Below, in pieces: positions 1 through 64,000 of a DNA stretch of 64,000 bases. The translations under genes were made by a program, and so were the position numbers. The notes beneath the pieces were generated by a model, which ran no database searches, was not told the DNA's origin, and saw nothing but the letters and a program-made list of their open reading frames with translations. Numbering within the stretch: the first letter of the stretch is position 1; every line of letters begins with the position of its first letter. The stretch lies in the NCBI GenBank assembly GCA_003209655.1, contig QCPW01000002.1, forward strand, positions 62,001 to 126,000. Direction: 5' to 3'. This stretch comes from Prochlorococcus sp. AG-442-M23 (GTDB lineage: Bacteria > Cyanobacteriota > Cyanobacteriia > PCC-6307 > Cyanobiaceae).

Positions 1-1
1 T

Positions 2-388
2 GGATGGGAAGATTTAGAGTTGGGAGAAAGATTAAAAAAAATTGGGACAAAATTAGTTAAATGTCCCAAAGCAGTAGGATTTCATTGGCACCCTCCTTTT
101 GATTGTGGACAAATTAAATCATTAATATCTCAGGAAAAAGAAAGAGCAAGGATGGCCTTGCTTTTTTATAAAAAACATTCAAATTTGAGAGTTAGATTTA
201 TGATCCAATTAACCCCTATTCATAATTTACTTTGGGAAATAATGTGCCTGGGGGGATTCATAACTATTAACAAACTATTTCCATTATTAAAATTTCTTAT
301 TTATTCAGGTAGAAATAGAATGGCATTAGAAATTGTAAGAATACCTCTTAATTTAATTTATGTTAGAGAACTGAGAAAATTAATATGA
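2..388 (+). CDS. Glycosyltransferase, family 2-like, C-terminal fragment
   Basis: The reading frame is open from base 2 to the stop at 388, so the gene starts left of the window. The first residues read GWEDLELGERLKKIG. This is the W-E-D-x-E-L-G-x-R-L motif of GT-A fold (family 2) glycosyltransferases, where the acidic residue is the likely catalytic base region. Two hydrophobic stretches follow, around LWEIMCLGGFITI and LNLIYV, suggesting membrane association. The substrate cannot be told from this fragment. An ATG at 20 exists but falls after the conserved motif, so it is not the true start. About 150 bases of non-coding sequence separate it from rpsB. Confidence 0.7.
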   Translation, partial: GWEDLELGERLKKIGTKLVKCPKAVGFHWHPPFDCGQIKSLISQEKERARMALLFYKKHSNLRVRFMIQLTPIHNLLWEIMCLGGFITINKLFPLLKFLIYSGRNRMALEIVRIPLNLIYVRELRKLI

Positions 389-475
389 ATTTAAAAGTTT
401 AATTTCATAAGCAAATTCTTTAAGGGATACTGATTGTTTGTTATAGTAAATAAAACTTAAAACCACACATCTGAC

Positions 476-532
476 AGTTTCGGGTGATTTAAATATTTAA
501 ATTTCCCGTCGGATGGAGGCTAACCCGAAACT
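476..532 (+). promoter_or_regulatory. Candidate structured leader of rpsB
   Basis: A perfect 10-base inverted repeat is present: AGTTTCGGGT at 476-485 and ACCCGAAACT at 523-532. It encloses a 37-base loop. The only good Shine-Dalgarno-like run, GGAGG at 515-519, lies inside this loop and is about 21 bases from the rpsB ATG, farther than usual. Autoregulation by r-protein S2 through its mRNA leader is known in other bacteria. That this hairpin does the same here is inference. Confidence 0.4.
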
Positions 533-540
533 TTTTAAAC

Positions 541-1245
541 ATGGCTGTTGTATCTCTATCTGAAATGATGGAAGCTGGTGCTCATTTTGGGCATCAAACT
601 AGACGTTGGAATCCCAAAATGTCTAAGTATATTTATTGCGCGAGAAACGGGGTTCATATTATTGACCTTGTTAAAACCGCTTTATGCATGAACAATGCTT
701 ATAAATGGACTAGGAATGCTGCAAAGAGTGGAAAAAGATTTCTTTTTGTTGGAACAAAGAAGCAAGCTTCAGATGTTGTCGCTCAAGAAGCAGCAAGGTG
801 TGGTGCTGCGTACGTAAATCAGAGGTGGCTAGGAGGTATGCTCACTAACTGGACTACTATGAAAGCTAGGATAGAAAGATTGAAAGATCTTGAAAGAATG
901 GAAAGCAGTGGTGCTATTGCTATGAGACCTAAAAAGGAAGCTGCTGTTTTGAGAAGAGAATTAGAGCGCTTGCAAAAATATTTAGGCGGTCTCAAAGGCA
1001 TGAGAAGATTACCCGACGTAGTTGTTCTTGTAGATCAAAGAAGAGAATCTAATGCTGTTCTTGAAGCTAGAAAATTAGATATTTCTTTGGTATCAATGTT
1101 AGATACTAACTGTGATCCTGATTTGTGTGAAGTTCCTATTCCATGCAATGATGATGCAGTGAGATCTGTTCAACTAATATTAGGACGACTTGCAGATGCA
1201 ATTAATGAGGGTAGAAAAGGTTCTAATGAGCAAAGAAAAAATTAA
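541..1245 (+). CDS. rpsB: 30S ribosomal protein S2
   Basis: S2 is a late-assembling protein of the small ribosomal subunit and binds S1 and 16S rRNA. The 234 residues match the family length. Recognisable S2 blocks are the N-terminal [14 protein letters not shown] (about 14-27), [11 protein letters not shown] (about 94-104) and the C-terminal [13 protein letters not shown]. The ATG start follows a leader with an inverted repeat. tsf follows 39 bases later, the usual rpsB-tsf pair, so the two are probably co-transcribed. Confidence 0.98.
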
Positions 1246-1284
1246 TTCTACCCTTCAAAATAAACAAAAAATTTATCTTTATAA

Positions 1285-1941
1285 ATGGGAAACATTACAG
1301 CAAAATTAGTCAAAGATCTTAGAGATAAGACTGGAGCCGGCATGATGGATTGCAAAAAGGCTTTAAAGGAAACAGAGGGAAATGTTGAAAAAGCCCTAGA
1401 ATGGTTAAGAAAAAAAGGCATAGCAAGTGCTGAAAAGAAATCTGGAAGAGTTGCTGCAGAAGGTTCTATTGGCAGTTACATTCATACGGGTTCAAGAGTG
1501 GGAGTTCTATTAGAACTAAATTGTGAAACTGATTTCGTTGCTAGAGGTGATATCTTTCAATCTCTTTTAAAGGATGTATCAATGCAAGTAGCTGCATGTC
1601 CCAATGTAGAGTATGTATCTATTGATGAAATACCTAAAGATGTTGTGGAGAAAGAAAAAGCTATAGAAATGGGAAGAGATGATTTGTCTGGCAAGCCAGA
1701 AAATATTAAAGAAAAAATTGTTGAGGGAAGAATAGCTAAAAGATTAAATGAGTTAGTCTTGCTTTCTCAGCCTTATATAAAAGATAGTTCACTTACAGTT
1801 GAGGAACTAGTAACACAAGCCGCTGCAAAAATTGGTGAAAATATCAAAGTGAGGCGTTTTACAAGATATACATTAGGAGAGGGTATTGAAAAGAATGAAA
1901 TGGACTTTGCCGATGAAGTCGCTTCTTTAAAGTCAAACTAG
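1285..1941 (+). CDS. tsf: Translation elongation factor Ts
   Basis: EF-Ts is the guanine-nucleotide exchange factor for EF-Tu. The UBA-like N-terminus is clear, with [12 protein letters not shown] at about 17-28. The EF-Tu contact motif CETDFVARG lies at about 80. At 218 residues it is much shorter than the E. coli protein (283), as is usual in cyanobacteria. It lies downstream of rpsB. A protein of unknown function starts only 4 bases after its stop, suggesting one transcript. Confidence 0.97.
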
Positions 1942-1945
1942 AAAT

Positions 1946-3007
1946 TTGAATAATAGCATTAAAGTAAGGAACTCAAAAGAAGTGAAAATTCAGCTCAAGA
2001 GAGCTGAGGTGCAAAAAAATAAAATAATAAAAAATATTTATAAAGAATATGAGATTTATTTTACGATTGTTAGGGAATTCATCCTTTCTTCTGCCAAAAA
2101 AGGCATATTAGATATTTATTCAGACTTATCTATAGCTGATAGTAATTGTTCATTAAATAAAGGTGAAATATTTAACTTTTTAAATAACAATATAAGCTAT
2201 CTTATTAATTCAAAATTACCTTTATTAACTATTGAACAATTAAAGTTAGGAGATATTAGTGATCCCAAAAATCTACAATTAAATGAAAAATCATTAAAAG
2301 AATTGTTAGAAATTAAAGAATATCAAGAAGCAGGTTTTTATGATGAGAATCAACTTATTTCAACACAATCCTTTCAATTTAATTGCGATATCAATTCAAA
2401 TTCATACGAATATTATGAAATTCCAAGTGAAGACGAATCTTTATCCTTAAATTTAGATAAAAATATTTATATAGATGCTTGTTCTAAAAAATATAATTTT
2501 AAAAATATTAATTATGAAAAAAATATTCCTGATTCTGTTCTTCAAACAATAGATGAAACTAAATCTAATAAATTAAATTATGATAATGAAGTTAATGATT
2601 TATCCATATCAACTAATAATTTAAAATTCTTTCAAAATATTGATAAATCTTTTAGTCATTTATTATTGAAACTTTCATATAATATAAATCTAGAATTATT
2701 TAAAATAAATCTAATAAAGAAAACTTTAAGTGAAGATACATTTAAAATCTTATCTAATATTAATAAAGATAATATAATTCAATATCCTCATCCCTTCGTC
2801 ATTAAATATATTTTAGCTCCAAAGAAGTTATCAAATCATAGTAATAAATATTCTGATATCTTTTTATTTAACATGTCTTATATTGAATTAGAATTTAATA
2901 ATTTAGAACTTTCGATATGTAGAAATAATATAAATGAATTAAAAAATAGATTTAGATTAATAAATAAAAAACAACTATATTGGAAAAATAAGGAACTTTC
3001 CTTATAG
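1946..3007 (+). CDS. Conserved hypothetical protein between tsf and recG
   Basis: I do not recognise a family for this 353-residue protein. It is very rich in Asn, Ile, Lys and Ser, as expected from low-GC coding. It has a basic, probably helical N-terminus (about 9-35) and a low-complexity acidic middle (about 120-230). No signal peptide or membrane segment is evident. The start is a TTG 4 bases after the tsf stop, and recG begins 37 bases downstream, so it probably sits in the same operon. The long open frame and position support a real, fast-evolving gene. Confidence 0.75.
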   Translation: MNNSIKVRNSKEVKIQLKRAEVQKNKIIKNIYKEYEIYFTIVREFILSSAKKGILDIYSDLSIADSNCSLNKGEIFNFLNNNISYLINSKLPLLTIEQLKLGDISDPKNLQLNEKSLKELLEIKEYQEAGFYDENQLISTQSFQFNCDINSNSYEYYEIPSEDESLSLNLDKNIYIDACSKKYNFKNINYEKNIPDSVLQTIDETKSNKLNYDNEVNDLSISTNNLKFFQNIDKSFSHLLLKLSYNINLELFKINLIKKTLSEDTFKILSNINKDNIIQYPHPFVIKYILAPKKLSNHSNKYSDIFLFNMSYIELEFNNLELSICRNNINELKNRFRLINKKQLYWKNKELSL

Positions 3008-3044
3008 ATATTTAATTAATATCTAATTTTATCTTTCTGATAAA

Positions 3045-5501
3045 GTGAATTATAGTAAAGAATACATAGATTTAATAAAGAATTGGATAAGACCACTTCA
3101 AAAATCTCTTACTCTTGAATCAGAAAATAAATTTTCAAATTTACTTGGTAGAAAACAATTTTTTAATGATTATCTCTATGAATCATTAGGTAATATAGAA
3201 AATCTAAAATTAACCGAAGAATTTATTGAATTATTTAGTCAATTTAAAATTAGATATTATGAATATGATAATTTAGATACTAATCAAAGAAAAAGACTTG
3301 TAATTGATACTAGAAAAAGTCTATTTAAGTTAGGTAAATCTATTGATGTATATATTTCTGATAAAAAAAATAGTAGTTATTATTCAAAAATCATAGATTC
3401 TAATCTATCTTTAAAATCAGATATTGGCTTAATAAAAAATATTGGCAAGGTTAATAAAAATAAGCTAAATGAATTAGGGATTTTTAATATAAAAGACTTA
3501 ATCAACTATTTCCCAAGAACTTATTTAGATTATACAAATAGAGTTAAAATAAATAATTTAAAACCAGATAATTTATATACTTGTATAGCTACAATTAAAA
3601 AGTTTTTTATTTATAAAAGTCAAAAAAATAGTAATTTATCAATAATGAACATAGTTATTTTCGATGAGACCGCATCTATAAAAGTTACAAAATTTTTTTT
3701 AGGAAAAAGATTTAGATCCTATTCTTTTTTTTCATCTCAGAAGTCTTTATTTGCGCCTGGTACCAAATTAGCTGTTTCCGGGAAAGTCAAAGTATCTGAG
3801 TATGGAAAGAATTTTGTGGACCCACAAATTGAAATTCTAAACAATAATGATGAATCTCTTAATTTTTCTGGAAAGATTATGCCTTTATATTCCCTATCAG
3901 AATCTTTTTCAAATATGAGTTTTATAAAATTGATTAAAAAAGTAATTATTTATTCAAAATATTATCCAGACTTGCTTACTAAAAAACAACTTAATTCATT
4001 ATCTTTATTATCAAAAAGTGAATCCTTAATAAATATACATTTACCTCCAAATCAGGAAGCTTTAACCAAATCAAAAAAAAGATTGTTATTTGATGAATTA
4101 TTCCTCTTACAAATGAAGTTTTTATTGAGAAAAAGAAAGAATAATAAAAAATTTACGACAAATAAATTAATTCAAAAAAAATTTTTACTTCAAGATTTTT
4201 TAAATAAAGTTCCTTTTCAATTAACGAAGTCTCAGGAAAAGGTAATTGATGAAATTAAATATGATTTATTAGACTCGTCCCCTATGTCTAGATTACTACA
4301 GGGAGATGTTGGTAGTGGTAAAACTATTGTTGCAATTATTTCTCTTTTGCTTGTCCTAGAAAAAAATCAGCAAGGAGCATTAATGGTCCCTACTGAAGTT
4401 CTTGCTACACAGCACTATAAAAATTTAATAGCTTATTTAAACCCACTTTTCGTTTCGGTAGAACTTCTTACAGGTAATACCCCATCAAAAAAGAGAAAAG
4501 AAATACTAACGAATTTAAAAAATGGGATGGTAGATATTCTTGTTGGTACCCATGCATTATTTGAAGATAAGGTCATTTTTAATTCATTAGGGATGGTAGT
4601 AATAGATGAACAACATAGGTTTGGGGTCACACAAAGAAACCGATTACTTAAAAAAGGTGACAATACTAATTTGTTATCAATGACAGCTACTCCAATACCC
4701 AGGACTCTTGCTTTATCCCTTTATGGTGATTTAGATATTAGTCAGATTACAGAACTCCCCCCAGGAAGAGTTCCAATAACTACAAAAATAATTTCAGAAG
4801 ATGAGTTAGAGGATTTATTTAAAAATGTTGTGGATGAAATACAAAAAGGAAAGCAAGCTTATGTAATTTTGCCATTAATTGAGGATTCTGAAAAAATGAA
4901 CCTAAGTTCTGCAAAAAAAATTTTTAAATATCTATCAGAGAAGATCTTTAAAAAAAATAGGGTTGGACTATTACACGGAAAATTAAACTCTGAAGAAAAG
5001 AAAAATGTAATTAATTCATTCATAAGAAATGAAATTAGTATTTTAGTTTCTACAACAGTTATTGAGGTTGGAATTGATGTGCCTAATGCATCTATTATGT
5101 TTATTTATAACTCGGAAAGATTTGGGTTGTCTCAGTTGCATCAATTAAGAGGGAGAGTTGGTAGAGGATCGCATAAATCATTTTGCTACTTAGTAACGTC
5201 TGAAAATAACGGTTCAGAAAATAAAAGACTAGGTGTTTTAGAAAAATCTAATGATGGTTTTTATATCGCGGAAAAAGATTTAGAATTGAGAGGACCAGGC
5301 CAACTATTAGGATATAAACAGTCAGGATTACCAGATTTTGTATTGGATAACTTACCAAATAATAAAATTTTAATTGAGATGGCACGGGAAGAGGCTATGA
5401 AGGTAATAAACGATGATCCGGATTTAAGAAATAATATTTTATTGAGAAATTTACTAATTGATAATTCTGAAAACAAATTTATACATGATTTTTTAAATTA
5501 A
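3045..5501 (+). CDS. recG: ATP-dependent DNA helicase RecG
   Basis: RecG remodels stalled replication forks and Holliday junctions. The order of parts fits RecG. An N-terminal extension of about 120 residues, typical of cyanobacterial and plant forms, is followed by the wedge/OB domain (about 165-260). The helicase core follows, with Walker A GDVGSGKT at about 421, VIDEQHRFG at about 518, SMTATPIPRT at about 545 and LRGRVGRG at about 701. The length is 818 residues. The start is GTG at 3045. The N-terminal 150 residues are AT-rich and less conserved in appearance than the core. Confidence 0.97.
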   Translation: MNYSKEYIDLIKNWIRPLQKSLTLESENKFSNLLGRKQFFNDYLYESLGNIENLKLTEEFIELFSQFKIRYYEYDNLDTNQRKRLVIDTRKSLFKLGKSIDVYISDKKNSSYYSKIIDSNLSLKSDIGLIKNIGKVNKNKLNELGIFNIKDLINYFPRTYLDYTNRVKINNLKPDNLYTCIATIKKFFIYKSQKNSNLSIMNIVIFDETASIKVTKFFLGKRFRSYSFFSSQKSLFAPGTKLAVSGKVKVSEYGKNFVDPQIEILNNNDESLNFSGKIMPLYSLSESFSNMSFIKLIKKVIIYSKYYPDLLTKKQLNSLSLLSKSESLINIHLPPNQEALTKSKKRLLFDELFLLQMKFLLRKRKNNKKFTTNKLIQKKFLLQDFLNKVPFQLTKSQEKVIDEIKYDLLDSSPMSRLLQGDVGSGKTIVAIISLLLVLEKNQQGALMVPTEVLATQHYKNLIAYLNPLFVSVELLTGNTPSKKRKEILTNLKNGMVDILVGTHALFEDKVIFNSLGMVVIDEQHRFGVTQRNRLLKKGDNTNLLSMTATPIPRTLALSLYGDLDISQITELPPGRVPITTKIISEDELEDLFKNVVDEIQKGKQAYVILPLIEDSEKMNLSSAKKIFKYLSEKIFKKNRVGLLHGKLNSEEKKNVINSFIRNEISILVSTTVIEVGIDVPNASIMFIYNSERFGLSQLHQLRGRVGRGSHKSFCYLVTSENNGSENKRLGVLEKSNDGFYIAEKDLELRGPGQLLGYKQSGLPDFVLDNLPNNKILIEMAREEAMKVINDDPDLRNNILLRNLLIDNSENKFIHDFLN

Positions 5502-5560
5502 GACCTCATATTTGTTAATTTTATAAAATATGCAAATATAAGATTATTAGGATAAATCTA

Positions 5561-6247
5561 TTGAAAATTTGGAATGAAATACCAATTGAAGAGAATAAAG
5601 ATAAATTAATAGATATACCTAGTTGCTTTAAATTTTTTAGTCCTCATCCTTATTATTGTTTGGGTGCTCCTTATAATCTAGATAAGGGTATTTGGAAATT
5701 AAGAGAGGAAGTTGTTAAAAGATTAATAAAAGTAAATGACTATTTAAAATTAAAAAATAATGGTTTTTACCTTTTGATTTATGACAGTTGGCGACCTATC
5801 GAAGTGCAAGAATTTATGTTCAATAGAGAATTTAGGTTGGCGTGTGAAAGGTTAGATATTGATGCTTCTGTAAAAGATATGGCAAGATATCCCTTGATAA
5901 AAAAGAAAGTCGAGGAATATTGGGCATACCCATCGTTTGATAAAAGATTTCCTCCGCCTCATTCAACTGGAGGCGCTTTGGATATTACTTTGAGTGATAA
6001 ATACGGTAATATTGTAAATATGGGAAGTGATATTGATCAGATGGATGAAAAATCAAAACCAGATTTTTATAATAATGTTGATAAGGAAGAGGCAATTATC
6101 TATAACGATAGAAGAAATTTATTAAAAGAAATTATGCTTGAATTTGAATTCGTCCAGCATCCTAATGAATGGTGGCATTTTAGTTATGGGGATCAATTAT
6201 GGGCTTGGAAGAATAAAAAAGCTAGTGCTATATATGGAAAAATCTAA
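5561..6247 (+). CDS. D-alanyl-D-alanine dipeptidase (VanX/DdpX family, M15D)
   Basis: This is a zinc dipeptidase family that cleaves D-Ala-D-Ala. The motifs are SWRPIEVQEFM (about 76-86), the zinc-binding HSTGGALDITL (about 133-143; His and Asp ligands) and EWWHFSYG (about 204; catalytic Glu and third His ligand). The 228 residues fit the family. There is no signal peptide, so it is probably cytoplasmic, and turnover of peptidoglycan precursors or peptides is more likely than vancomycin resistance. The start is TTG. It converges with sir, with 3 bases between the stops. Confidence 0.9.
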   Translation: MKIWNEIPIEENKDKLIDIPSCFKFFSPHPYYCLGAPYNLDKGIWKLREEVVKRLIKVNDYLKLKNNGFYLLIYDSWRPIEVQEFMFNREFRLACERLDIDASVKDMARYPLIKKKVEEYWAYPSFDKRFPPPHSTGGALDITLSDKYGNIVNMGSDIDQMDEKSKPDFYNNVDKEEAIIYNDRRNLLKEIMLEFEFVQHPNEWWHFSYGDQLWAWKNKKASAIYGKI

Positions 6248-6250
6248 ACC

Positions 6251-8041
6251 TTAATCAATTTCTTTTAGTAAATTTATAGTTAAAGAATCATTTTGATTAT
6301 TTATAAAATCCCCAAAATCTTCCCCCGAATTACTTTTCTTCCAGCATTCTAATAGAGGTTTAATGGTTTTTTCTAAATCATCAAGATCCATGCTCTGTAA
6401 GTAAGGCTTGGCTAACCTTTGGAGGTTTTTACTGCCTCCTAACCATAATTGATATTTGTTTTGTCCACTACCAACAAGAGCTAGTTCTGCCATATAAGGT
6501 CTTGTACATCCGTTTGGACATCCTGTCATTCGAAATAATATTGTCTTTTCTATGTTCATGTCATTTAGTAACTTTTCTATTCTAGTTAGTATTTGAGGTA
6601 AAATTCTCTCAGCTTCGGTAATGGCTAATCCGCAAAGAGGAAGGGCCGGACATGCTAAAGCATGTCTTTGGATTTCATTAATATCGTTAAGATTTTTATA
6701 TCCAATCTTAATTAAAGCCTTGTTAATTTTATTTTTGTTTTCATTAAGAATATTACAAAGCAAGATATCCTGATTCGGAGTAAGCCTTATATCAAGATCA
6801 TTTTCTTTGACAATATCTTTTATGAGTGATTTCTTATTTCCAGAGAGTCTTCCTGATAATAAAGGTAATCCAACAAATGAATAATCTTTATTTTGTTTAT
6901 GCCACCCTAGATAATCAATTAATTTATTTTCGGGTTCTTTTCTTAAAGGCATTATTTCTTTTTTAAAGTACTTATCTGAAAGTATTTTTTTAAACCATTT
7001 TATACCTTTCCTATGCAGAAGGTATTTCATTCTTGAATTTTTCCTTGATTTTCTATCACCATAATCTCTTTGTACGGCAACGATACTTTGAATTAATTCA
7101 TAGATGTCATTATTTGGTACATAACCAAGTGGATCTGCAATTCTTGCAAATGTCTCTTCATTTTTATGAGTTCTACCCATCCCTCCACCAACATAAAAAT
7201 TACAGCCTTCCAATTCTCCCTCTTTTGAAGTGAATGCGACTATTCCAATATCATTGGTAAGAAGATCAACAGAATTATCACCTGGTACAGTGACAGCACA
7301 TTTAAACTTTCTTGGCAGGTATGTAGAACCATAAAGGGGCTCCTCTTTGGTCCCGCTAAAAACATTCTCTGTAAACTGTAACTTTCTATTCTTAGTAATT
7401 TCTTTATCTGGTTTTATTTTATATTCCAAATCTCCGTCAGCCCAAAGTTCTAAAAATGTTCCTTGTCCTGCTACAGGCGTTAAAAGGTCAGCAACCTTAA
7501 CTGCTAAAGTTCTTGCTGTTATGTATTCCGGCGTTTCAAAAGGCGCTGCTGGAGCCATAACATTTCTATTTATGTCTCCACACGCAGCTAATGTGGATCC
7601 CATAGAACTTACTATAGATTGAATAACTTCCTTAAGATTGTCTTTCCTAATTCCATGCATTTGGAAGGCTTGTCTTGTTGTAGCCCTAAGCGTGCCGTTA
7701 CCAAGTTCATCAGATAATTTATCTAAAGCTATAAATAATTTTCCAGGTATTTCCCCCCCAGGACTTCTAAGCCTGAGCATCATCTGCCAATCTTTATTTT
7801 TGCCAGGTCGTCTATTTTCTCTATTGTCTTGTTGATAACTTCCATGAAATTTCAATAACTGAACAGCGTCATTTGTAAAATGGTCGCTTTCATTTTTTAA
7901 TTCACTCGCGAGCGGTTCCTTCAGAAATTGACTATCTTTCTTAAAATTCTCAAATTTAGAAACTTCTAGACCATTTGCTAAACAAACAGTATCTTGTTTG
8001 GTAATTTCTTTTTTCTTTTTTACTTTCTCAACTTTGATCAA
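6251..8041 (-). CDS. sir: Sulfite reductase, ferredoxin-dependent
   Basis: The enzyme reduces sulfite to sulfide with six electrons from ferredoxin during sulfate assimilation. It carries siroheme coupled to a [4Fe-4S] cluster. The cluster ligands are visible as ACPALPLCGL (C-x5-C, about 464-471) and TGCPNGCTRPY (C-x3-C, about 506-511). Duplicated ferredoxin-like half domains are recognisable, with LRSPGGEIPG and TTRQAFQMHG in the first half. The 596 residues fit plant and cyanobacterial Sir. Conserved Arg/Lys positions around the active site favour sulfite over nitrite reductase. It is transcribed away from glyS. Confidence 0.95.
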   Translation of the reverse strand: MIKVEKVKKKKEITKQDTVCLANGLEVSKFENFKKDSQFLKEPLASELKNESDHFTNDAVQLLKFHGSYQQDNRENRRPGKNKDWQMMLRLRSPGGEIPGKLFIALDKLSDELGNGTLRATTRQAFQMHGIRKDNLKEVIQSIVSSMGSTLAACGDINRNVMAPAAPFETPEYITARTLAVKVADLLTPVAGQGTFLELWADGDLEYKIKPDKEITKNRKLQFTENVFSGTKEEPLYGSTYLPRKFKCAVTVPGDNSVDLLTNDIGIVAFTSKEGELEGCNFYVGGGMGRTHKNEETFARIADPLGYVPNNDIYELIQSIVAVQRDYGDRKSRKNSRMKYLLHRKGIKWFKKILSDKYFKKEIMPLRKEPENKLIDYLGWHKQNKDYSFVGLPLLSGRLSGNKKSLIKDIVKENDLDIRLTPNQDILLCNILNENKNKINKALIKIGYKNLNDINEIQRHALACPALPLCGLAITEAERILPQILTRIEKLLNDMNIEKTILFRMTGCPNGCTRPYMAELALVGSGQNKYQLWLGGSKNLQRLAKPYLQSMDLDDLEKTIKPLLECWKKSNSGEDFGDFINNQNDSLTINLLKEID

Positions 8042-8128
8042 GGGACCAAAACATATCTCTTTTTATACATTAGCGAAAAGCTTATTTAACCGGTAGTAAA
8101 TTATAGTTGTAATAGCCATAATTTTTTC

Positions 8129-10288
8129 TTGTCAAAATATTTACTTGAGATAGGTACAGAAGAGTTGCCAGCAAATTTTTCTCATTCTGTAGTAAACCAA
8201 ATTAAATCTTTAATAAAATTTGAATTTGATAAAAAACTTATCAAATATAAAGATATTATTTGCACTTCCACACCAAGAAGAATAGTGCTATTTCTTGAAG
8301 GCTTAGTTGACTATTCTGAAGATACGACATTAATAAAAAAAGGTCCTAAAGCAACCACTGCATTTATAAATGGAGTCCCAACTAATGCTGCTTTAGGTTT
8401 TGCAAATAGTTTAGGAATAAATATAGAAGACCTTGAAATAAAAGAAACAGAAAAGGGTGATTTTGTATTTGGGAAAAAAATTGAGAAAGGAAAGTCTACA
8501 AGGTCTACTTTATCTTCAATAATTCCTAAATTAATAAAAAATTTGCAAGGGCCCAGATTTATGAAATGGGGATATAGTGACTTTAAATTTTCAAGACCTA
8601 TCAGATGGGTTGTCTCACTTTATAATGATGAAATTCTTGACTTTCTATTAGATGAATTAGATCCTAAGATCTCCATAGGTAATAAATCAAGAAGTCACCG
8701 ATTATTTAATAAAGTTATAGAAATTAATAGTCCAGACAATTATTTTGAATTAATGGCAAAAAATGGAGTGCTGGTTAAAAGAAAGGAAAGGAAAGATAAA
8801 ATTTTAAATCTTATAAATCTAGAATCTGAATCGGAAAATTTAAAACCTGATCTCTCTGAAGATTTACTTAACGAGCTTACTGATTTAGTTGAATCACCTA
8901 GTCTAATAAAAGGTAGTTTTGATAAACTTTTTCTTAGTTTACCTGTTGAAGTCCTCTCAACAGTAATGAAAAGTCATCAACGATATATCCCTCTACTGAA
9001 AAAAAATATAATATTTTCTAAATTAGAATTGAGTTCTGAAAGAATTATAAGTACAAATTTCCTTGTCATTTCGAATGGTTTAAAAGAATCTAATAATATT
9101 ATTTCTAGAGGGAACGAAAAGGTATTAAAGGCAAGATTTTCTGACGCAAAGTTTTTTGTAGAGAGTGATAAACAAGTTTCTTCCAATGAAAGAAATCAAA
9201 AACTAAAATCTGTTTCTTATTTAAAGGGAATGGGTAATGTTTTTGAAAGGGTAGAAAGAATTCAGGTTATTGTAGAAAAGATAATAAAGTTTTTAAATGA
9301 CCAATCTTTAGATAGTAAACAAATAAAAGAGGCTGCAAGGAACTGCAAAAACGATTTATGTAGTGAAATCGTTTATGAATTTCCTGAATTGCAGGGGATA
9401 ATGGCAGGAAAATATTTACGAAATGAAGGCTTCAGTAAGGAAATTTGTATAGCTGTATCTGAACATTATCTGCCTTGTTTTTATAAAGATGATTTACCTT
9501 CTACAAAATACGGAGCTATTGTTTCAATTTCTGACAAGATAGAAACTTTAATAAGCATATTTATTTCTGGGAAAAGACCAAGTGGTTCATCTGACCCTTA
9601 TGCATTAAGAAGAAATTTGAATGGGATTATTCTAATTATTTGGCAATTTGAGCTGGATTTATCAATTGAAAATATTTTTGAGGAACTTCTCAAATATTGG
9701 AAAGTTTCTCTACCAAATTTAAAGTTTGAGAAAGAAAAAGTTTTAAATGATTTAATTGAATTTTCTAATCAAAGAATTGTTAACCATCTTGAAGAATTAT
9801 CAATTGATAAGGATTTAATTAAAGCAACCTGTTTTATGAACCCCTCTAATGCAAAAGAAAGAATCATTAATATTTTGGATTTAAAAAATAGAATTAATGC
9901 AATTATAAAACTTAGAAAAAAAGCAAATTTTCCTGAAATTCAAAAAGTAATCTCTAGAATTAGTAAACTTGCTGAAAATGGAAAACTTAATACAACAATA
10001 TTTTCATCTTTAGATTATGTAAATCCAGATCTTTTTGAAAAAGATTGCGAAAATAAGGTATTTGAATTTATTAAAGAAATAGAAAGTCTGATTTCCTTAG
10101 CAAGTTTTGATTACTTTAAACTTTTTAATCTATTTGAAATCAATACTAGAAATCTTAATGAACTTTTTGATAATGAAAAGGGTGTGCATATTATGGCAGA
10201 AAATCCTGAAATTAGAGATAATCGACTAAATTTACTATGCTTGATAAGGAATTACTCTTTAAAAATTGCTGACTTCAGACTTCTTTAA
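8129..10288 (+). CDS. glyS: Glycyl-tRNA synthetase beta subunit
   Basis: This is the beta chain of the alpha2-beta2 bacterial glycyl-tRNA synthetase and carries tRNA-recognition functions. The N-terminus has the family signature LLEIGTEELPANF (about 5-17). Other signatures are MKWGYSDFKFSRPIRW (about 148-163) and the HD-like region KNDLCSEIVYEFPELQGIMAGKY. The C-terminal DALR-like anticodon-binding region ends with AENPEIRDNRLNLL. At 719 residues it has the normal length. The start is TTG. The glyQ alpha gene is not in the window. It converges with chlP with a 4-base overlap. Confidence 0.97.
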   Translation: MSKYLLEIGTEELPANFSHSVVNQIKSLIKFEFDKKLIKYKDIICTSTPRRIVLFLEGLVDYSEDTTLIKKGPKATTAFINGVPTNAALGFANSLGINIEDLEIKETEKGDFVFGKKIEKGKSTRSTLSSIIPKLIKNLQGPRFMKWGYSDFKFSRPIRWVVSLYNDEILDFLLDELDPKISIGNKSRSHRLFNKVIEINSPDNYFELMAKNGVLVKRKERKDKILNLINLESESENLKPDLSEDLLNELTDLVESPSLIKGSFDKLFLSLPVEVLSTVMKSHQRYIPLLKKNIIFSKLELSSERIISTNFLVISNGLKESNNIISRGNEKVLKARFSDAKFFVESDKQVSSNERNQKLKSVSYLKGMGNVFERVERIQVIVEKIIKFLNDQSLDSKQIKEAARNCKNDLCSEIVYEFPELQGIMAGKYLRNEGFSKEICIAVSEHYLPCFYKDDLPSTKYGAIVSISDKIETLISIFISGKRPSGSSDPYALRRNLNGIILIIWQFELDLSIENIFEELLKYWKVSLPNLKFEKEKVLNDLIEFSNQRIVNHLEELSIDKDLIKATCFMNPSNAKERIINILDLKNRINAIIKLRKKANFPEIQKVISRISKLAENGKLNTTIFSSLDYVNPDLFEKDCENKVFEFIKEIESLISLASFDYFKLFNLFEINTRNLNELFDNEKGVHIMAENPEIRDNRLNLLCLIRNYSLKIADFRLL

Positions 10289-11616
10289 CTCTTTACTTTA
10301 ATTCCCCCTTTTATTGAATAATTTTTAAGCATTTTTTCGACTTCTTTGTCTTCTCTTACAGCACTATTAACAGGTTTGTACTTTAATGGAGCGAGTGCCT
10401 TACCTCTTAAAATTGATCCAAGCGTAAGCATGGTAATCTTTAGTTGTTGAAGAGGTTTCATAGAAACAACTTTTTTGTATAAGTAACTATCAAAAGTTAA
10501 TCTTTGAACATCCATATCATCACACATTTCAACAAAAGCTTCTCTAGCAGAATCATTTCTATAAAAAATATTTTGAAGAATTTCTAATACTTTATATGTC
10601 GTGCCATATTTTTTATCCCATTTTTTTAGGTAATTTTTTAAATCGCTTTCTGATGGGATCTCCTGACCATTTTTCGAGGCACTCACGATTTCTTCAGCAC
10701 ACATTCTTCCACTTTTTGCAGCGAAATATATACCTTCACCAGAACTTTTAGTGACATAGCCAGCAGCATCACCCACTAAAGCCATTCTTCCTACAACTCT
10801 TCTAGGTCTTGGATGCTCGGGAATTGGATGTGCTTCAACTTTAATAACTTCTCCATTAACAAGCCTTTTTTTTGCTCTATTCCTTACTCCTTCTTGAAGA
10901 CCTTTAATTAAGGATTGATTCTTTTGCATTGTTCCTGTCCCTACAGCGACATGATCATATTTAGGAAACACCCAACCATAAAAGTCAGGAGAAACATCAG
11001 TCCCTACGTACATCTCTGCGAGGTCTTCGTAGTAACTCATTTCTTCTTTAGGTAATTTTATTCTCTCTTGGAATGCAATAGCTACTTTGTAATCGCCTGC
11101 ATCCATAGCTTTAGCAACTCTGCTGTTAGCGCCATCTGCTCCGATTAAAAGGTCTACAGTAAGTTCTTTTAGTTCTCCTTTTTTATCTCCAGAAGAGAAA
11201 TCAGAATAAGAAAGTTTATATGGACCTTGGTTATTATTCCCAGTATCAATTGATGTAACTAATCCATTAATTAATGTTGCTCCAAGTTCAGATGCCCTGT
11301 TTCTCATGAAAGCATCCATTACTTCTCTTCGGCACATTCCAATAAATTCATTATCACTTTTGCCGTATACGTCATCTAAACTAATATCAACTTCTCTATT
11401 GGAAGGAGATATCATTTTCATATGCCTTACTTTTCTATCAATAATTGATTCTGGTAAATTGAATTCCTCAACCATGCAGAGAGGAATGGCTCCTCCACAA
11501 GGTTTAGCATTGTCTAATTTTCTTTCAAAGAGCCAAGTTTGTATTCCAGATTTAGCAAGTATTTCAGCAGCACATGAACCACTTGGACCTCCACCAATAA
11601 CAGCAACTCTCAACAT
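10285..11616 (-). CDS. chlP: Geranylgeranyl reductase
   Basis: ChlP reduces the geranylgeranyl chain to phytyl for chlorophyll and tocopherol, using NADPH. The N-terminal FAD motif VIGGGPSGSCAAEILAKSG is at about 6-24. CGGAIPLC lies at about 41. The second FAD-contact motif, ALVGDAAGYVTKSSGEG, is at about 279-295. The 443 residues fit plant and cyanobacterial ChlP. It ends convergently on glyS with a 4-base overlap, and the two coding regions leave no room for a separate terminator. Confidence 0.97.
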   Translation of the reverse strand: MLRVAVIGGGPSGSCAAEILAKSGIQTWLFERKLDNAKPCGGAIPLCMVEEFNLPESIIDRKVRHMKMISPSNREVDISLDDVYGKSDNEFIGMCRREVMDAFMRNRASELGATLINGLVTSIDTGNNNQGPYKLSYSDFSSGDKKGELKELTVDLLIGADGANSRVAKAMDAGDYKVAIAFQERIKLPKEEMSYYEDLAEMYVGTDVSPDFYGWVFPKYDHVAVGTGTMQKNQSLIKGLQEGVRNRAKKRLVNGEVIKVEAHPIPEHPRPRRVVGRMALVGDAAGYVTKSSGEGIYFAAKSGRMCAEEIVSASKNGQEIPSESDLKNYLKKWDKKYGTTYKVLEILQNIFYRNDSAREAFVEMCDDMDVQRLTFDSYLYKKVVSMKPLQQLKITMLTLGSILRGKALAPLKYKPVNSAVREDKEVEKMLKNYSIKGGIKVKS

Positions 11617-11724
11617 ATAAAAAAAAAGTATCCTATTAAAAAACTACATCAATTTCCTCGTAAAAGTGCATTTCGTAAATTAATAGTTAATATCGAAATA
11701 TGTTTTTAAATTTAGCTTTTAATA

Positions 11725-12468
11725 TTGGACCAAAAAGAAAAGGTAAATGAACCATTTGATATCCCTGTTGCAGAAAGGCAATATTTAGAAGATCAGAGCC
11801 CAAAGTTTAATAAAATTCTAATTCCAATTGTGCCAGTTTTATTACTATTTTTTTCTATTATGGGATTCAGATTGAATCAAAATTCAAAACTAAGTCCTAC
11901 TGCAAATATCAATATTCAAGATGCTAATAATAACGATCACAGTATATTAGGCCACCTACCATATGATGAAATTTCAAAAGAAAAACTTGTAGTTATTGAA
12001 CCTAATATTGAAGTTCATATAGATATGAGAGAATCTTTACTGCAAATGAAAGAGGATGCAAAAAATGATGGGATATTTTTGGTTTTTTTAAGTGGGTATA
12101 GATCAATAAATTTACAGGAAGAAATTTTTTATTCTTTAAAATCTATTAGAAATCAAGTTGCTACAGAAAGAGCGAGGGTATCTGCCCCTCCTGGATATTC
12201 TGAACATAGCACTGGTTTTGCTATAGATATTGGTGATTTTAATAAACCAGAAACAGATTTTGAAGTTGAATTTGAAAATACTGATGCCTTTAAATGGTTA
12301 AAAATGAATGCTGCAAAGTATCATTTTAAATTATCTTTCAACAAGAATCATAATAATGTTGATTATGAGCCTTGGCACTGGAGATACGAGGGATCAATTG
12401 AAGCTCTAAAAGTTTTTGAAGCATCAAATAGGAAGTTAATTAAAACAAAAAAAAATTTCGAAAACTAA
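11725..12468 (+). CDS. D-alanyl-D-alanine carboxypeptidase, VanY-like (M15B)
   Basis: The M15B family contains zinc DD-carboxypeptidases that trim the terminal D-Ala from peptidoglycan stem peptides. A short cytoplasmic N-terminus is followed by a single membrane anchor (about 31-48), which places the catalytic domain in the periplasm. Motifs are LSGYRSINLQ (about 129), EHSTGFAIDIGD (zinc His and Asp, about 160-171) and PWHWRYEG (about 217, the third zinc His). The length is 247 residues and the start is TTG. Together with the VanX-like gene 6 kb upstream it gives the window two M15 peptidases. Confidence 0.9.
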   Translation: MDQKEKVNEPFDIPVAERQYLEDQSPKFNKILIPIVPVLLLFFSIMGFRLNQNSKLSPTANINIQDANNNDHSILGHLPYDEISKEKLVVIEPNIEVHIDMRESLLQMKEDAKNDGIFLVFLSGYRSINLQEEIFYSLKSIRNQVATERARVSAPPGYSEHSTGFAIDIGDFNKPETDFEVEFENTDAFKWLKMNAAKYHFKLSFNKNHNNVDYEPWHWRYEGSIEALKVFEASNRKLIKTKKNFEN

Positions 12469-12572
12469 AAAATTTTATATTTGATTTTCAAAGTCTTGGA
12501 GGTAATTTCTTCAGAATAAGCATTCTTTGAGTTAGCCTTGATATAATCAACTATTGGTTTGTTAGTTTTTCG

Positions 12573-14375
12573 ATGTCATCCTCAATTAAAGAAATAAGAA
12601 ATGTAGCAATAATAGCTCATGTAGATCATGGAAAAACAACCCTTGTCGATGCATTATTATCTCAATCTGGAATTTTTAGAGATAATGAAGTTGTTCCAAC
12701 TTGTGTAATGGATTCTAATGATTTAGAGAGAGAAAGAGGTATAACAATTCTCTCAAAGAATACAGCTGTTAACTATAAAAACACAAGAATTAATATTATT
12801 GATACACCAGGTCACGCTGACTTTGGAGGAGAGGTTGAAAGGGTTTTGGGTATGGTAGATGGTTGTCTGTTAATAGTTGATGCTAATGAAGGTCCAATGC
12901 CTCAAACAAGATTTGTTTTAAAAAAAGCCTTAGAAAAAGGACTTAGACCTATAGTTTTCGTAAATAAGATTGATAGACCAAGAGTTGTACCGGAAATCGC
13001 AGTGGATAAAGTTCTTGACTTATTTCTTGAATTAGGTGCTGATGACGATCAATGTGATTTCCCCTATTTATTTGGGAGCGGCTTATCTGGCTTCGCAAAA
13101 GAAGAAATGGAATCAAAGAGTGATAATATGATGCCACTTTTTGAATCTATTCTCAGGCATGTTCCTCCACCTGTTGGAGATCTAAAAAAGCCATTACAAC
13201 TCCAAATTACAACTTTAGATTATTCTGATTTTTTAGGAAGAATTGTTATTGGCAAGATTCACAATGGAACAATTCAAAATGGTCAACAAGCATGTTTAAT
13301 TAAAGAAAATGGGAAAACTATCAAGGGTAAAGTAAGTAAATTATTAGGATTTGAAGGATTACAAAGAATAGATATTGAAGAAGCTTTTGCAGGGGATATT
13401 GTGGCTGTTTCTGGTTTCGATGATGTAAATATTGGGGAAACAATTGCTTGTCCTGAATCTCCTCATCCACTTCCTTTAATTAAGGTTGATGAGCCTACAT
13501 TAAATATGACTTTTGTCGTAAATGATTCTCCGTTTGCTGGAAAGGAAGGGAAATTTGTTACTAGCAGACAATTAAAAAATAGATTGGAAAGAGAATTATT
13601 AACAAATGTAGCCCTAAGAGTTGAGGAAACTGAATCACCTGATAGATTTTCCGTTTCTGGTAGAGGTGAACTACATTTAGGGATTTTGATAGAAACAATG
13701 CGAAGGGAAGGTTTTGAATTCCAAATTTCACAACCTCAAGTTATTTTTAGAGAAATTGATGATGTTCAATGTGAACCTATAGAAACATTAGTTTTAGATG
13801 TGCCAGAAGTAGCTGTGGGTCCTTGTATTGAAAAGCTTGGGTCTAGAAAGGCAGAGATGAAAAATATGCAGACAAGTTCAGATGGTAGAACGCAATTAGA
13901 ATTTCTTGTTCCATCAAGAGGTCTTATAGGTTTTCGTGGAGAATTTGTTCGAATTACTAGAGGAGAAGGAATAATGAGTCATTCTTTTTATGAATATAAG
14001 CCTAAAGTAGGAGATTTTGAGACCAGAAGAAACGGAGTGCTAATTTCCTTTGAGGAGGGCGTTGCTACATTCTATGCATTAAAAAATGCTGAGGATAGAG
14101 GTGTTTACTTTATCAAACCTGGAGTAAAGGTTTATAAAGGTATGATTATTGGCGAGAACAATAGATCACAAGATTTAGAGTTAAATGTCTGTAAAACGAA
14201 GCAATTGACAAACATGAGATCAGCGGGGGCAGAAGAATTGGATACTTTACAATCTCCAGTAGATATTACTCTTGAAAGAGCGTTAGAGTATATAGGACCT
14301 GATGAAATGTTAGAGGTAACACCTGATTCTATAAGAATGAGAAAATTAAAAAAGAAGAAGCTCTTAAAAAAATAA
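12573..14375 (+). CDS. typA: Translational GTPase TypA/BipA
   Basis: TypA is a ribosome-associated GTPase involved in 50S assembly and stress adaptation. G-domain motifs are AHVDHGKTTLVDAL (G1, about 15), RERGITILSKN (G2), DTPGHADFGGEVERV (G3, about 77) and NKIDRPRV (G4, about 131). The EF-G-like domain and the TypA-specific C-terminus with LVPSRGLIGFRGEF and MRSAGAEELDTL are present. The 600 residues match the family. A DUF309 gene starts 6 bases after its stop. Confidence 0.97.
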   Translation: MSSSIKEIRNVAIIAHVDHGKTTLVDALLSQSGIFRDNEVVPTCVMDSNDLERERGITILSKNTAVNYKNTRINIIDTPGHADFGGEVERVLGMVDGCLLIVDANEGPMPQTRFVLKKALEKGLRPIVFVNKIDRPRVVPEIAVDKVLDLFLELGADDDQCDFPYLFGSGLSGFAKEEMESKSDNMMPLFESILRHVPPPVGDLKKPLQLQITTLDYSDFLGRIVIGKIHNGTIQNGQQACLIKENGKTIKGKVSKLLGFEGLQRIDIEEAFAGDIVAVSGFDDVNIGETIACPESPHPLPLIKVDEPTLNMTFVVNDSPFAGKEGKFVTSRQLKNRLERELLTNVALRVEETESPDRFSVSGRGELHLGILIETMRREGFEFQISQPQVIFREIDDVQCEPIETLVLDVPEVAVGPCIEKLGSRKAEMKNMQTSSDGRTQLEFLVPSRGLIGFRGEFVRITRGEGIMSHSFYEYKPKVGDFETRRNGVLISFEEGVATFYALKNAEDRGVYFIKPGVKVYKGMIIGENNRSQDLELNVCKTKQLTNMRSAGAEELDTLQSPVDITLERALEYIGPDEMLEVTPDSIRMRKLKKKKLLKK

Positions 14376-14381
14376 AATGTT

Positions 14382-14765
14382 ATGAGAGAGGTAACTGTAG
14401 ATAATTTCGAGAGTAATTTATTAAATGCTTTAAATCTTTTTAATAATCAAGAATGGTATGAAGCTCATGATGCTTTTGAAGAAATATGGAATACACTAGA
14501 TGGAGATGAAAGACAAATCATACAAGGCATACTTCAAGTTTCAGTTTCTCAATTTCACTTAAGTAGGGGAAATATGAATGGAGCAATTATATTACTTGGA
14601 GAAGGTTTAGGAAGGATAAAAAATAGAACTAATATTAATTTAGGAATAGACCTAGAAACTTTTTGCGAATCTCTTGAGGAATTATTAAGAAAACTTCAAT
14701 ACAGAGAGGAAATAAAAGAGAATGATAAACCTTATTTAACGAGAAAAGATAAAAATGAGTTTTGA
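14382..14765 (+). CDS. DUF309 domain protein
   Basis: A small helical protein of 127 residues. It carries the DUF309 signature EWYEAHDAFEEIWN (about 26-39), with the conserved E-x-H-x3-E pattern, and QGILQVSVSQFHLSRGN (about 53-69). The biochemical role of the family is not known. It lies 6 bases after typA and its end overlaps the start of lptB by 11 bases, so it is very likely translated as part of a typA-DUF309-lptB operon. Confidence 0.85.
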   Translation: MREVTVDNFESNLLNALNLFNNQEWYEAHDAFEEIWNTLDGDERQIIQGILQVSVSQFHLSRGNMNGAIILLGEGLGRIKNRTNINLGIDLETFCESLEELLRKLQYREEIKENDKPYLTRKDKNEF

Positions 14766-15483
14766 AATTATAAATATATCTCTAACAATTGATGGGAAAT
14801 CTATAGTTAATGATGTCTCAATAAAAGTATCTCCCGGAGAGGTTGTTGGTTTAATGGGCCCAAATGGTGCCGGCAAAACTTCAACTTTTAATGTCGCAGT
14901 TGGGAATTTAAAACCTGATAAAGGAGATGTTGTTATTAACAATAAATCAATAACAAATTTATCATTACCAAGTAGAGCAAGACTTGGTTTGGGATATTTA
15001 ACGCAAGAAGCAAGTATCTTTAGAGATCTTACAGTTAAGGAAAATATTGACTTAGCCTTACAAAGTTCCTTTTCTAGTAGGGCAATAGTAAGAAATAAGA
15101 GAGAAAAAATAATTAATGATTTTAATTTAAATAAATTTGTTGATAGTTATGGTTATCAACTATCAGGAGGGGAGAGAAGAAGGTGTGAAATAGCAAGAGC
15201 GCTTTCAGTTGGTAGAAAAGGGCCAAAATATTTATTATTAGATGAACCTTTTGCAGGAATAGACCCTTTAGCTGTAAATGATTTAAAGAAACTTATAATT
15301 AAGCTTAGTAATGATGGGATGGGAATTCTAATTACTGACCATAATGTAAGAGAAACTCTACTAATAACCAATAAGTCATATGTTTTAAGTGAGGGGAAGA
15401 TTCTAGCTTATGGATCATCAAATGAGCTTGCAAATAATCAAATAGTGAAAAAGTTTTATTTGGGGGACGATTTTTATCTTTGA
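14755..15483 (+). CDS. lptB: LPS export ABC transporter ATP-binding protein LptB
   Basis: LptB is the cytoplasmic ATPase that drives lipopolysaccharide extraction from the inner membrane together with LptF/LptG. Walker A GPNGAGKTST is at about 35-44 and a Q-loop lies near LTQEAS. The signature is LSGGERRRCEIARAL (about 134), Walker B is LLLDEPFAGIDP (about 158), and the H-loop is ITDHNVRE (about 194). The Gly-Glu-Arg-Arg-Arg signature and 242 residues are typical of LptB (YhbG). The ATG at 14755 lies inside the end of the DUF309 gene. Confidence 0.93.
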   Translation: MSFEIINISLTIDGKSIVNDVSIKVSPGEVVGLMGPNGAGKTSTFNVAVGNLKPDKGDVVINNKSITNLSLPSRARLGLGYLTQEASIFRDLTVKENIDLALQSSFSSRAIVRNKREKIINDFNLNKFVDSYGYQLSGGERRRCEIARALSVGRKGPKYLLLDEPFAGIDPLAVNDLKKLIIKLSNDGMGILITDHNVRETLLITNKSYVLSEGKILAYGSSNELANNQIVKKFYLGDDFYL

Positions 15484-15596
15484 GTATTTAATTGAGAAAT
15501 AAATTTAAATTAAAATATTCGAAATAAGCATACATTATTTTGTTTGTTTTATTATTTTATAGTTATTAAAGCAAAATACAATCCTATATTCCACGA

Positions 15597-16535
15597 ATGA
15601 TACTTGATGGTTTTATAAAAAATTCAATTTACGATCCAGTATCTGTTCTAGGAATTTTAATTTTTTATTTTTTATTAATTAATTTACCTATTTCTTTATT
15701 CTCATTATTTAATAAAAAATTTTCGTCAAGTGTAAGATTTATTACTATTGCAATTAATCTCTTAATAGCTCTTCAGCTTCTCTCAAGATGGATTCTTTCT
15801 GAACATTTTCCTATTAGTAACTTATATGAATCTCTTTATTTCTTGGTTTGGGGTATAACTCTTGGTCAATTATTAATTGAGAATGAATATCCTATTCCGA
15901 TAATCTCATCAATAGCAATTCCTGTAGAGCTTTTAACTGTTGCTTTTGCATGCTTTGTTTTGCCTGAAGATTTAAAACTATCATCAAATCTTGTTCCGGC
16001 ATTAAGATCAAGTTGGTTAGTTATGCATGTAAGCGTTGTAATGCTTAGCTATTCTTCCCTTATTATCGGTTCATTACTCTCAGCTTCTGTACTTTTTATT
16101 AATAACAGTCAACCTCTTCAAATTAGAAGTAGTTCTACAGGTATAGGAGGTTTCAAAATTTCTAATTCGTACTCAATTAATAATTTAGAGAAACCAATGA
16201 ACTTTTCTTATTCTGAGGAATTAGACACTCTTAGTTATCGATCTATATTAATAGGATTTGTTCTGCTCACTCTTGGTTTAATTACAGGAGCTATTTGGGC
16301 TAATGAAGCTTGGGGCACTTGGTGGAGTTGGGATCCTAAGGAGACTTGGGCTTTCGTGTCTTGGTTATTATATGCTGCATATTTGCATATGAGAATAAGT
16401 AAAGGCTGGCAAGGGCGAAGACCAGCATTACTTGCGACTACTGGCTTTTTCGTTTTATTAATTTGTTATATTGGAGTTAATTTTTGGGGGGTAGGTTTAC
16501 ATAGTTATGGTTGGATATTTGGAATACTAAATTAA
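15597..16535 (+). CDS. ccsA: Cytochrome c biogenesis protein CcsA
   Basis: CcsA is the System II haem exporter and holocytochrome c synthase component, working with Ccs1 in the thylakoid membrane. The protein of 312 residues is almost entirely hydrophobic with about eight membrane segments. The haem-binding WWD motif is intact as WGTWWSWDPKETWAF (about 238-252). The conserved flanking His residues are also visible, in WLVMHVSVVMLSY and in the final loop GVGLHSYGW. It converges with rpe. The 5' gap of 113 bases after lptB suggests its own promoter. Confidence 0.95.
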   Translation: MILDGFIKNSIYDPVSVLGILIFYFLLINLPISLFSLFNKKFSSSVRFITIAINLLIALQLLSRWILSEHFPISNLYESLYFLVWGITLGQLLIENEYPIPIISSIAIPVELLTVAFACFVLPEDLKLSSNLVPALRSSWLVMHVSVVMLSYSSLIIGSLLSASVLFINNSQPLQIRSSSTGIGGFKISNSYSINNLEKPMNFSYSEELDTLSYRSILIGFVLLTLGLITGAIWANEAWGTWWSWDPKETWAFVSWLLYAAYLHMRISKGWQGRRPALLATTGFFVLLICYIGVNFWGVGLHSYGWIFGILN

Positions 16536-16551
16536 TTTTTATTGCGAATTC

Positions 16552-17307
16552 TTAAGGCTCTGAAATTATCTTTCCATTTTGAGCGTCTTCAGCAACTTTT
16601 CTTAATTCATCACAACCCTCTTTTAATGTTGGATAAGCGAACATTCCACTTCCTGCAATAAAACAATTAGCACCAGCATCCGCACATTGCGATATTGTCC
16701 AATTAGCTTTTATTCCGCCATCAACTTCGATGTCGACATTTAGATTCTTTTCAATTATAAATTTTCTGATTTTTCTTATTTTATTTAGCATTGTCGGTAT
16801 ATATGCCTGCCCTCCAAATCCTGGATTCACTGTCATAACTAAAACATGATCTACCATATCCATTATGTTTTCAATCATTTCAAATGGTGTATGAGGATTT
16901 AAGGCAACAGATGGTGACCCTCCAAGATCTCTTATTCTCCCTAGCACCCTGTGAAGGTGAACATTAGCTTCAGCATGAGCTATCACAACCCCAGGTTCTC
17001 CATTTGGACCTTTAGTTGCTTTAACATATGCCTCAAGCATTGTTTCACAGTTATATTGGCTTACCATTAATTGAGTTTCAAATGGGACTTTACAATATTT
17101 TCTGCAGGCGGCAATCATTTCAGGACCAAAGGTAAGATTTGGTACAAAATTTCCATCCATCACATCAAATTGAATGCGATCAACACCTGCCTCCTCAAGT
17201 TCTTTCACGCATGCTCCCATGTTTGCCCAGTCTGCAGGTAAAACTGAGGGAATTATTTGAATTGGTCGATTAACACTAACTGAATTTTTAGAATAAGATT
17301 CGGGCAT
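16552..17307 (-). CDS. rpe: Ribulose-phosphate 3-epimerase
   Basis: The enzyme interconverts ribulose-5-P and xylulose-5-P in the Calvin and pentose phosphate cycles. It is a TIM barrel with the signatures FDVMDGNFVPNLTFG (about 44-58), VLVMTVNPGFGGQ (about 148-160) and DIEVDGGI (about 187). The metal-binding His and Asp residues are conserved. At 251 residues it carries about 15 extra N-terminal residues compared with E. coli. It diverges from glpX, another Calvin-cycle gene, across a 187-base shared regulatory region. Confidence 0.96.
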   Translation of the reverse strand: MPESYSKNSVSVNRPIQIIPSVLPADWANMGACVKELEEAGVDRIQFDVMDGNFVPNLTFGPEMIAACRKYCKVPFETQLMVSQYNCETMLEAYVKATKGPNGEPGVVIAHAEANVHLHRVLGRIRDLGGSPSVALNPHTPFEMIENIMDMVDHVLVMTVNPGFGGQAYIPTMLNKIRKIRKFIIEKNLNVDIEVDGGIKANWTISQCADAGANCFIAGSGMFAYPTLKEGCDELRKVAEDAQNGKIISEP

Positions 17308-17494
17308 TTAATTTTTAAAATATTTAATAAAGATACTATATTTGATTGCTTATGCCTAATTTCAAGTCACGGCCTGATAAAGTAACATCTGCAAAGAGTT
17401 AAAAAAAGCTAATTAGCAAAAAAATTCTTATAAAATAATCATTTTTTATGAGAACATATTTTAAACCTCTTAGAAAATCTTTTAAAATTTAATT

Positions 17495-18496
17495 GTGAAT
17501 CAAACTTTAATTCAAGAAATTCTCGAAGTTGTCGAGCAAGCTGCAATCGCATCAGCCAAACTTACTGGTCTTGGCAAAAAAGACGAAGCTGACGCTGCTG
17601 CTGTGGAAGCAATGAGATTGCGAATGGGCAAAATTGAAATGAAAGGAAAAATCGTAATAGGTGAAGGGGAGCGTGATGAAGCCCCAATGTTATATATCGG
17701 TGAAGAGGTAGGAAGTGGCAATGGGCCAGGGGTTGACTTTGCAGTAGACCCTTGTGAGGGAACTAATCTTTGTGCCAACAATCAGAGAGGTTCTATGGCA
17801 GTTTTGGCAGCCTCAGACACTGGAGGGCTGTTTAATGCTCCTGATTTTTATATGAATAAACTAGCAGCCCCTCCAGCAGCAAAAGGGAAGGTAGACATTA
17901 GGAACTCAGCCACTAAGAACTTAAAAATTTTAAGTGAATGCTTGGATTTGGCAATTGATGAACTTACTGTTGTTGTTATGGATAGAGCACGGCATAAAGG
18001 TTTGATAAAGGAGATTCGAGAATGTGGAGCGAAAATTCAACCGATTTCTGATGGCGATGTTCAAGCTGCCATTGCATGTGGGTTCGCAGGGACTGGAACC
18101 CACTGCTTAATGGGCATTGGGGCCGCTCCAGAAGGAGTCATATCTGCTGCTGCAATGAGAGCTTTAGGAGGGCATTTTCAAGGGCAATTAGTCTATGATC
18201 CAGCTGTCGCACAAACTACTGAGTGGGCAGATTATACAAAAGAAGGAAATATAAAACGTTTAAATGAAATGGGAATTATTGATATTGACAAGATCTATGA
18301 GGCAAATGAACTTGCTTCAGGAGAAAATGTTATTTTTGCTGGTAGTGGGATTACTGATGGATTACTATTTGGCGGAGTCAAATTTGAAAAAGATTGCACT
18401 AGAACAAGTAGCCTTGTAATAAGTACATTAGATAGTACTTGTCGATTTACAAATACAATTCATATGAAAGATGGCGCTAAAAGCATTAGCCTTTAA
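17495..18496 (+). CDS. glpX: Fructose-1,6-/sedoheptulose-1,7-bisphosphatase, class II
   Basis: GlpX-type phosphatase. In cyanobacteria this class is the bifunctional FBPase/SBPase of the Calvin cycle. Metal-binding motifs are [11 protein letters not shown] (about 57-67) and [10 protein letters not shown] (about 86-95). The C-terminal half contains [20 protein letters not shown]. The 333 residues fit the family. The start is GTG at 17495, giving MNQTLIQEI. hemA begins 17 bases after the stop, so the two are likely co-transcribed. Confidence 0.96.
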
Positions 18497-18513
18497 CATT
18501 TTTATTTAATTTT

Positions 18514-19824
18514 ATGCATATTGTTGTCGTCGGACTAAGTCATCGCACGGCACCTGTTGAAGTGCGTGAGAAGTTAAGTATTCCGGATCAATCTATTTCT
18601 GAATCACTAAAAACTCTTCTAGCTTACTCAGATATTTTAGAAGTTTCTATTCTAAGTACATGTAATAGATTAGAGATATATGGACTTGTAAAAGACAAAA
18701 ATATTGGGATATCATCTATTAAGGAATTTTTATCAGATTACTCTGGTGTGACTTTTGAAACATTAAATCCTCATCTTTTTGATTTTAGACAAGAAGAAGC
18801 TGTTTTTCATTTAATGAAGGTATCAGCAGGTTTGGACAGTCTTGTTTTGGGGGAAGGGCAAATTCTCTCGCAAGTAAAAAAAATGATGAGATTAGGTCAG
18901 GAGAACCAATCTACTGGACCAATTCTTAATAGATTATTAAGTCAATCAGTTAGTGCCGGAAAGAAAGTTAGATCAGAAACAAATTTAGGAACTGGAGCTG
19001 TATCAATTAGTTCTGCAGCCGTAGAACTTGCTCAATTAAAAATAGGACAGGATCATGATGTTGATGGGCTTGTAAGTTTGAAATCAGAAAAAGTTCTTGT
19101 AGTTGGTGCTGGAAGGATGAGTAGACTTTTGATAACTCATTTGAAATCTAAAGGATGCGATAAACTCACTCTTTTAAATAGAAATATTGATAGAGCAGTA
19201 AATCTTGCAGGAGATTTCCCTGATGTTGAAATTACTTGTAAGAGCCTAAATGAATTGGATGAAAATATATCATTATCTTCTCTTGTATTCACTAGTACCG
19301 CCTCTGAAAAACCTTTGATTGACTTAGCTAGAGTTGAAAATATGGCTTTAAAAAATAAACTTAAATTTATAGATATCGGTGTACCAAGAAATATTTCTAA
19401 TGATGTAAAACAACATGCTTTCATAGAATCTTTTGATGTTGATGACTTAGAGGAAGTAGTTTCTAGAAATCAGGAATTTAGGCAAAAAATAGCAAAAGAG
19501 GCTGAAGCATTAGTAAAAGAGGAAAGAATAATTTTTTTAGAGTGGTGGGCAAGTTTGGAAGCAGTTCCCGTTATAAATAAATTAAGATCTGATTTAGAGT
19601 TAATAAGAAAAGAAGAGTTACAAAAAGCATTAAGTAGAATGGGACCTGATTTTTCTGCTCGAGAAAGAAAAGTTGTAGAGGCTTTAACTAAAGGAATTAT
19701 AAATAAGATCCTTCACACACCAGTGACTAAATTAAGAAGTCCTCAATCAAGAGAAGAAAGACAAGCGTCGTTAAAAATCGTTGAAAAATTGTTCTCATTG
19801 ATAGATGATGAACAAAATAATTAA
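18514..19824 (+). CDS. hemA: Glutamyl-tRNA reductase
   Basis: First committed enzyme of tetrapyrrole synthesis. It reduces glutamyl-tRNA to glutamate-1-semialdehyde with NADPH. The catalytic cysteine lies in LSTCNRLEIYG (about 47-57). The substrate-binding region GLDSLVLGEGQILSQVK is at about 107-123, and the nucleotide motif VVGAGRMSRLL at about 196. A C-terminal dimerisation helix bundle ends the 436 residues. The N-terminus MHIVVVGLSHRTAPVEVRE is classic. Confidence 0.97.
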   Translation: MHIVVVGLSHRTAPVEVREKLSIPDQSISESLKTLLAYSDILEVSILSTCNRLEIYGLVKDKNIGISSIKEFLSDYSGVTFETLNPHLFDFRQEEAVFHLMKVSAGLDSLVLGEGQILSQVKKMMRLGQENQSTGPILNRLLSQSVSAGKKVRSETNLGTGAVSISSAAVELAQLKIGQDHDVDGLVSLKSEKVLVVGAGRMSRLLITHLKSKGCDKLTLLNRNIDRAVNLAGDFPDVEITCKSLNELDENISLSSLVFTSTASEKPLIDLARVENMALKNKLKFIDIGVPRNISNDVKQHAFIESFDVDDLEEVVSRNQEFRQKIAKEAEALVKEERIIFLEWWASLEAVPVINKLRSDLELIRKEELQKALSRMGPDFSARERKVVEALTKGIINKILHTPVTKLRSPQSREERQASLKIVEKLFSLIDDEQNN

Positions 19825-19953
19825 TAATTTCTGACTTTATATTAAGTTTTTCCTTGGATTTTTCTAAATACCTTTGTAAAGTGGCCATTTTCATTTTTAT
19901 ATTTGCACATAATCAGTTAATTTTAATAGTTGAGTATATCTCCATATAATTGA

Positions 19954-21249
19954 ATGAAGCGTGTGTTGGCAATAATCCTCGGAGGAGGAAAAGGTTCTAG
20001 GCTCTATCCCTTAACAAAAATGAGGGCTAAACCTGCTGTTCCTTTAGCAGGTAAATATCGTTTGATTGATATCCCAATAAGTAATTGTATTAATTCTGGG
20101 ATTAATAAAATGTACGTTTTGACTCAGTTTAATAGTGCATCTCTTAACAGACATATTGGAAGAACTTATAATCTAAGTGCACCTTTTGGACAGGGATTTG
20201 TTGAGGTTCTAGCAGCTCAGCAGACCCCAGATAGTCCAAAATGGTTTGAAGGTACTGCTGATGCAGTAAGAAAATATCAGTGGTTATTTCAAGAATGGGA
20301 TGTTGATGAATATTTAATATTGTCTGGAGATCAGCTTTATAGGATGGACTACAGTTTATTTGTTAAACATCATCGAGATAATGGTGCTGATTTGACAGTA
20401 GCGGCCTTACCTGTAAATGAAGTTCAGGCTGAAGGTTTTGGCCTTATGAGAACTGATGATTTGGGAAATATAAAAGAATTTAGCGAAAAACCTACAGGCG
20501 AGAAATTAAAATCAATGGCTGTTGATACCTCTAAGTTCGGATTAAGTAAGGAATCAGCATTGGAGAAACCATACTTAGCCTCAATGGGGATATATGTTTT
20601 TAGTAGAAAGACTCTTTTTGATCTTTTAAATAAGTTTCCAAATTATACGGATTTTGGTAAAGACATAATCCCTGAGGCCCTTGGAAGAGGAGATACATTA
20701 AAAAGTTATGTTTTTGATGATTACTGGGAAGATATAGGAACTATTGGAGCATTTTTTGAATCAAACTTAGCATTAACTCTACAACCAAAGCCCCCATTTA
20801 GTTTTTACGATGAAAAATTTCCAATATACACTAGGCCAAGATATCTTCCCCCATCAAAACTTGTAGATGCTCAAATTACTGATTCAATAGTTTGTGAGGG
20901 AACTATTTTGAAATCGTGTAGCATCTTGCATTGTGTTTTAGGTGTTAGAAGTAGAATTGAAAGCGATTCTGTTATTGAAGATACTCTTGTAATGGGGGCA
21001 GATTTCTTTGAATCTCCTGAGGAAAGGATTGAGTTAAGAAAAGGAGGGGGTACTCCTTTAGGTGTAGGTGAGGGCTCTACTATAAAAAGAGCAATTCTTG
21101 ATAAGAACACAAGAATTGGAGACAATGTGGTGATAGTAAATAAGGATAGAGTAGAAGAAGCAGACAAGCCAGATCTTGGATTCTATATCCGAAATGGAAT
21201 TGTAGTTGTAGTTAAAAATGCAACTATTGCTAATGGAACAATTATCTGA
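19954..21249 (+). CDS. glgC: Glucose-1-phosphate adenylyltransferase
   Basis: Makes ADP-glucose for glycogen synthesis. The nucleotide-binding N-terminus reads [22 protein letters not shown]. The substrate region contains GDQLYRMDY (about 129), followed by [11 protein letters not shown] left-handed beta-helix domain at the C-terminus ends with [15 protein letters not shown]. The 431 residues and the C-terminal Lys-containing segment fit the cyanobacterial 3-PGA-activated enzyme. It stands alone with 129 bases upstream and lies before the oxidative pentose phosphate pair gnd-pgl. Confidence 0.97.
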
Positions 21250-21348
21250 TTAAGTCTTTCGATCATTTTTCGCTGACATAACCAATCTTTTTTAAGCAAT
21301 TTCTATAAGTTGCATGCAATATATATTTATTACGTTTTTTTATTTTTT

Positions 21349-22767
21349 ATGTCCAAGGCACATTTTGGTTTAATCGGTCTTGGAGTTATGGGGGAGAATT
21401 TAGTTCTTAATGCAGAGAGAAATGGATTTTCTAGTGTTGTATATAATAGAACTTATTCAAAAACTGAAGAATTTTTAGAGGCTAGAGGGTCAGGAAAAAA
21501 TATAGAAGGAGCTAAAACACTTCAAGAATTTGTTAATAAGCTTGAGAGGCCAAGAAGAATACTTATGATGGTTAAAGCTGGATCTGCTACAGATGCAGTA
21601 ATCAATAATATTTCTGAATACCTTGAAGAAGGTGACTTATTAATCGATGGTGGTAACTCTCAGTTTAAAGATACTGAAAGAAGGGTTGAGACACTAGAAA
21701 GTAAAAGCTTTGGATATATAGGAATGGGCGTCTCAGGAGGCGCTAAAGGAGCCTTGGAGGGGCCAAGTATGATGCCTGGCGGTACCAAAGCATCTTATGA
21801 TGCAATAGAAAGCTTGTTGACAAAAATGGCCGCAAAGGTAGAAGACGGTCCTTGTGTTGCATATGTAGGGCCAGGTGGGTCAGGCCATTTTGTTAAAACT
21901 GTTCATAACGGTATTGAATATGGCATTGAACAAATACTCGCAGAAGCTTATGACCTCATGAAGAGAGTAAAAAATATGAATGGCTCTCAGATGTCAGAGG
22001 TTTTTGGTATTTGGAATAATACTGATGAATTAGCATCTTATCTCGTTGAAATAACAGAAATATGTCTTAACACTAAAGATGAATCAACAGGAGAAGATGT
22101 TGTGGAAAAAATATTAGATAAAGCCGGTCAAAAAGGTACTGGATTATGGACTGTGGTTAGTGCTTTAGAACTTGGTGTATCAGTTCCCACTATTTATGCT
22201 TCCTTAAATGCGAGAGTTATGAGTTCTCTAAAAGATCAACGTAGCGAAATTGAGCAAATTATCCCTATGGAAGCTATAGAAGATTTTGATTTAGGAGATG
22301 TCTCTAATGGGATGAAACCTTTGTTTGATGCAGTTGTTCTTGCTACTATTGCTAGCTATGCTCAAGGGATGGACATATTAAGTGAAGCTTCATCTGTTTA
22401 CAATTATCAATTGAATATGCCATCAATTGCTCAAATATGGAAAGGTGGTTGCATTATAAGATCAAAATTATTAAGAAAGATTCAAGAAGCATATCAAAAA
22501 GATCCTGATTTAAAGAATTTAATATTTGATGATTGGTTCAATAATGAAGTTTCCACAAAAATTGATAATTTAGCAAGTGTCGTATCTTCTTCAACTAAGG
22601 CTGGCATACCTGTGCCTTGTTTATCGAGCACTTTAGACTATCTCAATAGTTACAGAACAAAAAGACTTCCTCAAAATTTAGTTCAAGCGATGAGAGATTG
22701 TTTTGGATCACATACTTACGAAAGAGTTGATAAAGAAGGTAGTTTTCATACTGACTGGATCAAATGA
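21349..22767 (+). CDS. gnd: 6-phosphogluconate dehydrogenase, decarboxylating
   Basis: NADP-dependent enzyme of the oxidative pentose phosphate pathway. The N-terminal Rossmann motif is GLIGLGVMGENLVLNAERNG. Next come DGGNSQFKDTERR (about 102) and the catalytic region GPGGSGHFVKTVHNGIEYG (about 178-196). The frame extends to a TTG at 21310, but the ATG at 21349 gives MSKAHFGLIGLG and 472 residues, the family norm, so I start there. Its stop overlaps the pgl start by 4 bases (ATGA), implying coupled translation. Confidence 0.96.
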   Translation: MSKAHFGLIGLGVMGENLVLNAERNGFSSVVYNRTYSKTEEFLEARGSGKNIEGAKTLQEFVNKLERPRRILMMVKAGSATDAVINNISEYLEEGDLLIDGGNSQFKDTERRVETLESKSFGYIGMGVSGGAKGALEGPSMMPGGTKASYDAIESLLTKMAAKVEDGPCVAYVGPGGSGHFVKTVHNGIEYGIEQILAEAYDLMKRVKNMNGSQMSEVFGIWNNTDELASYLVEITEICLNTKDESTGEDVVEKILDKAGQKGTGLWTVVSALELGVSVPTIYASLNARVMSSLKDQRSEIEQIIPMEAIEDFDLGDVSNGMKPLFDAVVLATIASYAQGMDILSEASSVYNYQLNMPSIAQIWKGGCIIRSKLLRKIQEAYQKDPDLKNLIFDDWFNNEVSTKIDNLASVVSSSTKAGIPVPCLSSTLDYLNSYRTKRLPQNLVQAMRDCFGSHTYERVDKEGSFHTDWIK

Positions 22768-23492
22768 TTGAAAAATTTTATGACGGATATAAATTATATA
22801 TTTTTAAAGATAAATTAGAACTTTCATCAAATGTTTCCAAATTTATAGAAAATCAAATTGTTCAGAAGTTAAGAATAAAAGAAAGATTTCAATTTTGTGT
22901 ATGTGGCGGTTCAACACCTAAATCTTTATATCAATTACTAGCAGAACGAGATATTGAATGGAATAAAGTTGATATCTTTTTAGGTGATGAGAGGTGCGTT
23001 GATCCAAAATCTGAATTAAGTAATTCTCTTATGTTAAAGAATTCGTTGTTAACAAAATATGGTTCTAAAGCTTTTTTTTATGAGATTTTTAGTGATAAAA
23101 AAGTTGACGATAATATCTCTAAAAATTTATTAATTTCTAAAATAAGTGAAAAGTGTAATGGTCAACCTCCATCTTTCGATTTAACTTTATTAGGTCTTGG
23201 GGATGATGGTCATACCGCCTCATTATTCCCATATCAGAAAGATAATAATGCAGATGATTTAGTAATTTATAATGAGGGTAAGGGGCTTAAAAGAATTTCT
23301 CTAACACCTAAAGTACTCTCAGCTTCTTCCCAGATAATATTTTTAGTTAGTGGAGCATCTAAACAATTAGCACTCAAAAGGTTATTGGATAAAGATGAAT
23401 CTCAAGAAAGGACTCCTTCTAAGCTGATTAAATCAAGTAACCAGATATCAATATTTTGTGATGAAGAATCTTCAAAAGAATTATCAATTTAG
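22764..23492 (+). CDS. pgl: 6-phosphogluconolactonase
   Basis: Hydrolyses 6-phosphogluconolactone, the step just before Gnd. NagB/RpiA-like fold with CGGSTPKSLYQLL (about 48-60), FLGDERCVDP (about 72-81) and the family signature LGLGDDGHTASLFP (about 142-155). At 242 residues the length is typical. The start overlaps the gnd stop by 4 bases. Confidence 0.95.
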   Translation: MIEKFYDGYKLYIFKDKLELSSNVSKFIENQIVQKLRIKERFQFCVCGGSTPKSLYQLLAERDIEWNKVDIFLGDERCVDPKSELSNSLMLKNSLLTKYGSKAFFYEIFSDKKVDDNISKNLLISKISEKCNGQPPSFDLTLLGLGDDGHTASLFPYQKDNNADDLVIYNEGKGLKRISLTPKVLSASSQIIFLVSGASKQLALKRLLDKDESQERTPSKLIKSSNQISIFCDEESSKELSI

Positions 23493-23525
23493 TTAGAGTC
23501 TATTAAGTTTTAAATAAATTAATTA

Positions 23526-24074
23526 ATGAATAATAAAAAAGTTTTATTCCAGAAAAAAGATTTTGAAGGATGGAAAACCTTAAACGATACCGTTATGGGT
23601 GGATCAAGTTCAGCTTTTTGCGAAAATACAAATTCTGGGTTGCTATTAAAAGGAAATATCGTAGAGAAAGCTGGAGGTTTTGTTAGTTGTAGATCATCGA
23701 TATACAAACCTTCATTAGATATTAGTAAGTATCAATCTTTTGAATTAAAAATAGATGGTCAAGGAAGAACTTTTAAATTTGCAGTTGCATGTGAAGATGA
23801 CATCCTTGGGCTGACTGAATTTATTCCTGGTGGCCTGAGATGGATAAAATCATTTCCTACTAAAAATTTTGGAACAACTAATATTCAAATTCCTTTTAAT
23901 TCTCTTAGTCCCTCAGTAAGAGCTAATAAGGTCCGTTTCCCTTTCAAATTTAAACCATCAAAAATTAAAAGATTACAACTGCTGCATTCTAAATTTGGCG
24001 ATGATGGGCAACTTAATGATGGATTCAAATCGGGTCCAATTAAAATATTATTAAAATCAATCAGTGTTCTTTGA
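23526..24074 (+). CDS. CIA30/NDUFAF1-like protein
   Basis: Small beta-sandwich protein of 182 residues with the CIA30 signature at its N-terminus (WKTLNDTVMGGSSSAF, about 15-30). GGFVSCRS follows at about 48, and RWIKSFPTKNFGTTNIQIPF near 107-126. In mitochondria the family helps assemble complex I. In cyanobacteria the role is not settled, and a role linked to NDH-1 is possible but unproven. No signal peptide is seen. The next gene overlaps its 3' end by 11 bases. Confidence 0.85.
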   Translation: MNNKKVLFQKKDFEGWKTLNDTVMGGSSSAFCENTNSGLLLKGNIVEKAGGFVSCRSSIYKPSLDISKYQSFELKIDGQGRTFKFAVACEDDILGLTEFIPGGLRWIKSFPTKNFGTTNIQIPFNSLSPSVRANKVRFPFKFKPSKIKRLQLLHSKFGDDGQLNDGFKSGPIKILLKSISVL

Positions 24075-24450
24075 AGATTTTGACGAAAATTTTAATACTT
24101 TAATTGCTAAATCTGCAGATTTAACAAACAAACCCTTTTTACACTCCGTCGTAAAGATTAGTGGTGAATATGAGAGAGAAAATGAGGATATTGATTTAAC
24201 TATGAATATTTTATGTAGAGATAATTATGGGAAAAGAATGGATATATATGATCTTGAGTTGGAACTTTTCAGATCAAATAGTGAATTGGTTTTAGTTATT
24301 TCAAAGTTGAATTTTCCTGATGAACCTATTTTATGGAGTGGTGTAAAAACAATATGGATGAATAGTAATAATGGCAAAAAATGTTCACCACCTAAATATA
24401 GTTCTAGATTAGAGAACCTTGCTACGAGGATAAAAAATTTTATTACTTAG
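24064..24450 (+). CDS. Conserved hypothetical protein
   Basis: 128 residues, family not recognised. The protein is soluble with no signal peptide or membrane segment. It begins at a GTG inside the last codons of the CIA30 gene (11-base overlap), which suggests translational coupling and a shared function. A C-terminal positively charged helix (RLENLATRIKNFIT) follows a Lys/Cys/Pro-rich loop. It converges with ilvD, 17 bases away. Confidence 0.7.
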   Translation: MFFEDFDENFNTLIAKSADLTNKPFLHSVVKISGEYERENEDIDLTMNILCRDNYGKRMDIYDLELELFRSNSELVLVISKLNFPDEPILWSGVKTIWMNSNNGKKCSPPKYSSRLENLATRIKNFIT

Positions 24451-24467
24451 GTTAGTTTATTTGGATA

Positions 24468-26147
24468 TTATTCTTCCAAGTCTGTAACTGCTCCTAAACT
24501 TGACGTGCTAACTATTCTTGCATATTTAGAAAGAACTCCTTTTTTATATTTTTTACTAGGCTTTTCCCAGCTAGTTCTTCTTTTATGTAATTCCTCATCA
24601 GATAGTTCAACTTCAATTAATTGGTTTACTGCATCAACAGTAATTAAATCACCTTCTTTTATTAACGCTATATTCCCGCCTACTGCTGCCTCGGGTGCAA
24701 TATGTCCGACAACAAGGCCGTATGTGCCGCCACTAAATCTACCATCAGTTATCAGAGCTACTTTTTCTCCTAGTCCTTGCCCAACAATAGCGGATGTAGG
24801 AGCTAACATTTCTCTCATTCCTGGTCCGCCAACAGGGCCTTCATTTCTTATGACAACGACATTACCAGCTTTAATATCATTATTCAAAATTGATTTAAGA
24901 CAATCCTCCTCACTTTCAAAAATGCGAGCAGGTCCCTTTAATACAGGATTCTTTACTCCACTAATTTTGGCTACGCAACCTTCCGAGGCTAAATTACCTT
25001 TTAGAATCGCTAAATGACCTTTTTTATAAAGCGGGTTTTCAATATCTCGAATAACATCCTGATTCTTTGGAGGATTATCTGGGATATCAATTAATGATTC
25101 AACTATTGTTTTACCCTCTATGTTTCTACAATCACCATGTATTAAACCTGCATTCAAAAGTATTTTCATAACTTGAGGGATCCCACCTGCTTTATGAAGA
25201 TCTACTGTTACATATTTGCCACTAGGTTTTAAGTCGCAAATTACAGGTACCTTTTGTCTTATTTTTTCAAAATCTTCGATATTAATATCAATACCTGCGG
25301 TGTTTGCTATGGCTAATATGTGAAGTACCGCATTTGTAGAACCTCCAATAGCCATGATTACAGATATTGCATTTTCAAAAGATTCTTTAGTCATAAGATC
25401 TAGTGGCCTGATATCTTTTTTAATTGCATCTACAAGTATTTCTGCACTTTTTTCGGTACTAACTTCCTTCTCATAATCTTCTGCCGCCATTGTTGAACTA
25501 TGTGGAAGACTTAAACCTAAGACTTCTATAACTGCTGACATGGTATTGGCTGTGAACATTCCTCCACAACTTCCAGCTCCTGGAATACAATTTTTTTCAA
25601 CTTCAATTAATCTTTTCTCATTTATTTTTCCTGAAGTTAATTGCCCAACAGCTTCAAAAGCACTAACAACCGTAAGGTCTTCACCATTTAATTTGCCAGG
25701 TTTTATAGTACCTCCATAAATAAATATGGAAGGGATATTCATCCTCGCAATTGCTATCATTGCCCCTGGCATATTTTTATCACAACCACCTATAGCTAAA
25801 ACCCCATCCATACTTTGAGCATTACAAGCAGTTTCAATTGAATCAGCTATAACTTCCCGTGACACTAAAGAATATTTCATGCCCTCTGTTCCCATAGATA
25901 TCCCATCGCTTACAGTGATGGTTCCGAACATCTGAGGCATTCCTCCAGATTTCCTTATTGAATCTTCGGCTTTAAGAGCTAATTTGTTGAGACCCATATT
26001 GCATGGTGTAATGGTGCTATATCCGTTAGCAACTCCAATAATAGGTTTAGTAAAGTCTTCGTCGCTAAATCCAACCGCTCTTAACATTGATCTGTTAGGA
26101 GACCTTTGAACACCTTGTGTTATTGCAGATGATCTTAATTTATTCAT
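24468..26147 (-). CDS. ilvD: Dihydroxy-acid dehydratase
   Basis: Iron-sulfur enzyme of branched-chain amino acid synthesis, converting dihydroxy-acids to 2-oxo acids. The three cluster cysteines are visible in TPCNMGLN (about 49), [11 protein letters not shown] (about 121) and [14 protein letters not shown] (about 193). The C-terminal motif [14 protein letters not shown] is present. The 559 residues are typical. The neighbouring small membrane protein gene lies 23 bases upstream on the same strand. Confidence 0.97.
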
Positions 26148-26170
26148 ATAATTTGAGAACCTTCTTTATT

Positions 26171-26461
26171 TTATTGCCCTAACTCTTCAAGTTGTCTCCT
26201 TACATCTGCAATTGCAGAATTTAGTTGTTCAACTTTTTGTTCCAACTTCTCCCCTTCAACTTCTTTAATGTTTTCGTTTGTGTCAATAGCCTCTGAACCA
26301 TCTTGAATTCTAGATGAATACATCATTGCTTTTTGTTTCTTTTCCTCTTTTCTTTTATCTGCTTCAGATATTAACCACCATGCCAAACCTGCTGCCCCGA
26401 TAAAAGCACCACTTATTAACGATAAAAAATTATTTGAAGACGAATCTCTGTATTCAGACAT
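26171..26461 (-). CDS. Small membrane protein with coiled-coil tail
   Basis: 96 residues and no recognised family. One membrane segment is clear (LSLISGAFIGAAGLAWWLI, about 13-31), followed by a basic stretch (KRKEEKKQK). An acidic C-terminal coiled-coil-like helix (about 62-95, EKLEQKVEQLNSAIADV) ends the protein. It is transcribed in the same direction as ilvD and the UPRTase-like gene, with gaps of 23 and 29 bases, so all three may form an operon. It looks like a cyanobacterial core hypothetical. Confidence 0.75.
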   Translation of the reverse strand: MSEYRDSSSNNFLSLISGAFIGAAGLAWWLISEADKRKEEKKQKAMMYSSRIQDGSEAIDTNENIKEVEGEKLEQKVEQLNSAIADVRRQLEELGQ

Positions 26462-26490
26462 TGTTAATTTATTTCTATATATATTATATA

Positions 26491-27108
26491 TTAGTTCTTA
26501 TTTGAAAATATAGTACTCAAACGCAATAAAGGGTCGCCAATGCCAGGCTTTAACAAATTTGATTGATCATCTTCTTTATCAATACAAGATGTATATATCA
26601 CTTGTTGAGGAAATATATTTGCAATTTCATTTAGCCCTTTATTGCTGCAAATTGATGATATTAATAAAATCCTATTAGATTCAACCCCTAATCTTTTTAA
26701 ATTAATAAGGGTTTCAATTGGATTTGATTTCATTTTTATTTGATCTGAATAAATAATAATTCCTTCATTATCATCAACCTTGGTTGGTAAGTCTCCTAAG
26801 CAAAGAGTTGAATTTGGGATCACTTCTTTTGCTCCATACCATAGGGATAATCCTTCAGGCATTTTTGCTATTACTTTTATTGGATAATCATTATTTATAA
26901 AAACACCTTCTGCTTTTCCGTTTTTTGTACTTATTGTCTCTTTTTTATATGGAAGCCAATCTCTTAACGCTTCATAAGTAAGCCATTTTCCTAATTGCTC
27001 ATAACCGGTTGAATATAAAATATTAGGAGTATTTTCCTCTCTTAAAATTGAAAGCCAATGCTTTATTAATGGATGAGGCGGAACAATAACCTTTAGTGAC
27101 ATTGCCAT
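26491..27108 (-). CDS. Uracil phosphoribosyltransferase-like protein, active site degenerate
   Basis: The N-terminal HPLIKHWLSILREENTP and TYEALRDWLPY segments resemble uracil phosphoribosyltransferase. However, the PRPP-loop motif expected near residue 125 (D-P-M-x-A-T-G-G-S) is absent and the corresponding region reads IIIYSDQIKMKSNPIET. The uracil-binding C-terminal glycine motif is reduced to LLKPGIGDPLLRLS. The fold is probably kept, but normal Upp catalysis is doubtful. At 205 residues it is of normal length and its frame is intact, so it is not a pseudogene. A pyrimidine-sensing or structural role is possible. Confidence 0.65.
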   Translation of the reverse strand: MAMSLKVIVPPHPLIKHWLSILREENTPNILYSTGYEQLGKWLTYEALRDWLPYKKETISTKNGKAEGVFINNDYPIKVIAKMPEGLSLWYGAKEVIPNSTLCLGDLPTKVDDNEGIIIYSDQIKMKSNPIETLINLKRLGVESNRILLISSICSNKGLNEIANIFPQQVIYTSCIDKEDDQSNLLKPGIGDPLLRLSTIFSNKN

Positions 27109-27170
27109 ATATTTTCTTTTAAGATAGGATTACAAACTTTAAATCCCTAGATCTAAAATACATTTTTATT

Positions 27171-27683
27171 ATGATTAAATCAATTAATTTTCCTTCCCTC
27201 AAGAATGCTTTAATAACTATATTTTTTATTGGAATCCTATTTTTTAATTTTGTAAACTCTGCCTGGGCTAAACGTCCTCCTGAAATAAGAAATCAGCAAG
27301 ATCTTGATTTAGAGCAAGATATGCATGGTCAAGATCTTAGTGGTAATGAATTTGTAAAGTTTAATTTAAATGGATTTGATTTTAGTCAAAGTAATTTAGA
27401 GGGCGCAGTTTTTAATAATAGTAAATTGCAAAACGCAACTCTTAATGGAGCTAATCTTAGTGATGCTTTAGCATATGCAACAGATTTTACAGACGCAGAT
27501 CTTTCAGATGTTAATTTTACAAATGCATTATTAATGGAAAGTAATTTTGAAGGAGCAAAGATTGATGGTGCAGATTTTACTAATGCAGTTCTTAGTCGTA
27601 TTCAGCAAAAAGAATTATGTGAAATAGCATATGGAACAAATAGTTCTACAGGAGAAAGTACTGAATATAGTCTTGGGTGTTAG
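27171..27683 (+). CDS. Secreted pentapeptide-repeat protein, probably lumenal
   Basis: 170 residues with a typical signal peptide. It has a basic N-terminus, a hydrophobic core LITIFFIGILFFNFV, and a cleavage site after NSAWA (about 34). Residues about 55-150 carry A(D/N)(L/F)xx pentapeptide repeats, such as GANLSDALAYATDFTDADLS, which fold as a right-handed beta helix. Two cysteines near the C-terminus (KELCEIAYG and SLGC) could form a disulfide. A thylakoid lumen or periplasm location is inferred. The next gene, a CobW GTPase, starts 10 bases later. Confidence 0.85.
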   Translation: MIKSINFPSLKNALITIFFIGILFFNFVNSAWAKRPPEIRNQQDLDLEQDMHGQDLSGNEFVKFNLNGFDFSQSNLEGAVFNNSKLQNATLNGANLSDALAYATDFTDADLSDVNFTNALLMESNFEGAKIDGADFTNAVLSRIQQKELCEIAYGTNSSTGESTEYSLGC

Positions 27684-27693
27684 AACTTAATAA

Positions 27694-28749
27694 ATGAAAA
27701 AAAGAATACCTGTAATCGTAATTTCTGGATTTCTTGGTTCCGGAAAGACCACTTTTTTAAGATATTTGCTTAAAGAAAGTAACAAAAAGTTTGGTTTAAT
27801 AATTAACGAATTTGGTGATGTTGGAATTGATGGTGACTTGGTTAAAAGTTGTAATGACTGCAATGATTCAGATGAGGATTGTATTATTGAATTAAATAAT
27901 GGTTGTTTGTGTTGTACTGTTCAAGATGATTTTATTCCCTCGATAAAATCACTTTTAAGTTTTAATTCTGATATTGAGGCAATAATAATTGAGACGAGTG
28001 GATTAGCCTTACCCTTGCCATTGATACAAGCACTTAATTGGCCTGAGATAAGGACATCAATACATCTTGAACTGGTTATTGGTATAGTCAATGGAGAATC
28101 GATGCTTGAGGGATCTCCAATAAATGATTTAAATGAAATAACTAATCAATATGATGAATTGAATAAGATTGACCATAATTCATCAATTGATGAATTGTTT
28201 GAAGAACAGTTAGAGGTTTCTGATCTTATTTTAATATCGAGATCAGATGTTTTAAATGAAAATGAATTTAAATCCATCCAAAATACTATTAAAGAAAAGT
28301 TTAATTCAACTGTTCCTATTCTTAAATCTCTTAATGGCAAAATCGATTTAAAATATATATTTGATATTGATTTACAAAAGGATAATTATAAAAAATTTAT
28401 TTCTGAAGAACATGATCATAATCATGTTGAACTTATCTCTGATTCAATAAAATTAAATTATTTTCTTGATAAAAAAGAATTTGAAAATGAGATAGTAAAC
28501 GTTTTAAGTGAAATAAATATACTTCGAATAAAAGGACGTATGTGGATTCCAAGTAAATCATTGCCTTTACAAATACAAATAGTTGGAAAAAAAATAAATA
28601 CTTGGTTTGAAGAGGCACCTCTGAATTGTTGGAGACCAATTGATGGTGGTGGACTTGAATTAGTTATAATTTCCTTTGATAATGAATCAATTATAAAATT
28701 CAGAAAAAAAATTAAAGAGAATTTTAAGATTTTAAGCATCCAAAAATGA
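27694..28749 (+). CDS. CobW/COG0523-family metal-chaperone GTPase
   Basis: G3E GTPase of the CobW family, members of which deliver metals such as zinc or cobalt to client proteins. Walker A is SGFLGSGKTTFLRYLL (about 10-25) and switch INEFGDVGIDGDL (about 36). The hallmark metal motif GCLCC is at about 70-74. A Cys-containing insert CNDCNDSDEDC precedes it (about 51-61). The guanine-specificity region SRSD is near 180. The C-terminal CobW_C domain is about 240-345. It lies 10 bases after the pentapeptide gene. Confidence 0.9.
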   Translation: MKKRIPVIVISGFLGSGKTTFLRYLLKESNKKFGLIINEFGDVGIDGDLVKSCNDCNDSDEDCIIELNNGCLCCTVQDDFIPSIKSLLSFNSDIEAIIIETSGLALPLPLIQALNWPEIRTSIHLELVIGIVNGESMLEGSPINDLNEITNQYDELNKIDHNSSIDELFEEQLEVSDLILISRSDVLNENEFKSIQNTIKEKFNSTVPILKSLNGKIDLKYIFDIDLQKDNYKKFISEEHDHNHVELISDSIKLNYFLDKKEFENEIVNVLSEINILRIKGRMWIPSKSLPLQIQIVGKKINTWFEEAPLNCWRPIDGGGLELVIISFDNESIIKFRKKIKENFKILSIQK

Positions 28750-28803
28750 GCGTTTAATTTTATATTTATTTGTGGAATTATTTCCGCTAATTTTTAGATT
28801 GAA

Positions 28804-28971
28804 ATGGAAGATTCAAAAATTGTTTTCAAAGCAAACATTCTTACTAAAAATTCAATTCCTTCTTTTAAAGTTGTTTGCTCTAAATGTGCTGGTTCAGGTA
28901 ATTTTAAAACCCCAGAAAATCTAAGAAGAACTTGTTTAGAGTGTTTTGGTAAAGGTTTTTTAAATGTTTAA
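28804..28971 (+). CDS. Small DnaJ-type zinc-finger protein (55 aa)
   Basis: A 55-residue ORF begins at ATG 28804. It contains two C-x2-C-x-G-x-G knuckles, CSKCAGSGNF (about 25-34) and CLECFGKGF (about 44-52), the central zinc-finger pattern of DnaJ and of thylakoid BSD2-like proteins. No J-domain is present. It lies 54 bases downstream of the CobW-type metal GTPase and could be a small chaperone or zinc-binding client, which is inference. The coding pattern with four perfectly spaced Cys makes chance unlikely. Confidence 0.75.
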   Translation: MEDSKIVFKANILTKNSIPSFKVVCSKCAGSGNFKTPENLRRTCLECFGKGFLNV

Positions 28972-29071
28972 TTAATTTTTTTGTTATTAATAATAAAAAT
29001 ATTTGTTTATTAATTTAGAGTACTTTTTTATTAAGGTTTAAACTATTCTTCTATTAGTAATAATTTTTTAA

Positions 29072-29326
29072 TTGGATCAATTTGAAGTTCAAGTTTTTAT
29101 AAGGTTAAGACCTTCCGTTCTTGATCCTGCAGGAGAGGCAATAAAGTCAGCCTCCAGTAAACTTGGAGTCGAAGGAATTAAATCTTTAAGAATAGGTAAA
29201 ATGATTGAAGTTAAAATAGATGGTAATAAAGAGGATGAAATTAAAGAACAAATTGATTTATTATGTAACCGATTATTTGCAAATACAGTCATTGAAGACT
29301 ATGAGTATTCAATAAAGAAACTATAA
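29072..29326 (+). CDS. purS: Phosphoribosylformylglycinamidine synthase subunit PurS
   Basis: Small 84-residue subunit that bridges PurQ and PurL in the three-part FGAM synthase of purine synthesis. The N-terminal strand FEVQVFIRLRPSVLDPAGEA and the following KLGVEGIKSLRIGK are typical. The start is TTG at 29072. The stop is directly followed by the purQ ATG with no gap. Confidence 0.93.
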   Translation: MDQFEVQVFIRLRPSVLDPAGEAIKSASSKLGVEGIKSLRIGKMIEVKIDGNKEDEIKEQIDLLCNRLFANTVIEDYEYSIKKL

Positions 29327-29992
29327 ATGGCTAGTTTTACTGTTGGCATTGTTGTTTTTCCAGGTTCTAATTGTGATCGTGATGTTGCGTGGGCTTTGGA
29401 AGCTTGTTTAGATATTAAAACAAAATTCTTGTGGCATGAATCATCTGATTTAAATGATGTTGATTCAATTGTTTTGCCAGGAGGATTTAGTTATGGTGAT
29501 TATTTAAGATGTGGAGCAATAGCAAGATTCTCTCCATTAATTAATGCTTTACATGATTTTGTTAAAAGCGGAAGAAGAGTAATAGGAATATGTAATGGTT
29601 TTCAGATTTTGACTGAATCTGGTTTTCTTCCTGGAGCTCTTGTCGCAAATAAAAATCTTAATTTTATTTGTGACGATGTTGACTTAAATGTGATTAATTC
29701 AAATGGCGGTTGGTTTCAAAATTTAGATGAAAAACCAAATATTAAATTACCAATAGCTCATGGAGAAGGACGTTATTATTGCGATCAAGATACTCTAAAA
29801 AGACTTATTGATAATGATTTAATTGCACTGAAATACAAATCTAATCCTAATGGTTCAACATTTGACATAGCAGGCATAACCAATAAGAAAGGAAATGTTT
29901 TAGGATTAATGCCTCATCCTGAGCGAGCTTGTGATGAATCTATTGGTGGAATAGATGGTCTTTATACTTTGAAGTCTTTAATTACACAATAA
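29327..29992 (+). CDS. purQ: Phosphoribosylformylglycinamidine synthase subunit PurQ
   Basis: Glutaminase subunit of FGAM synthase. It is a class I glutamine amidotransferase with oxyanion region [17 protein letters not shown] (about 50). The nucleophile Cys is in [11 protein letters not shown] (about 88), and the His/Glu of the triad are in MPHPERACD (about 196). The 221 residues are normal. It abuts purS and is followed by a bidirectional terminator shared with fba. purL is not in the window. Confidence 0.97.
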
Positions 29993-30021
29993 AAAAGACC
30001 TCAAATTTTGAGGCCTTTTTT
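29991..30021. terminator. Bidirectional terminator between purQ and fba
   Basis: A hairpin with A6 on the left and T6 on the right: GACCTCAAA at 29997-30005 pairs with TTTGAGGCC, with one A-C mismatch. The T-run reads correctly for purQ on the plus strand. The A-run gives a T-run for the leftward fba on the minus strand. Confidence 0.8.
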
Positions 30022-30042
30022 ATTTAAAGTTTTTCTTAGATA

Positions 30043-31116
30043 CTAAACTGTTGCCTTTACTTTAGGATCTAAGTTGCCCTTTGCGTATAGATCAGCATAA
30101 TAATTTGTACTACTTTGTTTGATCTTACTTGCTTGACCTTCGCACCAGAATTGCTTATATCTATCAAGACAAACTTGCTTCATGTACTTTCTTGCAGGTT
30201 TATTGAAATGTCTTGGGTCAAAGTTTGCTGTGTCAGCAAAAGCAGCCTCTCTAACAGCTGCTGTAAATGCGAGTCTATTATCAGTATCGATATTAACCTT
30301 CCTTACTCCGTTTCTGATTCCCTCTTGAATTTCTTCTACAGGGACACCGTAAGTTTGTGGAATTTCTCCACCATACTTGTTAATGATATCTAACCATTCT
30401 TGTGGAACAGAACTAGATCCATGCATTACAAGGTGAGTATTTGGAAGGGCTTTATGGATCTCAGCAATTCTACTTATCGCAAGAACTTCTCCTGTTGGCT
30501 TTCTTGTGAATTTATATGCACCATGACTTGTCCCTATTGCTATAGCTAATGCATCAACTTTTGTTTTTGCGACAAAGTCTGCAGCTTCTTCAGGATCAGT
30601 TAAAAGCATATCTGTTGAAAGTTCACCTTCGAATCCATGACCATCTTCAGCTTCTCCTTTACCAGTTTCTAATGATCCAAGACAACCTAGTTCTCCTTCA
30701 ACACTAACTCCAACTGAATGTGCAAAATCTACAACTTTTTTTGTAACTGCAACATTATATTCATAACTAGCGGGTGTTTTCGCATCTGCTTCTAGTGAAC
30801 CATCCATCATTACTGATGTGAAACCATTTATTGCTGCTGAATAACAAGTAGATGGCTCATTCCCGTGGTCCTGATGCATAACAACTGGAATATTAGGATA
30901 GGTTTCTGTCGCTGCAAGGATGAGGTGACGAAGGAAGATTTCTCCAGCATAATTTCTTGCTCCTCTTGAAGCTTGAAGAATTACTGGACTATCTGTTTCG
31001 TAAGCAGCCTCCATGATTGCTTGAACTTGTTCAAGATTATTTACATTAAATGCTGGGATACCATAACCATTCTCAGCAGCATGATCTAAAAGTAGTCTTA
31101 GAGGAACGAGGGCCAT
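30043..31116 (-). CDS. fba: Fructose-bisphosphate aldolase, class II
   Basis: Zinc-dependent aldolase of the Calvin cycle and glycolysis. The zinc ligands are in [11 protein letters not shown] (about 79-89), [10 protein letters not shown] (about 139) and [11 protein letters not shown] (about 190). The phosphate-binding loop [10 protein letters not shown] is near 225. The 357 residues and sequence style match the CbbA-type class II enzyme. About 100 bases upstream are free for a promoter. Confidence 0.96.
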
Positions 31117-31214
31117 AATTAAAATTAATTAAATTACTTAATAATTAAGCAATATGTTTTCGAGAGTTTAATATATAAAGGGTTCAAATGTCACGTTATT
31201 AGATATACAAAATA

Positions 31215-32318
31215 CTAAATTTTTATACATATACCACTTTCAGAAGATTTTCTTATAGCTTCGCAAACTCTTTGACTACTAAGTCCCTCAGACAATCCAG
31301 GGATTACTGGAGTTTGATTATTGATGCTTTCAGCCCATAAATTGTGAATTCTCTTAACAGGAGCTATTCTTCCATCAGTCCATGTTTTATCAAAATTGTA
31401 AAGAGGATCAGCTGGCAAATTATATGTCTTATCTTCTTTGTTTGATAATTTCAGATTAAAACCATGTACATAATCTTTTTGATTTTCACTCCTAAGGAAT
31501 AGTGAACCTTCACTACCATAGACTTCCAAGCTAAAACCCCTTCCATTTTTTGAAATAGAGGATAGTGATACCTGACACGGTATTAGAGTACAATCGTAAT
31601 TTTTAATTTCAATATTAGCTATACAGATATCTTCACTTGTTACTTCCAATAACTTGGAAGAATTAGGCAAAGATCTTTTCTTGATAGATGTTGATAACTT
31701 GCCTGAAACCTTTATAGATTCTCCAAAAATCCAGTTCAACATATCAAATGCGTGAGTACCTAAAGCTCCTATTACACCACCACCTTTTTCTTTAAGTGAA
31801 TACCAGTTCCAAGCTCTATTGGGATCTGATCTGCTACCCATTAACCAATCTAATTTAATTAAATAAATTTTTCCTAAAATATTCTCATCAATTATTTTCT
31901 TTGTTTGTAGGAAAAGAGGAACTGCTCTATATTCAAAATCTACGCAAACTCTCAAATTATTAATTAAAGAAATTCTTTGTAGTTCTTCTATCTCTAAAGA
32001 ATTTAGGGCAACAGGTTTTTCTAACAAAAGATGCTTATTATTCTCGAGTGCTTCCTTTGCTAATTCAAATCTTGATTCAGGAGATGTAGCAATTATGATA
32101 CCGTCGATATCTTTAGATTTAACTAATTCCCCCCAATCATGGTAAAAATTCAAACCAGTTTCTTTTTCTAAAGATGGTCCTTTTTCTTTTTGGTAGTGAT
32201 AAATAGCAGTTGGAATCAAGTAGTCTGATTCTTTTAAGGCTTCTAAATGAATTTTTTTCCCAAATCCTAAACCAGCAATTGCGATTCTTAACTTTTGTGG
32301 TGTATTAATTTTAATCAT
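31215..32318 (-). CDS. Gfo/Idh/MocA-family oxidoreductase
   Basis: NAD(P)-dependent dehydrogenase of unknown sugar or polyol substrate. The Rossmann motif IAGLGFGKKIHLEAL is at about 13-27, and the conserved EKPVALN with the cofactor-contacting Lys is at about 95-101. A C-terminal alpha/beta dimer domain follows, with GGGVIGALGTHAFDML (about 175-190). The 367 residues fit. Its start codon overlaps the stop of the preceding gene as TAATG, implying translational coupling. A role in cell-surface sugar metabolism is possible but not shown. Confidence 0.85.
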   Translation of the reverse strand: MIKINTPQKLRIAIAGLGFGKKIHLEALKESDYLIPTAIYHYQKEKGPSLEKETGLNFYHDWGELVKSKDIDGIIIATSPESRFELAKEALENNKHLLLEKPVALNSLEIEELQRISLINNLRVCVDFEYRAVPLFLQTKKIIDENILGKIYLIKLDWLMGSRSDPNRAWNWYSLKEKGGGVIGALGTHAFDMLNWIFGESIKVSGKLSTSIKKRSLPNSSKLLEVTSEDICIANIEIKNYDCTLIPCQVSLSSISKNGRGFSLEVYGSEGSLFLRSENQKDYVHGFNLKLSNKEDKTYNLPADPLYNFDKTWTDGRIAPVKRIHNLWAESINNQTPVIPGLSEGLSSQRVCEAIRKSSESGICIKI

Positions 32319-32707
32319 TAATATATAATTTCTGAACAGCCTTTTTTAATAACCACATCGATAAGCTCATCATTGTTTGAAGTTTGCCACTTTGAATTAA
32401 ATTGTGGGATTCCATTAATAGAAGTATCTTTAAATTTTTTTTCAGCACAATTAATTCTCATAAGGTAAAGGGATAATTCCTCTTTATCATTCGAACCTTT
32501 AGGCTTTTTAAAGAACTTTGTTAAAACACTTATTTCATTTTCATTAATTGACTTAATGCTGCCCATATCAATCCATTCTTTCCCATCATTATTTTCTTTC
32601 AAAAGTACCCAATCAACATTACCAATACCATATGCAATTTCAGAGTTATTTTGAATAAGAATTAAAAAAACAAACAATAAAGAGAAAATTTTAAGAATAA
32701 TTTTCAT
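32318..32707 (-). CDS. Exported protein with surface-adhesin E/CNP1-like domain
   Basis: 129 residues from the ATG at 32707, giving MKIILKIFSLLFVFLIL as a signal peptide. A TTG six codons upstream would lie inside accD and is less likely. The mature part VDWVLLKENNDGKEWIDMGSI followed by YLMRINCAEKKFK and a terminal CSEIIY matches the pattern of small periplasmic surface-adhesin E/CNP1-type proteins. Two Cys may form a disulfide. It begins 4 bases after accD and is coupled to the downstream oxidoreductase. Confidence 0.7.
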   Translation of the reverse strand: MKIILKIFSLLFVFLILIQNNSEIAYGIGNVDWVLLKENNDGKEWIDMGSIKSINENEISVLTKFFKKPKGSNDKEELSLYLMRINCAEKKFKDTSINGIPQFNSKWQTSNNDELIDVVIKKGCSEIIY

Positions 32708-32711
32708 CTTT

Positions 32712-33590
32712 TTAATTTGCCTCAATGAGTTCTCTTACACCATGGATTTTTAAAATTTTTGTCAGAGTGTTTTTAAGTTCTTTTCTATTTACGATTACAT
32801 CAACGAAACCATGTTCTAAGAGATATTCTGCTGTTTGAAAATTATCAGGTAATTTTTCTCTTAAAGTTTGTTCTATTACTCTTCTACCTGCAAATCCAAT
32901 AAGAGCTTTTGGCTCAGCCAATATTAGATCTCCTAACATTGCAAAACTAGCAGTAACTCCCCCAGTAGTTGGATGAGTTAATAAAGGCATGTAAAGGAGA
33001 TTTTTAGCTCTATGTTTTTTAAGTGCACCTGATATTTTGGCCATTTGCATGAGGCTTAACATCCCCTCTTGCATTCGCGCCCCCCCGGAGGCACAAACAA
33101 TTAATATTGGATAGTTTTCTAAAGTTGCTTTTTCAATAATCCTTGTAATCTTTTCACCTACGACTGAACCCATCGATCCTCCCATAAATCTAAAATCCAT
33201 TACAGCTAAGGCCAAAGGCATTGAATTAATGGAACATAAACCTGTTATTACTCCATCTTTCAGGCCAGTTCCCTCTTGACTCTCCTTAATACGGTCTGAA
33301 TAAGATCTCCTATCTTTAAATTTCAAAGGGTCAGTGGGACATAATGAACCGTCAAACTCTTTAAATGAATCTTTGTCCGCAATTATTTTAATTCTTTCAT
33401 CGCTATTAATCCTATTGTGATGGTTACAATTTACGCATACATTGAAATTTGAAATTAAATCTTTTCTATAAGCTACTTGTCCACATTCAGAACATTTTAC
33501 CCACAATCCATCCCCTTCATCAGTATCTTGAGAAACCTTCCCAACAAATTGATCTTTTCGCCTTGCGGCAAACCAGTCGATTAAAGACAC
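32712..33590 (-). CDS. accD: Acetyl-CoA carboxylase carboxyltransferase beta subunit
   Basis: Beta half of the carboxyltransferase that makes malonyl-CoA for fatty acids. The N-terminal four-Cys zinc ribbon (Cys at about 33, 36, 52 and 55) is followed by the crotonase-fold domain with [19 protein letters not shown] and [13 protein letters not shown] use the GTG at 33590, which gives [11 protein letters not shown] and 292 residues with a GAGAG Shine-Dalgarno-like run upstream. The frame extends to a TTG at 33641, but those residues are not typical of the family. Confidence 0.93.
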
Positions 33591-33772
33591 AATATTCTCT
33601 CTTTTTTTTCTATTTAAATCCAAATAAGGCACTTTTATCAAGAAAAATTTATAAAAATTTCTAAAAGTCCTTAACTTAGAATAACTTTTTAGTTTAAGTA
33701 AATTGTTTAAATATAAAAATAGTTTCTAAACTAACATCTTTAATTAGATCTACAATTAAAGTTTAAAGAATT

Positions 33773-34672
33773 TTATGAGTGATTCTTTTCCTCTATCATC
33801 TTGTGGATAATTGGAGTGAGGATCAATTCCATTGCAAAACCCATTTTCCCTCCATTAACAACAATGCTAGTTGGACTAGACATGAATGAATCATGAATCA
33901 TTCCTAAAAGGTATTGAAAATCAATTCCCCATTTTTCTCTTGCACCTTTTCTGAAGTGTATTATCACAAAACTTTCATCCGGTGTAGGAATATTTCTGCA
34001 TATAAAAGGATTGGAGGTATCAATAGTTGGAATTCTCTGGAAATTTATATCCGTTTTACTAAATTGAGGGCAAATATGATTTATGTAATCTGGCATTCTT
34101 CTTAAAATAGTGTCAACAATAGTTTCAGCTGAATAACCCCTTTCAGCATTATCTCTATGTATTTTTTGTATCCACTCTAAGTTTGTAATAGGGACAACAC
34201 CTACAAGCAAGTCTGCATAGGAAGAAACATTATATCCTTCTCCTTCAACGCCACCATGTAATCCTTCATAGAAAAGGACATCTGTTCCATCAGGAATATC
34301 TTCCCATGGAGTGAATTGGCCTGGTTCTAATGATGTTCCTAGTCTTGCATTATGTTCCTCTGCTTCTTCAGGACTGTGAAGATAATATCTTTTTTGGCCT
34401 CCACCAGTTTCACCATAAATCTTGAAAAGCTCCTCTAACTTGTCAAAAAGATTTGCTTCTGGACCGAAATGAGAGAAATTTTCTCCTTTTGAGAGTGCTT
34501 CAGCCATGGCTTTTTTCATAGGCATTCTCTCAAACCTGTGATAACTATCTCCTTCTACAACAGCAGGAACTATATCTTCTCTTGCAAAAATATGCTCAAA
34601 TGCTCTTTTTACTGTACTTGTTCCGGCTCCGGATGAACCTGTTACAGCAACTACTGGATGACGTTTTGACAT
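33773..34672 (-). CDS. prk: Phosphoribulokinase, proteobacterial (class I) type
   Basis: Phosphorylates ribulose-5-P for Rubisco. The P-loop is GSSGAGTSTV (about 12-21), and EGDSYHRFERMPMK (about 40) and YEGLHGG follow. The 299 residues and sequence match the octameric proteobacterial enzyme rather than the roughly 330-residue plant/cyanobacterial form. No Cys lies in or near the P-loop. The only Cys residues are in HICPQFS and FICRNIP, so the thioredoxin/CP12 disulfide switch of the plant type is absent. Confidence 0.94.
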   Translation of the reverse strand: MSKRHPVVAVTGSSGAGTSTVKRAFEHIFAREDIVPAVVEGDSYHRFERMPMKKAMAEALSKGENFSHFGPEANLFDKLEELFKIYGETGGGQKRYYLHSPEEAEEHNARLGTSLEPGQFTPWEDIPDGTDVLFYEGLHGGVEGEGYNVSSYADLLVGVVPITNLEWIQKIHRDNAERGYSAETIVDTILRRMPDYINHICPQFSKTDINFQRIPTIDTSNPFICRNIPTPDESFVIIHFRKGAREKWGIDFQYLLGMIHDSFMSSPTSIVVNGGKMGFAMELILTPIIHKMIEEKNHS

Positions 34673-34762
34673 TAAATTAAAACAATATTAAATGATTCTG
34701 ACAGGTCATATGCCAACTTTTTGTTCTAGTTAAAAATATTTTTTAATTTATTAATTTTTTAT

Positions 34763-35836
34763 TCAAATTTCTTGAATAATTTTTTCTCCAATTTCACTAC
34801 AAGATAGAACTTGACAATTACCATTATCTAAATCTGAAGTTCTATATCCTTTTGATAAAACATTATCAATAGCGATTTCGATATCATCTGCAGCTCCAAT
34901 CTCATTTAGACCAATTTTAAGCATCATTGAAGTTGATAAAGCCATAGCTATAGGATTGGCTATATTTTTCCCCGCTATATCAGGTGCAGAACCATGAACT
35001 GGTTCAAAGACTCCAGGGCCTGAATTGCTTAGAGATGCTGATGGAAGCATTCCAATAGAACCCGTTATCATAGCAGCTAAGTCACTCAAAATATCGCCAA
35101 ATAAATTGCTAGTTAAAATTACATCAAATTGGCTTGGATCTTTAACGAGTTGCATGGCGGCATTATCAACATACATATTACTTAAATTTAAATCTTTGTG
35201 CTCTGAAGTTACTTCGGAAACTGTATCTCTCCATAATTGGCTTACTTCTAGTACGTTTGATTTATCCACTGAACATATTTTTTTACTTCTTTGATTTGCT
35301 ATTTTAATTGCTACTTCTGTAATTCTTTTTATTTCGTTTGAGTCATAATGCATAGTATTAAAAGCTCTTTTTACCTCAGTATTAGTAATTTGTCCTCTAG
35401 GTTTTCCAAAATATATTCCACCTATTAATTCTCTTACTACAATTAAATCTACATTTTCAATGATTTCCTTTTTTAAGGAACTTGAATTAAGAAGGGATTT
35501 TCTAATCTTTACTGGTCTTATATTAGCAAATAAATTCAATGCTGATCTTAATTTAAGTAAACCACTTTCGGGTCGTAATTCTCTTGGTAAAGTATCGTAT
35601 TTACTATCACCTACACAAGCTAATAGTACTGCATCACTCTCTTTACATTGATCTAATGTTTCTAAAGGAGCAGGGTCGTTAAACTTTTCATATGCAATCC
35701 CACCAAAATGTTCTTTTTTAATTTCTATATCAAAAGAATATTTTTGAGATAGTTTTTGTAATATGCCTAATGAGATTTCTGATATTTCTGGACCAATACC
35801 ATCTCCAGAAAGTAAAACTACTTTATATCTCTTCAT
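34763..35836 (-). CDS. leuB: 3-isopropylmalate dehydrogenase
   Basis: Third step of leucine synthesis, an NAD- and Mg-dependent oxidative decarboxylation. Signatures are LLSGDGIGPEI at the N-terminus, ELRPESGLLKLRSAL (about 85), VRELIGGIYFGKPRG (about 134) and the metal-binding NLFGDILSDLAAMITGSIGMLPSAS split over about 240-265. The 357 residues are normal. The lpxD gene begins 28 bases upstream on the same strand. Confidence 0.97.
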   Translation of the reverse strand: MKRYKVVLLSGDGIGPEISEISLGILQKLSQKYSFDIEIKKEHFGGIAYEKFNDPAPLETLDQCKESDAVLLACVGDSKYDTLPRELRPESGLLKLRSALNLFANIRPVKIRKSLLNSSSLKKEIIENVDLIVVRELIGGIYFGKPRGQITNTEVKRAFNTMHYDSNEIKRITEVAIKIANQRSKKICSVDKSNVLEVSQLWRDTVSEVTSEHKDLNLSNMYVDNAAMQLVKDPSQFDVILTSNLFGDILSDLAAMITGSIGMLPSASLSNSGPGVFEPVHGSAPDIAGKNIANPIAMALSTSMMLKIGLNEIGAADDIEIAIDNVLSKGYRTSDLDNGNCQVLSCSEIGEKIIQEI

Positions 35837-35864
35837 TTGGTTTTGTGTTTAGTTAAAGAATAAA

Positions 35865-36899
35865 TTATTTCTTGTCTAATTGTCTAAGCTTTTTTGCTAA
35901 TTCAGGCAATTTTTTAAAAACGCTTGAACTCCTTAACCAGGATTTATTTTTCATCGCTGGGAAACCGCTAACAACTTCTCCATCTTCAATATCACAATGG
36001 ATTCCACATTTTGAACTGGCAATTACATTATTACCAACTTTAACTCTGTTATTAACTCCTACTTGCCCAGCAAGTATTACTCCATCGCCAATCACAGCTC
36101 CTCCTGCTATCCCAACTTGAGCCGCAAATGCACAATTTTTTCCTACTTTAACTCCATGACCTATTTGAACCAAGTTATCCATTTTTGTTCCTTCACCAAT
36201 AAATGTATTCCCGACAGAAGGCCTGTCAATACAACAGTTTGTCCCTATTTCTACGTTGCTCTTTATTATTACTGCACCCTTTTGAGGCATTTTAATCCAT
36301 TTGCCATCCTGAGGAATAAAACCAAAACCTTCAGAACCTATAACAGAGTTTGAATTTATTATGCAATTATGTTCAACACTTGTATTTTCATAAATTACAC
36401 AATTTGGATGAATGATATTGTTATTACCCAATCGCACATTTCCCAAAATTGTTGTGTTGGGTAGAATCTTGTTATTATCTCCAATTATCACATTTTCGCC
36501 AATGTAAACATTAGGTCCTACATAACAATTTTGTCCCACTTTTGCAGATCTTTTTATAACAGCTGAATCATCTATACTTGGAATGAAATTTATTTGTTCA
36601 TATAGAGAATTTAATACTTCTGCAAATGCTATTCTAGGATTTTCAACAACTATGTTTGAAATATTCAGTGATTCTAGTAAAGCTAATATTTCATTATTAT
36701 TTGAAGTGATTATTGCTGAAGCAGAAGTTTTTCCTAAATCATCTTTCAAGGAATTGTTCTCTTCTAAAAAGGATATTTGATTTTTTGATGCAATATCTAA
36801 AGATGCAGCATGTTTTATTTCTATATTTTCGAATATATTTGCTTTAATAAATTTTGAATTTCCACTCTTTATAAGATCAACTAATTTACTTATTAACAT
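35865..36899 (-). CDS. lpxD: UDP-3-O-acylglucosamine N-acyltransferase LpxD
   Basis: Third step of lipid A synthesis. The N-terminal uridine-binding domain (about 1-100) is followed by a left-handed beta helix of hexapeptide repeats (about 100-320, e.g. NVYIGENVIIGDNN). The catalytic His lies in LVQIGHGVKVG (about 238). The C-terminal helix ends KLPELAKKLRQLDKK. The 344 residues are typical. With lptB elsewhere in the window, it shows that an LPS outer membrane is made. Confidence 0.95.
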   Translation of the reverse strand: MLISKLVDLIKSGNSKFIKANIFENIEIKHAASLDIASKNQISFLEENNSLKDDLGKTSASAIITSNNNEILALLESLNISNIVVENPRIAFAEVLNSLYEQINFIPSIDDSAVIKRSAKVGQNCYVGPNVYIGENVIIGDNNKILPNTTILGNVRLGNNNIIHPNCVIYENTSVEHNCIINSNSVIGSEGFGFIPQDGKWIKMPQKGAVIIKSNVEIGTNCCIDRPSVGNTFIGEGTKMDNLVQIGHGVKVGKNCAFAAQVGIAGGAVIGDGVILAGQVGVNNRVKVGNNVIASSKCGIHCDIEDGEVVSGFPAMKNKSWLRSSSVFKKLPELAKKLRQLDKK

Positions 36900-36912
36900 T
36901 TTTCAAATTTTT

Positions 36913-37995
36913 TTATGTAAGAGCAAGAACATCTCTATGAACAACAATCATTGAAGAATTAATAATTTCTTTTTTATTTAATATTCTTTTTAAAGAATCA
37001 CTACTCATTGATGTTATCCCTTTTGCAACTTCTTGATTATTAGTATTTACTATTCTAACAGCCTGATTAACAGTAAATTCTCCCTCTACTTTTTTAATTC
37101 CAACAACTAAAAGAGATGCACCTTTTTTTTCAATAGCCAAACAAGCTCCTTCATCTAATGTTATTTGTCCAACAGTTTTAATAGCATGGGATAACCAACT
37201 TTTTTTATTACCTACTGGTTTTGCAACCGGATGAAATATTGTGCCTATTTTTTTATCATTGAAGATATTTTTTAAATTTTTTTCATGTCTTCCATCTGCT
37301 AATTGAACTTCTACACCTCCTTTTGTAGCAATTTCAGCAGCAATTAATTTTGTTGCTATGCCACCTGTCCCCCATTCATTATTATAGTTTTTGATGTTTT
37401 TATCTTTGATAATCTTTAATTCATCAATATTAACTTCTCTTATTGGTTGCGCATCTGTATTATTTCTAGGATCTTTCGAATATAAATTATCTATATCAGT
37501 TAATAAAATCAGTTTATTAGCATTTATTGCTAAAGCAACTAAAGCAGAAAGAGTATCGTTGTCTCCATATTTCAGCTCTTCATTTGATATGGAATCATTC
37601 TCGTTGACTATAGGGATTACATTAAGATCAATTAACTGTTTAAATGTTTTAGAAGCATTATTGAACGACTCACGTGAATCAAAATCAGTTTTTGTTATCA
37701 GTATTTGAGCTATATTATGGCCTAGCTTTTTCATTGTCTTATCATACAAAGTCATTAAATTTACTTGGCCTACCGCAGCAACAGCTTGCAGAGTACTAAG
37801 TTCTTTTGGCCTGGTATTCAAATTTAATTTTTTACATCCTAAACCAACAGCACCACTTGTTACGAGAACGACTTTGTTTCCTTTTAGAATAAAACTTGTT
37901 AGTGATTTACATAAACTTTCTATTACTTTTTCTGTAGATTTTTCATTGGTTCCTCTGAGAATACTAGTACCAATTTTTACGACCCATGTATTCAT
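36913..37995 (-). CDS. proB: Glutamate 5-kinase
   Basis: First step of proline synthesis. The amino-acid-kinase domain has [11 protein letters not shown] (about 4-14), [11 protein letters not shown] (about 43-53), NENDSIS (about 134) and [10 protein letters not shown] (about 165). A C-terminal PUA domain (about 270-360) is present, as in E. coli ProB. The length is 360 residues. Its start overlaps the stop of the YqeG-family phosphatase gene by 4 bases. Confidence 0.96.
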
Positions 37996-38486
37996 TTTAA
38001 GAAAATTGAAATCAATTTTTCAAGGAATAAAGTTAAATTAAATTTAACTGGTAATCCATTTCGACTTAAGCGTTTAACAAGAATTGTATGAATATTACAT
38101 CTATTTCCTACGATAATATCAGTAAAAATTCTATCCCCAATAATAGCAATATTTTTTGAGTCTTCATTCATTTCTGAAATTACATCTAAGGTAACTTTTT
38201 TTCTTGGTTTGTATGCTTTTGATTTATATCTTAAATCTAGTTCCTTAGCAATCTTTTTAATACGTTCATCAGAGGGATTATTACTTATTAAGTACAAAGA
38301 AAATAACTTTTTAGATTCTTCAATCCAATTTTTAACATTTGATGGAATTTTATTTGATTGTCGACTTAATAACGTACCATCAACATCTATTAATAAGCTT
38401 TTAATCCCATCTTTTTGCAGTTTAAAATGAGAAATTTCATATATAGGTAGTTTGGAATCCCAATGGGCTTTTAATATAGAGCGCAT
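37992..38486 (-). CDS. YqeG-family HAD phosphatase
   Basis: HAD-superfamily hydrolase of the YqeG (IIIA) type; related proteins dephosphorylate phosphatidylglycerophosphate. Motif I is [12 protein letters not shown] (about 29-40), motif II is YLISNN, and motif IV/DD is [10 protein letters not shown] (about 118). From the ATG at 38486 the protein has 164 residues and starts 4 bases after the previous stop. A TTG at 38522 would overlap the DUF3727 gene and is less likely. A PGP phosphatase role would pair with pgsA at 46 kb, but that is inference. Confidence 0.85.
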
Positions 38487-38490
38487 TATT

Positions 38491-39027
38491 TTAAATAATA
38501 CTCTTTTCCAATTCAGATTCAATTAAAGGTTGGACTCTATCAAACTCATCATCCTCAATTAATAATGCTCCTTTTTCTGTGAGTTTTCCAACAATAAAAA
38601 AAGGATCTAAAGGAATATATAATCCATATTCTTCTTCTAATGAATTAAAGCTTACAAGTAATTCATAGGTTTCACCTTCATCATTATGGTCATCTTCTTC
38701 TAGCTCATCATAAATTGGTTCTTCGAGTTCACCAGAGACTGTTAATGTAACTGCAGATCTAATTAGTTTTAAATCATGTTCTTGAAGAACAGCATCAGCA
38801 TTCTTCAGGACTTGTTCGTTTTTCTCAATTTTTTCAATTAATTCGGGCTCATCTTTTTCATTGATTTTGAATAGACTCACCGGAGTATCAACTGGGGTCA
38901 ATAATGCATATTCTTTTTCTTCGACCTTTACCAATTGTTCAAGATAACAAAATAGTTTATTTCCATTTGAGTCGTTTAAGATAAGTGTCTGAGCTTCATA
39001 ATTTTCTTGTGAGTTACGTTCTATCAT
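38491..39027 (-). CDS. DUF3727 protein
   Basis: 178 residues, very acidic. The N-terminal half resembles DUF1292 (LILNDSNGNKLFCYLEQLV and a VDTPVSLFKI strand). The C-terminal half has the cyanobacterial DUF3727 pattern EEEYGLYIPLDPFFIVGKL. Function is unknown. It lies in the leftward run ruvX-DUF3727-yqeG-proB with short gaps; the DUF1292-ruvX association is common in other bacteria. Confidence 0.85.
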   Translation of the reverse strand: MIERNSQENYEAQTLILNDSNGNKLFCYLEQLVKVEEKEYALLTPVDTPVSLFKINEKDEPELIEKIEKNEQVLKNADAVLQEHDLKLIRSAVTLTVSGELEEPIYDELEEDDHNDEGETYELLVSFNSLEEEYGLYIPLDPFFIVGKLTEKGALLIEDDEFDRVQPLIESELEKSII

Positions 39028-39060
39028 TTGAGATTTAACTTGTATAAATTTATATTAATA

Positions 39061-39516
39061 TTATATTTGTTTATTACCCACTAATTCTTTTAACTCAGGA
39101 CCTTCCTCCATCCATTGTTCAAGAATTATCTTTGCAGAAAAGCTGTCAATAAGTCCAGATTTGTCTTTCTTTATGCCAAATTTATTTGTAGCCTCCCAAG
39201 TTGAACTATGTTCATTAACGAAGGAAAAAGGAAGTTTTAGTTCATTAAAAAGAAATCTACTATAACTTATGCAATCAATAGCTTGAGATGTCATTTCACC
39301 CTTATCATCAAGGGGTAAGCCAATTATAAAACCAGTTAAATTAAGTTTTTTAATGTGATTTTTAATAGTTTTTAACTCAGTTTTGTTTTTATCTCTCTTT
39401 ACAGCAGGAAGAATATTTACCGTAATAAAAAGTGAATCACAATATGCTAATCCTATTCTTTTCAACCCGACATCTAAGCTTAATATTGACTTTGATTTGG
39501 GCTTACAATATTTCAC
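39061..39516 (-). CDS. ruvX: Putative Holliday junction resolvase / pre-16S rRNA nuclease YqgF
   Basis: RNase H-like fold nuclease. The first acidic motif is [16 protein letters not shown] (about 12-27), the middle motif [10 protein letters not shown] is at about 65, and E-H-S-S-T lies at about 100. The final Asp is in [15 protein letters not shown] (about 122). The 151 residues are normal. In E. coli YqgF matures the 16S rRNA 5' end, so that role is also likely. It overlaps the upstream GNAT-like gene by 4 bases. Confidence 0.92.
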
Positions 39517-40568
39517 TTAGACTTTGTAGGTAATGGGGAAGGATAAGCGTTACCTTGTGGATTTAATTTTTCAAAAATTGATTCCAAAGATTGGTTTATT
39601 TTATTAATCTGCTTAGTTTTATTTCTAAGAATAGTATTTCTCACAAGGATAACTTCATGGAAATTATCTTTAAACCCAGAACTTTTTAGATATGAATTTA
39701 AGTCTGAATTTTCTTCATAGGTCTTGATAATAGAATGCGGGGATTTTTCAAAAAAATTATTTAAAATTTCTTTTAAAATAGGATTTAATCTATTATCCCA
39801 ACTTCTACCAATCGTTAATGTATAGATTTTACTATCTTGAAAATTTAGATCCTTTAAAATTGTGCATAAAACTGAATTCTCATGAATTATTGCACCACTA
39901 TTAAAATCATTTCTATTAGAGATATCATTTTGATCAAGATCTAATATAGTTCGTATCAAAGGGGATTGATTTGAACGAATAAAATTAACTACATTTATTA
40001 AATTTAATTTGGTAATTTTTTGAAATGAATCAATTGAATAAGAAGGTTCATTTACTAATTTATTTTGCTTCTTAATATTTTTTTTACTCCAAAGTTTTAC
40101 GTTTTCTAATGGTTGAAAACCTAATTCTCTTGCGCTTGATATAAGGTGATGATTATTTATATCAGAATTAATTATCCAACATGATGTTTTGGTATCTTTT
40201 ATGGAAATTGATTTCTTGATCAATCCTAATATTAAATCTTTTTCGGTGATAGAGGTCTCTTTATTTATTAAATTAGGCTTGGATATCCTTAAACAGGTAC
40301 CCTTATCGTTTAAAGGAAATATATTTAAATGGCCTATAATTTTCCTTTCCTCTATTGCAATAATGCATCTATGCTTATTTTTTTTAAGATTTTTTAAAAA
40401 AATCTTTAAGTCATCAAAAGTATTTTTTATTGCAATTTTTAAAAACCAATTATTCAATTTCTCACCTCTTAAATCCATTATTAGATTTAAATGTCGTATA
40501 TGAAGTTCCTCAAAGGATATCTTTTTATTCATATTAGAAATAGAAATATTATTAGTATTTTGTTTCAT
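39513..40568 (-). CDS. GNAT-like conserved hypothetical protein
   Basis: 351 residues. The segment about 15-150 ([14 protein letters not shown], then [20 protein letters not shown] and [18 protein letters not shown]) looks like a GNAT acetyltransferase fold. A second, weaker repeat of the fold may cover about 175-310. Acetyl-CoA loop residues are not clear, so activity is uncertain. It directly abuts the downstream end of the CofE-like gene and overlaps ruvX by 4 bases (operon). It looks like a cyanobacterial core gene of unknown function. Confidence 0.65.
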
Positions 40569-41735
40569 TTATTTACTATTTCTTATTAATACTATAGGTG
40601 TTTTTTCGTCAGAATTGCCTGCTGGGTTAATCTTTAAGATTTCTTTGAGTAGATCATTAACTGAATCATTTGAACTGGCTAAGATTTTTACACCACCAAG
40701 ATCATTAACATCAACAACTGCTACTTCTACTTCAAGCTGTTTTGATAATTTATTACAAAACAATTTAGTATTTATTGGACCCATAACAATACTTTTATCA
40801 TATGGAACAACTGTTCCACTAATATCATCAATTAGTGAAGATTCAAAACCGGTTAATCTATAAAATATTCCTTTAACCCCAATACATTTAAATAAAAATC
40901 CCAAAATTAAGGAAAAGGTTATTCTCGTTACACCTATTTTATCGATTAGTAATTGCATGCCACAAGCGGTTGCAAGACTACTTGTTGGATGAAAAAAATA
41001 ACATAATATTTTAGAAAGGTAATTATATTCTAAATTTTGAGGAGCTATATACCTTCCTTGCATAATTGCTAAAGGTGACTCGCCTATAGTTAAAATATCA
41101 TTTTTTCTTATAACATCCTTACAGTAATTCGTAACAGTTTCTATTGGATTATCAAAGGATCCAAGCAAATCAGTCTTTACTGCTATAGCTTTATAGTCTT
41201 GATTTAAAGGAATTTGAACTAGCTCTTTTTTATTTTGATTTTGATGATTAAGATTAACTAAAAAACAATCTTGTTTTTTAGTTAATCCAAAATGACCATA
41301 ATTTTCCCAAAATACTTTAAACCATATATATTTAATTTTGTTTTTTAAATCGCTATTTTTAAATTTTAAAATAACTTGTATTTTTAGTTCTGAGTTTGTT
41401 TTTATAATTGTTGTTGGCCAATAATTATAAATGTTTTTTTTAATAGATCCAGAATAAATATAAATAGTTTCCTCATAATTTATATCTTTAAGATATTGGT
41501 TATCTTTTCCTTTAAAAAAATCTAAATCAAGATCTAAATTAGAAACCATAGTTTCTTTATATTTACTTTTATTGACTATTTTTATATCAATAACCACTTC
41601 AATATAATTGTCTTTTTTTCTTGATTTATAATTTTGAGGTATTAAAAGTAATTTTGTTTTTGGGAAGAAATTAATATACAAATCTGAAAAAATTGTCAAA
41701 AATAAAAATATGAAAAATATATTTAAAATGAACAT
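40569..41735 (-). CDS. CofE-like (F420-0 gamma-glutamyl ligase family) membrane protein
   Basis: 388 residues. An N-terminal hydrophobic segment (about 1-20, FILNIFFIFLFLTIF) is followed by a beta-rich region (about 25-165). A CofE-like domain comes next, with IAVKTDLLGSFDNPIE (about 188), IGESPLAIMQGRY (about 218) and DISGTVVPYDKSIVMGP (about 305). CofE adds glutamates to F420, a cofactor that Prochlorococcus is not known to make, so another gamma-glutamylation is more likely. The homology call rests on motif resemblance. Confidence 0.7.
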   Translation of the reverse strand: MFILNIFFIFLFLTIFSDLYINFFPKTKLLLIPQNYKSRKKDNYIEVVIDIKIVNKSKYKETMVSNLDLDLDFFKGKDNQYLKDINYEETIYIYSGSIKKNIYNYWPTTIIKTNSELKIQVILKFKNSDLKNKIKYIWFKVFWENYGHFGLTKKQDCFLVNLNHQNQNKKELVQIPLNQDYKAIAVKTDLLGSFDNPIETVTNYCKDVIRKNDILTIGESPLAIMQGRYIAPQNLEYNYLSKILCYFFHPTSSLATACGMQLLIDKIGVTRITFSLILGFLFKCIGVKGIFYRLTGFESSLIDDISGTVVPYDKSIVMGPINTKLFCNKLSKQLEVEVAVVDVNDLGGVKILASSNDSVNDLLKEILKINPAGNSDEKTPIVLIRNSK

Positions 41736-41765
41736 ATAATTGTTATCTAAAAAGATTTTTAGTAA

Positions 41766-42299
41766 TCATTTTTTTTCTGAGATTATACTGTTGTATTCAT
41801 TAAAGCTCTCAACTGAGAATGTCGAGTCATTTATATCGATTCCTTTTAATTCCCCAATAGTTTTATTTAAATCATCAATATTAACCAATCCATTTTTATC
41901 AAATTTAATTTCCCCTTTACTGTCCAAAATTATAGTCTGAGGAATTAAGCCATTCCAATAGTAATTAGGTTGATATGAGCTTGATTCAGATGATTCATTT
42001 TGTATTTCATCAGTAGTTAAAGCAATCAAGTCGATATTATTTCTCCAAATTAGATCTAAACCAGAAATTATTGGAGCCATAGCTTTACTATCAGAGCTAT
42101 CATCTAGATAAAAAAATAAAACAGATACCCTTCCGTTTTTTATTGATTCTTCAATAGTGGTTTTAGGAGGGACTATTGCTCCATTTCCTGCATATATTGG
42201 GAAAATATTTCCGTCATAACTATTAGTATCCCTACTCGCATAAGCTGGATAAGAACTAAAAAAGATTAATAAGATTAGTATTGATTGTAATAGCTTCAT
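41766..42299 (-). CDS. Thioredoxin-fold lumenal protein, possible PSI accumulation factor
   Basis: 177 residues with a cleavable signal peptide (KLLQSILILLIFFSSYPAYA, about 2-21). The mature part resembles a thioredoxin fold (SVLFFYLDDSSDSKAMAPI, then GLIPQTIILDSKGEIKFDKNG) but has no CxxC, so it is not a redox enzyme. Cyanobacterial relatives are annotated as thylakoid photosystem I accumulation factors; I recall this name but cannot verify it here. It lies 15 bases after the DUF3685 gene in the same direction. Confidence 0.7.
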   Translation of the reverse strand: MKLLQSILILLIFFSSYPAYASRDTNSYDGNIFPIYAGNGAIVPPKTTIEESIKNGRVSVLFFYLDDSSDSKAMAPIISGLDLIWRNNIDLIALTTDEIQNESSESSSYQPNYYWNGLIPQTIILDSKGEIKFDKNGLVNIDDLNKTIGELKGIDINDSTFSVESFNEYNSIISEKK

Positions 42300-42314
42300 T
42301 AAAAGAAGAAAAAT

Positions 42315-43937
42315 TTATTTAGTACTTGATCTGCCTAGACCTTGTAGTATTCCTTTCCCGACTAATCCAATAGCTTTACCAACTACTTTTGTTAAGAAAT
42401 TCACGAAAAGGTTTCCGATATATTTTACAGCAATTTCTAATTGTGGAGCTATAGCATCTCTAATTTCAACTAATAAAGTAACTTGTTTTTGAAACCAATC
42501 TAAATTTTCTAGTTCTTTTTCTCTATTCTCATTTTTGTAGTATCTTGTAAATTTAGAATCAATGATATCAATATATTCACGCTTACTTTCATATAAATAG
42601 ATAGGCATATAGATATTTTCGTGCCACCTATTATAGTTGTTGATATTATTTCTAAATCTTTCGAAAGATCTTGTAGATTGCAATTGTTGATTTATAAGTA
42701 TTGTTCTTAATTCTGGCCAATTTGAACAAATATTAAATACTTCAGAGGCCAATAAATTACAATTTCTTATTATCCAATTAGATATTATATTTTCTAGAAC
42801 AATAAATGTTTCCGATTCAAATAATGGCAATAGTTTGCCATCATAATCTATGGGTTCATTTTTTACTATTGGATCTATAAACATTATTGACTCATGGGAC
42901 TCTCTATCTCTTTCATCGAATGTTACTTCTTTATAAATATACTCATTTAAAGATATGGACTCTCCATTTTTTTTAACTCTAAAATAACTTTCAGTTATAT
43001 TTGAAATGGTATTTAGCTTTAGTTCCTCAATAAGAGAATTAAAATCATCTCTATAATCTTTTTCTTTATAGTTTTCTTTTATATTTTTTATTAAATTATC
43101 TAATTCATCAAGCATTTTGGAGATTAGACGAGAAATAAACTCTTTTTTTATTCCTGATAAAATGATTGATGAATTATTAAATTCAACATCAAAATTTTTT
43201 AAATCATATCTTTTGCTAAGACGTTTAAGAATTAAATCCCAAATTTCTAATCCATTTTTATCTTTTATAAAGATAGTATTAGTATTTTTATCATTTATTT
43301 TAATTTTGTTTTCAGTATAAATAGCCTCTGAATAAATGTCTAATGAATTACCCCATATAAATATAAGAAAGGATTTTGCAGTTATTAGCTCTCTTAATCT
43401 ACCCTTTAATATGAATTTATAAAATTCAGGAGTCGAATCAGAATTTACATACTTAAAAATATAATTTATTTCATTATCAATTTGCTTGAGTCCTGATGAT
43501 AATAATTTCTGATTAAAAGAAGGTTTTTTTTCATTTTTTATAACTACAGAAGGATTATTTTCTAGATCAAATACTCTGCCCCCCTCTGAAATAATATTTA
43601 TAGATTCAAGAACTTTATTAACACTTGGGTTTAATAGTAAACCTTCGCTATTAAAAGATGGAATTACATTTGTTTTATTTAAAAGGTCTCCCGAAAAGAT
43701 TATAAGAATATTTGACTCATCCCATCTTTCTTTTAATTTTAATAATTCCAATCTTATTAGATCTTCAGATTGGTAATTAAGAATATTCCAGATTATTAAA
43801 TCTGGATTTAAATCTTTAATGCCACTATCTAGGGTGATATTTAATTTATTGTCTAAAGAAGTCAACTTTAATGATAAAGATTCTGCAATTAAGCTTGGAG
43901 CAATAATTAGGATAGATTTTTTCTTGCTTAATTCCAA
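42315..43937 (-). CDS. DUF3685 protein
   Basis: 540 residues. The N-terminal 100 residues resemble a degenerate response-regulator receiver fold (SILIIAPSLIAESLSLKL, LNPDLIIWNIL) without the expected phospho-acceptor set. The C-terminal about 190 residues carry the cyanobacterial DUF3685 region, ending with a hydrophobic, Gly-rich tail AVKYIGNLFVNFLTKVVGKAIGL split around the membrane. Function is unknown. It forms an apparent operon with the thioredoxin-fold lumenal gene. Confidence 0.8.
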   Translation of the reverse strand: MELSKKKSILIIAPSLIAESLSLKLTSLDNKLNITLDSGIKDLNPDLIIWNILNYQSEDLIRLELLKLKERWDESNILIIFSGDLLNKTNVIPSFNSEGLLLNPSVNKVLESINIISEGGRVFDLENNPSVVIKNEKKPSFNQKLLSSGLKQIDNEINYIFKYVNSDSTPEFYKFILKGRLRELITAKSFLIFIWGNSLDIYSEAIYTENKIKINDKNTNTIFIKDKNGLEIWDLILKRLSKRYDLKNFDVEFNNSSIILSGIKKEFISRLISKMLDELDNLIKNIKENYKEKDYRDDFNSLIEELKLNTISNITESYFRVKKNGESISLNEYIYKEVTFDERDRESHESIMFIDPIVKNEPIDYDGKLLPLFESETFIVLENIISNWIIRNCNLLASEVFNICSNWPELRTILINQQLQSTRSFERFRNNINNYNRWHENIYMPIYLYESKREYIDIIDSKFTRYYKNENREKELENLDWFQKQVTLLVEIRDAIAPQLEIAVKYIGNLFVNFLTKVVGKAIGLVGKGILQGLGRSSTK

Positions 43938-44016
43938 TTTTAAAAGATTACCTCTTTTACAAAATTAACTAACAAATCAGGTAAAATCCAGTGCTTAATA
44001 ATATTTACTAGGACTT

Positions 44017-44784
44017 TTAAGCGTAATAGTCTTTATTAATTGGAATATCATTTATTCTTTCTGGAGATAATATGTTATTTGCTTCACTGATAGTAAATTT
44101 ATTCTCATATAGAGCCTTTCCTACTATTACTCCATGTAGTCCGTAATGCTCAAGTTTTGTTAATGATAATAAATCAGAAATTGTACCCACACCTCCTGAA
44201 GCAATGACAGGGATGTTAGTAATTTCAAGAATTTTTTTTATAAAAACTTCATTAGTTCCTTCTAAAGTCCCATCAGTATTTATATCCGTAACAACAAAAC
44301 TAGCTATTTTAAAGTTAGAAAATTCTTTTACTAGATCTGTTGCTAATACATCTGATTGTTTTAACCACCCTCTTGTGCTGATTTTTCCATCTTTTGCATC
44401 AATTCCAATAATTATTTTTTTTGGATATTTGCTTGATAAATTTTTTACTAATTCTTTATTTTCAATAGCAGAAGTACCCATTATTACCTTGTCAACACCA
44501 TAAGATAGTAATTGTTCAATCCTTTCTAGTGATCTTACACCACCTCCAATTTGTATCGGAATGTTGACTTCATTTACAATCTTTTTTATTGATTGATCAT
44601 TAATAGGTATACCAGTCTTTGCGGCATCCAAATCAACTATGTGAATACATTTCGCACCCTCCTTTTCCCAATATTTGGCTTGCTCATGAGGTTCTTTAGA
44701 AAAATCTTTTCTCTTGTTAAAGTCACCTTTAAAAAGTCTTACGCATTTACCGTTCATTAAATCTATTGCTGGGATTAGTTGCAT
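44017..44784 (-). CDS. hisA: ProFAR isomerase HisA
   Basis: Histidine synthesis step 4, an Amadori rearrangement on a TIM barrel. The catalytic Asp residues are in PAIDLMNGKCVRLFKGDF (about 5-22) and IIGIDAKDGKISTRGW (about 124-139). Phosphate-binding repeats QIGGGVRS (about 77) and ASGGVGTISDL (about 195) are intact. The length is 255 residues. It diverges from the epimerase gene across a 92-base region. Confidence 0.96.
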   Translation of the reverse strand: MQLIPAIDLMNGKCVRLFKGDFNKRKDFSKEPHEQAKYWEKEGAKCIHIVDLDAAKTGIPINDQSIKKIVNEVNIPIQIGGGVRSLERIEQLLSYGVDKVIMGTSAIENKELVKNLSSKYPKKIIIGIDAKDGKISTRGWLKQSDVLATDLVKEFSNFKIASFVVTDINTDGTLEGTNEVFIKKILEITNIPVIASGGVGTISDLLSLTKLEHYGLHGVIVGKALYENKFTISEANNILSPERINDIPINKDYYA

Positions 44785-44876
44785 GATTTTGTCCTTTTCA
44801 TTAATTACTTACTAGTAGTACTATTCATTATGTAGATCTAACTTAGATTACTACTTTACTTTAATACTTTTGGAAT

Positions 44877-45797
44877 ATGAAAATTCTTGTAATGGGTGGC
44901 ACAAGATTTGTCGGTAAGTCTCTGGTAGCAAAATTGCTAAGTCATGATTTTGATATTGATATCTTTACAAGAGGTAATAAATCTATTCCTGAAAATACAA
45001 ATTTAATAAAGGGTGATAGAAATAATATCGAAAGTATTCTTAAAATAAAAGATAAAAAATATGATGTAATTTACGATATCTCTGGTCGTGAATTAGAACA
45101 AACAAAACTTCTTATAGAGAATTTAGATAACTCTTTCCAGAGATATATATATGTAAGCTCTGCAGGAGTTTACAAAGATAATTGTGAACTCCCCTTATCC
45201 GAAGTTGATCCAATTGATCCAGAAAGTAGGCATAAAGGAAAGTTTGAGACAGAAAATTGGTTAAAAAACCAAAAAATTCCTTTTACAAGTTTTAGACCTA
45301 CTTATATTTATGGACCAGGAAATTATAATAAAATTGAAAATTGGTTTTTTGAAAGGTTATTTACTAAAAAATCTATACCAATTCCTGGTGACGGTTCTTT
45401 AATTACTCAGCTAGGCCATGTTTCGGATCTGACTGATGTAATGATTAGGTGCATAAATTTTGAAAATTCCAAAAATAATATTTATAATTGTTCAGGTGAA
45501 AAAGGAGTAACAATCAAGGGTTTAATTTATTTCTGTGCGAATGTTCTTGGATTAAACCAAAATGAGATTTCTTTAAGAACATTTGATTATCAAAAATTAG
45601 ATCCTAAGTCGCGAAAGGGATTTCCAATTAGATTAAATCATTATCAGACTGATATCTCTAAGATAAAACGTGATTTAGAGTGGGCGCCAACTTTTGATTT
45701 ACTTAATGGTCTAAAGGATAGTTTTGTGAATGATTTTAATAATAAAAAGAGTGAGGAGTTTGATGAAAATTCAGATAATATTCTTTTTAATTCTTAA
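44877..45797 (+). CDS. NAD-dependent epimerase/dehydratase, CSP41-like
   Basis: Extended SDR family, 306 residues. The N-terminal cofactor motif is MGGTRFVGKSLVAKLL (about 6-21), then YVSSAGVYKDN (about 95) and RPTYIYGPGNYN (about 142). The plain Tyr-x3-Lys dyad of sugar epimerases is not evident, resembling the CSP41/RNA-binding relatives of plastids. The substrate is therefore uncertain. Its 3' end overlaps pgsA on the other strand by 27 bases. Confidence 0.8.
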   Translation: MKILVMGGTRFVGKSLVAKLLSHDFDIDIFTRGNKSIPENTNLIKGDRNNIESILKIKDKKYDVIYDISGRELEQTKLLIENLDNSFQRYIYVSSAGVYKDNCELPLSEVDPIDPESRHKGKFETENWLKNQKIPFTSFRPTYIYGPGNYNKIENWFFERLFTKKSIPIPGDGSLITQLGHVSDLTDVMIRCINFENSKNNIYNCSGEKGVTIKGLIYFCANVLGLNQNEISLRTFDYQKLDPKSRKGFPIRLNHYQTDISKIKRDLEWAPTFDLLNGLKDSFVNDFNNKKSEEFDENSDNILFNS

Positions 45798-46310
45798 ATA
45801 GCCTAACAAAGTCACTAAAGTCAGGATGAATCCTAACCAATAAAAAATTAAAGCCAAATTATTCAATAAGCTAATTTTAAATGGTGTAAAGAAGGTAATT
45901 ACTGAAATAAAAAAGAAAAATGTTTTATATTTTCCTAACATTGATGCTGGTAAACCATCTTTTGTAGAGTTCCTTAGGCTAGAGATAATTAATTCTCTAA
46001 ATAAAATTAATGACAAAGACCAGAAGGGTATAAAATTATTTTTACAAAGGAAGGTCAAAGGAATTAAATAGAATACTTTATCGCTTAAGGGATCAAGGAT
46101 AGCTCCTAATCTGGTTTTAAGATTAAATTTCCTTGCAATTAACCCGTCAAAATAATCAGTTAAACCTCCAATAATAATTAGTATAAAGACATAAAAAGGT
46201 CTGTTAATTTCTAAAAAAAGTATTAATGGAAATACAAGTAAAAGACGAGATATCGATAATAAATTGGGAATATTCAATGCCAAATTTTTAAGATTTTTTC
46301 TTAATAACAA
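45771..46310 (-). CDS. pgsA: CDP-diacylglycerol-glycerol-3-phosphate 3-phosphatidyltransferase
   Basis: Makes phosphatidylglycerophosphate, precursor of phosphatidylglycerol, an essential thylakoid lipid. The CDP-alcohol phosphotransferase motif D-G-x2-A-R-x8-G-x3-D-x3-D is complete in DYFDGLIARKFNLKTRLG followed by AILDPLSDK (about 52-78). Several membrane segments follow. The 179 residues are typical. It converges with the upstream epimerase gene with a 27-base overlap. Confidence 0.93.
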   Translation of the reverse strand: MLLRKNLKNLALNIPNLLSISRLLLVFPLILFLEINRPFYVFILIIIGGLTDYFDGLIARKFNLKTRLGAILDPLSDKVFYLIPLTFLCKNNFIPFWSLSLILFRELIISSLRNSTKDGLPASMLGKYKTFFFFISVITFFTPFKISLLNNLALIFYWLGFILTLVTLLGYLRIKKNII

Positions 46311-46494
46311 ATTATTTTTTGTATATAAAAAATATATTACACTCTCAACAAGCTTAAATTTTTAGTAAAAATTTTAAATGGTTTTTGATGCTAGATTCTA
46401 AAATTTAATTTAAATCTGAATCCTAAAGATTATAAACTCAACTTCTCTATATGAATGATGATGTTTTATATTACAAAATTATTCTTTATATCTA

Positions 46495-47106
46495 ATGCAG
46501 CCTCATAGCCTAAAGCTATCTCCAGAATCGGATTTGATAAATTCAATTAAAGAATATTCTTTATCGAATAATTTATACGGGTATGTTTCTGGAGTGGTTG
46601 GTAATCTTAGAACAGTTTGTATTCAATGCCCAGGTAATCAAGAGATAAATAAATTTGAAGGAAATCTAGAGATAGTTTCTTTAAACGGACATTTTAATAA
46701 AGGAGATGTTCATTTACATTTGAGTTTTGCAGATGAGGGATGTAATGTGTTTGGCGGGCATCTTGAGGAGGGATGTATTGTAAAAAAAGGTACTGATATA
46801 TTATTAATTTCTTTTGAACAGAAAATTATTAATATCTCAAATCATGATTTAATCACTAATGAATCTCGTGTAAAAGCATATATTTTAAAGGATTGTCCTT
46901 GGTCTAAAAGAGCAATTAGGTTGCTAAATTCTTTATCTATCCCTCATGAAGTTACTCTAATAGACAATGATGAGAGCTTTCAAAAAATTATGGTTCAAAG
47001 TAGCCATAATACTTTCCCTCAAATATTTTTGGATAATAAATTTTTTGGAGGATATGATGAACTTTCAGAACAAGCAAAATTAGATAACTTAATTTCATTT
47101 AAGTAA
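46495..47106 (+). CDS. PPC/DUF296 domain fused to a glutaredoxin-like domain
   Basis: 203 residues in two parts. Residues about 1-125 match the PPC (DUF296) fold, with SGVVGNLRTVCIQCPG and the metal-binding style HLHLSFADEGCNVFGGHLEEG (about 81-101; His-x-His and Gly-Gly-His). Residues about 128-203 look like glutaredoxin: VKAYILKDCPWSKRAIRLL with a CPWS (monothiol-type) active site, then NTFPQIFLDNKFFGGYDEL. PPC proteins bind DNA or metals. The fusion links a small-molecule or metal sensor to a glutaredoxin fold. Function is unknown. Confidence 0.8.
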   Translation: MQPHSLKLSPESDLINSIKEYSLSNNLYGYVSGVVGNLRTVCIQCPGNQEINKFEGNLEIVSLNGHFNKGDVHLHLSFADEGCNVFGGHLEEGCIVKKGTDILLISFEQKIINISNHDLITNESRVKAYILKDCPWSKRAIRLLNSLSIPHEVTLIDNDESFQKIMVQSSHNTFPQIFLDNKFFGGYDELSEQAKLDNLISFK

Positions 47107-47116
47107 TCTAAATTTT

Positions 47117-47305
47117 TTAACTATCACGATTAGTAAGCTTTTCAGCAACTAATTCGTCCTCTAACTGCTTTATTAATCTTGATACAAGACTCTGAAATTC
47201 TGGTTGACACCCTTTAAATGCAGCTTTATGTCTTATTGGCTCATTTCTAGTTCTTAAATCAGTAAGCATTAATTGTAATGCGTCAATTTTGGGATTTATT
47301 TTCAT
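47117..47305 (-). CDS. Small conserved hypothetical protein (62 aa)
   Basis: 62 residues, soluble and mostly helical: KIDALQLMLTDLRTRNEPIRHK, then a single Cys-containing loop GCQPEFQSLVSRLIKQLEDEL. No family is recognised, but the even amphipathic pattern and its dense conserved-looking core suggest a real cyanobacterial protein. It converges with the PPC-glutaredoxin gene 10 bases away and lies 26 bases downstream of the SDR gene on the same strand. Confidence 0.65.
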   Translation of the reverse strand: MKINPKIDALQLMLTDLRTRNEPIRHKAAFKGCQPEFQSLVSRLIKQLEDELVAEKLTNRDS

Positions 47306-47331
47306 AGTTTTAATTTATATATTTACATCTT

Positions 47332-47991
47332 TTAAATCATTTGCATAGCTTTTTTAAAAGATATCTTTTTATTATCATTCGAACTTGTAACTTCTATTAA
47401 TTTATTTATGGATTCTTTGTTTTTTAAAGAATCTATACAACATTGTGCAACTAATCTTCTCGGGATTGATCCATTAATTTGAGTATCCTCTTTTGAATAA
47501 TTTATATTTTCTGATTTAATATCTTCATTTTCCTTTAATCCTCCAGGTCTAATAATAGTCCATTCAAAATTTGAATTACGTAGAAAGCTTTCACCTAATT
47601 TTTTCCAAATAAGAATTAAACCAAATAAGTTTAATGGGTGAAATAATTTACCAGTACAAAGGGAACTAACTAAAATAACTCTTTTAATACCAACTCTTTT
47701 GCAACTCTCTAATTGCCTGTATACACCTAATGCATCAACCTTTGCAGGACCAGTTAAATCTAATGATGCTCTCGCTCCAGTCGCAATTATCAAAGCATCA
47801 ATATCTTTTAAAGCTTCATCAAGTTCACCTTTTTTGTCTAATGAAACCCTAATTGTTTCTAAACGCTCTAATCCTGCTGAGACTTTTGAATTCTTTCTGA
47901 TGATTTGCCTTACTTTATATCCTTTCTTAACTGCTTCTTCGGAAATTCTATAACCTGTTTTCCCCGATGCACCAGTAATTGCTATTTTCAT
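47332..47991 (-). CDS. NAD(P)H-binding atypical SDR (NmrA/SDR_a5-like)
   Basis: 219 residues with the dinucleotide motif ITGASGKTGYRISEEAV (about 4-20), then DALIIATGAR (about 64) and VILVSSLCTGK (about 105). The active-site Tyr-x3-Lys of classical SDRs is missing, as in complex I-associated and plastid Tic62-like atypical SDRs. The substrate is unknown. It sits between nth and the 62-residue gene on the same strand. Confidence 0.8.
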   Translation of the reverse strand: MKIAITGASGKTGYRISEEAVKKGYKVRQIIRKNSKVSAGLERLETIRVSLDKKGELDEALKDIDALIIATGARASLDLTGPAKVDALGVYRQLESCKRVGIKRVILVSSLCTGKLFHPLNLFGLILIWKKLGESFLRNSNFEWTIIRPGGLKENEDIKSENINYSKEDTQINGSIPRRLVAQCCIDSLKNKESINKLIEVTSSNDNKKISFKKAMQMI

Positions 47992-48025
47992 GATTAAAAA
48001 CTAATTTAAATATTATATAAATTTC

Positions 48026-48679
48026 TTAAGGCTTTTTGCATATAAATTTCTTTTTTCTTTTGGGATAAAGAGTGCGACATAAATAACATTTTGTTCCATC
48101 ACAGCCTCTTGCTGTGCAGTATTCTCTGCCATAAAAGATTATTTGCAAATGTAAGGTATTCCAATCATTAACAGGAAATATTTTTTTTAGGTCTTTTTCT
48201 GTTTGAACTACGCTATCACCATTTGATAGGCCCCATCTTTGTGCCAACCTGTGTATGTGAGTATCTACTGGGAATGAGGGTATTTTAAAAACTTGAGACA
48301 TTACAACTGATGCTGTTTTATGACCTACCCCTGGAAGAGATTCAAGCTTCTCAAAAGAAACTGGGACAGTACTATTATGCTTCTCAATCAATAATTTAGA
48401 TAAGTTATAGATGTTCTTTGATTTTTGATTCGATAGACCTAAAAATTTTATGTATTCGTAAATGCCATTAATACCTAGCTGTATCATCTTTTCTGGATTA
48501 TCTGCAACTTTAAATAAACTTTTTGTTAATTCATTAACTTTCTTATCTGTTGATTGAGCACTTAAAACTACGGCGACTAGAAGAGTATATGCATTTGTAT
48601 GATCAAGGGGGATTGGAGGCGATGGATATAGCTTTTTGAGTTCCTTGCGTATAATTTCTGCTCTTTCAGACTTTCTCAT
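48026..48679 (-). CDS. nth: Endonuclease III
   Basis: Base-excision DNA glycosylase/AP lyase for oxidised pyrimidines. The helix-hairpin-helix reads LPGVGHKTASVV (about 113-124) with the catalytic Lys, and VDTHIHRLAQRWGL (about 137) has the catalytic Asp. The iron-sulfur loop reads YCTARGCDGTKCYLCRTLYP (about 186-205). Its Cys spacing (C-x4-C-x4-C-x2-C) differs from the E. coli C-x6-C-x2-C-x5-C, which I believe is a cyanobacterial variant. It is divergent from the iron-type ABC ATPase. Confidence 0.95.
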   Translation of the reverse strand: MRKSERAEIIRKELKKLYPSPPIPLDHTNAYTLLVAVVLSAQSTDKKVNELTKSLFKVADNPEKMIQLGINGIYEYIKFLGLSNQKSKNIYNLSKLLIEKHNSTVPVSFEKLESLPGVGHKTASVVMSQVFKIPSFPVDTHIHRLAQRWGLSNGDSVVQTEKDLKKIFPVNDWNTLHLQIIFYGREYCTARGCDGTKCYLCRTLYPKRKKKFICKKP

Positions 48680-48774
48680 TAAATTTGAAAATTAAATGGT
48701 GTATAAAATTATACATGGATTATTTCAGGTGTATATTTTCTGCTAACTTAATATATTTGAATAAGAAGAACTTA

Positions 48775-49833
48775 GTGAAAAATGATGCGTTAATAATTGA
48801 TGATTTGCATCATAAATATGATAGGAGAGAATGTTCAAATTGGATATTAAACGAAATTAACCTGAAAATTGAAAATGGCGAATTGTTAGGCTTGCTTGGT
48901 CCTTCTGGTTGCGGAAAAACTACTCTTTTAAGATTAATCGCGGGGTTCGAATATCCCTCTAAAGGTAGGATTTCTCTAAATGATAAGGAAATTTCAAGTA
49001 GGAAAAAAATTCTTAGTCCTGAGAAAAGAAATATTGGTATGGTTTTTCAAGACTATGCACTTTTCCCTCACTTAACCGTTTTGGAAAATGTAATTTTTGG
49101 TTTGAAAAACAAAAAAGACAGATCTAGAGTTGATTATTTATTGAATGTTGTTGGTCTTGATAGTTTTGTTGAAAGGTACCCACATGAACTCTCTGGAGGC
49201 CAAAAACAAAGACTCGCAATTGCGAGAGCTCTTGCTCCAGGTACAAATTTTATTTTATTAGATGAACCTTTTTGTAGTCTTGATATGCATGTCAAACTAA
49301 AATTGAGAAGTGAACTCCCTAATATCCTAAAAGGTTGCAATGCAAGCGGATTGATGGTTACTCATGATCCGGAAGAAGCGATGTCAATTTGCGATAAGGT
49401 CGCCGTTATGAATGATGGGAAAATACATCAAATTGATACGCCACTTAACCTTTTAAATAATCCCAAGACCATATTTGTTAGTAGTTTTATTTTGGGTAAT
49501 AATATTATTAATCTCAAAAAACATGGTAATTCATATATTTCTTGTTTAGGTGAAATAAATTGTTCAGAGTATTTGAAAAATACAGGTATCAAAAGCATGT
49601 CAATTTCGCCTAAATTTATTTCAATTAAAAGATCAGAATCTGGTGATGCGATTGTTATATCTAAAGAATTTCTTGGAGAATTTCTTATATATAAAGTATC
49701 TATTAATGGAAACATATTAAGGGTTAGAACTGATATTAATAATCTCCTTAATAATGGTGTTAAATGTTCTCTTTCTATTAATAAAAATAGTTATTATTTT
49801 TTATATCCTGGAGCATATAAGGAATATATATAG
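48775..49833 (+). CDS. ABC transporter ATP-binding protein, iron/spermidine (FutC/PotA-like) type
   Basis: 352 residues from the GTG at 48775; the frame runs back to TTG 48685, but the extra 30 residues do not look conserved. Walker A is GPSGCGKTTLLRL, the Q-loop is VFQDYALFPHLTV, the signature is LSGGQKQRLAIARAL and Walker B is FILLDEPFCSLD. A C-terminal TOBE-like domain (about 240-350) assigns it to the Fe3+/polyamine importer class. No permease is adjacent, as in cyanobacterial FutC, whose partners are often elsewhere. It lies 237 bases before ferritin. Confidence 0.8.
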   Translation: MKNDALIIDDLHHKYDRRECSNWILNEINLKIENGELLGLLGPSGCGKTTLLRLIAGFEYPSKGRISLNDKEISSRKKILSPEKRNIGMVFQDYALFPHLTVLENVIFGLKNKKDRSRVDYLLNVVGLDSFVERYPHELSGGQKQRLAIARALAPGTNFILLDEPFCSLDMHVKLKLRSELPNILKGCNASGLMVTHDPEEAMSICDKVAVMNDGKIHQIDTPLNLLNNPKTIFVSSFILGNNIINLKKHGNSYISCLGEINCSEYLKNTGIKSMSISPKFISIKRSESGDAIVISKEFLGEFLIYKVSINGNILRVRTDINNLLNNGVKCSLSINKNSYYFLYPGAYKEYI

Positions 49834-49840
49834 ACTTTTT

Positions 49841-49963
49841 TTATAAGCAATTACACTTGCCCCCCTTCCAATTAGAGCATTTTTTCTTTTTACATTTCTT
49901 TTTTTTACTGTTATATATTTTATTAGTTAATAGCAGTTCAGAAAATCTGTACTGTAAATTCAT
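49841..49963 (-). CDS. Cys/Lys-rich 40-residue peptide divergent from ferritin
   Basis: A 40-residue ORF runs from ATG 49963 to TAA 49841. After a plain N-terminal half (MNLQYRFSELLLTNK) it ends with four Lys, Cys, four Lys, Cys and then NWKGGKCNCL, so Cys fall at about 24, 29, 37 and 39 (C-x4-C-x7-C-x-C). This looks like a small metal-binding peptide. Its start lies 11 bases from a Fur-box-like site shared with the ferritin promoter. It converges with the ABC ATPase stop, 7 bases away. No family is recognised, and expression is unproven. Confidence 0.5.
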   Translation of the reverse strand: MNLQYRFSELLLTNKIYNSKKKKCKKKKCSNWKGGKCNCL

Positions 49964-49973
49964 TTATAGTATT

Positions 49974-49992
49974 GAGATTGATTTTCATTATC
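49974..49992. promoter_or_regulatory. Putative Fur box upstream of ferritin
   Basis: GAGATTGATTTTCATTATC matches 15 of 19 positions of the Fur consensus GATAATGATAATCATTATC. It overlaps a possible ferritin promoter (TTGAGA at 49972-49977, 16-base spacer, TATTAT at 49994-49999). It also sits 11 bases upstream of the divergent 40-residue ORF, so one regulator could control both. Confidence 0.45.
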
Positions 49993-50070
49993 ATATTATT
50001 TAATTTAATTCAAAGGATTAATTAATTACTAATTTATACAAAATGTTGTATTATTTTATTAGTTTCTTAT

Positions 50071-50631
50071 ATGGCAATGAAAGAAAATAATCTAAAGTTA
50101 AAGAAATTAATTAATTTTGGTCCATCTGGAAGAGCTGTCGCACAACCAATTGACAAAAGTTTATTGGATAATATTTTTGAACATTTAACAATGGAAAGAT
50201 ATGCCAATGTTCAATATTTTTCTATATACCTCTGGTTTCAAGAACGTGATTTAAATGGATTTGCTTCTCATTTTCTAGGTGAATCACAAGGTGAAATGGA
50301 ACATGCTCAGAAATTTGCAGATTACTTAATCGCAAGAGGACAAAGCGTAAAATTAGATGAAATTCCAGCACCAGTTCAAACATGGGATTCAATAGAGGAT
50401 CTGATTTCCTATTCTTTCAACATGGAGGCTGATTTAACTTCATCTCTGCAACAACTTTATTCTATTTCAGAAAGAATTTCAGATACGAGAACCAACGTAT
50501 TTTTAGATCCAATCATTGAGGCTCAAACAAAATCAGAGGATGAATTCGCAAACATACTCGGTAAAGTAAAGTTTGCTTCTAATCAACCTTCTGCAATCTT
50601 GTTGATAGATAGTGATTTAAAGAAAAAATAG
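50071..50631 (+). CDS. ftn: Ferritin (non-haem)
   Basis: Iron-storage ferroxidase forming 24-mer cages. The four-helix bundle has ferroxidase residues in LTMERYANVQYFS (Glu, about 34-46) and ESQGEMEHAQKFADYL (Glu and His, about 71-86). A Gln/Glu-containing third-helix segment AQTKSEDEFANIL follows (about 151-163). At 186 residues it fits prokaryotic/diatom-type ferritins, with a Lys/Arg-rich N-terminal extension. The first of two closely spaced ATGs is used. The promoter region carries a Fur-like site. Confidence 0.93.
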   Translation: MAMKENNLKLKKLINFGPSGRAVAQPIDKSLLDNIFEHLTMERYANVQYFSIYLWFQERDLNGFASHFLGESQGEMEHAQKFADYLIARGQSVKLDEIPAPVQTWDSIEDLISYSFNMEADLTSSLQQLYSISERISDTRTNVFLDPIIEAQTKSEDEFANILGKVKFASNQPSAILLIDSDLKKK

Positions 50632-50907
50632 ATTACTTTCAAATTTATTTTCATTCAATGTTCTTTTCGTTATTTCAAAAAGTAAATTAGAAAAGTTGAT
50701 TTTATCATTATTATTTTTATTTAAGAGCTCTGCTATTTTATAAAGCTCATTAACTCTTTTAAAAATATGTTTGTTTTCAGAAAATAGCCTTCCCTTCAAC
50801 GCTTTATTTTCTGTAGTTTTGTAGGACTGCTTGATATTTCTGAGCCTATTCGATAAAACTTCAACTTCCATTAACAAGTTGCTAGTAAGTGATTGTGATT
50901 CCTTCAT
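50617..50907 (-). CDS. Hypothetical helical protein downstream of the Crp/Fnr gene
   Basis: 96 residues from ATG 50907 (MKESQSLTSNLLMEVEVLSNRL). It is all-helical with a possible coiled coil (about 8-60) and rich in Asn and Lys. No domain is recognised. It begins 4 bases after the regulator gene and so is probably in its operon. The frame extends upstream to 50931, which would overlap the regulator. Its 3' end overlaps ferritin by 15 bases on the other strand. Confidence 0.6.
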   Translation of the reverse strand: MKESQSLTSNLLMEVEVLSNRLRNIKQSYKTTENKALKGRLFSENKHIFKRVNELYKIAELLNKNNNDKINFSNLLFEITKRTLNENKFESNLFFL

Positions 50908-50911
50908 GTTT

Positions 50912-51499
50912 TTAAAGCGGTGATGTTTCAATAAAAGAAGGCGCTATACTTATTGTCTGCTTTCCAATTGGAGCTATTAATAATTCTGATGAACGTAGTT
51001 TCGATATTAATCTAGTTGATGTTACTCGGGTTGAACCAATTAATTCACCTATCCTTTCATGGGTAAGCCTAAAAGGTAATTCGCACCATTGTCCACATCT
51101 TTTCCCGAGTCGGTTAGTTAATATTGAGAATAAAGCTTGCATTCTTTGTTCGGCATTACCTAAATGCCTAATTCTTAAAAGTTGAAGAGTCCATTCATTA
51201 ACTGCATCAAATCCGGAATTTTCATCAATACTGACATTACTATGAAAAGATAAATCCGTTAATGCTTCTAAACAAACACCATCACTACATAATAAATCTG
51301 TTCTTAATTGATCTCCTGACTGTAAAAAAGCAAGGGTCATTCCCTCAGTTTCTTCGCATGGACAATATACTCTTGCAATTCCTTTCTCAACTTCAAGACA
51401 AGTACCTTTTGGCCTTGACGAAGGATCTATAAGCACAGACTGCCCGGTTATTAATCTGACTGTTTTTGTTGAGAATTCCCCATAATTACGGAAATTCAT
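50912..51499 (-). CDS. Crp/Fnr-family transcription regulator
   Basis: 195 residues from ATG 51499; the frame runs up to 51532 through the Fur-box region and is not used. The N-terminal cNMP-type beta barrel (about 10-115) lacks the arginine/serine pocket of cAMP-binding Crp but has Cys-containing loops YCPCEETEG and LLCSDGVC. The winged-helix domain contains LTHERIGELIGSTRVTSTRL (about 150-169). Two Fur-like sites lie just upstream. It may be the iron-responsive regulator of the neighbouring genes; that is inference. Confidence 0.85.
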   Translation of the reverse strand: MNFRNYGEFSTKTVRLITGQSVLIDPSSRPKGTCLEVEKGIARVYCPCEETEGMTLAFLQSGDQLRTDLLCSDGVCLEALTDLSFHSNVSIDENSGFDAVNEWTLQLLRIRHLGNAEQRMQALFSILTNRLGKRCGQWCELPFRLTHERIGELIGSTRVTSTRLISKLRSSELLIAPIGKQTISIAPSFIETSPL

Positions 51500-51511
51500 A
51501 GGTTTATTTAT

Positions 51512-51530
51512 GATAATGAGAATTATTATC
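51512..51530. promoter_or_regulatory. Fur box upstream of the Crp/Fnr gene
   Basis: GATAATGAGAATTATTATC matches 17 of 19 positions of the Fur consensus, with differences only at positions 9 and 13. It starts 13 bases upstream of the regulator's ATG (minus strand). It is the strongest Fur-like site seen in the window. Confidence 0.75.
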
Positions 51531-51556
51531 AATTATGCAACAATTATTAAACTATT

Positions 51557-51575
51557 GCAATAGATTCTCATTATC
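51557..51575. promoter_or_regulatory. Second, weaker Fur-like site
   Basis: GCAATAGATTCTCATTATC shares the ATTCTCATTATC half with the stronger site 27 bases away (14 of 19 to consensus in reverse orientation). Together they form a tandem operator-like pair in the intergenic region between the regulator and the zinc-ribbon gene. Confidence 0.5.
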
Positions 51576-51655
51576 AAAGTTATATTTGATGTTTTTCTTT
51601 ACATTGTTATTTTTGAATATAATTTATTAAGAATGAAATTAATTTAAAGACGTAT

Positions 51656-51847
51656 ATGATTTCTAATAAAATTTGTTTAAATTGCGGCAGTTCTGATCTT
51701 GTTTCAGATAGATCACTTGGAGGTAGGATGATTTGTTCTAAATGTGGTTCCTCTTCTTTAAGAAATAAATCTTTTCCCCTAAACAGAAACAAAAATATTA
51801 TTTATGTTGTAATTGCTCTGATTATTTTATTGATAATTGTTTTTTAG
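51656..51847 (+). CDS. Zinc-ribbon small membrane protein (63 aa)
   Basis: 63 residues. The N-terminal zinc ribbon CLNCGSSDLVSDRSLGG is followed by CSKCGSS (two C-x2-C knuckles, Cys at about 7, 10, 27 and 30). A single C-terminal membrane segment follows (about 46-63, NIIYVVIALIILLIIVF). It is divergent from the Crp/Fnr gene, with the Fur-like sites between them. Its end overlaps the ABC ATPase gene by 26 bases on the other strand. Confidence 0.7.
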   Translation: MISNKICLNCGSSDLVSDRSLGGRMICSKCGSSSLRNKSFPLNRNKNIIYVVIALIILLIIVF

Positions 51848-52628
51848 ATTTTCTATAAATATGCCAGCTTCCATTATGTTTAATAATATTGATATTTATG
51901 TCAAATAGTTTATTTATATTTTTATTATTTATGGTTTTTGATTGAGAGCCATCTGCAATTATCATTCTGTCCTTCAACATTATGATTCTGTTATATATTT
52001 CTGTAATCATTGTAATATCGTGGGTTATACATATTATTTGAGTGTCTAATTTATTTAATTCATTTATCTGATCTATTACATAAAATTTTGATTTCAAATC
52101 TAAATTAGCTATTGGCTCATCAAGAATCAAAATATCTGGTTTTTTTATTAGAGCTCTGGCAATTAGTACAATTTGTTTTTCTCCGTCTGATAAATAAGAA
52201 AAATTTTTTTGCGACAAATGTATTATTTGCATTTCTTTTAATAGCATCTCAACTAAAAAATAATCTTTTTCTGTTTTTTCACTAATTTTGCAATATTTAC
52301 CATATAAACCACTATTAATTAAATCAATAACTTTTAACTTTGGATTTATTCTTCTTCTTATCTCGTGGTTAACCACACTTATTCTTTTTCTAAGTCCCCA
52401 AATATTAATAAGCTCTTCATTAAATATTTTAAAAACTGCACCATTCTTTATAACTGGATATATTGTTCTATTTATAAGTTCTACTAAAGAAGATTTGCCT
52501 GAACCATTTGGGCCAATCAAAATTACATTTTCACCATATTTAAGTTTTAAATTTAAATCCTTAACAACCTCATATCCATTTTTAATACAAGTAATATTTC
52601 TTGCTTCTAGCCAATAATCATTATTCAC
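51822..52628 (-). CDS. Stand-alone ABC transporter ATP-binding protein
   Basis: 268 residues. Walker A is GPNGSGKSSLVELI (about 39), the signature is LSDGEKQIVLIARALIKK (about 146; Asp-Gly-Glu-Lys-Gln variant) and Walker B is ILILDEPIANLDL (about 168). The H-loop is ICITHDITMI (about 200). It resembles the iron-siderophore/molybdate-type subfamily (YlmA/ModF-like). No permease is adjacent. The start is GTG and shares one base with the upstream 33-residue ORF's stop (TAGTG). Confidence 0.8.
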   Translation of the reverse strand: MNNDYWLEARNITCIKNGYEVVKDLNLKLKYGENVILIGPNGSGKSSLVELINRTIYPVIKNGAVFKIFNEELINIWGLRKRISVVNHEIRRRINPKLKVIDLINSGLYGKYCKISEKTEKDYFLVEMLLKEMQIIHLSQKNFSYLSDGEKQIVLIARALIKKPDILILDEPIANLDLKSKFYVIDQINELNKLDTQIICITHDITMITEIYNRIIMLKDRMIIADGSQSKTINNKNINKLFDININIIKHNGSWHIYRKSKKQLSIK

Positions 52629-52729
52629 TAAAATTTGCTACTCCAGAATATAAATAATTGTAGTGAGCTTAAAACGAATATTAAAAGATAAAGCCAATTA
52701 AGCCATGTAGGTCTATTAACTTTTTTCAT
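52628..52729 (-). CDS. 33-residue single-span membrane protein
   Basis: ORF from ATG 52729: it begins MKKVNRPTWLNWLYLLIFVL and ends with SSLQLFIFWSSKF. It is one hydrophobic helix of about 20 residues with a basic N-terminus, suggesting the N-terminus faces the cytoplasm. It begins 4 bases after the Rieske gene stop and its TAG overlaps the GTG of the ABC ATPase. Tight packing on both sides indicates a real gene in a Rieske - small protein - ATPase operon. It could anchor the ATPase or the oxygenase; function is unknown. Confidence 0.65.
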   Translation of the reverse strand: MKKVNRPTWLNWLYLLIFVLSSLQLFIFWSSKF

Positions 52730-52733
52730 CTAA

Positions 52734-54056
52734 TTAAATAATAAGCATTAAAAATATAAGCGGAGCTGCATATCTTATGAATGTTTTTCTAATTATATTT
52801 ATATTATTAATTATTTCTAGTTTTTTAATTTCTGGCGGGTATTTAAATATTATCTGATCATAAACATTTAGATCTTTATTTTTATTTGTATTTTTCCATG
52901 GACTATCCTTTTCTTGCGATTTTTCATACCAGTTCCAGAAATAATTTATGATTCTATCTTCACCTAGAAGCTTTATCTCGTCATTTTTTATTAAACCTAA
53001 TTTATGATTATATGTTTGAGTTTTAAGAATAATATAATCTTCATCAAATATTTTATAAAATATCTTTTTTTGAATTTCTTTAAATAAAATTAAATTATTT
53101 AGTATTTTGTTTTTAAGGAATTTCCTATAGTGCCTAACAATTACTCTTGCTTTATTTTCTCCTAAGGGAATGTGATCAAGTACTTGCAAATATCTAGATA
53201 CAGCTGGGTCTCCTTTGTAAATCAAGATTCTACCTGGTGGAATATACCTTATTCTTATAAATTCTTTTGTAGGATTGTTTTTATAAAAATATATACTTTC
53301 AATATAATTAGGATTTATGTTTATTTTTTGATTAAAACTTACTAATACATTTTTATTTACTTCTTTATCTGGAATTGTATCTCCATGAACCCAAAATATA
53401 TGAAGTATATCTAAATGATTTTCAATAATCCTAGACCAGTCACATTTAAAATCAACTAAAACTTCTTCAGATGCGGTCTCTTTAAGATCAAATCCGTTAC
53501 CAATCAATTCATGTTTATTAATTAATGATTCCTCATTAATGCTGTTTAAATCTGTCTCAGACTTGTCTGAAAAATAAATAAAAATATAGCTTTCTTTCTC
53601 TATTACTTTGTATTGAGATAAGTGAATCCTTTTTGCATAATTATCGTAATTATTATCAACAATGTGACTACAAGTTATTCTATCAACATTCTTGCAATTT
53701 CCGTCTGAACTGAATCTTGCCCCATGGTAAGGACACGTTAATTCTCCATTAGATATTGAACCTCCATAAAAAGATGCACCTCTATGAGGACAAATATTTT
53801 TTATACATCTTACATTGTTCTTCTCGTCTCTAAACAGTAGAAGAGGTTCATCAAACAATGAGAAATAATGAAGCTTGTTTTTTTTAAGCTCCTTTGACGG
53901 ACAAATTGCGTACCAACCATACAAACCTATTTTTAATTCTTTTTGCCTTTCTATTACCTCTAAATTATCAATATTAACTACTGTTCCCTTTTTAAAAGGT
54001 TTTAAAACCGTATTAATGTCTTTAGCTTTAAAAAAATTAATTTGCTTATTTTCCAT
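52734..54056 (-). CDS. Rieske [2Fe-2S] oxygenase, PaO/Tic55-like
   Basis: 440 residues. The Rieske motif pair is CPHRGASFYGG (about 88) and CPYHGARF (about 107). The mononuclear iron site is N-x2-D-x2-H-x4-H in ENHLDILHIFWVHGD (about 212-226). A C-terminal hydrophobic anchor lies at about 422-440. The layout matches pheophorbide a oxygenase, chlorophyllide a oxygenase and Tic55-type membrane oxygenases. The substrate is not known; a chlorophyll derivative or a lipid are options. It is downstream of an open leftward promoter region. Confidence 0.85.
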   Translation of the reverse strand: MENKQINFFKAKDINTVLKPFKKGTVVNIDNLEVIERQKELKIGLYGWYAICPSKELKKNKLHYFSLFDEPLLLFRDEKNNVRCIKNICPHRGASFYGGSISNGELTCPYHGARFSSDGNCKNVDRITCSHIVDNNYDNYAKRIHLSQYKVIEKESYIFIYFSDKSETDLNSINEESLINKHELIGNGFDLKETASEEVLVDFKCDWSRIIENHLDILHIFWVHGDTIPDKEVNKNVLVSFNQKININPNYIESIYFYKNNPTKEFIRIRYIPPGRILIYKGDPAVSRYLQVLDHIPLGENKARVIVRHYRKFLKNKILNNLILFKEIQKKIFYKIFDEDYIILKTQTYNHKLGLIKNDEIKLLGEDRIINYFWNWYEKSQEKDSPWKNTNKNKDLNVYDQIIFKYPPEIKKLEIINNINIIRKTFIRYAAPLIFLMLII

Positions 54057-54664
54057 AAACTAATATCTTTTTTTAATTGACAAGTTATCTTTGGGAACTA
54101 TAACCCAAGTAAATAATCAATTTCTGATAAAATAAAAATTCTCTATCATTTGTAGCAATATTTTAAATGTGCAGCTTAAGTGGTAAGTATGAAATTCATT
54201 GGAGTATCTTTAAATTATTATCAAGTATATTTTGATCGATTAATTAATCATTAAAAATTAATTAGAAGATAAGGCATAATTTATAAATTTAAAACTTTCT
54301 AGATAAGTTGATCCAGTTAAATTATCACTTAGTTTTCTAACCTAATTTTTAAATATCTTCTTTTTATTATTAAGAATTTATCAAATTCAATAAGTAAAAA
54401 TTAACTATGGTTTGAAGTAGCTGATTAAATCTGTTATACATGCAGATATATAAATTTAAATAAATAAGCATTTAGCTATGCCAAAATCCCTTAAACGTTT
54501 TTTAAGAAAAATACCTATCAAAATAAAAACTTTAAAATATTCAATTAGAGAGTATCTATCAACGAAATAAATTATTTTATTTTTTTTCAAAATGTTCAAG
54601 TATTTAATTTTTTTTTAATAATTTCTTTAAAGTGAATAAAAAAAGTATAACTTTTTAGCTTCCA
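54057..54664. other. 600-base gene-poor region
   Basis: It holds the leftward promoter region of the Rieske gene, including an imperfect palindrome with TGATA and TATCA ends at about 54126-54151. Two short ORFs are also present: 22 residues from ATG 54167 and 30 residues from ATG 54478. Otherwise only AT-rich sequence was seen. Confidence 0.6.
54478..54570 (+). CDS. Possible 30-residue basic peptide
   Basis: The ORF from ATG 54478 reads MPKSLKRFLRKIPIKIKTLK and then YSIREYLSTK. It is highly basic (about a third Lys/Arg) and could bind membranes or nucleic acid. There is no clear Shine-Dalgarno and no recognised family. Chance is a real possibility. Confidence 0.25.
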   Translation: MPKSLKRFLRKIPIKIKTLKYSIREYLSTK

Positions 54665-55012
54665 ATGATCAGAAATATCTTAAATCACATTCTATGTTTA
54701 ATTGTACTGATATCTTTTGATTCTCCTTTGTATCCAATTGATTTTTCAGAAAAAGTTATTGAAAATTATACTTTTAAGATTTCTAGGAAATTTTCTAATA
54801 CTTTTTGTAACTCAACTAAATTTGGCATATCGGAAGATGGAGCTTTAAGATTTTCTATTGGAGAAACAAATAAAGAATTTTCAAATAACAAATTAAATAA
54901 ATTTGTTGATTATAAACTTCTTAATAAAAATATCCTTCTTAATCTAGAGAAAAATTGCCAGATATTCGACTTTCCAGAACATGAACTAGAAAATTTGGCA
55001 TTCAATTATTAA
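54665..55012 (+). CDS. Exported hypothetical protein
   Basis: 115 residues with a signal-peptide-like N-terminus (MIRNILNHILCLIVLISFDS). The mature part has three Cys (about 48, 98 and so on) and otherwise no recognised domain. Composition is Asn/Lys/Phe rich, like other low-GC accessory genes. It ends 7 bases before the convergent 60-residue membrane gene. It is probably a picocyanobacterial lineage-specific protein. Confidence 0.5.
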   Translation: MIRNILNHILCLIVLISFDSPLYPIDFSEKVIENYTFKISRKFSNTFCNSTKFGISEDGALRFSIGETNKEFSNNKLNKFVDYKLLNKNILLNLEKNCQIFDFPEHELENLAFNY

Positions 55013-55019
55013 ATTTAAT

Positions 55020-55202
55020 TTATTTTCTTCCGATCCAATCATTTGGTTTGTCCATCATCCATTCAAAAACACCTTTTGCATCAAGATTTCTAGATGCAAC
55101 TATAAATAATGTTGGAAATATCAAACCTACTATTCCAATAACAATAATTTCTAATTTTCCTATTCCTATTTCAGTAAATGCCAAAGCAAAATCTTTAATC
55201 AT
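55020..55202 (-). CDS. Small membrane protein (60 aa)
   Basis: 60 residues with one strong membrane segment (KLEIIVIGIVGLIFPTLFIV, about 16-35). A soluble C-terminus follows (DAKGVFEWMMDKPNDWIGRK). The acidic-basic C-terminal tail with DWIGRK looks conserved. No family name is known to me. It resembles the many short membrane proteins of Prochlorococcus. Confidence 0.65.
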   Translation of the reverse strand: MIKDFALAFTEIGIGKLEIIVIGIVGLIFPTLFIVASRNLDAKGVFEWMMDKPNDWIGRK

Positions 55203-55333
55203 TCTTTATTACCCATAAGAAGAATTATATTTAATGATAGTTTATGAATCATGTTTTTAATAAATTTTTGTATAAAGTACCTATTTTAAAACTTAAACTG
55301 TTTGAATAATTTAAATGAAGAGATAATTTATTA

Positions 55334-55486
55334 ATGACTTTCAATTCACCGATCATTTTTATAGAGATAATATCGCTTCTAATTTTAGGTTTAATTATAG
55401 TGAGTTTTTTACTTAAAAATAAAAAAAGGTCTGCAGAAAGTATTTATAAATTAATTGATGATTTGGAGAAAAAATATATTCATTAG
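55334..55486 (+). CDS. Small membrane protein (50 aa)
   Basis: The ORF from ATG 55334 to TAG 55486 encodes 50 residues. A hydrophobic helix FIEIISLLILGLIIVSFLL (about 9-27) is followed by basic KNKKR and a charged helix SIYKLIDDLEKKYIH. The positive-inside pattern and clean helix suggest a real single-span protein. No family is recognised. Confidence 0.45.
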   Translation: MTFNSPIIFIEIISLLILGLIIVSFLLKNKKRSAESIYKLIDDLEKKYIH

Positions 55487-55540
55487 CGTAACTTTCTTGT
55501 TAACTAACTTAATTTATGAAATATCTTTCCTTAATAAAAA

Positions 55541-55837
55541 TCAATCAAAATCTATACCAACTTCTTCTTTTATATCTCTATCTAAATCTGGAAGATTTGA
55601 TTCTACCCAATGGTCTTTATTATCAATACCAGCGGCATTAACATATTGCATTATATGTTGGTCAACTTGCTTATATAAGTCGTGCAAGTTTAGGTCCATC
55701 CTTATGGCATGAGCGATTTCAGAAACTTGTTTCTCTGTAAAACAGTGATTAGGGTGCAATAAATCACAACAGGGAATTCTTTTTTCGATCAACTCATTTA
55801 TATTGATCTTTATTTCGTAATCTTGGTGTACAGTCAT
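55541..55837 (-). CDS. Conserved hypothetical protein (98 aa)
   Basis: 98 residues, soluble. The N-terminal part IKININELIEKRIPCCDLLHPNHCFTEKQ (three Cys at about 23, 24 and 32, with His) could hold a metal site. The middle is helical (about 35-65, VSEIAHAIRMDLNLHDLYKQ) and the C-terminus acidic. No family is recognised. The codon pattern and Cys/His cluster support a real gene. Confidence 0.6.
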   Translation of the reverse strand: MTVHQDYEIKININELIEKRIPCCDLLHPNHCFTEKQVSEIAHAIRMDLNLHDLYKQVDQHIMQYVNAAGIDNKDHWVESNLPDLDRDIKEEVGIDFD

Positions 55838-56043
55838 AACTGCCTATGTACTATATGAATCATAATAATTTATGTTTAATATATTTAATGTTTAGGTCAT
55901 GAAACGCACTTGTAAGGTAAACAATTATTAGTAAATCTTATATTTAAATTAATTGCTGAATTTTATATTGAACTTACGAAAATTGAATAAAAAAACTTGC
56001 ATATGTAAATTTTCTTTGTTTGATTAGAAAAAAACAATTAATT

Positions 56044-56223
56044 ATGAAGTCTTTAAGTCTCTATACATTCAATATTAGTAATGTAACAAAAATATTGGAT
56101 AACTATCAAAAGAAGAAATCTAATAATATAGCCTTCATTACCTGGTTCCTGATTTGGTATTTTGGTTCTTCAATACTTTTACTACTAAGCTTACATTCCT
56201 ACTATATGGGTTTTGGCAAATAA
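56044..56223 (+). CDS. Small membrane protein (59 aa)
   Basis: 59 residues from ATG 56044 (MKSLSLYTFNISNVTKILDN). An upstream in-frame TTG at 56020 is less likely. A single hydrophobic region near 34-55 (AFITWFLIWYFGSSILLLLS) precedes a short tail. Family unknown. Confidence 0.5.
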   Translation: MKSLSLYTFNISNVTKILDNYQKKKSNNIAFITWFLIWYFGSSILLLLSLHSYYMGFGK

Positions 56224-56419
56224 TAATAAAATTAATTTTATTTCTTCTACTTGAAAAATAGATCATCCAAATCTTTATATAAATTATCTTCTTCTTTTTA
56301 GGCAGGTCTATTTGAGCAAAGGATAGATATTCTTTGAATATTTAAAACAGTTATCAAACTTCACCGAATAAAAGAGTGAAAATTTTTTCACAAAAATAAG
56401 TTGACTTAATTTCTAATTA

Positions 56420-56430
56420 GTGCAACACTT
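56420..56430. promoter_or_regulatory. Operator-like half site upstream of the RHH gene
   Basis: GTGCAACACTT here is the exact reverse complement of AAGTGTTGCAC at 56847-56857 beyond the gene. It sits just upstream of a TATAAT-like box (56433-56438) of the RHH gene, a usual place for an autorepressor operator. Confidence 0.45.
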
Positions 56431-56455
56431 ATTATAATTTAGTGATGAACTTTAT

Positions 56456-56839
56456 ATGCCAACAAATAAAAAAAGAGTAGGATTTATACCTAGAAGTAAT
56501 GTATTAGCTCTAATAAATAAATTGAGTAGTGAAAATAATCTAAGTTATTCGAAAATAGTCAATATTTTAGTTGAGGAAGCTTTACATAAAAGAGGGTTAT
56601 TTAATAATTCTACTAAAGAAGTATCTTATATTAATGAAAAGAATCAAAATAGAAATGATTTAGATTATCAAAAAAAAGAAATTGTAAATAATGAATTTAA
56701 ATATAATTTTAAATATAAATTATTAAATGATGAATGTTTAGATCCTATTCAATTCAGGGAGGAACCATTAGATAATGAAATGTACGCTAAATTTTTAATG
56801 TTTCTTCAATTCCAAGAAAGAATGAAAAAAAAGTTATAA
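56456..56839 (+). CDS. Ribbon-helix-helix-like DNA-binding protein
   Basis: 127 residues. The N-terminal 45 residues (KRVGFIPRSNVLALINKLSS, then ENNLSYSKIVNILVEEAL) have the strand-helix-helix pattern of CopG/MetJ-type repressors. The long C-terminal part is charged and unassigned. Putative operator half sites AAGTG(T/C)TG flank the gene, which fits autoregulation. It may control the small genes around it; that is inference. Confidence 0.7.
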   Translation: MPTNKKRVGFIPRSNVLALINKLSSENNLSYSKIVNILVEEALHKRGLFNNSTKEVSYINEKNQNRNDLDYQKKEIVNNEFKYNFKYKLLNDECLDPIQFREEPLDNEMYAKFLMFLQFQERMKKKL

Positions 56840-56846
56840 CTTATAA

Positions 56847-56869
56847 AAGTGTTGCACAGTACAGCACTT
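56847..56869. promoter_or_regulatory. Imperfect palindrome after the RHH gene
   Basis: AAGTGTTG at 56847-56854 and CAGCACTT at 56862-56869 form an inverted pair (7 of 8 matches) around a 7-base centre. With the half site at 56420 this gives three copies of AAGTG(T/C)TG around the gene. There is no T-run, so a terminator is less likely. Confidence 0.45.
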
Positions 56870-56983
56870 TACGTTAATCTTGTATTAAATCATGGATTCT
56901 AAGCATAAATACTAAATACTTATTTTCGGATAATAGGTAATTTATAAAAATTTTTAGAATCACTATTCCTATTAGCTTCTACA

Positions 56984-57304
56984 ATGAATTCTCCGATCCA
57001 ATCATTAAAGCTTAACCTTCTACCTCCAGAAAAATTATATTGTGATTTTAATTATTGGAGTACTTTGTTTACTCAAGATATGCAGTTGATTTGGGATAAA
57101 GCTCATTGTGTTCCTTTAAAAAAACTTCCACCAGGAGTTTCAGATATGATCTTTCCTTATTTATTATTAGCTTTGTCAGATTATAAGATTTTGAATAAAA
57201 AATATCTATCAGGAATAGGAATTGATAACTTATTAAACCTTTGGTTTGAAAAATATTCCTTGAATAAGAAAGGTTATTTCGAACTTACACATCCATCAAG
57301 GTGA
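56984..57304 (+). CDS. Conserved hypothetical protein (106 aa)
   Basis: 106 residues, soluble. It opens MNSPIQSLKLNLLPPEKLYC and contains Trp-rich FNYWSTLFTQDMQLIWDKAH and a Leu-rich helix DMIFPYLLLALSDYKIL. No family is known. Composition (good aromatic and hydrophobic pattern) is that of a genuine folded protein. It follows the RHH gene by 144 bases in the same direction. Confidence 0.6.
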   Translation: MNSPIQSLKLNLLPPEKLYCDFNYWSTLFTQDMQLIWDKAHCVPLKKLPPGVSDMIFPYLLLALSDYKILNKKYLSGIGIDNLLNLWFEKYSLNKKGYFELTHPSR

Positions 57305-58025
57305 ATAAAAATTAAGGAACAATAATTTAAAGTATTTATATAAGTTAGAACAAATCATTTGAGGAATGAATAGTTAAATTCCCAGTTGAAATTTTAAGGA
57401 ATTTGGGATTAGTAGAATTAGTATGTTTGTTTCCCTTTAAAAATTTAATAAAATCTATCAGATAAATATTTAAATAAAACCACTTAACATATTTTATGTA
57501 ATTTGAGCTTGTAAAGGATCTTGCATATTAGTTATTAGCAATTCAATAAGAACTTAAGCGAATAACCAGTTCAAAATCATAAATTATTTAACGAAAACAT
57601 ATTCCCTTTAAAATCTCTAAATTTAATTTGGTTTATTTTTTAAGCTAAAAAGTATCGAATATAAAAGATTCTTATGAATTTTTATTATATAGCGGCAAAA
57701 GTAATTTACTCATTAATTTACAAAAAAAAGATTTATTAAAAAAGATTTATTAAAGTTCGGTCCTAAATATTTGTAATTGCAATTTTGTTCGTTATTTAGA
57801 AGTTAATCTAGACAATAAAATTAATTGATTTCCAAATTAGAAGCGGACTAAATCCTCGTGGAGTATTGGACTTTAGTCCGCTTTATCTTTTTAGCAAAGT
57901 AATATCTAAGAGGCAAGTTAAGTCTCATTTCATACTTTCCCTACCAAACTATATAGAAAAATTCAAAAAAAGACTCTTGTAAGATTGTAGAGCCTGGTTG
58001 ATTGTGAGCTTTAATTCTTCTAATC
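57305..58025. other. 720-base region without a recognised protein gene
   Basis: Only AT-rich sequence, a 14-base tandem duplication (57724-57737 and 57738-57751) and a strong hairpin near 57841-57883 are visible. An ORF of 21 residues at 57674 is not convincing. A non-coding RNA ending at the hairpin is possible. Confidence 0.5.
57841..57893 (+). terminator. Strong hairpin terminator of an unassigned transcript
   Basis: AAGCGGACTAAA (57841-57852) pairs perfectly with TTTAGTCCGCTT (57872-57883) across a 19-base loop, followed by TATCTTTTTAG. It is 540 bases from the nearest upstream gene, so it probably ends a small RNA or a long 3' UTR. Confidence 0.6.
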
Positions 58026-58193
58026 TTAAGCAGCTTCTTTTAGCATCGACTTAAGTTGCTCACTATCTAGTTGCTCTAAATAATTTCTCATTGCTTGCCA
58101 GGATCTTTGGCTTTCTATCTTTCCACTTTGTTTAAATAAATTTGCGGAAACTTGATCTACTAATTCTTTATGAGTCATATTCATATTCTTCAT
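58026..58193 (-). CDS. Small hypothetical protein (55 aa), last of a three-gene cassette
   Basis: The ORF from ATG 58193 to TAA 58026 encodes 55 residues (MKNMNMTHKELVDQVSANLF, then KQSGKIESQRSWQAMRNYLE, then QLDSEQLKSMLKEAA). It is soluble and helical with a well-formed amphipathic pattern. Its start lies inside the previous small gene (26-base overlap). It is probably translated from the DUF1651-led mRNA. Confidence 0.6.
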   Translation of the reverse strand: MKNMNMTHKELVDQVSANLFKQSGKIESQRSWQAMRNYLEQLDSEQLKSMLKEAA

Positions 58194-58308
58194 TAAGTTT
58201 AATTACTATGCCATTAAAAAAATCTGCTAATAGTACTGATGAGTCTTGAACAGAAACTCTTAAATTCTCTTTTGCAAGTTTCTTTTTTATTGGGTTTAAG
58301 TTAGTCAT
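58168..58308 (-). CDS. Small hypothetical protein (46 aa), middle of cassette
   Basis: The ORF from ATG 58308 to TAA 58168 encodes 46 residues (MTNLNPIKKKLAKENLRVSV, then QDSSVLLADFFNGIVIKLNE and EYEYDS). Start and stop overlap the neighbours on both sides (ATGA with the DUF1651 gene), so it is probably a real translationally coupled gene. Function is unknown. Confidence 0.55.
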   Translation of the reverse strand: MTNLNPIKKKLAKENLRVSVQDSSVLLADFFNGIVIKLNEEYEYDS

Positions 58309-58604
58309 GCTGATTCTTGAAATTGGTTTGTTACTTCAGTCCATCCTCCAGCTATTAGTTCATTCCATGTTTCAAAAGCAGATTCGTGATCGTGAAGTCT
58401 TGTGTTTTTAAGTCCTCCAGGTTCTCCTAGATGATTTGCATAGAAGAGATGGGTATAGACTTTGACGTTGTTCCGTGCAGATTTCTTGCACTTTTCAAAT
58501 AAGATTAAAAAACTGCCTTGCGGGTTAAGTAACCAGCCATTTGGGGTGTCAACACGACTACCATAAGAAAAATTAGACCAAACATTTGCTCCTCCTAAAG
58601 TCAT
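58305..58604 (-). CDS. DUF1651 protein
   Basis: 99 residues with the DUF1651 pattern common in marine picocyanobacteria: NGWLLNPQGSFLILFEKCKK (about 22-41), VYTHLFYAN, LKNTRLHDHESAFETWNELI (about 65-84) and GGWTEVTNQF (about 85-94). Function of the family is unknown. It is the first gene of a leftward three-gene cassette. Confidence 0.75.
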   Translation of the reverse strand: MTLGGANVWSNFSYGSRVDTPNGWLLNPQGSFLILFEKCKKSARNNVKVYTHLFYANHLGEPGGLKNTRLHDHESAFETWNELIAGGWTEVTNQFQESA

Positions 58605-58702
58605 CAGTAAGCAATACAGGTGTACTACTATTTAATAATATAAAATAGAGTTCGTCAAGTAGTTTTATAAAAAAAGAGCTGCTTCATCATTTACGATTTA
58701 GT

Positions 58703-59008
58703 TTAATCCTTTTCATATCTTTCTTTATTCTTTTTTAATTTCCCCCCCCCCACTTTTTCATAAACTTCATTTGCCTTTTCTTAAATATTATCAAGTTTAC
58801 TTGAGAGCTCTTTATAGCTTTTGTACTCTCCTCTTTAATTACAGTTTCTTTTATCTCCATAACCTTAACTGGTTCTTCTTTAACTAAAGTTTTATTTTAC
58901 TTCTTCAGATTTTTCTTCAAACTTAGCTTTAATTAAGTTAACTATGAGAATAAGAACTGGAACATGGTCTAAACTACCCATTACTATTCTAGTTTCTGAA
59001 TAAGTCAT
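58703..59008 (-). pseudogene. Decayed small gene with frameshift and internal stop
   Basis: ATG 59008 opens a 38-residue frame (MTYSETRIVMGSLDHVPVLI, then LIVNLIKAKFEEKSEEVK) that stops at 58892. A one-base shift restores KTLVKEEPVKVMEIKETVIK. A second frame continues as KELSSKLDNI, a stop, then EKANEVYEKVGGGKLKKN, ending at 58703. A run of ten G (minus strand) sits in the last part (58742-58751). Coding-like residues across frames suggest a recently broken gene of about 100 codons. A slippery, phase-variable gene or sequence errors in this clone are alternatives. Confidence 0.55.
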
Positions 59009-59081
59009 TTCATTTTTAGAAGAGCTGAAATATTAATGCATGAATTTTATTTTTATAATCCTTTTATGAAGCAGATAAACA

Positions 59082-59201
59082 TTAGTGGTCTTTATGAGTT
59101 GCGTTATTTATCCAATGTTTCCTCAAGAAAAATGAATAAATCTTTTTACCTATTACTCCATAAATACCAAGAACAATTAGAAATATTGCGAATTGAATCA
59201 C
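59082..59201 (-). CDS. Small membrane protein (39 aa)
   Basis: The ORF from GTG 59201 to TAA 59082 encodes 39 residues: MIQFAIFLIVLGIYGVIGKK then IYSFFLRKHWINNATHKDH. One clear membrane helix is followed by a basic tail. A plus-strand ORF of 49 residues (59066-59215, ATG, MKQINISGLYELRYLSNV) overlaps it. The minus frame is preferred for its clean hydrophobic pattern, but both are short. Confidence 0.4.
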   Translation of the reverse strand: MIQFAIFLIVLGIYGVIGKKIYSFFLRKHWINNATHKDH

Positions 59202-59278
59202 AGAATGAAGACTAATTATTATTGTTATCTCTTAAATGATTTGAATTTGGAAGAAGATTGAGATAATTTGTAAGGTAG

Positions 59279-59413
59279 TTATCTAAAATAATAAAACTGA
59301 TATTTATTTAGTAATAGATTATAAATTATGTAAAGTCCTAATACTCCAGTAATACCATACCTTGTATGGATAGGGTCATGATGACTCCGCCAAAGTTCCT
59401 GTAAAAATTCCAT
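59279..59413 (-). CDS. Small membrane protein (44 aa)
   Basis: The ORF from ATG 59413 encodes MEFLQELWRSHHDPIHTRYG then ITGVLGLYIIYNLLLNKYQF. There is an amphipathic N-terminal helix with two His, then one membrane helix (about 21-36) and an aromatic end (YQFYYFR). It is similar in style to other short proteins of this stretch. Family unknown. Confidence 0.5.
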   Translation of the reverse strand: MEFLQELWRSHHDPIHTRYGITGVLGLYIIYNLLLNKYQFYYFR

Positions 59414-59489
59414 TAATACTTTATTCCCATTTGCCAATGACAATAATATTCATAAGATTATTCTCTAAATAAATATGATTTTCTTAATT

Positions 59490-59669
59490 TTATACTTCCC
59501 AATCTAAATCGAAATCTTCATCATTTTCATTCACTACCTTTCCTCCATGTTCTCTAGCTATTACATCTAAACACTTAAGAATATCTTTATTCTTCAATAG
59601 ATCTGTTTGCGCTAAATAATTAAGTAGAGTTCTTATTTGTTCAACAGTATTTTCTTCTAATTCCTTCAT
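59490..59669 (-). CDS. Small acidic protein (59 aa)
   Basis: 59 residues from ATG 59669, preceded by a good Shine-Dalgarno (AGGAGA, about 9 bases upstream). It starts MKELEENTVEQIRTLLNYLA and ends with an acidic tail NENDEDFDLDWEV. It is helical and soluble. The ATGA overlap with the upstream gene indicates a two-gene operon. Confidence 0.65.
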   Translation of the reverse strand: MKELEENTVEQIRTLLNYLAQTDLLKNKDILKCLDVIAREHGGKVVNENDEDFDLDWEV

Positions 59670-59845
59670 TTAATTTTCTCCTGTGTTTTCTTAAGTCTAT
59701 TGTATTCCTGTTTTAAAACACCTAAGCGCCAAGCACCTATCAATCCTTTTACACCTTGAGTTAACAGTTTTACATCAGCATGAGAATGGAACTTCATTTC
59801 CAAAAACTCTTTCTGCCAGGATTTATCATTCAATTTAGTGTCCAT
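59666..59845 (-). CDS. Small basic protein (59 aa)
   Basis: 59 residues from ATG 59845 (MDTKLNDKSWQKEFLEMKFH, then SHADVKLLTQGVKGLIGAWR and LGVLKQEYNRLKKTQEKIK). It is basic and helical with no recognised family. Its stop overlaps the next gene's start as ATGA, a coupled pair with opposite charge (basic then acidic), which could suggest interaction. Confidence 0.6.
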   Translation of the reverse strand: MDTKLNDKSWQKEFLEMKFHSHADVKLLTQGVKGLIGAWRLGVLKQEYNRLKKTQEKIK

Positions 59846-59850
59846 AATAA

Positions 59851-59907
59851 TTATTCCTTTGGATACATTTCATCGATAGCTTTTTCTTTATAGTTTGAGG
59901 ATTTCAT
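59851..59907 (-). CDS. Possible 18-residue peptide
   Basis: The ORF from ATG 59907 encodes MKSSNYKEKAIDEMYPKE, preceded by AGGAG at about 5 bases. The length is too short for certainty; it could be a leader peptide of the next two genes. Confidence 0.25.
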   Translation of the reverse strand: MKSSNYKEKAIDEMYPKE

Positions 59908-59986
59908 CTCCTAAAAGATCTGATATTGGAATAGATTAGGTGTCCCAAAAATACAATCATTATAAGCTTGTAATCAGTGACATAAA

Positions 59987-60082
59987 TCATTTTATAAAGT
60001 AAATAATCCCACCAACAAAAGTACTGCCTACAAGTAGTAAAACTATAAAAAGAGCAATTAATTTAAATAAACTTCCAATCAT
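59987..60082 (-). CDS. Single-span membrane protein (31 aa)
   Basis: The ORF from ATG 60082 encodes MIGSLFKLIALFIVLLLVGS then TFVGGIIYFIK. It is almost wholly hydrophobic. Its start overlaps the stop of the 30-residue gene upstream (ATGA). The size and hydrophobicity are those of photosystem or NDH small subunits, but no match is known. Confidence 0.5.
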   Translation of the reverse strand: MIGSLFKLIALFIVLLLVGSTFVGGIIYFIK

Positions 60083-60171
60083 TTTTTAGAGATCATTTTG
60101 AATGTTAAATACACAAAGCCAACCAGTAATAACAAACTAGCAACCGCATAAGTAATTGCTACTCCGTACAT
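60079..60171 (-). CDS. Single-span membrane protein (30 aa)
   Basis: The ORF from ATG 60171 encodes MYGVAITYAVASLLLLVGFV then YLTFKMISKK. A clean membrane helix is followed by a basic C-terminus. It is coupled by ATGA to the 31-residue gene. It lies 21 bases beyond the stop of the NTF2-like gene on the same strand, so all three could be one transcript. Confidence 0.5.
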   Translation of the reverse strand: MYGVAITYAVASLLLLVGFVYLTFKMISKK

Positions 60172-60192
60172 ATTCTGACTATAAATTACTTG

Positions 60193-60582
60193 CTAATCCC
60201 AAAGAGACAGATCTGAATCTCCTGTTGATCTTTGCATCCAATGGATTTTCCAAATCCCATTAATCTTTTTGAAGATAGAAGTCACGGTTGGTAAATCATC
60301 ATTAGGAGTTCCTTTGTAAGAGAATTTTGCCCCAAGAGTAAAAACACACATTGCTACTTCGGAGGAAAGAAATTCAAACTTATGAATTTTTGTAATTTCT
60401 GCTTTTTCCTGAACAACATCGCCAGAATTCATCATTTTCTCGAAGCCCTTTGCACTTATTGGATTCCCACTAGGTCTGATAAGTAAAAAATCTGAAGTGG
60501 CATTATTTACAAAAAATGAACCCATTTTCTGCGGTGTTGCCAACTCATACAACATCGATTCAATTGTTTCTCTATCTGTCAT
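60193..60582 (-). CDS. NTF2-like (DUF4440/SnoaL-type) protein
   Basis: 129 residues with an NTF2-like cone fold pattern. An N-terminal helix (DRETIESMLYELATPQKM) is followed by strands ISAKGFEKMM, KFEFLSSEVAMCVFTLGAKF and a final FKKINGIWKIHWMQRSTGD (about 103-121). DUF4440-type proteins often bind small ligands; none can be named here. It is soluble, with no signal peptide. Confidence 0.75.
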   Translation of the reverse strand: MTDRETIESMLYELATPQKMGSFFVNNATSDFLLIRPSGNPISAKGFEKMMNSGDVVQEKAEITKIHKFEFLSSEVAMCVFTLGAKFSYKGTPNDDLPTVTSIFKKINGIWKIHWMQRSTGDSDLSLWD

Positions 60583-60882
60583 AAAAAAAAGGTTTTATCC
60601 CTCTATGTTAGATCGACTGTCAATCAGAATTAGATTACATCATTTCTATTTCACTAATTAAACGTTTTTTATTTAAACATTTTTATCTAATAAAAATTAC
60701 CTTCTGGTTGTAAGTTCGAAGTTCTTGCTCTACAAGTCACTAAAACCGTCCTTGAAAAAAGACCTTGAGAGTGACTTTACATGTCATTAGTTGACATTAG
60801 TTAACGTTTGTCTATAAGTTTTTAAATTATTTATAAAGTTAGTTATAGAAAACAGAAAAGCCCCATGATGGGGCTATATCAA
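60583..60882. other. 300-base region between NTF2-like gene and tRNA
   Basis: It contains the leftward promoter region of the NTF2-like gene and a near-tandem decamer (CATTAGTTGA at 60785-60794 and CATTAGTTAA at 60795-60804). The tRNA terminator follows at 60859-60875. No protein gene is seen. Confidence 0.6.
60851..60875 (-). terminator. Terminator downstream of tRNA-fMet
   Basis: On the plus strand AGCCCC (60859-60864), five loop bases and GGGGCT (60870-60875) form a hairpin. Read leftward it is followed by TTTCTGTTTTCT. It lies 8 bases after the tRNA CCA end. Confidence 0.75.
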
Positions 60883-60959
<77 letters not shown>

Positions 60960-61003
60960 TCATATTACTAGCATACATCTGAAAGGGTTCTTTTTTTCAT
61001 TTT

Positions 61004-61969
61004 TTAGGATTCTTGGAATTTTAGTTGACCTTTTACATCTATTTGAACTCCTTCAGGTAATTTTAAGATCTTGTCTTTTATATCTTGTATTCTTAAATCA
61101 GAAATCCATTCTAGTTGTTTTAATAAATGTAAGCCCACAGCTTGTTTCGCTCTTTTTGAACCATCCTCTACTTTTAAGGCTAAACCCATGCCCTCATTTA
61201 CTTTACAAAGGCATTGTATGCCTTCTGCTCCTCCTTTGCTAATCACTTGGCCATGTGAGGCCAATATTACTTCCGTATCAAACCTATTGAAGTCACTTAT
61301 CATTCTTGGATTGGTTGTCATCGCCCTACTTATTTGTTCTAATTCAGCATTATCAGAGCTGCTTAATAGTGAATATAATTTTGCCATTTCGAGTAGCTTC
61401 ATATAAAGAGTAGGTGCTCCGCAGTCATCTCTTTCTGCATAAATATGTTTTAGTGGAACTTCAAGAAATTCGGAAATCACTCTAAATATTTCTACCTGAA
61501 GAGGATGGTCTCCCTTTAAGTAACTTTCTAAAGGCCAATTTAATTTTTTGCATGTTGCAAGAAATGCTGCATGCTTACCTGAACAATTATGTTCTAATGG
61601 ACTTGTTATTTTTAAAGGACACTTAAGATTGTGGATATCTATATCATATTGCCATAAGATTTTGAAAGCCTCTCTAGTATGTAGTATGGATCCACTATGC
61701 GATCCACATGACAAAGCTATTGACTTAGATGAATCTTTAATTTTTGATGAAGCCCCACTACTAACAAATGGAATTGCTTGAAAAGGTTTTAATGCTGATC
61801 TCATGAAGCTTTTATATTCTGGATTACCAGCGCACATTAAAACTCTTCCTTTTTTATCACTTATTACTGCATGTACTTTGTGAATTGATTCAAGTTTTGA
61901 ACCTCTCATTAGGATCACCTCAATAGGAGGATTGTTTGATGTATATAAATTTTTAAAATTTGAACTCAT
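61004..61969 (-). CDS. L-asparaginase II-type (thermolabile) protein
   Basis: 321 residues of the PF06089-type asparaginase family found in Rhizobium AnsA and many cyanobacteria. Motifs include VILMRGSKLESIHKVHAVI (about 18-36), SCGSHSGSILHTREAF (about 87-102) and HNCSGKHAAFLATCKKL (about 125-141). YAERDDCGAPTLYM follows at about 180. It probably hydrolyses asparagine to aspartate, but the catalytic residues are only inferred. CGLD27 starts 2 bases upstream. Confidence 0.85.
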   Translation of the reverse strand: MSSNFKNLYTSNNPPIEVILMRGSKLESIHKVHAVISDKKGRVLMCAGNPEYKSFMRSALKPFQAIPFVSSGASSKIKDSSKSIALSCGSHSGSILHTREAFKILWQYDIDIHNLKCPLKITSPLEHNCSGKHAAFLATCKKLNWPLESYLKGDHPLQVEIFRVISEFLEVPLKHIYAERDDCGAPTLYMKLLEMAKLYSLLSSSDNAELEQISRAMTTNPRMISDFNRFDTEVILASHGQVISKGGAEGIQCLCKVNEGMGLALKVEDGSKRAKQAVGLHLLKQLEWISDLRIQDIKDKILKLPEGVQIDVKGQLKFQES

Positions 61970-61971
61970 CT

Positions 61972-62466
61972 TTAATATTTGAATTGAAAGAGTAAAATTC
62001 CAAATAAAGCGAATATTATTATGAGAGTTATAACTTGAATCAAATTTCTTAATATTGGCTTTACTTCTAATGTTGCTATTAATGATTCTTTTTCCTTTAA
62101 ATTAACTGGTTTATGCCATATTTGTCCGTCATACCAACCTGATTCTTCATATTCAACTTTTTCGGAAGTTAATCTTTTGAAAATATGATTCCAGCCAAGA
62201 TATAGCCTGATAGAGAAAAGAAGTGGTAAGGATAAACTACAAAAAAAGCTCAATAAAATGTACCTTAATATAGAAGTTTCGAAATATACACTGCCTGAAG
62301 CAATAACAATAAAAAAAATAAAAGTACCTATCCAAAACTTAAGTAATATAAACAAAAATGATTTTTTTGATTTTGGCCATGAAAATATTTTAGATTTAGA
62401 TAGTTCAATAAATTCATTAGTTGGTTGTTGGTTTTTAGGAACAGGGCAATTTGATTGGTTCATCAA
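61972..62466 (-). CDS. CGLD27-like membrane protein
   Basis: 164 residues. Opening NCPVPKNQQPTNEF (about 6-19) and closing YEESGWYDGQIWHKP (about 107-121) are the CGLD27 family signatures, found across cyanobacteria, algae and plants. Two membrane segments near 45-90 and one near 140-160 are seen. The function is not known; plant relatives respond to iron deficiency. It forms an operon with the asparaginase and rsfS. Confidence 0.85.
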   Translation of the reverse strand: MMNQSNCPVPKNQQPTNEFIELSKSKIFSWPKSKKSFLFILLKFWIGTFIFFIVIASGSVYFETSILRYILLSFFCSLSLPLLFSIRLYLGWNHIFKRLTSEKVEYEESGWYDGQIWHKPVNLKEKESLIATLEVKPILRNLIQVITLIIIFALFGILLFQFKY

Positions 62467-62472
62467 TAATAA

Positions 62473-62817
62473 TTATGGAAAATTCAAGTTATCTCCATTG
62501 CCCCAAAAGGATTCAAGATCATAAAACTTTCTTATTTCTGGTTGAAAAATATTTATTATTAAATCACCATAGTCAAGAAGAGCCCATTTTGCCTCATTAA
62601 CCCCTTCTTTTCTTATTGGTTCTAAATTTGCATTTTCTCTTAACTCCTCTTCAACAGAGTTAGTAATTGACCTAACTTGAACGTCTGATAAGCCTTCAGC
62701 AATGAGTATCCATTCACTAATGTAAGAAACTTTATTAATATTGATCAACTTTATCTCTTTTGCCTTTTTTTTATCACAAGCTCTGGCTGCCATCAAAACT
62801 AGAAATTTACTGTCCAT
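62473..62817 (-). CDS. rsfS: Ribosome silencing factor RsfS
   Basis: 114 residues from ATG 62817 (MDSKFLVLMAARACDKKKAK); the longer frame to 62889 lies in the upstream gene. RsfS binds L14 and blocks subunit joining in starvation. Motifs are LININKVSYISEWILIAEGL and WALLDYGDLIINIF (Tyr-Gly-Asp, about 86). The start overlaps the DUF3318 gene by 11 bases. Confidence 0.9.
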   Translation of the reverse strand: MDSKFLVLMAARACDKKKAKEIKLININKVSYISEWILIAEGLSDVQVRSITNSVEEELRENANLEPIRKEGVNEAKWALLDYGDLIINIFQPEIRKFYDLESFWGNGDNLNFP

Positions 62818-63445
62818 AAACGTTTTCACTTGAAACTGATTTGTCTGAACCTTCTTGTTGTGATAATTCTGATCTTGCTTTTTCGGCACTTTTTCTTAAT
62901 GCCTCTAATCTATCTTCAAAAATACTTCTTTTTTTCTTTTTTCTAGTTTTTTCGATTAATTCTTTTAATGCTCCACCAAGGCTTTTGTAGGCATTAGGAA
63001 TACTATATCCAAATCTGCAGGCAAGATCTATTGCTCTTTCATCTGCAAAAATAGCATCTTGTAGTTTTTTTTCAGAATTATTTTTTATGTAAAGTCTATA
63101 TCCTGCGAAACCAGAAAGACCAAGTGCAAGTAATAAAAGTAACCCATCTTGTACCCATAGTTCACCTATCGCGCCACCAAGTCCAATTGCTAGAGCAGCC
63201 ATTTCCCAGCCATCTCTTGGAATTGCATCATTTTGAATTTTTCCCACTTCATGCCAAAACATTAAATTTCTGTGATCTATTGCGTAACTATCCCATTTTT
63301 CTAAATCTATTTGAATTTCAACTTCGTCACGACCTATCTCCTCCAATGTAATTAAAGGAGGATCTATAGCGGCGGCAGCTTCAATAAAAACCCAACTTTC
63401 ATTCTCCGGAGGCAACAGACTTTTTAGTCGCTGAAGTTCGCTCAT
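62807..63445 (-). CDS. DUF3318 protein
   Basis: 212 residues of the cyanobacterial DUF3318 family. The N-terminus MSELQRLKSLLPPENESWVF is followed by an acidic-strand region. Two hydrophobic segments lie at about 83-115 (MAALAIGLGGAIGELWV and LLLLLALGLSGFAGYRLYI). A basic helical tail (LIEKTRKKKKRSIFEDRLEAL) ends the protein. Function unknown; membrane-bound. It is the first gene of the leftward rsfS-CGLD27-asparaginase run. Confidence 0.85.
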   Translation of the reverse strand: MSELQRLKSLLPPENESWVFIEAAAAIDPPLITLEEIGRDEVEIQIDLEKWDSYAIDHRNLMFWHEVGKIQNDAIPRDGWEMAALAIGLGGAIGELWVQDGLLLLLALGLSGFAGYRLYIKNNSEKKLQDAIFADERAIDLACRFGYSIPNAYKSLGGALKELIEKTRKKKKRSIFEDRLEALRKSAEKARSELSQQEGSDKSVSSENVYGQ

Positions 63446-63553
63446 AAATTATATTTTATTATCAATACTATAGAAACAAATGTTGCTTTTCAAGTAAGTT
63501 GATTAACATCTGATGATTTATAAGTAGCATTAAATAAATGAAGTTTTTAAATT

Positions 63554-64000
63554 ATGCCTCAAAGAGGTGATCTTAAAAGAATCCTAGTTCTTGGTTCAGG
63601 TCCAATTGTTATAGGTCAAGCGTGTGAATTTGATTATTCAGGGACTCAGGCTTGTAAAGCTTTAAGAAAAGCTGGTTATGAAATTATTTTAATTAATTCT
63701 AATCCAGCATCTATAATGACCGATCCTGAGATTGCAAATAAAACATATATTGAACCTTTAACTAAAGAAATAGTTTCTCAAATAATTTTAAAAGAAAAGC
63801 CTGATGCAATACTTCCAACTATGGGTGGTCAAACAGCGCTTAATTTAGCGGTTAAACTTTCCGAGTCTGATTTCTTGATTAAAAATAATGTGGAATTAAT
63901 AGGAGCTAATTTAGAGGCTATTAATAAGGCTGAGGATAGAAAATTATTTAAAGAATCAATGAGAAAAATAAATGTAGACGTTTGTCCTTCTGGTATTGCT
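63554..64000 (+). CDS. carB: Carbamoyl-phosphate synthase large subunit, N-terminal part
   Basis: The reading frame from ATG 63554 is open for 149 codons to the window end, so the rest is outside. The sequence opens [20 protein letters not shown] and continues [35 protein letters not shown] and [14 protein letters not shown], the first biotin-carboxylase-like (ATP-grasp) half of CarB. CarB combines ATP, bicarbonate and ammonia from CarA for arginine and pyrimidine synthesis. Confidence 0.96.

Follow-up and report, generated by a model that had tools for sequence, protein, structure and literature searches.

A family-wide predicted membrane microprotein encoded between genes for a probable chlorophyll b synthase and an ABC-type ATPase in Prochlorococcus

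Using a combination of open reading frames (ORFs), conservation, selection, distribution and gene order, our analysis of a 64,000-nucleotide stretch of DNA (the window) draws attention to a predicted membrane microprotein whose gene is packed between those of a Rieske oxygenase and an ABC-type ATPase (Table 1). We think it rather probable that this is the cao operon of a high-light-kind Prochlorococcus, carrying a small protein and an ATPase that are independent of Cao, and that the small protein is an accessory of the thylakoid and not a dedicated linker of its two neighbours. The trio probably unites, in one operon, a lineage-specific cao with two genes of wider and independent distributions. 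The enzyme itself is known and operons of this sort are ordinary; what is of interest is the family-wide microprotein. The arrangement originally described, three genes separated by a gap of 4 bases at one junction and overlapping by the single base of TAGTG at the other, is borne out by the ORF coordinates, all on the minus strand; the span then assigned to it, 52628-54056, takes in the oxygenase and the small ORF and leaves the ATPase (51822-52628) outside. The genome of the window comprises 1.63 Mb in 27 contigs. Promoter-like sites number 24, where shuffled sequence averages 27.2, and terminator-like sites 0, where it averages 0.5; neither count is informative.

Table 1. Features of the oxygenase locus and its neighbours, in window coordinates.
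Feature	Position	Strand	Remarks
Rieske non-heme iron oxygenase, very probably PcCao	52734-54056	-	440 aa, ATG start, C-terminal hydrophobic anchor
Gap between oxygenase gene and small ORF	52730-52733	-	4 bases
Membrane microprotein, single predicted helix	52628-52729	-	33 aa, ATG start, family-wide, no family-library match
TAGTG 1-base overlap	52628	-	small-ORF stop and ATPase start
ABC-type ATPase	51822-52628	-	268 aa, GTG start; no permease gene recognised alongside
Zinc-ribbon-like protein	51656-51847	+	63 aa; Pfam match below cut-off; recurrent neighbour
Crp-family regulator	50912-51532	-	recurrent neighbour of the trio cluster
Ferritin	50071-50631	+	recurrent neighbour

Distribution, motifs and the papers cited below make it very probable that the oxygenase is PcCao, which synthesises chlorophyll b in Prochlorococcus. 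Enzymes of this class carry a Rieske motif, CxH-x16-CxxH, and a mononuclear iron site, D-x2-H-x4-H; the corresponding Rieske ligands C89, H91, C108 and H111 and the iron residues D216, H219 and H224 are invariant in all 24 aligned rows. In Pfam the protein matches Rieske (7.3e-23) and, above the cut-off, VanA_C (6.1e-7), while PaO stays sub-threshold at 19.4 bits against a cut-off of 27. The AlphaFold2 model (mean pLDDT 73.6, with 67 of 440 residues below 50, namely residues 1-38 and three short stretches) finds its best PDB match in dicamba monooxygenase (3gob, E 1.4e-17, TM 0.56 by query length) and resembles other Rieske oxygenases as well, which points to a Rieske oxygenase fold. That the enzyme has an anchor of its own, as had been proposed, agrees with its most hydrophobic 19-residue stretch, 422-440, which falls in the predicted C-terminal helix 407-439.

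Within the genomes sampled, strong matches to the enzyme are confined to the window's family. Strong matches (E <= 1e-39) occur in 115 of 151 genomes of the window's genus, with nine more genomes matching weakly and 27 giving none; across the family, 64 of 201 genomes match strongly (E <= 1e-48) and 109 more weakly, at best with E 2.3e-16. In a phylum sample of 214 genomes, the ten that match at E <= 1e-25 all belong to the window's family. We call the window's genus Prochlorococcus on the strength of names: of the named oxygenase loci (the best 80 of 237), 79 bear the name Prochlorococcus and the other one Synechococcaceae. It appears to be of the high-light kind, and the other Cao-bearing genera of the family would likewise be Prochlorococcus and the Cao-less ones Synechococcus-like. 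Three of the genomes we take to be those of familiar strains, G015 of MED4, G219 of MIT9313 and G160 of SS120. A 2006 study reportedly showed that the Prochlorococcus enzyme makes chlorophyll b. Passages of two papers describe PcCao as a chlorophyll b synthase specific to Prochlorococcus (PMC3441193, PMC10284923), the second of them using PcCAO as the predicted chlorophyll b synthase specific to Prochlorococcus strains (PMC10284923), and CAO enzymes are portrayed in part of another as performing C7 chemistry (PMC13297055). In the relevant portion of a further source, the annotation given for MED4 PMM0808 is Rieske iron-sulfur protein (PMC9606707); this may be the counterpart of the window gene. 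A second Rieske oxygenase, of about 341 aa and about 25% identity, is present in at least 34 genomes of the genus (for example at G037:C8:13007-13615).

Tight packing by itself is weak evidence that the small ORF is a gene, because an ATG ORF filling the gap also arises in 102 of 20,000 dinucleotide shuffles of that gap. Conservation and selection carry the case. Reading of 53 distinct genomes from the window's genus, duplicates removed, placed the small ORF 3' of cao in every one, and it follows cao in all 80 named loci (the best 80 of 237, largely of the same species as the 53 genomes). Within these 80 loci the ORF is 33 aa long in 76, the gap to cao measures 2-6 bases in 78, and cao, small ORF and ATPase occur together in 79, the contig of the eightieth ending after the small ORF; a 1-base overlap with the ATPase gene is kept in 67 of the 79. 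The expectation that gene order and small-ORF length would be conserved in relatives thus holds throughout the window's genus, where both the small ORF and the probable operon persist. The small ORF is under purifying selection: as raw proportions uncorrected for relatedness, pN/pS over the 1596 pairs of 57 distinct genus-type sequences is 0.189, compared with 0.84 and 2.42 when the frame is shifted, and among 43 other small-ORF sequences it is 0.25, compared with 1.11 and 1.15. The reading that the ORF is untranslated and a mere spacer between two genes could appeal to the gap-filling shuffles and to the silence of the family libraries, but a pN/pS of 0.19 over the 57 distinct sequences and the conservation of the same protein at other genomic positions speak against it, and we give it practically no credence.

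The encoded protein is modelled by AlphaFold2 as one helix spanning residues 8-32 (mean pLDDT 87.5); its best 19-residue hydropathy is 1.97, positive residues stand at positions 2, 3, 6 and 32, and the consensus reads RPxW[LM]NWxxLxIFxxSSxQLxxFW. Across the picocyanobacterial family it is usually encoded by a single copy per genome, with or without Cao. A first profile, built from 30 copies that all came from cao-adjacent loci, matches 166 of 201 family genomes, including 123 of the 131 good ones, and finds nothing in the other 35, eight of them good. A wider profile matches all 61 sampled genomes of the order, which represent 15 of 15 genera and without exception belong to the window's family; in a sample of 244 genomes from the phylum, 29 match, of which 24 belong to the family (E <1e-15) and five, from outside it, match weakly over partial stretches (E 8e-4 to 0.01). 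One of those five loci, L165, was read as DNA, and no convincing homolog was seen there. Among 20 loci fetched around small-protein matches, 15 come from genomes without a strong Cao match. Its presence in many Cao-less family genomes rules out a protein specific to Cao, and its unlinked existence in genomes without a strong Cao match likewise excludes a second oxygenase anchor that has split off.

Searches of libraries, structures, viruses and literature yielded no relative. The small protein has no match in Pfam, NCBIfam or PHROGs, and a PDB profile search, in which a profile this short may miss distant relatives, returned only two phage tail-tube chains at E 2.2; a solved photosystem, b6f or NDH subunit was discarded as a candidate identity for want of any match in that search. 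A search for PetL was silent everywhere, controls included, and is uninformative. In IMG/VR the small-protein profile gave eight pattern matches, none confirmed, in a scan whose confirmation step a 33-aa query may fail, and the oxygenase gave 20, again with none confirmed. A text search of open-licence literature, by terms other than sequence or accession, found nothing on the small protein, and Table 5 of the 2010 list of Clade C signature proteins holds no entry shorter than 42 aa (PMC2823733).

Gene order around cao is uniform in the window's genus and varied beyond it. At each of the 20 genus loci, one of which has a truncated cao, the genes for Cao, the small protein and the ATPase are followed by those for the zinc-ribbon-like protein, the Crp-type regulator, ferritin and a second ABC ATPase, and by nth. 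Among 23 Cao loci from other genera (L217 being left out as a duplicate of L084), cao, small gene and ATPase gene are contiguous in nine; a flavodoxin gene intervenes between the last two in five; one locus has cao, small gene and flavodoxin without the ATPase and one cao and small gene without it; in five, the ATPase gene comes immediately after cao and the small gene is missing there; and in two, of the MIT9313-type genus, cao is linked to neither. The small gene adjoins cao in 16 of the 23. Four of the seven genomes lacking this adjacency carry the small gene elsewhere or on another contig (G153, G178, G219, G319), and the remaining three, 65-77% complete, gave no small-protein match.

Adjacency kept in 53 genus genomes and in those 16 other loci would fit a secondary recruitment, in which a membrane protein with an older helper role was enlisted by Prochlorococcus to work with Cao, as an anchor or for the hand-over of pigment to antenna proteins, and kept that older role elsewhere. 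L140 (G153), where the small gene sits between two antenna genes of CP43/Pcb type, also speaks for such a history. The adjacency is missing, however, in seven of the 23 loci, four of them from genomes that hold the small gene in another place, and we regard recruitment as a tentative alternative. Genome streamlining might instead have gathered three unrelated genes into one transcript with no functional link: the genomes are compact, the three genes differ in distribution and, on a poorly resolved Cao tree, 6 changes account for cao-small adjacency, shuffled labels averaging 6.5 and 212 of 500 shuffles being as low. We regard streamlining alone as an equally tentative alternative; against it, many genera whose Cao proteins share about 50% identity retain the adjacency, and light and iron genes lie nearby. 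A single origin of the adjacency finds no support on the Cao tree, where its distribution is as unclustered as that of shuffled labels.

Those light and iron genes, lying near cao or the small gene in other genera, favour our preferred reading of a Cao-independent thylakoid accessory within the cao operon; an absence of small-protein matches from 35 of 201 family genomes and the unclustered adjacency on the Cao tree count against it. Of the 23 other-genera loci, nine include an antenna gene of this type, 13 ferritin and six flavodoxin. Pfam bears out these names for flavodoxin and ferritin in L084 and for flavodoxin in L141, and it places the antenna genes of both L086 and L140 in the PSII (CP43-type) family. 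Downstream of the small gene, several genera have a flavodoxin gene (L081, L082, L084, L092, L215, L218, L141, L143), in the MIT9313-type genus at a distance of 327 and 658 bases (L143 and L141, respectively); flavodoxin beside the small gene suggests an iron-stress connection.

Further neighbours recur around the operon. In the window, the zinc-ribbon-like gene (51656-51847, plus strand) is convergent with the ATPase gene and overlaps its 3' end; it recurs in all 20 genus loci and in 19 of the 23 Cao loci from other genera, and adjoins the ATPase gene in the MIT9313-type genus where cao lies elsewhere (L208 and, by eye, L209). Beside it stands an AhpC/TSA_2-type gene in 21 of the 23 other-genera loci (for example L080 and L086) and in none of the 20 genus loci. 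An iron-type cluster adjoining the operon at 48685-51532, consisting of a second ABC ATPase (382 aa), ferritin and the Crp-type regulator, has its genes recurring in all 20 genus loci. On the other side, a 115-aa ORF with an N-terminal hydrophobic stretch and no Pfam match (54665-55012, plus strand) is divergent from cao and present there in 19 of the 20.

The ATPase carries the hallmarks of ABC ATPases, a Walker A motif (GPNGSGKS), a signature motif (LSDGEKQ) and a Walker B motif (ILILDEP), and matches Pfam ABC_tran at 5e-26. The original prediction that it lacks a permease agrees with our scan, in which no cognate permease was recognised among the subset of window ORFs compared with Pfam. 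Orthologs, defined by at least 256 bits where other ABC proteins listed reach at most 131, occur in 83 of 121 family genomes, some of them Cao-less. At 16 ATPase loci away from the trio (14 in Cao-less genomes and two in the MIT9313-type genus), the surrounding 4 kb or so hold no small gene and, antisense ORFs apart, no recurrent neighbour that might be a permease; across 20 ATPase loci compared, no neighbour other than ORFs antisense to the ATPase recurs in more than four. Conversely, the 20 loci fetched around small-protein matches contain no ATPase ortholog within about 6 kb (for L143, within its 3.5 kb contig). G180 and G201, at 99 and 100% completeness, have no ATPase ortholog, yet their cao and small gene are adjacent (L085, L092).

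These patterns bear on the idea of a dedicated complex in which the small protein would form a physical bridge between the ABC ATPase and the oxygenase anchored in the membrane. The constant tight packing in the window's genus and the conserved 1-base overlap argue for it; against it stand the occurrence of the small protein without Cao, the two near-complete genomes that keep cao and the small gene adjacent without the ATPase, and the differing gene orders of other genera. We accordingly consider a dedicated three-part complex unlikely and give it little credence. Of the functional trio first proposed, a tight, conserved and probably translationally coupled set stands; the small protein as a link between oxygenase and ATPase is not supported, in light of their independent distributions, their varied gene orders and the genomes with cao and small gene that lack the ATPase.

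As to function, this uncharacterised membrane microprotein of picocyanobacteria is most likely an accessory of a thylakoid photosynthetic complex, a role suggested by its distribution, its hydrophobicity and its neighbours as read from sequence. Two findings weigh against a thylakoid role: the absence of any match to a solved photosystem, b6f or NDH subunit, and the neighbours of the small gene in Cao-less genomes, namely polyphosphate kinase 2, two-component genes and unnamed ORFs, which suggest no photosynthetic pathway. Among the 20 small-gene loci, an upstream ORF of 64-111 aa with no Pfam match recurs in 12, two ORF families lie further downstream in 14, and polyphosphate kinase 2 and two-component genes (response regulator) appear in some; together these neighbours point to no pathway.

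We suggest that, in the window's genus, Cao would convert the C7 methyl group of (divinyl) chlorophyllide a to the formyl group of chlorophyll b at the membrane, and that the small protein would serve a thylakoid photosynthetic complex common to picocyanobacteria as a small subunit with an accessory or assembly role, its dose in that genus being tied to that of Cao. Because of the gene spacing, namely the tight packing and the 1-base overlap, we infer joint transcription and coupled translation, by which the pigment enzyme, the microprotein and the ATPase would be made together. The ATPase may have a partner encoded elsewhere or play a role other than transport. More speculatively, and in our view with a rather low probability, the protein of 33-37 aa could be an overlooked stoichiometric core subunit of a thylakoid complex, specific to alpha-cyanobacteria, whose gene has docked to cao in Prochlorococcus and would couple pigment synthesis to the assembly of antenna or photosystem.

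Prochlorococcus and marine Synechococcus dominate large areas of the ocean, as stated in part of an earlier study (PMC3441193). Being family-wide, under purifying selection and without a match in the family libraries searched, the microprotein makes a promising candidate for a component still missing from the picture of their photosynthetic machinery. Its gene is tied by gene order to the synthesis of chlorophyll b, and its copies in Cao-less genomes offer a view of the protein apart from that pigment.

Each member of the trio can be set beside known systems. The oxygenase resembles PcCao, as parts of two papers describe it (PMC3441193, PMC10284923), in being a Rieske and mononuclear iron oxygenase of Prochlorococcus, the two being compared here by description; those parts make no mention of an anchor or of operon partners. 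With plant and algal CAO and PaO-type membrane enzymes, as treated in passages of another source (PMC13297055), it shares membership of the Rieske oxygenases, those enzymes acting on tetrapyrroles; it differs in that its PaO match is sub-threshold whereas VanA_C passes, plant CAO being set beside it by description only. For the ATPase, siderophore, heme and zinc ABC ATPases (HmuV-, AztA- and FecE-type) are among the best curated models, but none comes near its cut-off (the heme model scores 133 bits where 261 are required) and no permease was recognised alongside the window gene. The microprotein may be set beside Norf4 and HliR1, which are presented in part of one study as cyanobacterial single-helix microproteins of 31 and 37 aa (PMC5126843). 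According to that study alpha-cyanobacteria lack Norf4 (PMC5126843), whereas our profiles matched the small protein convincingly in the window's family alone. By description, the small protein has in common with both its size and one predicted membrane helix (PMC5126843).
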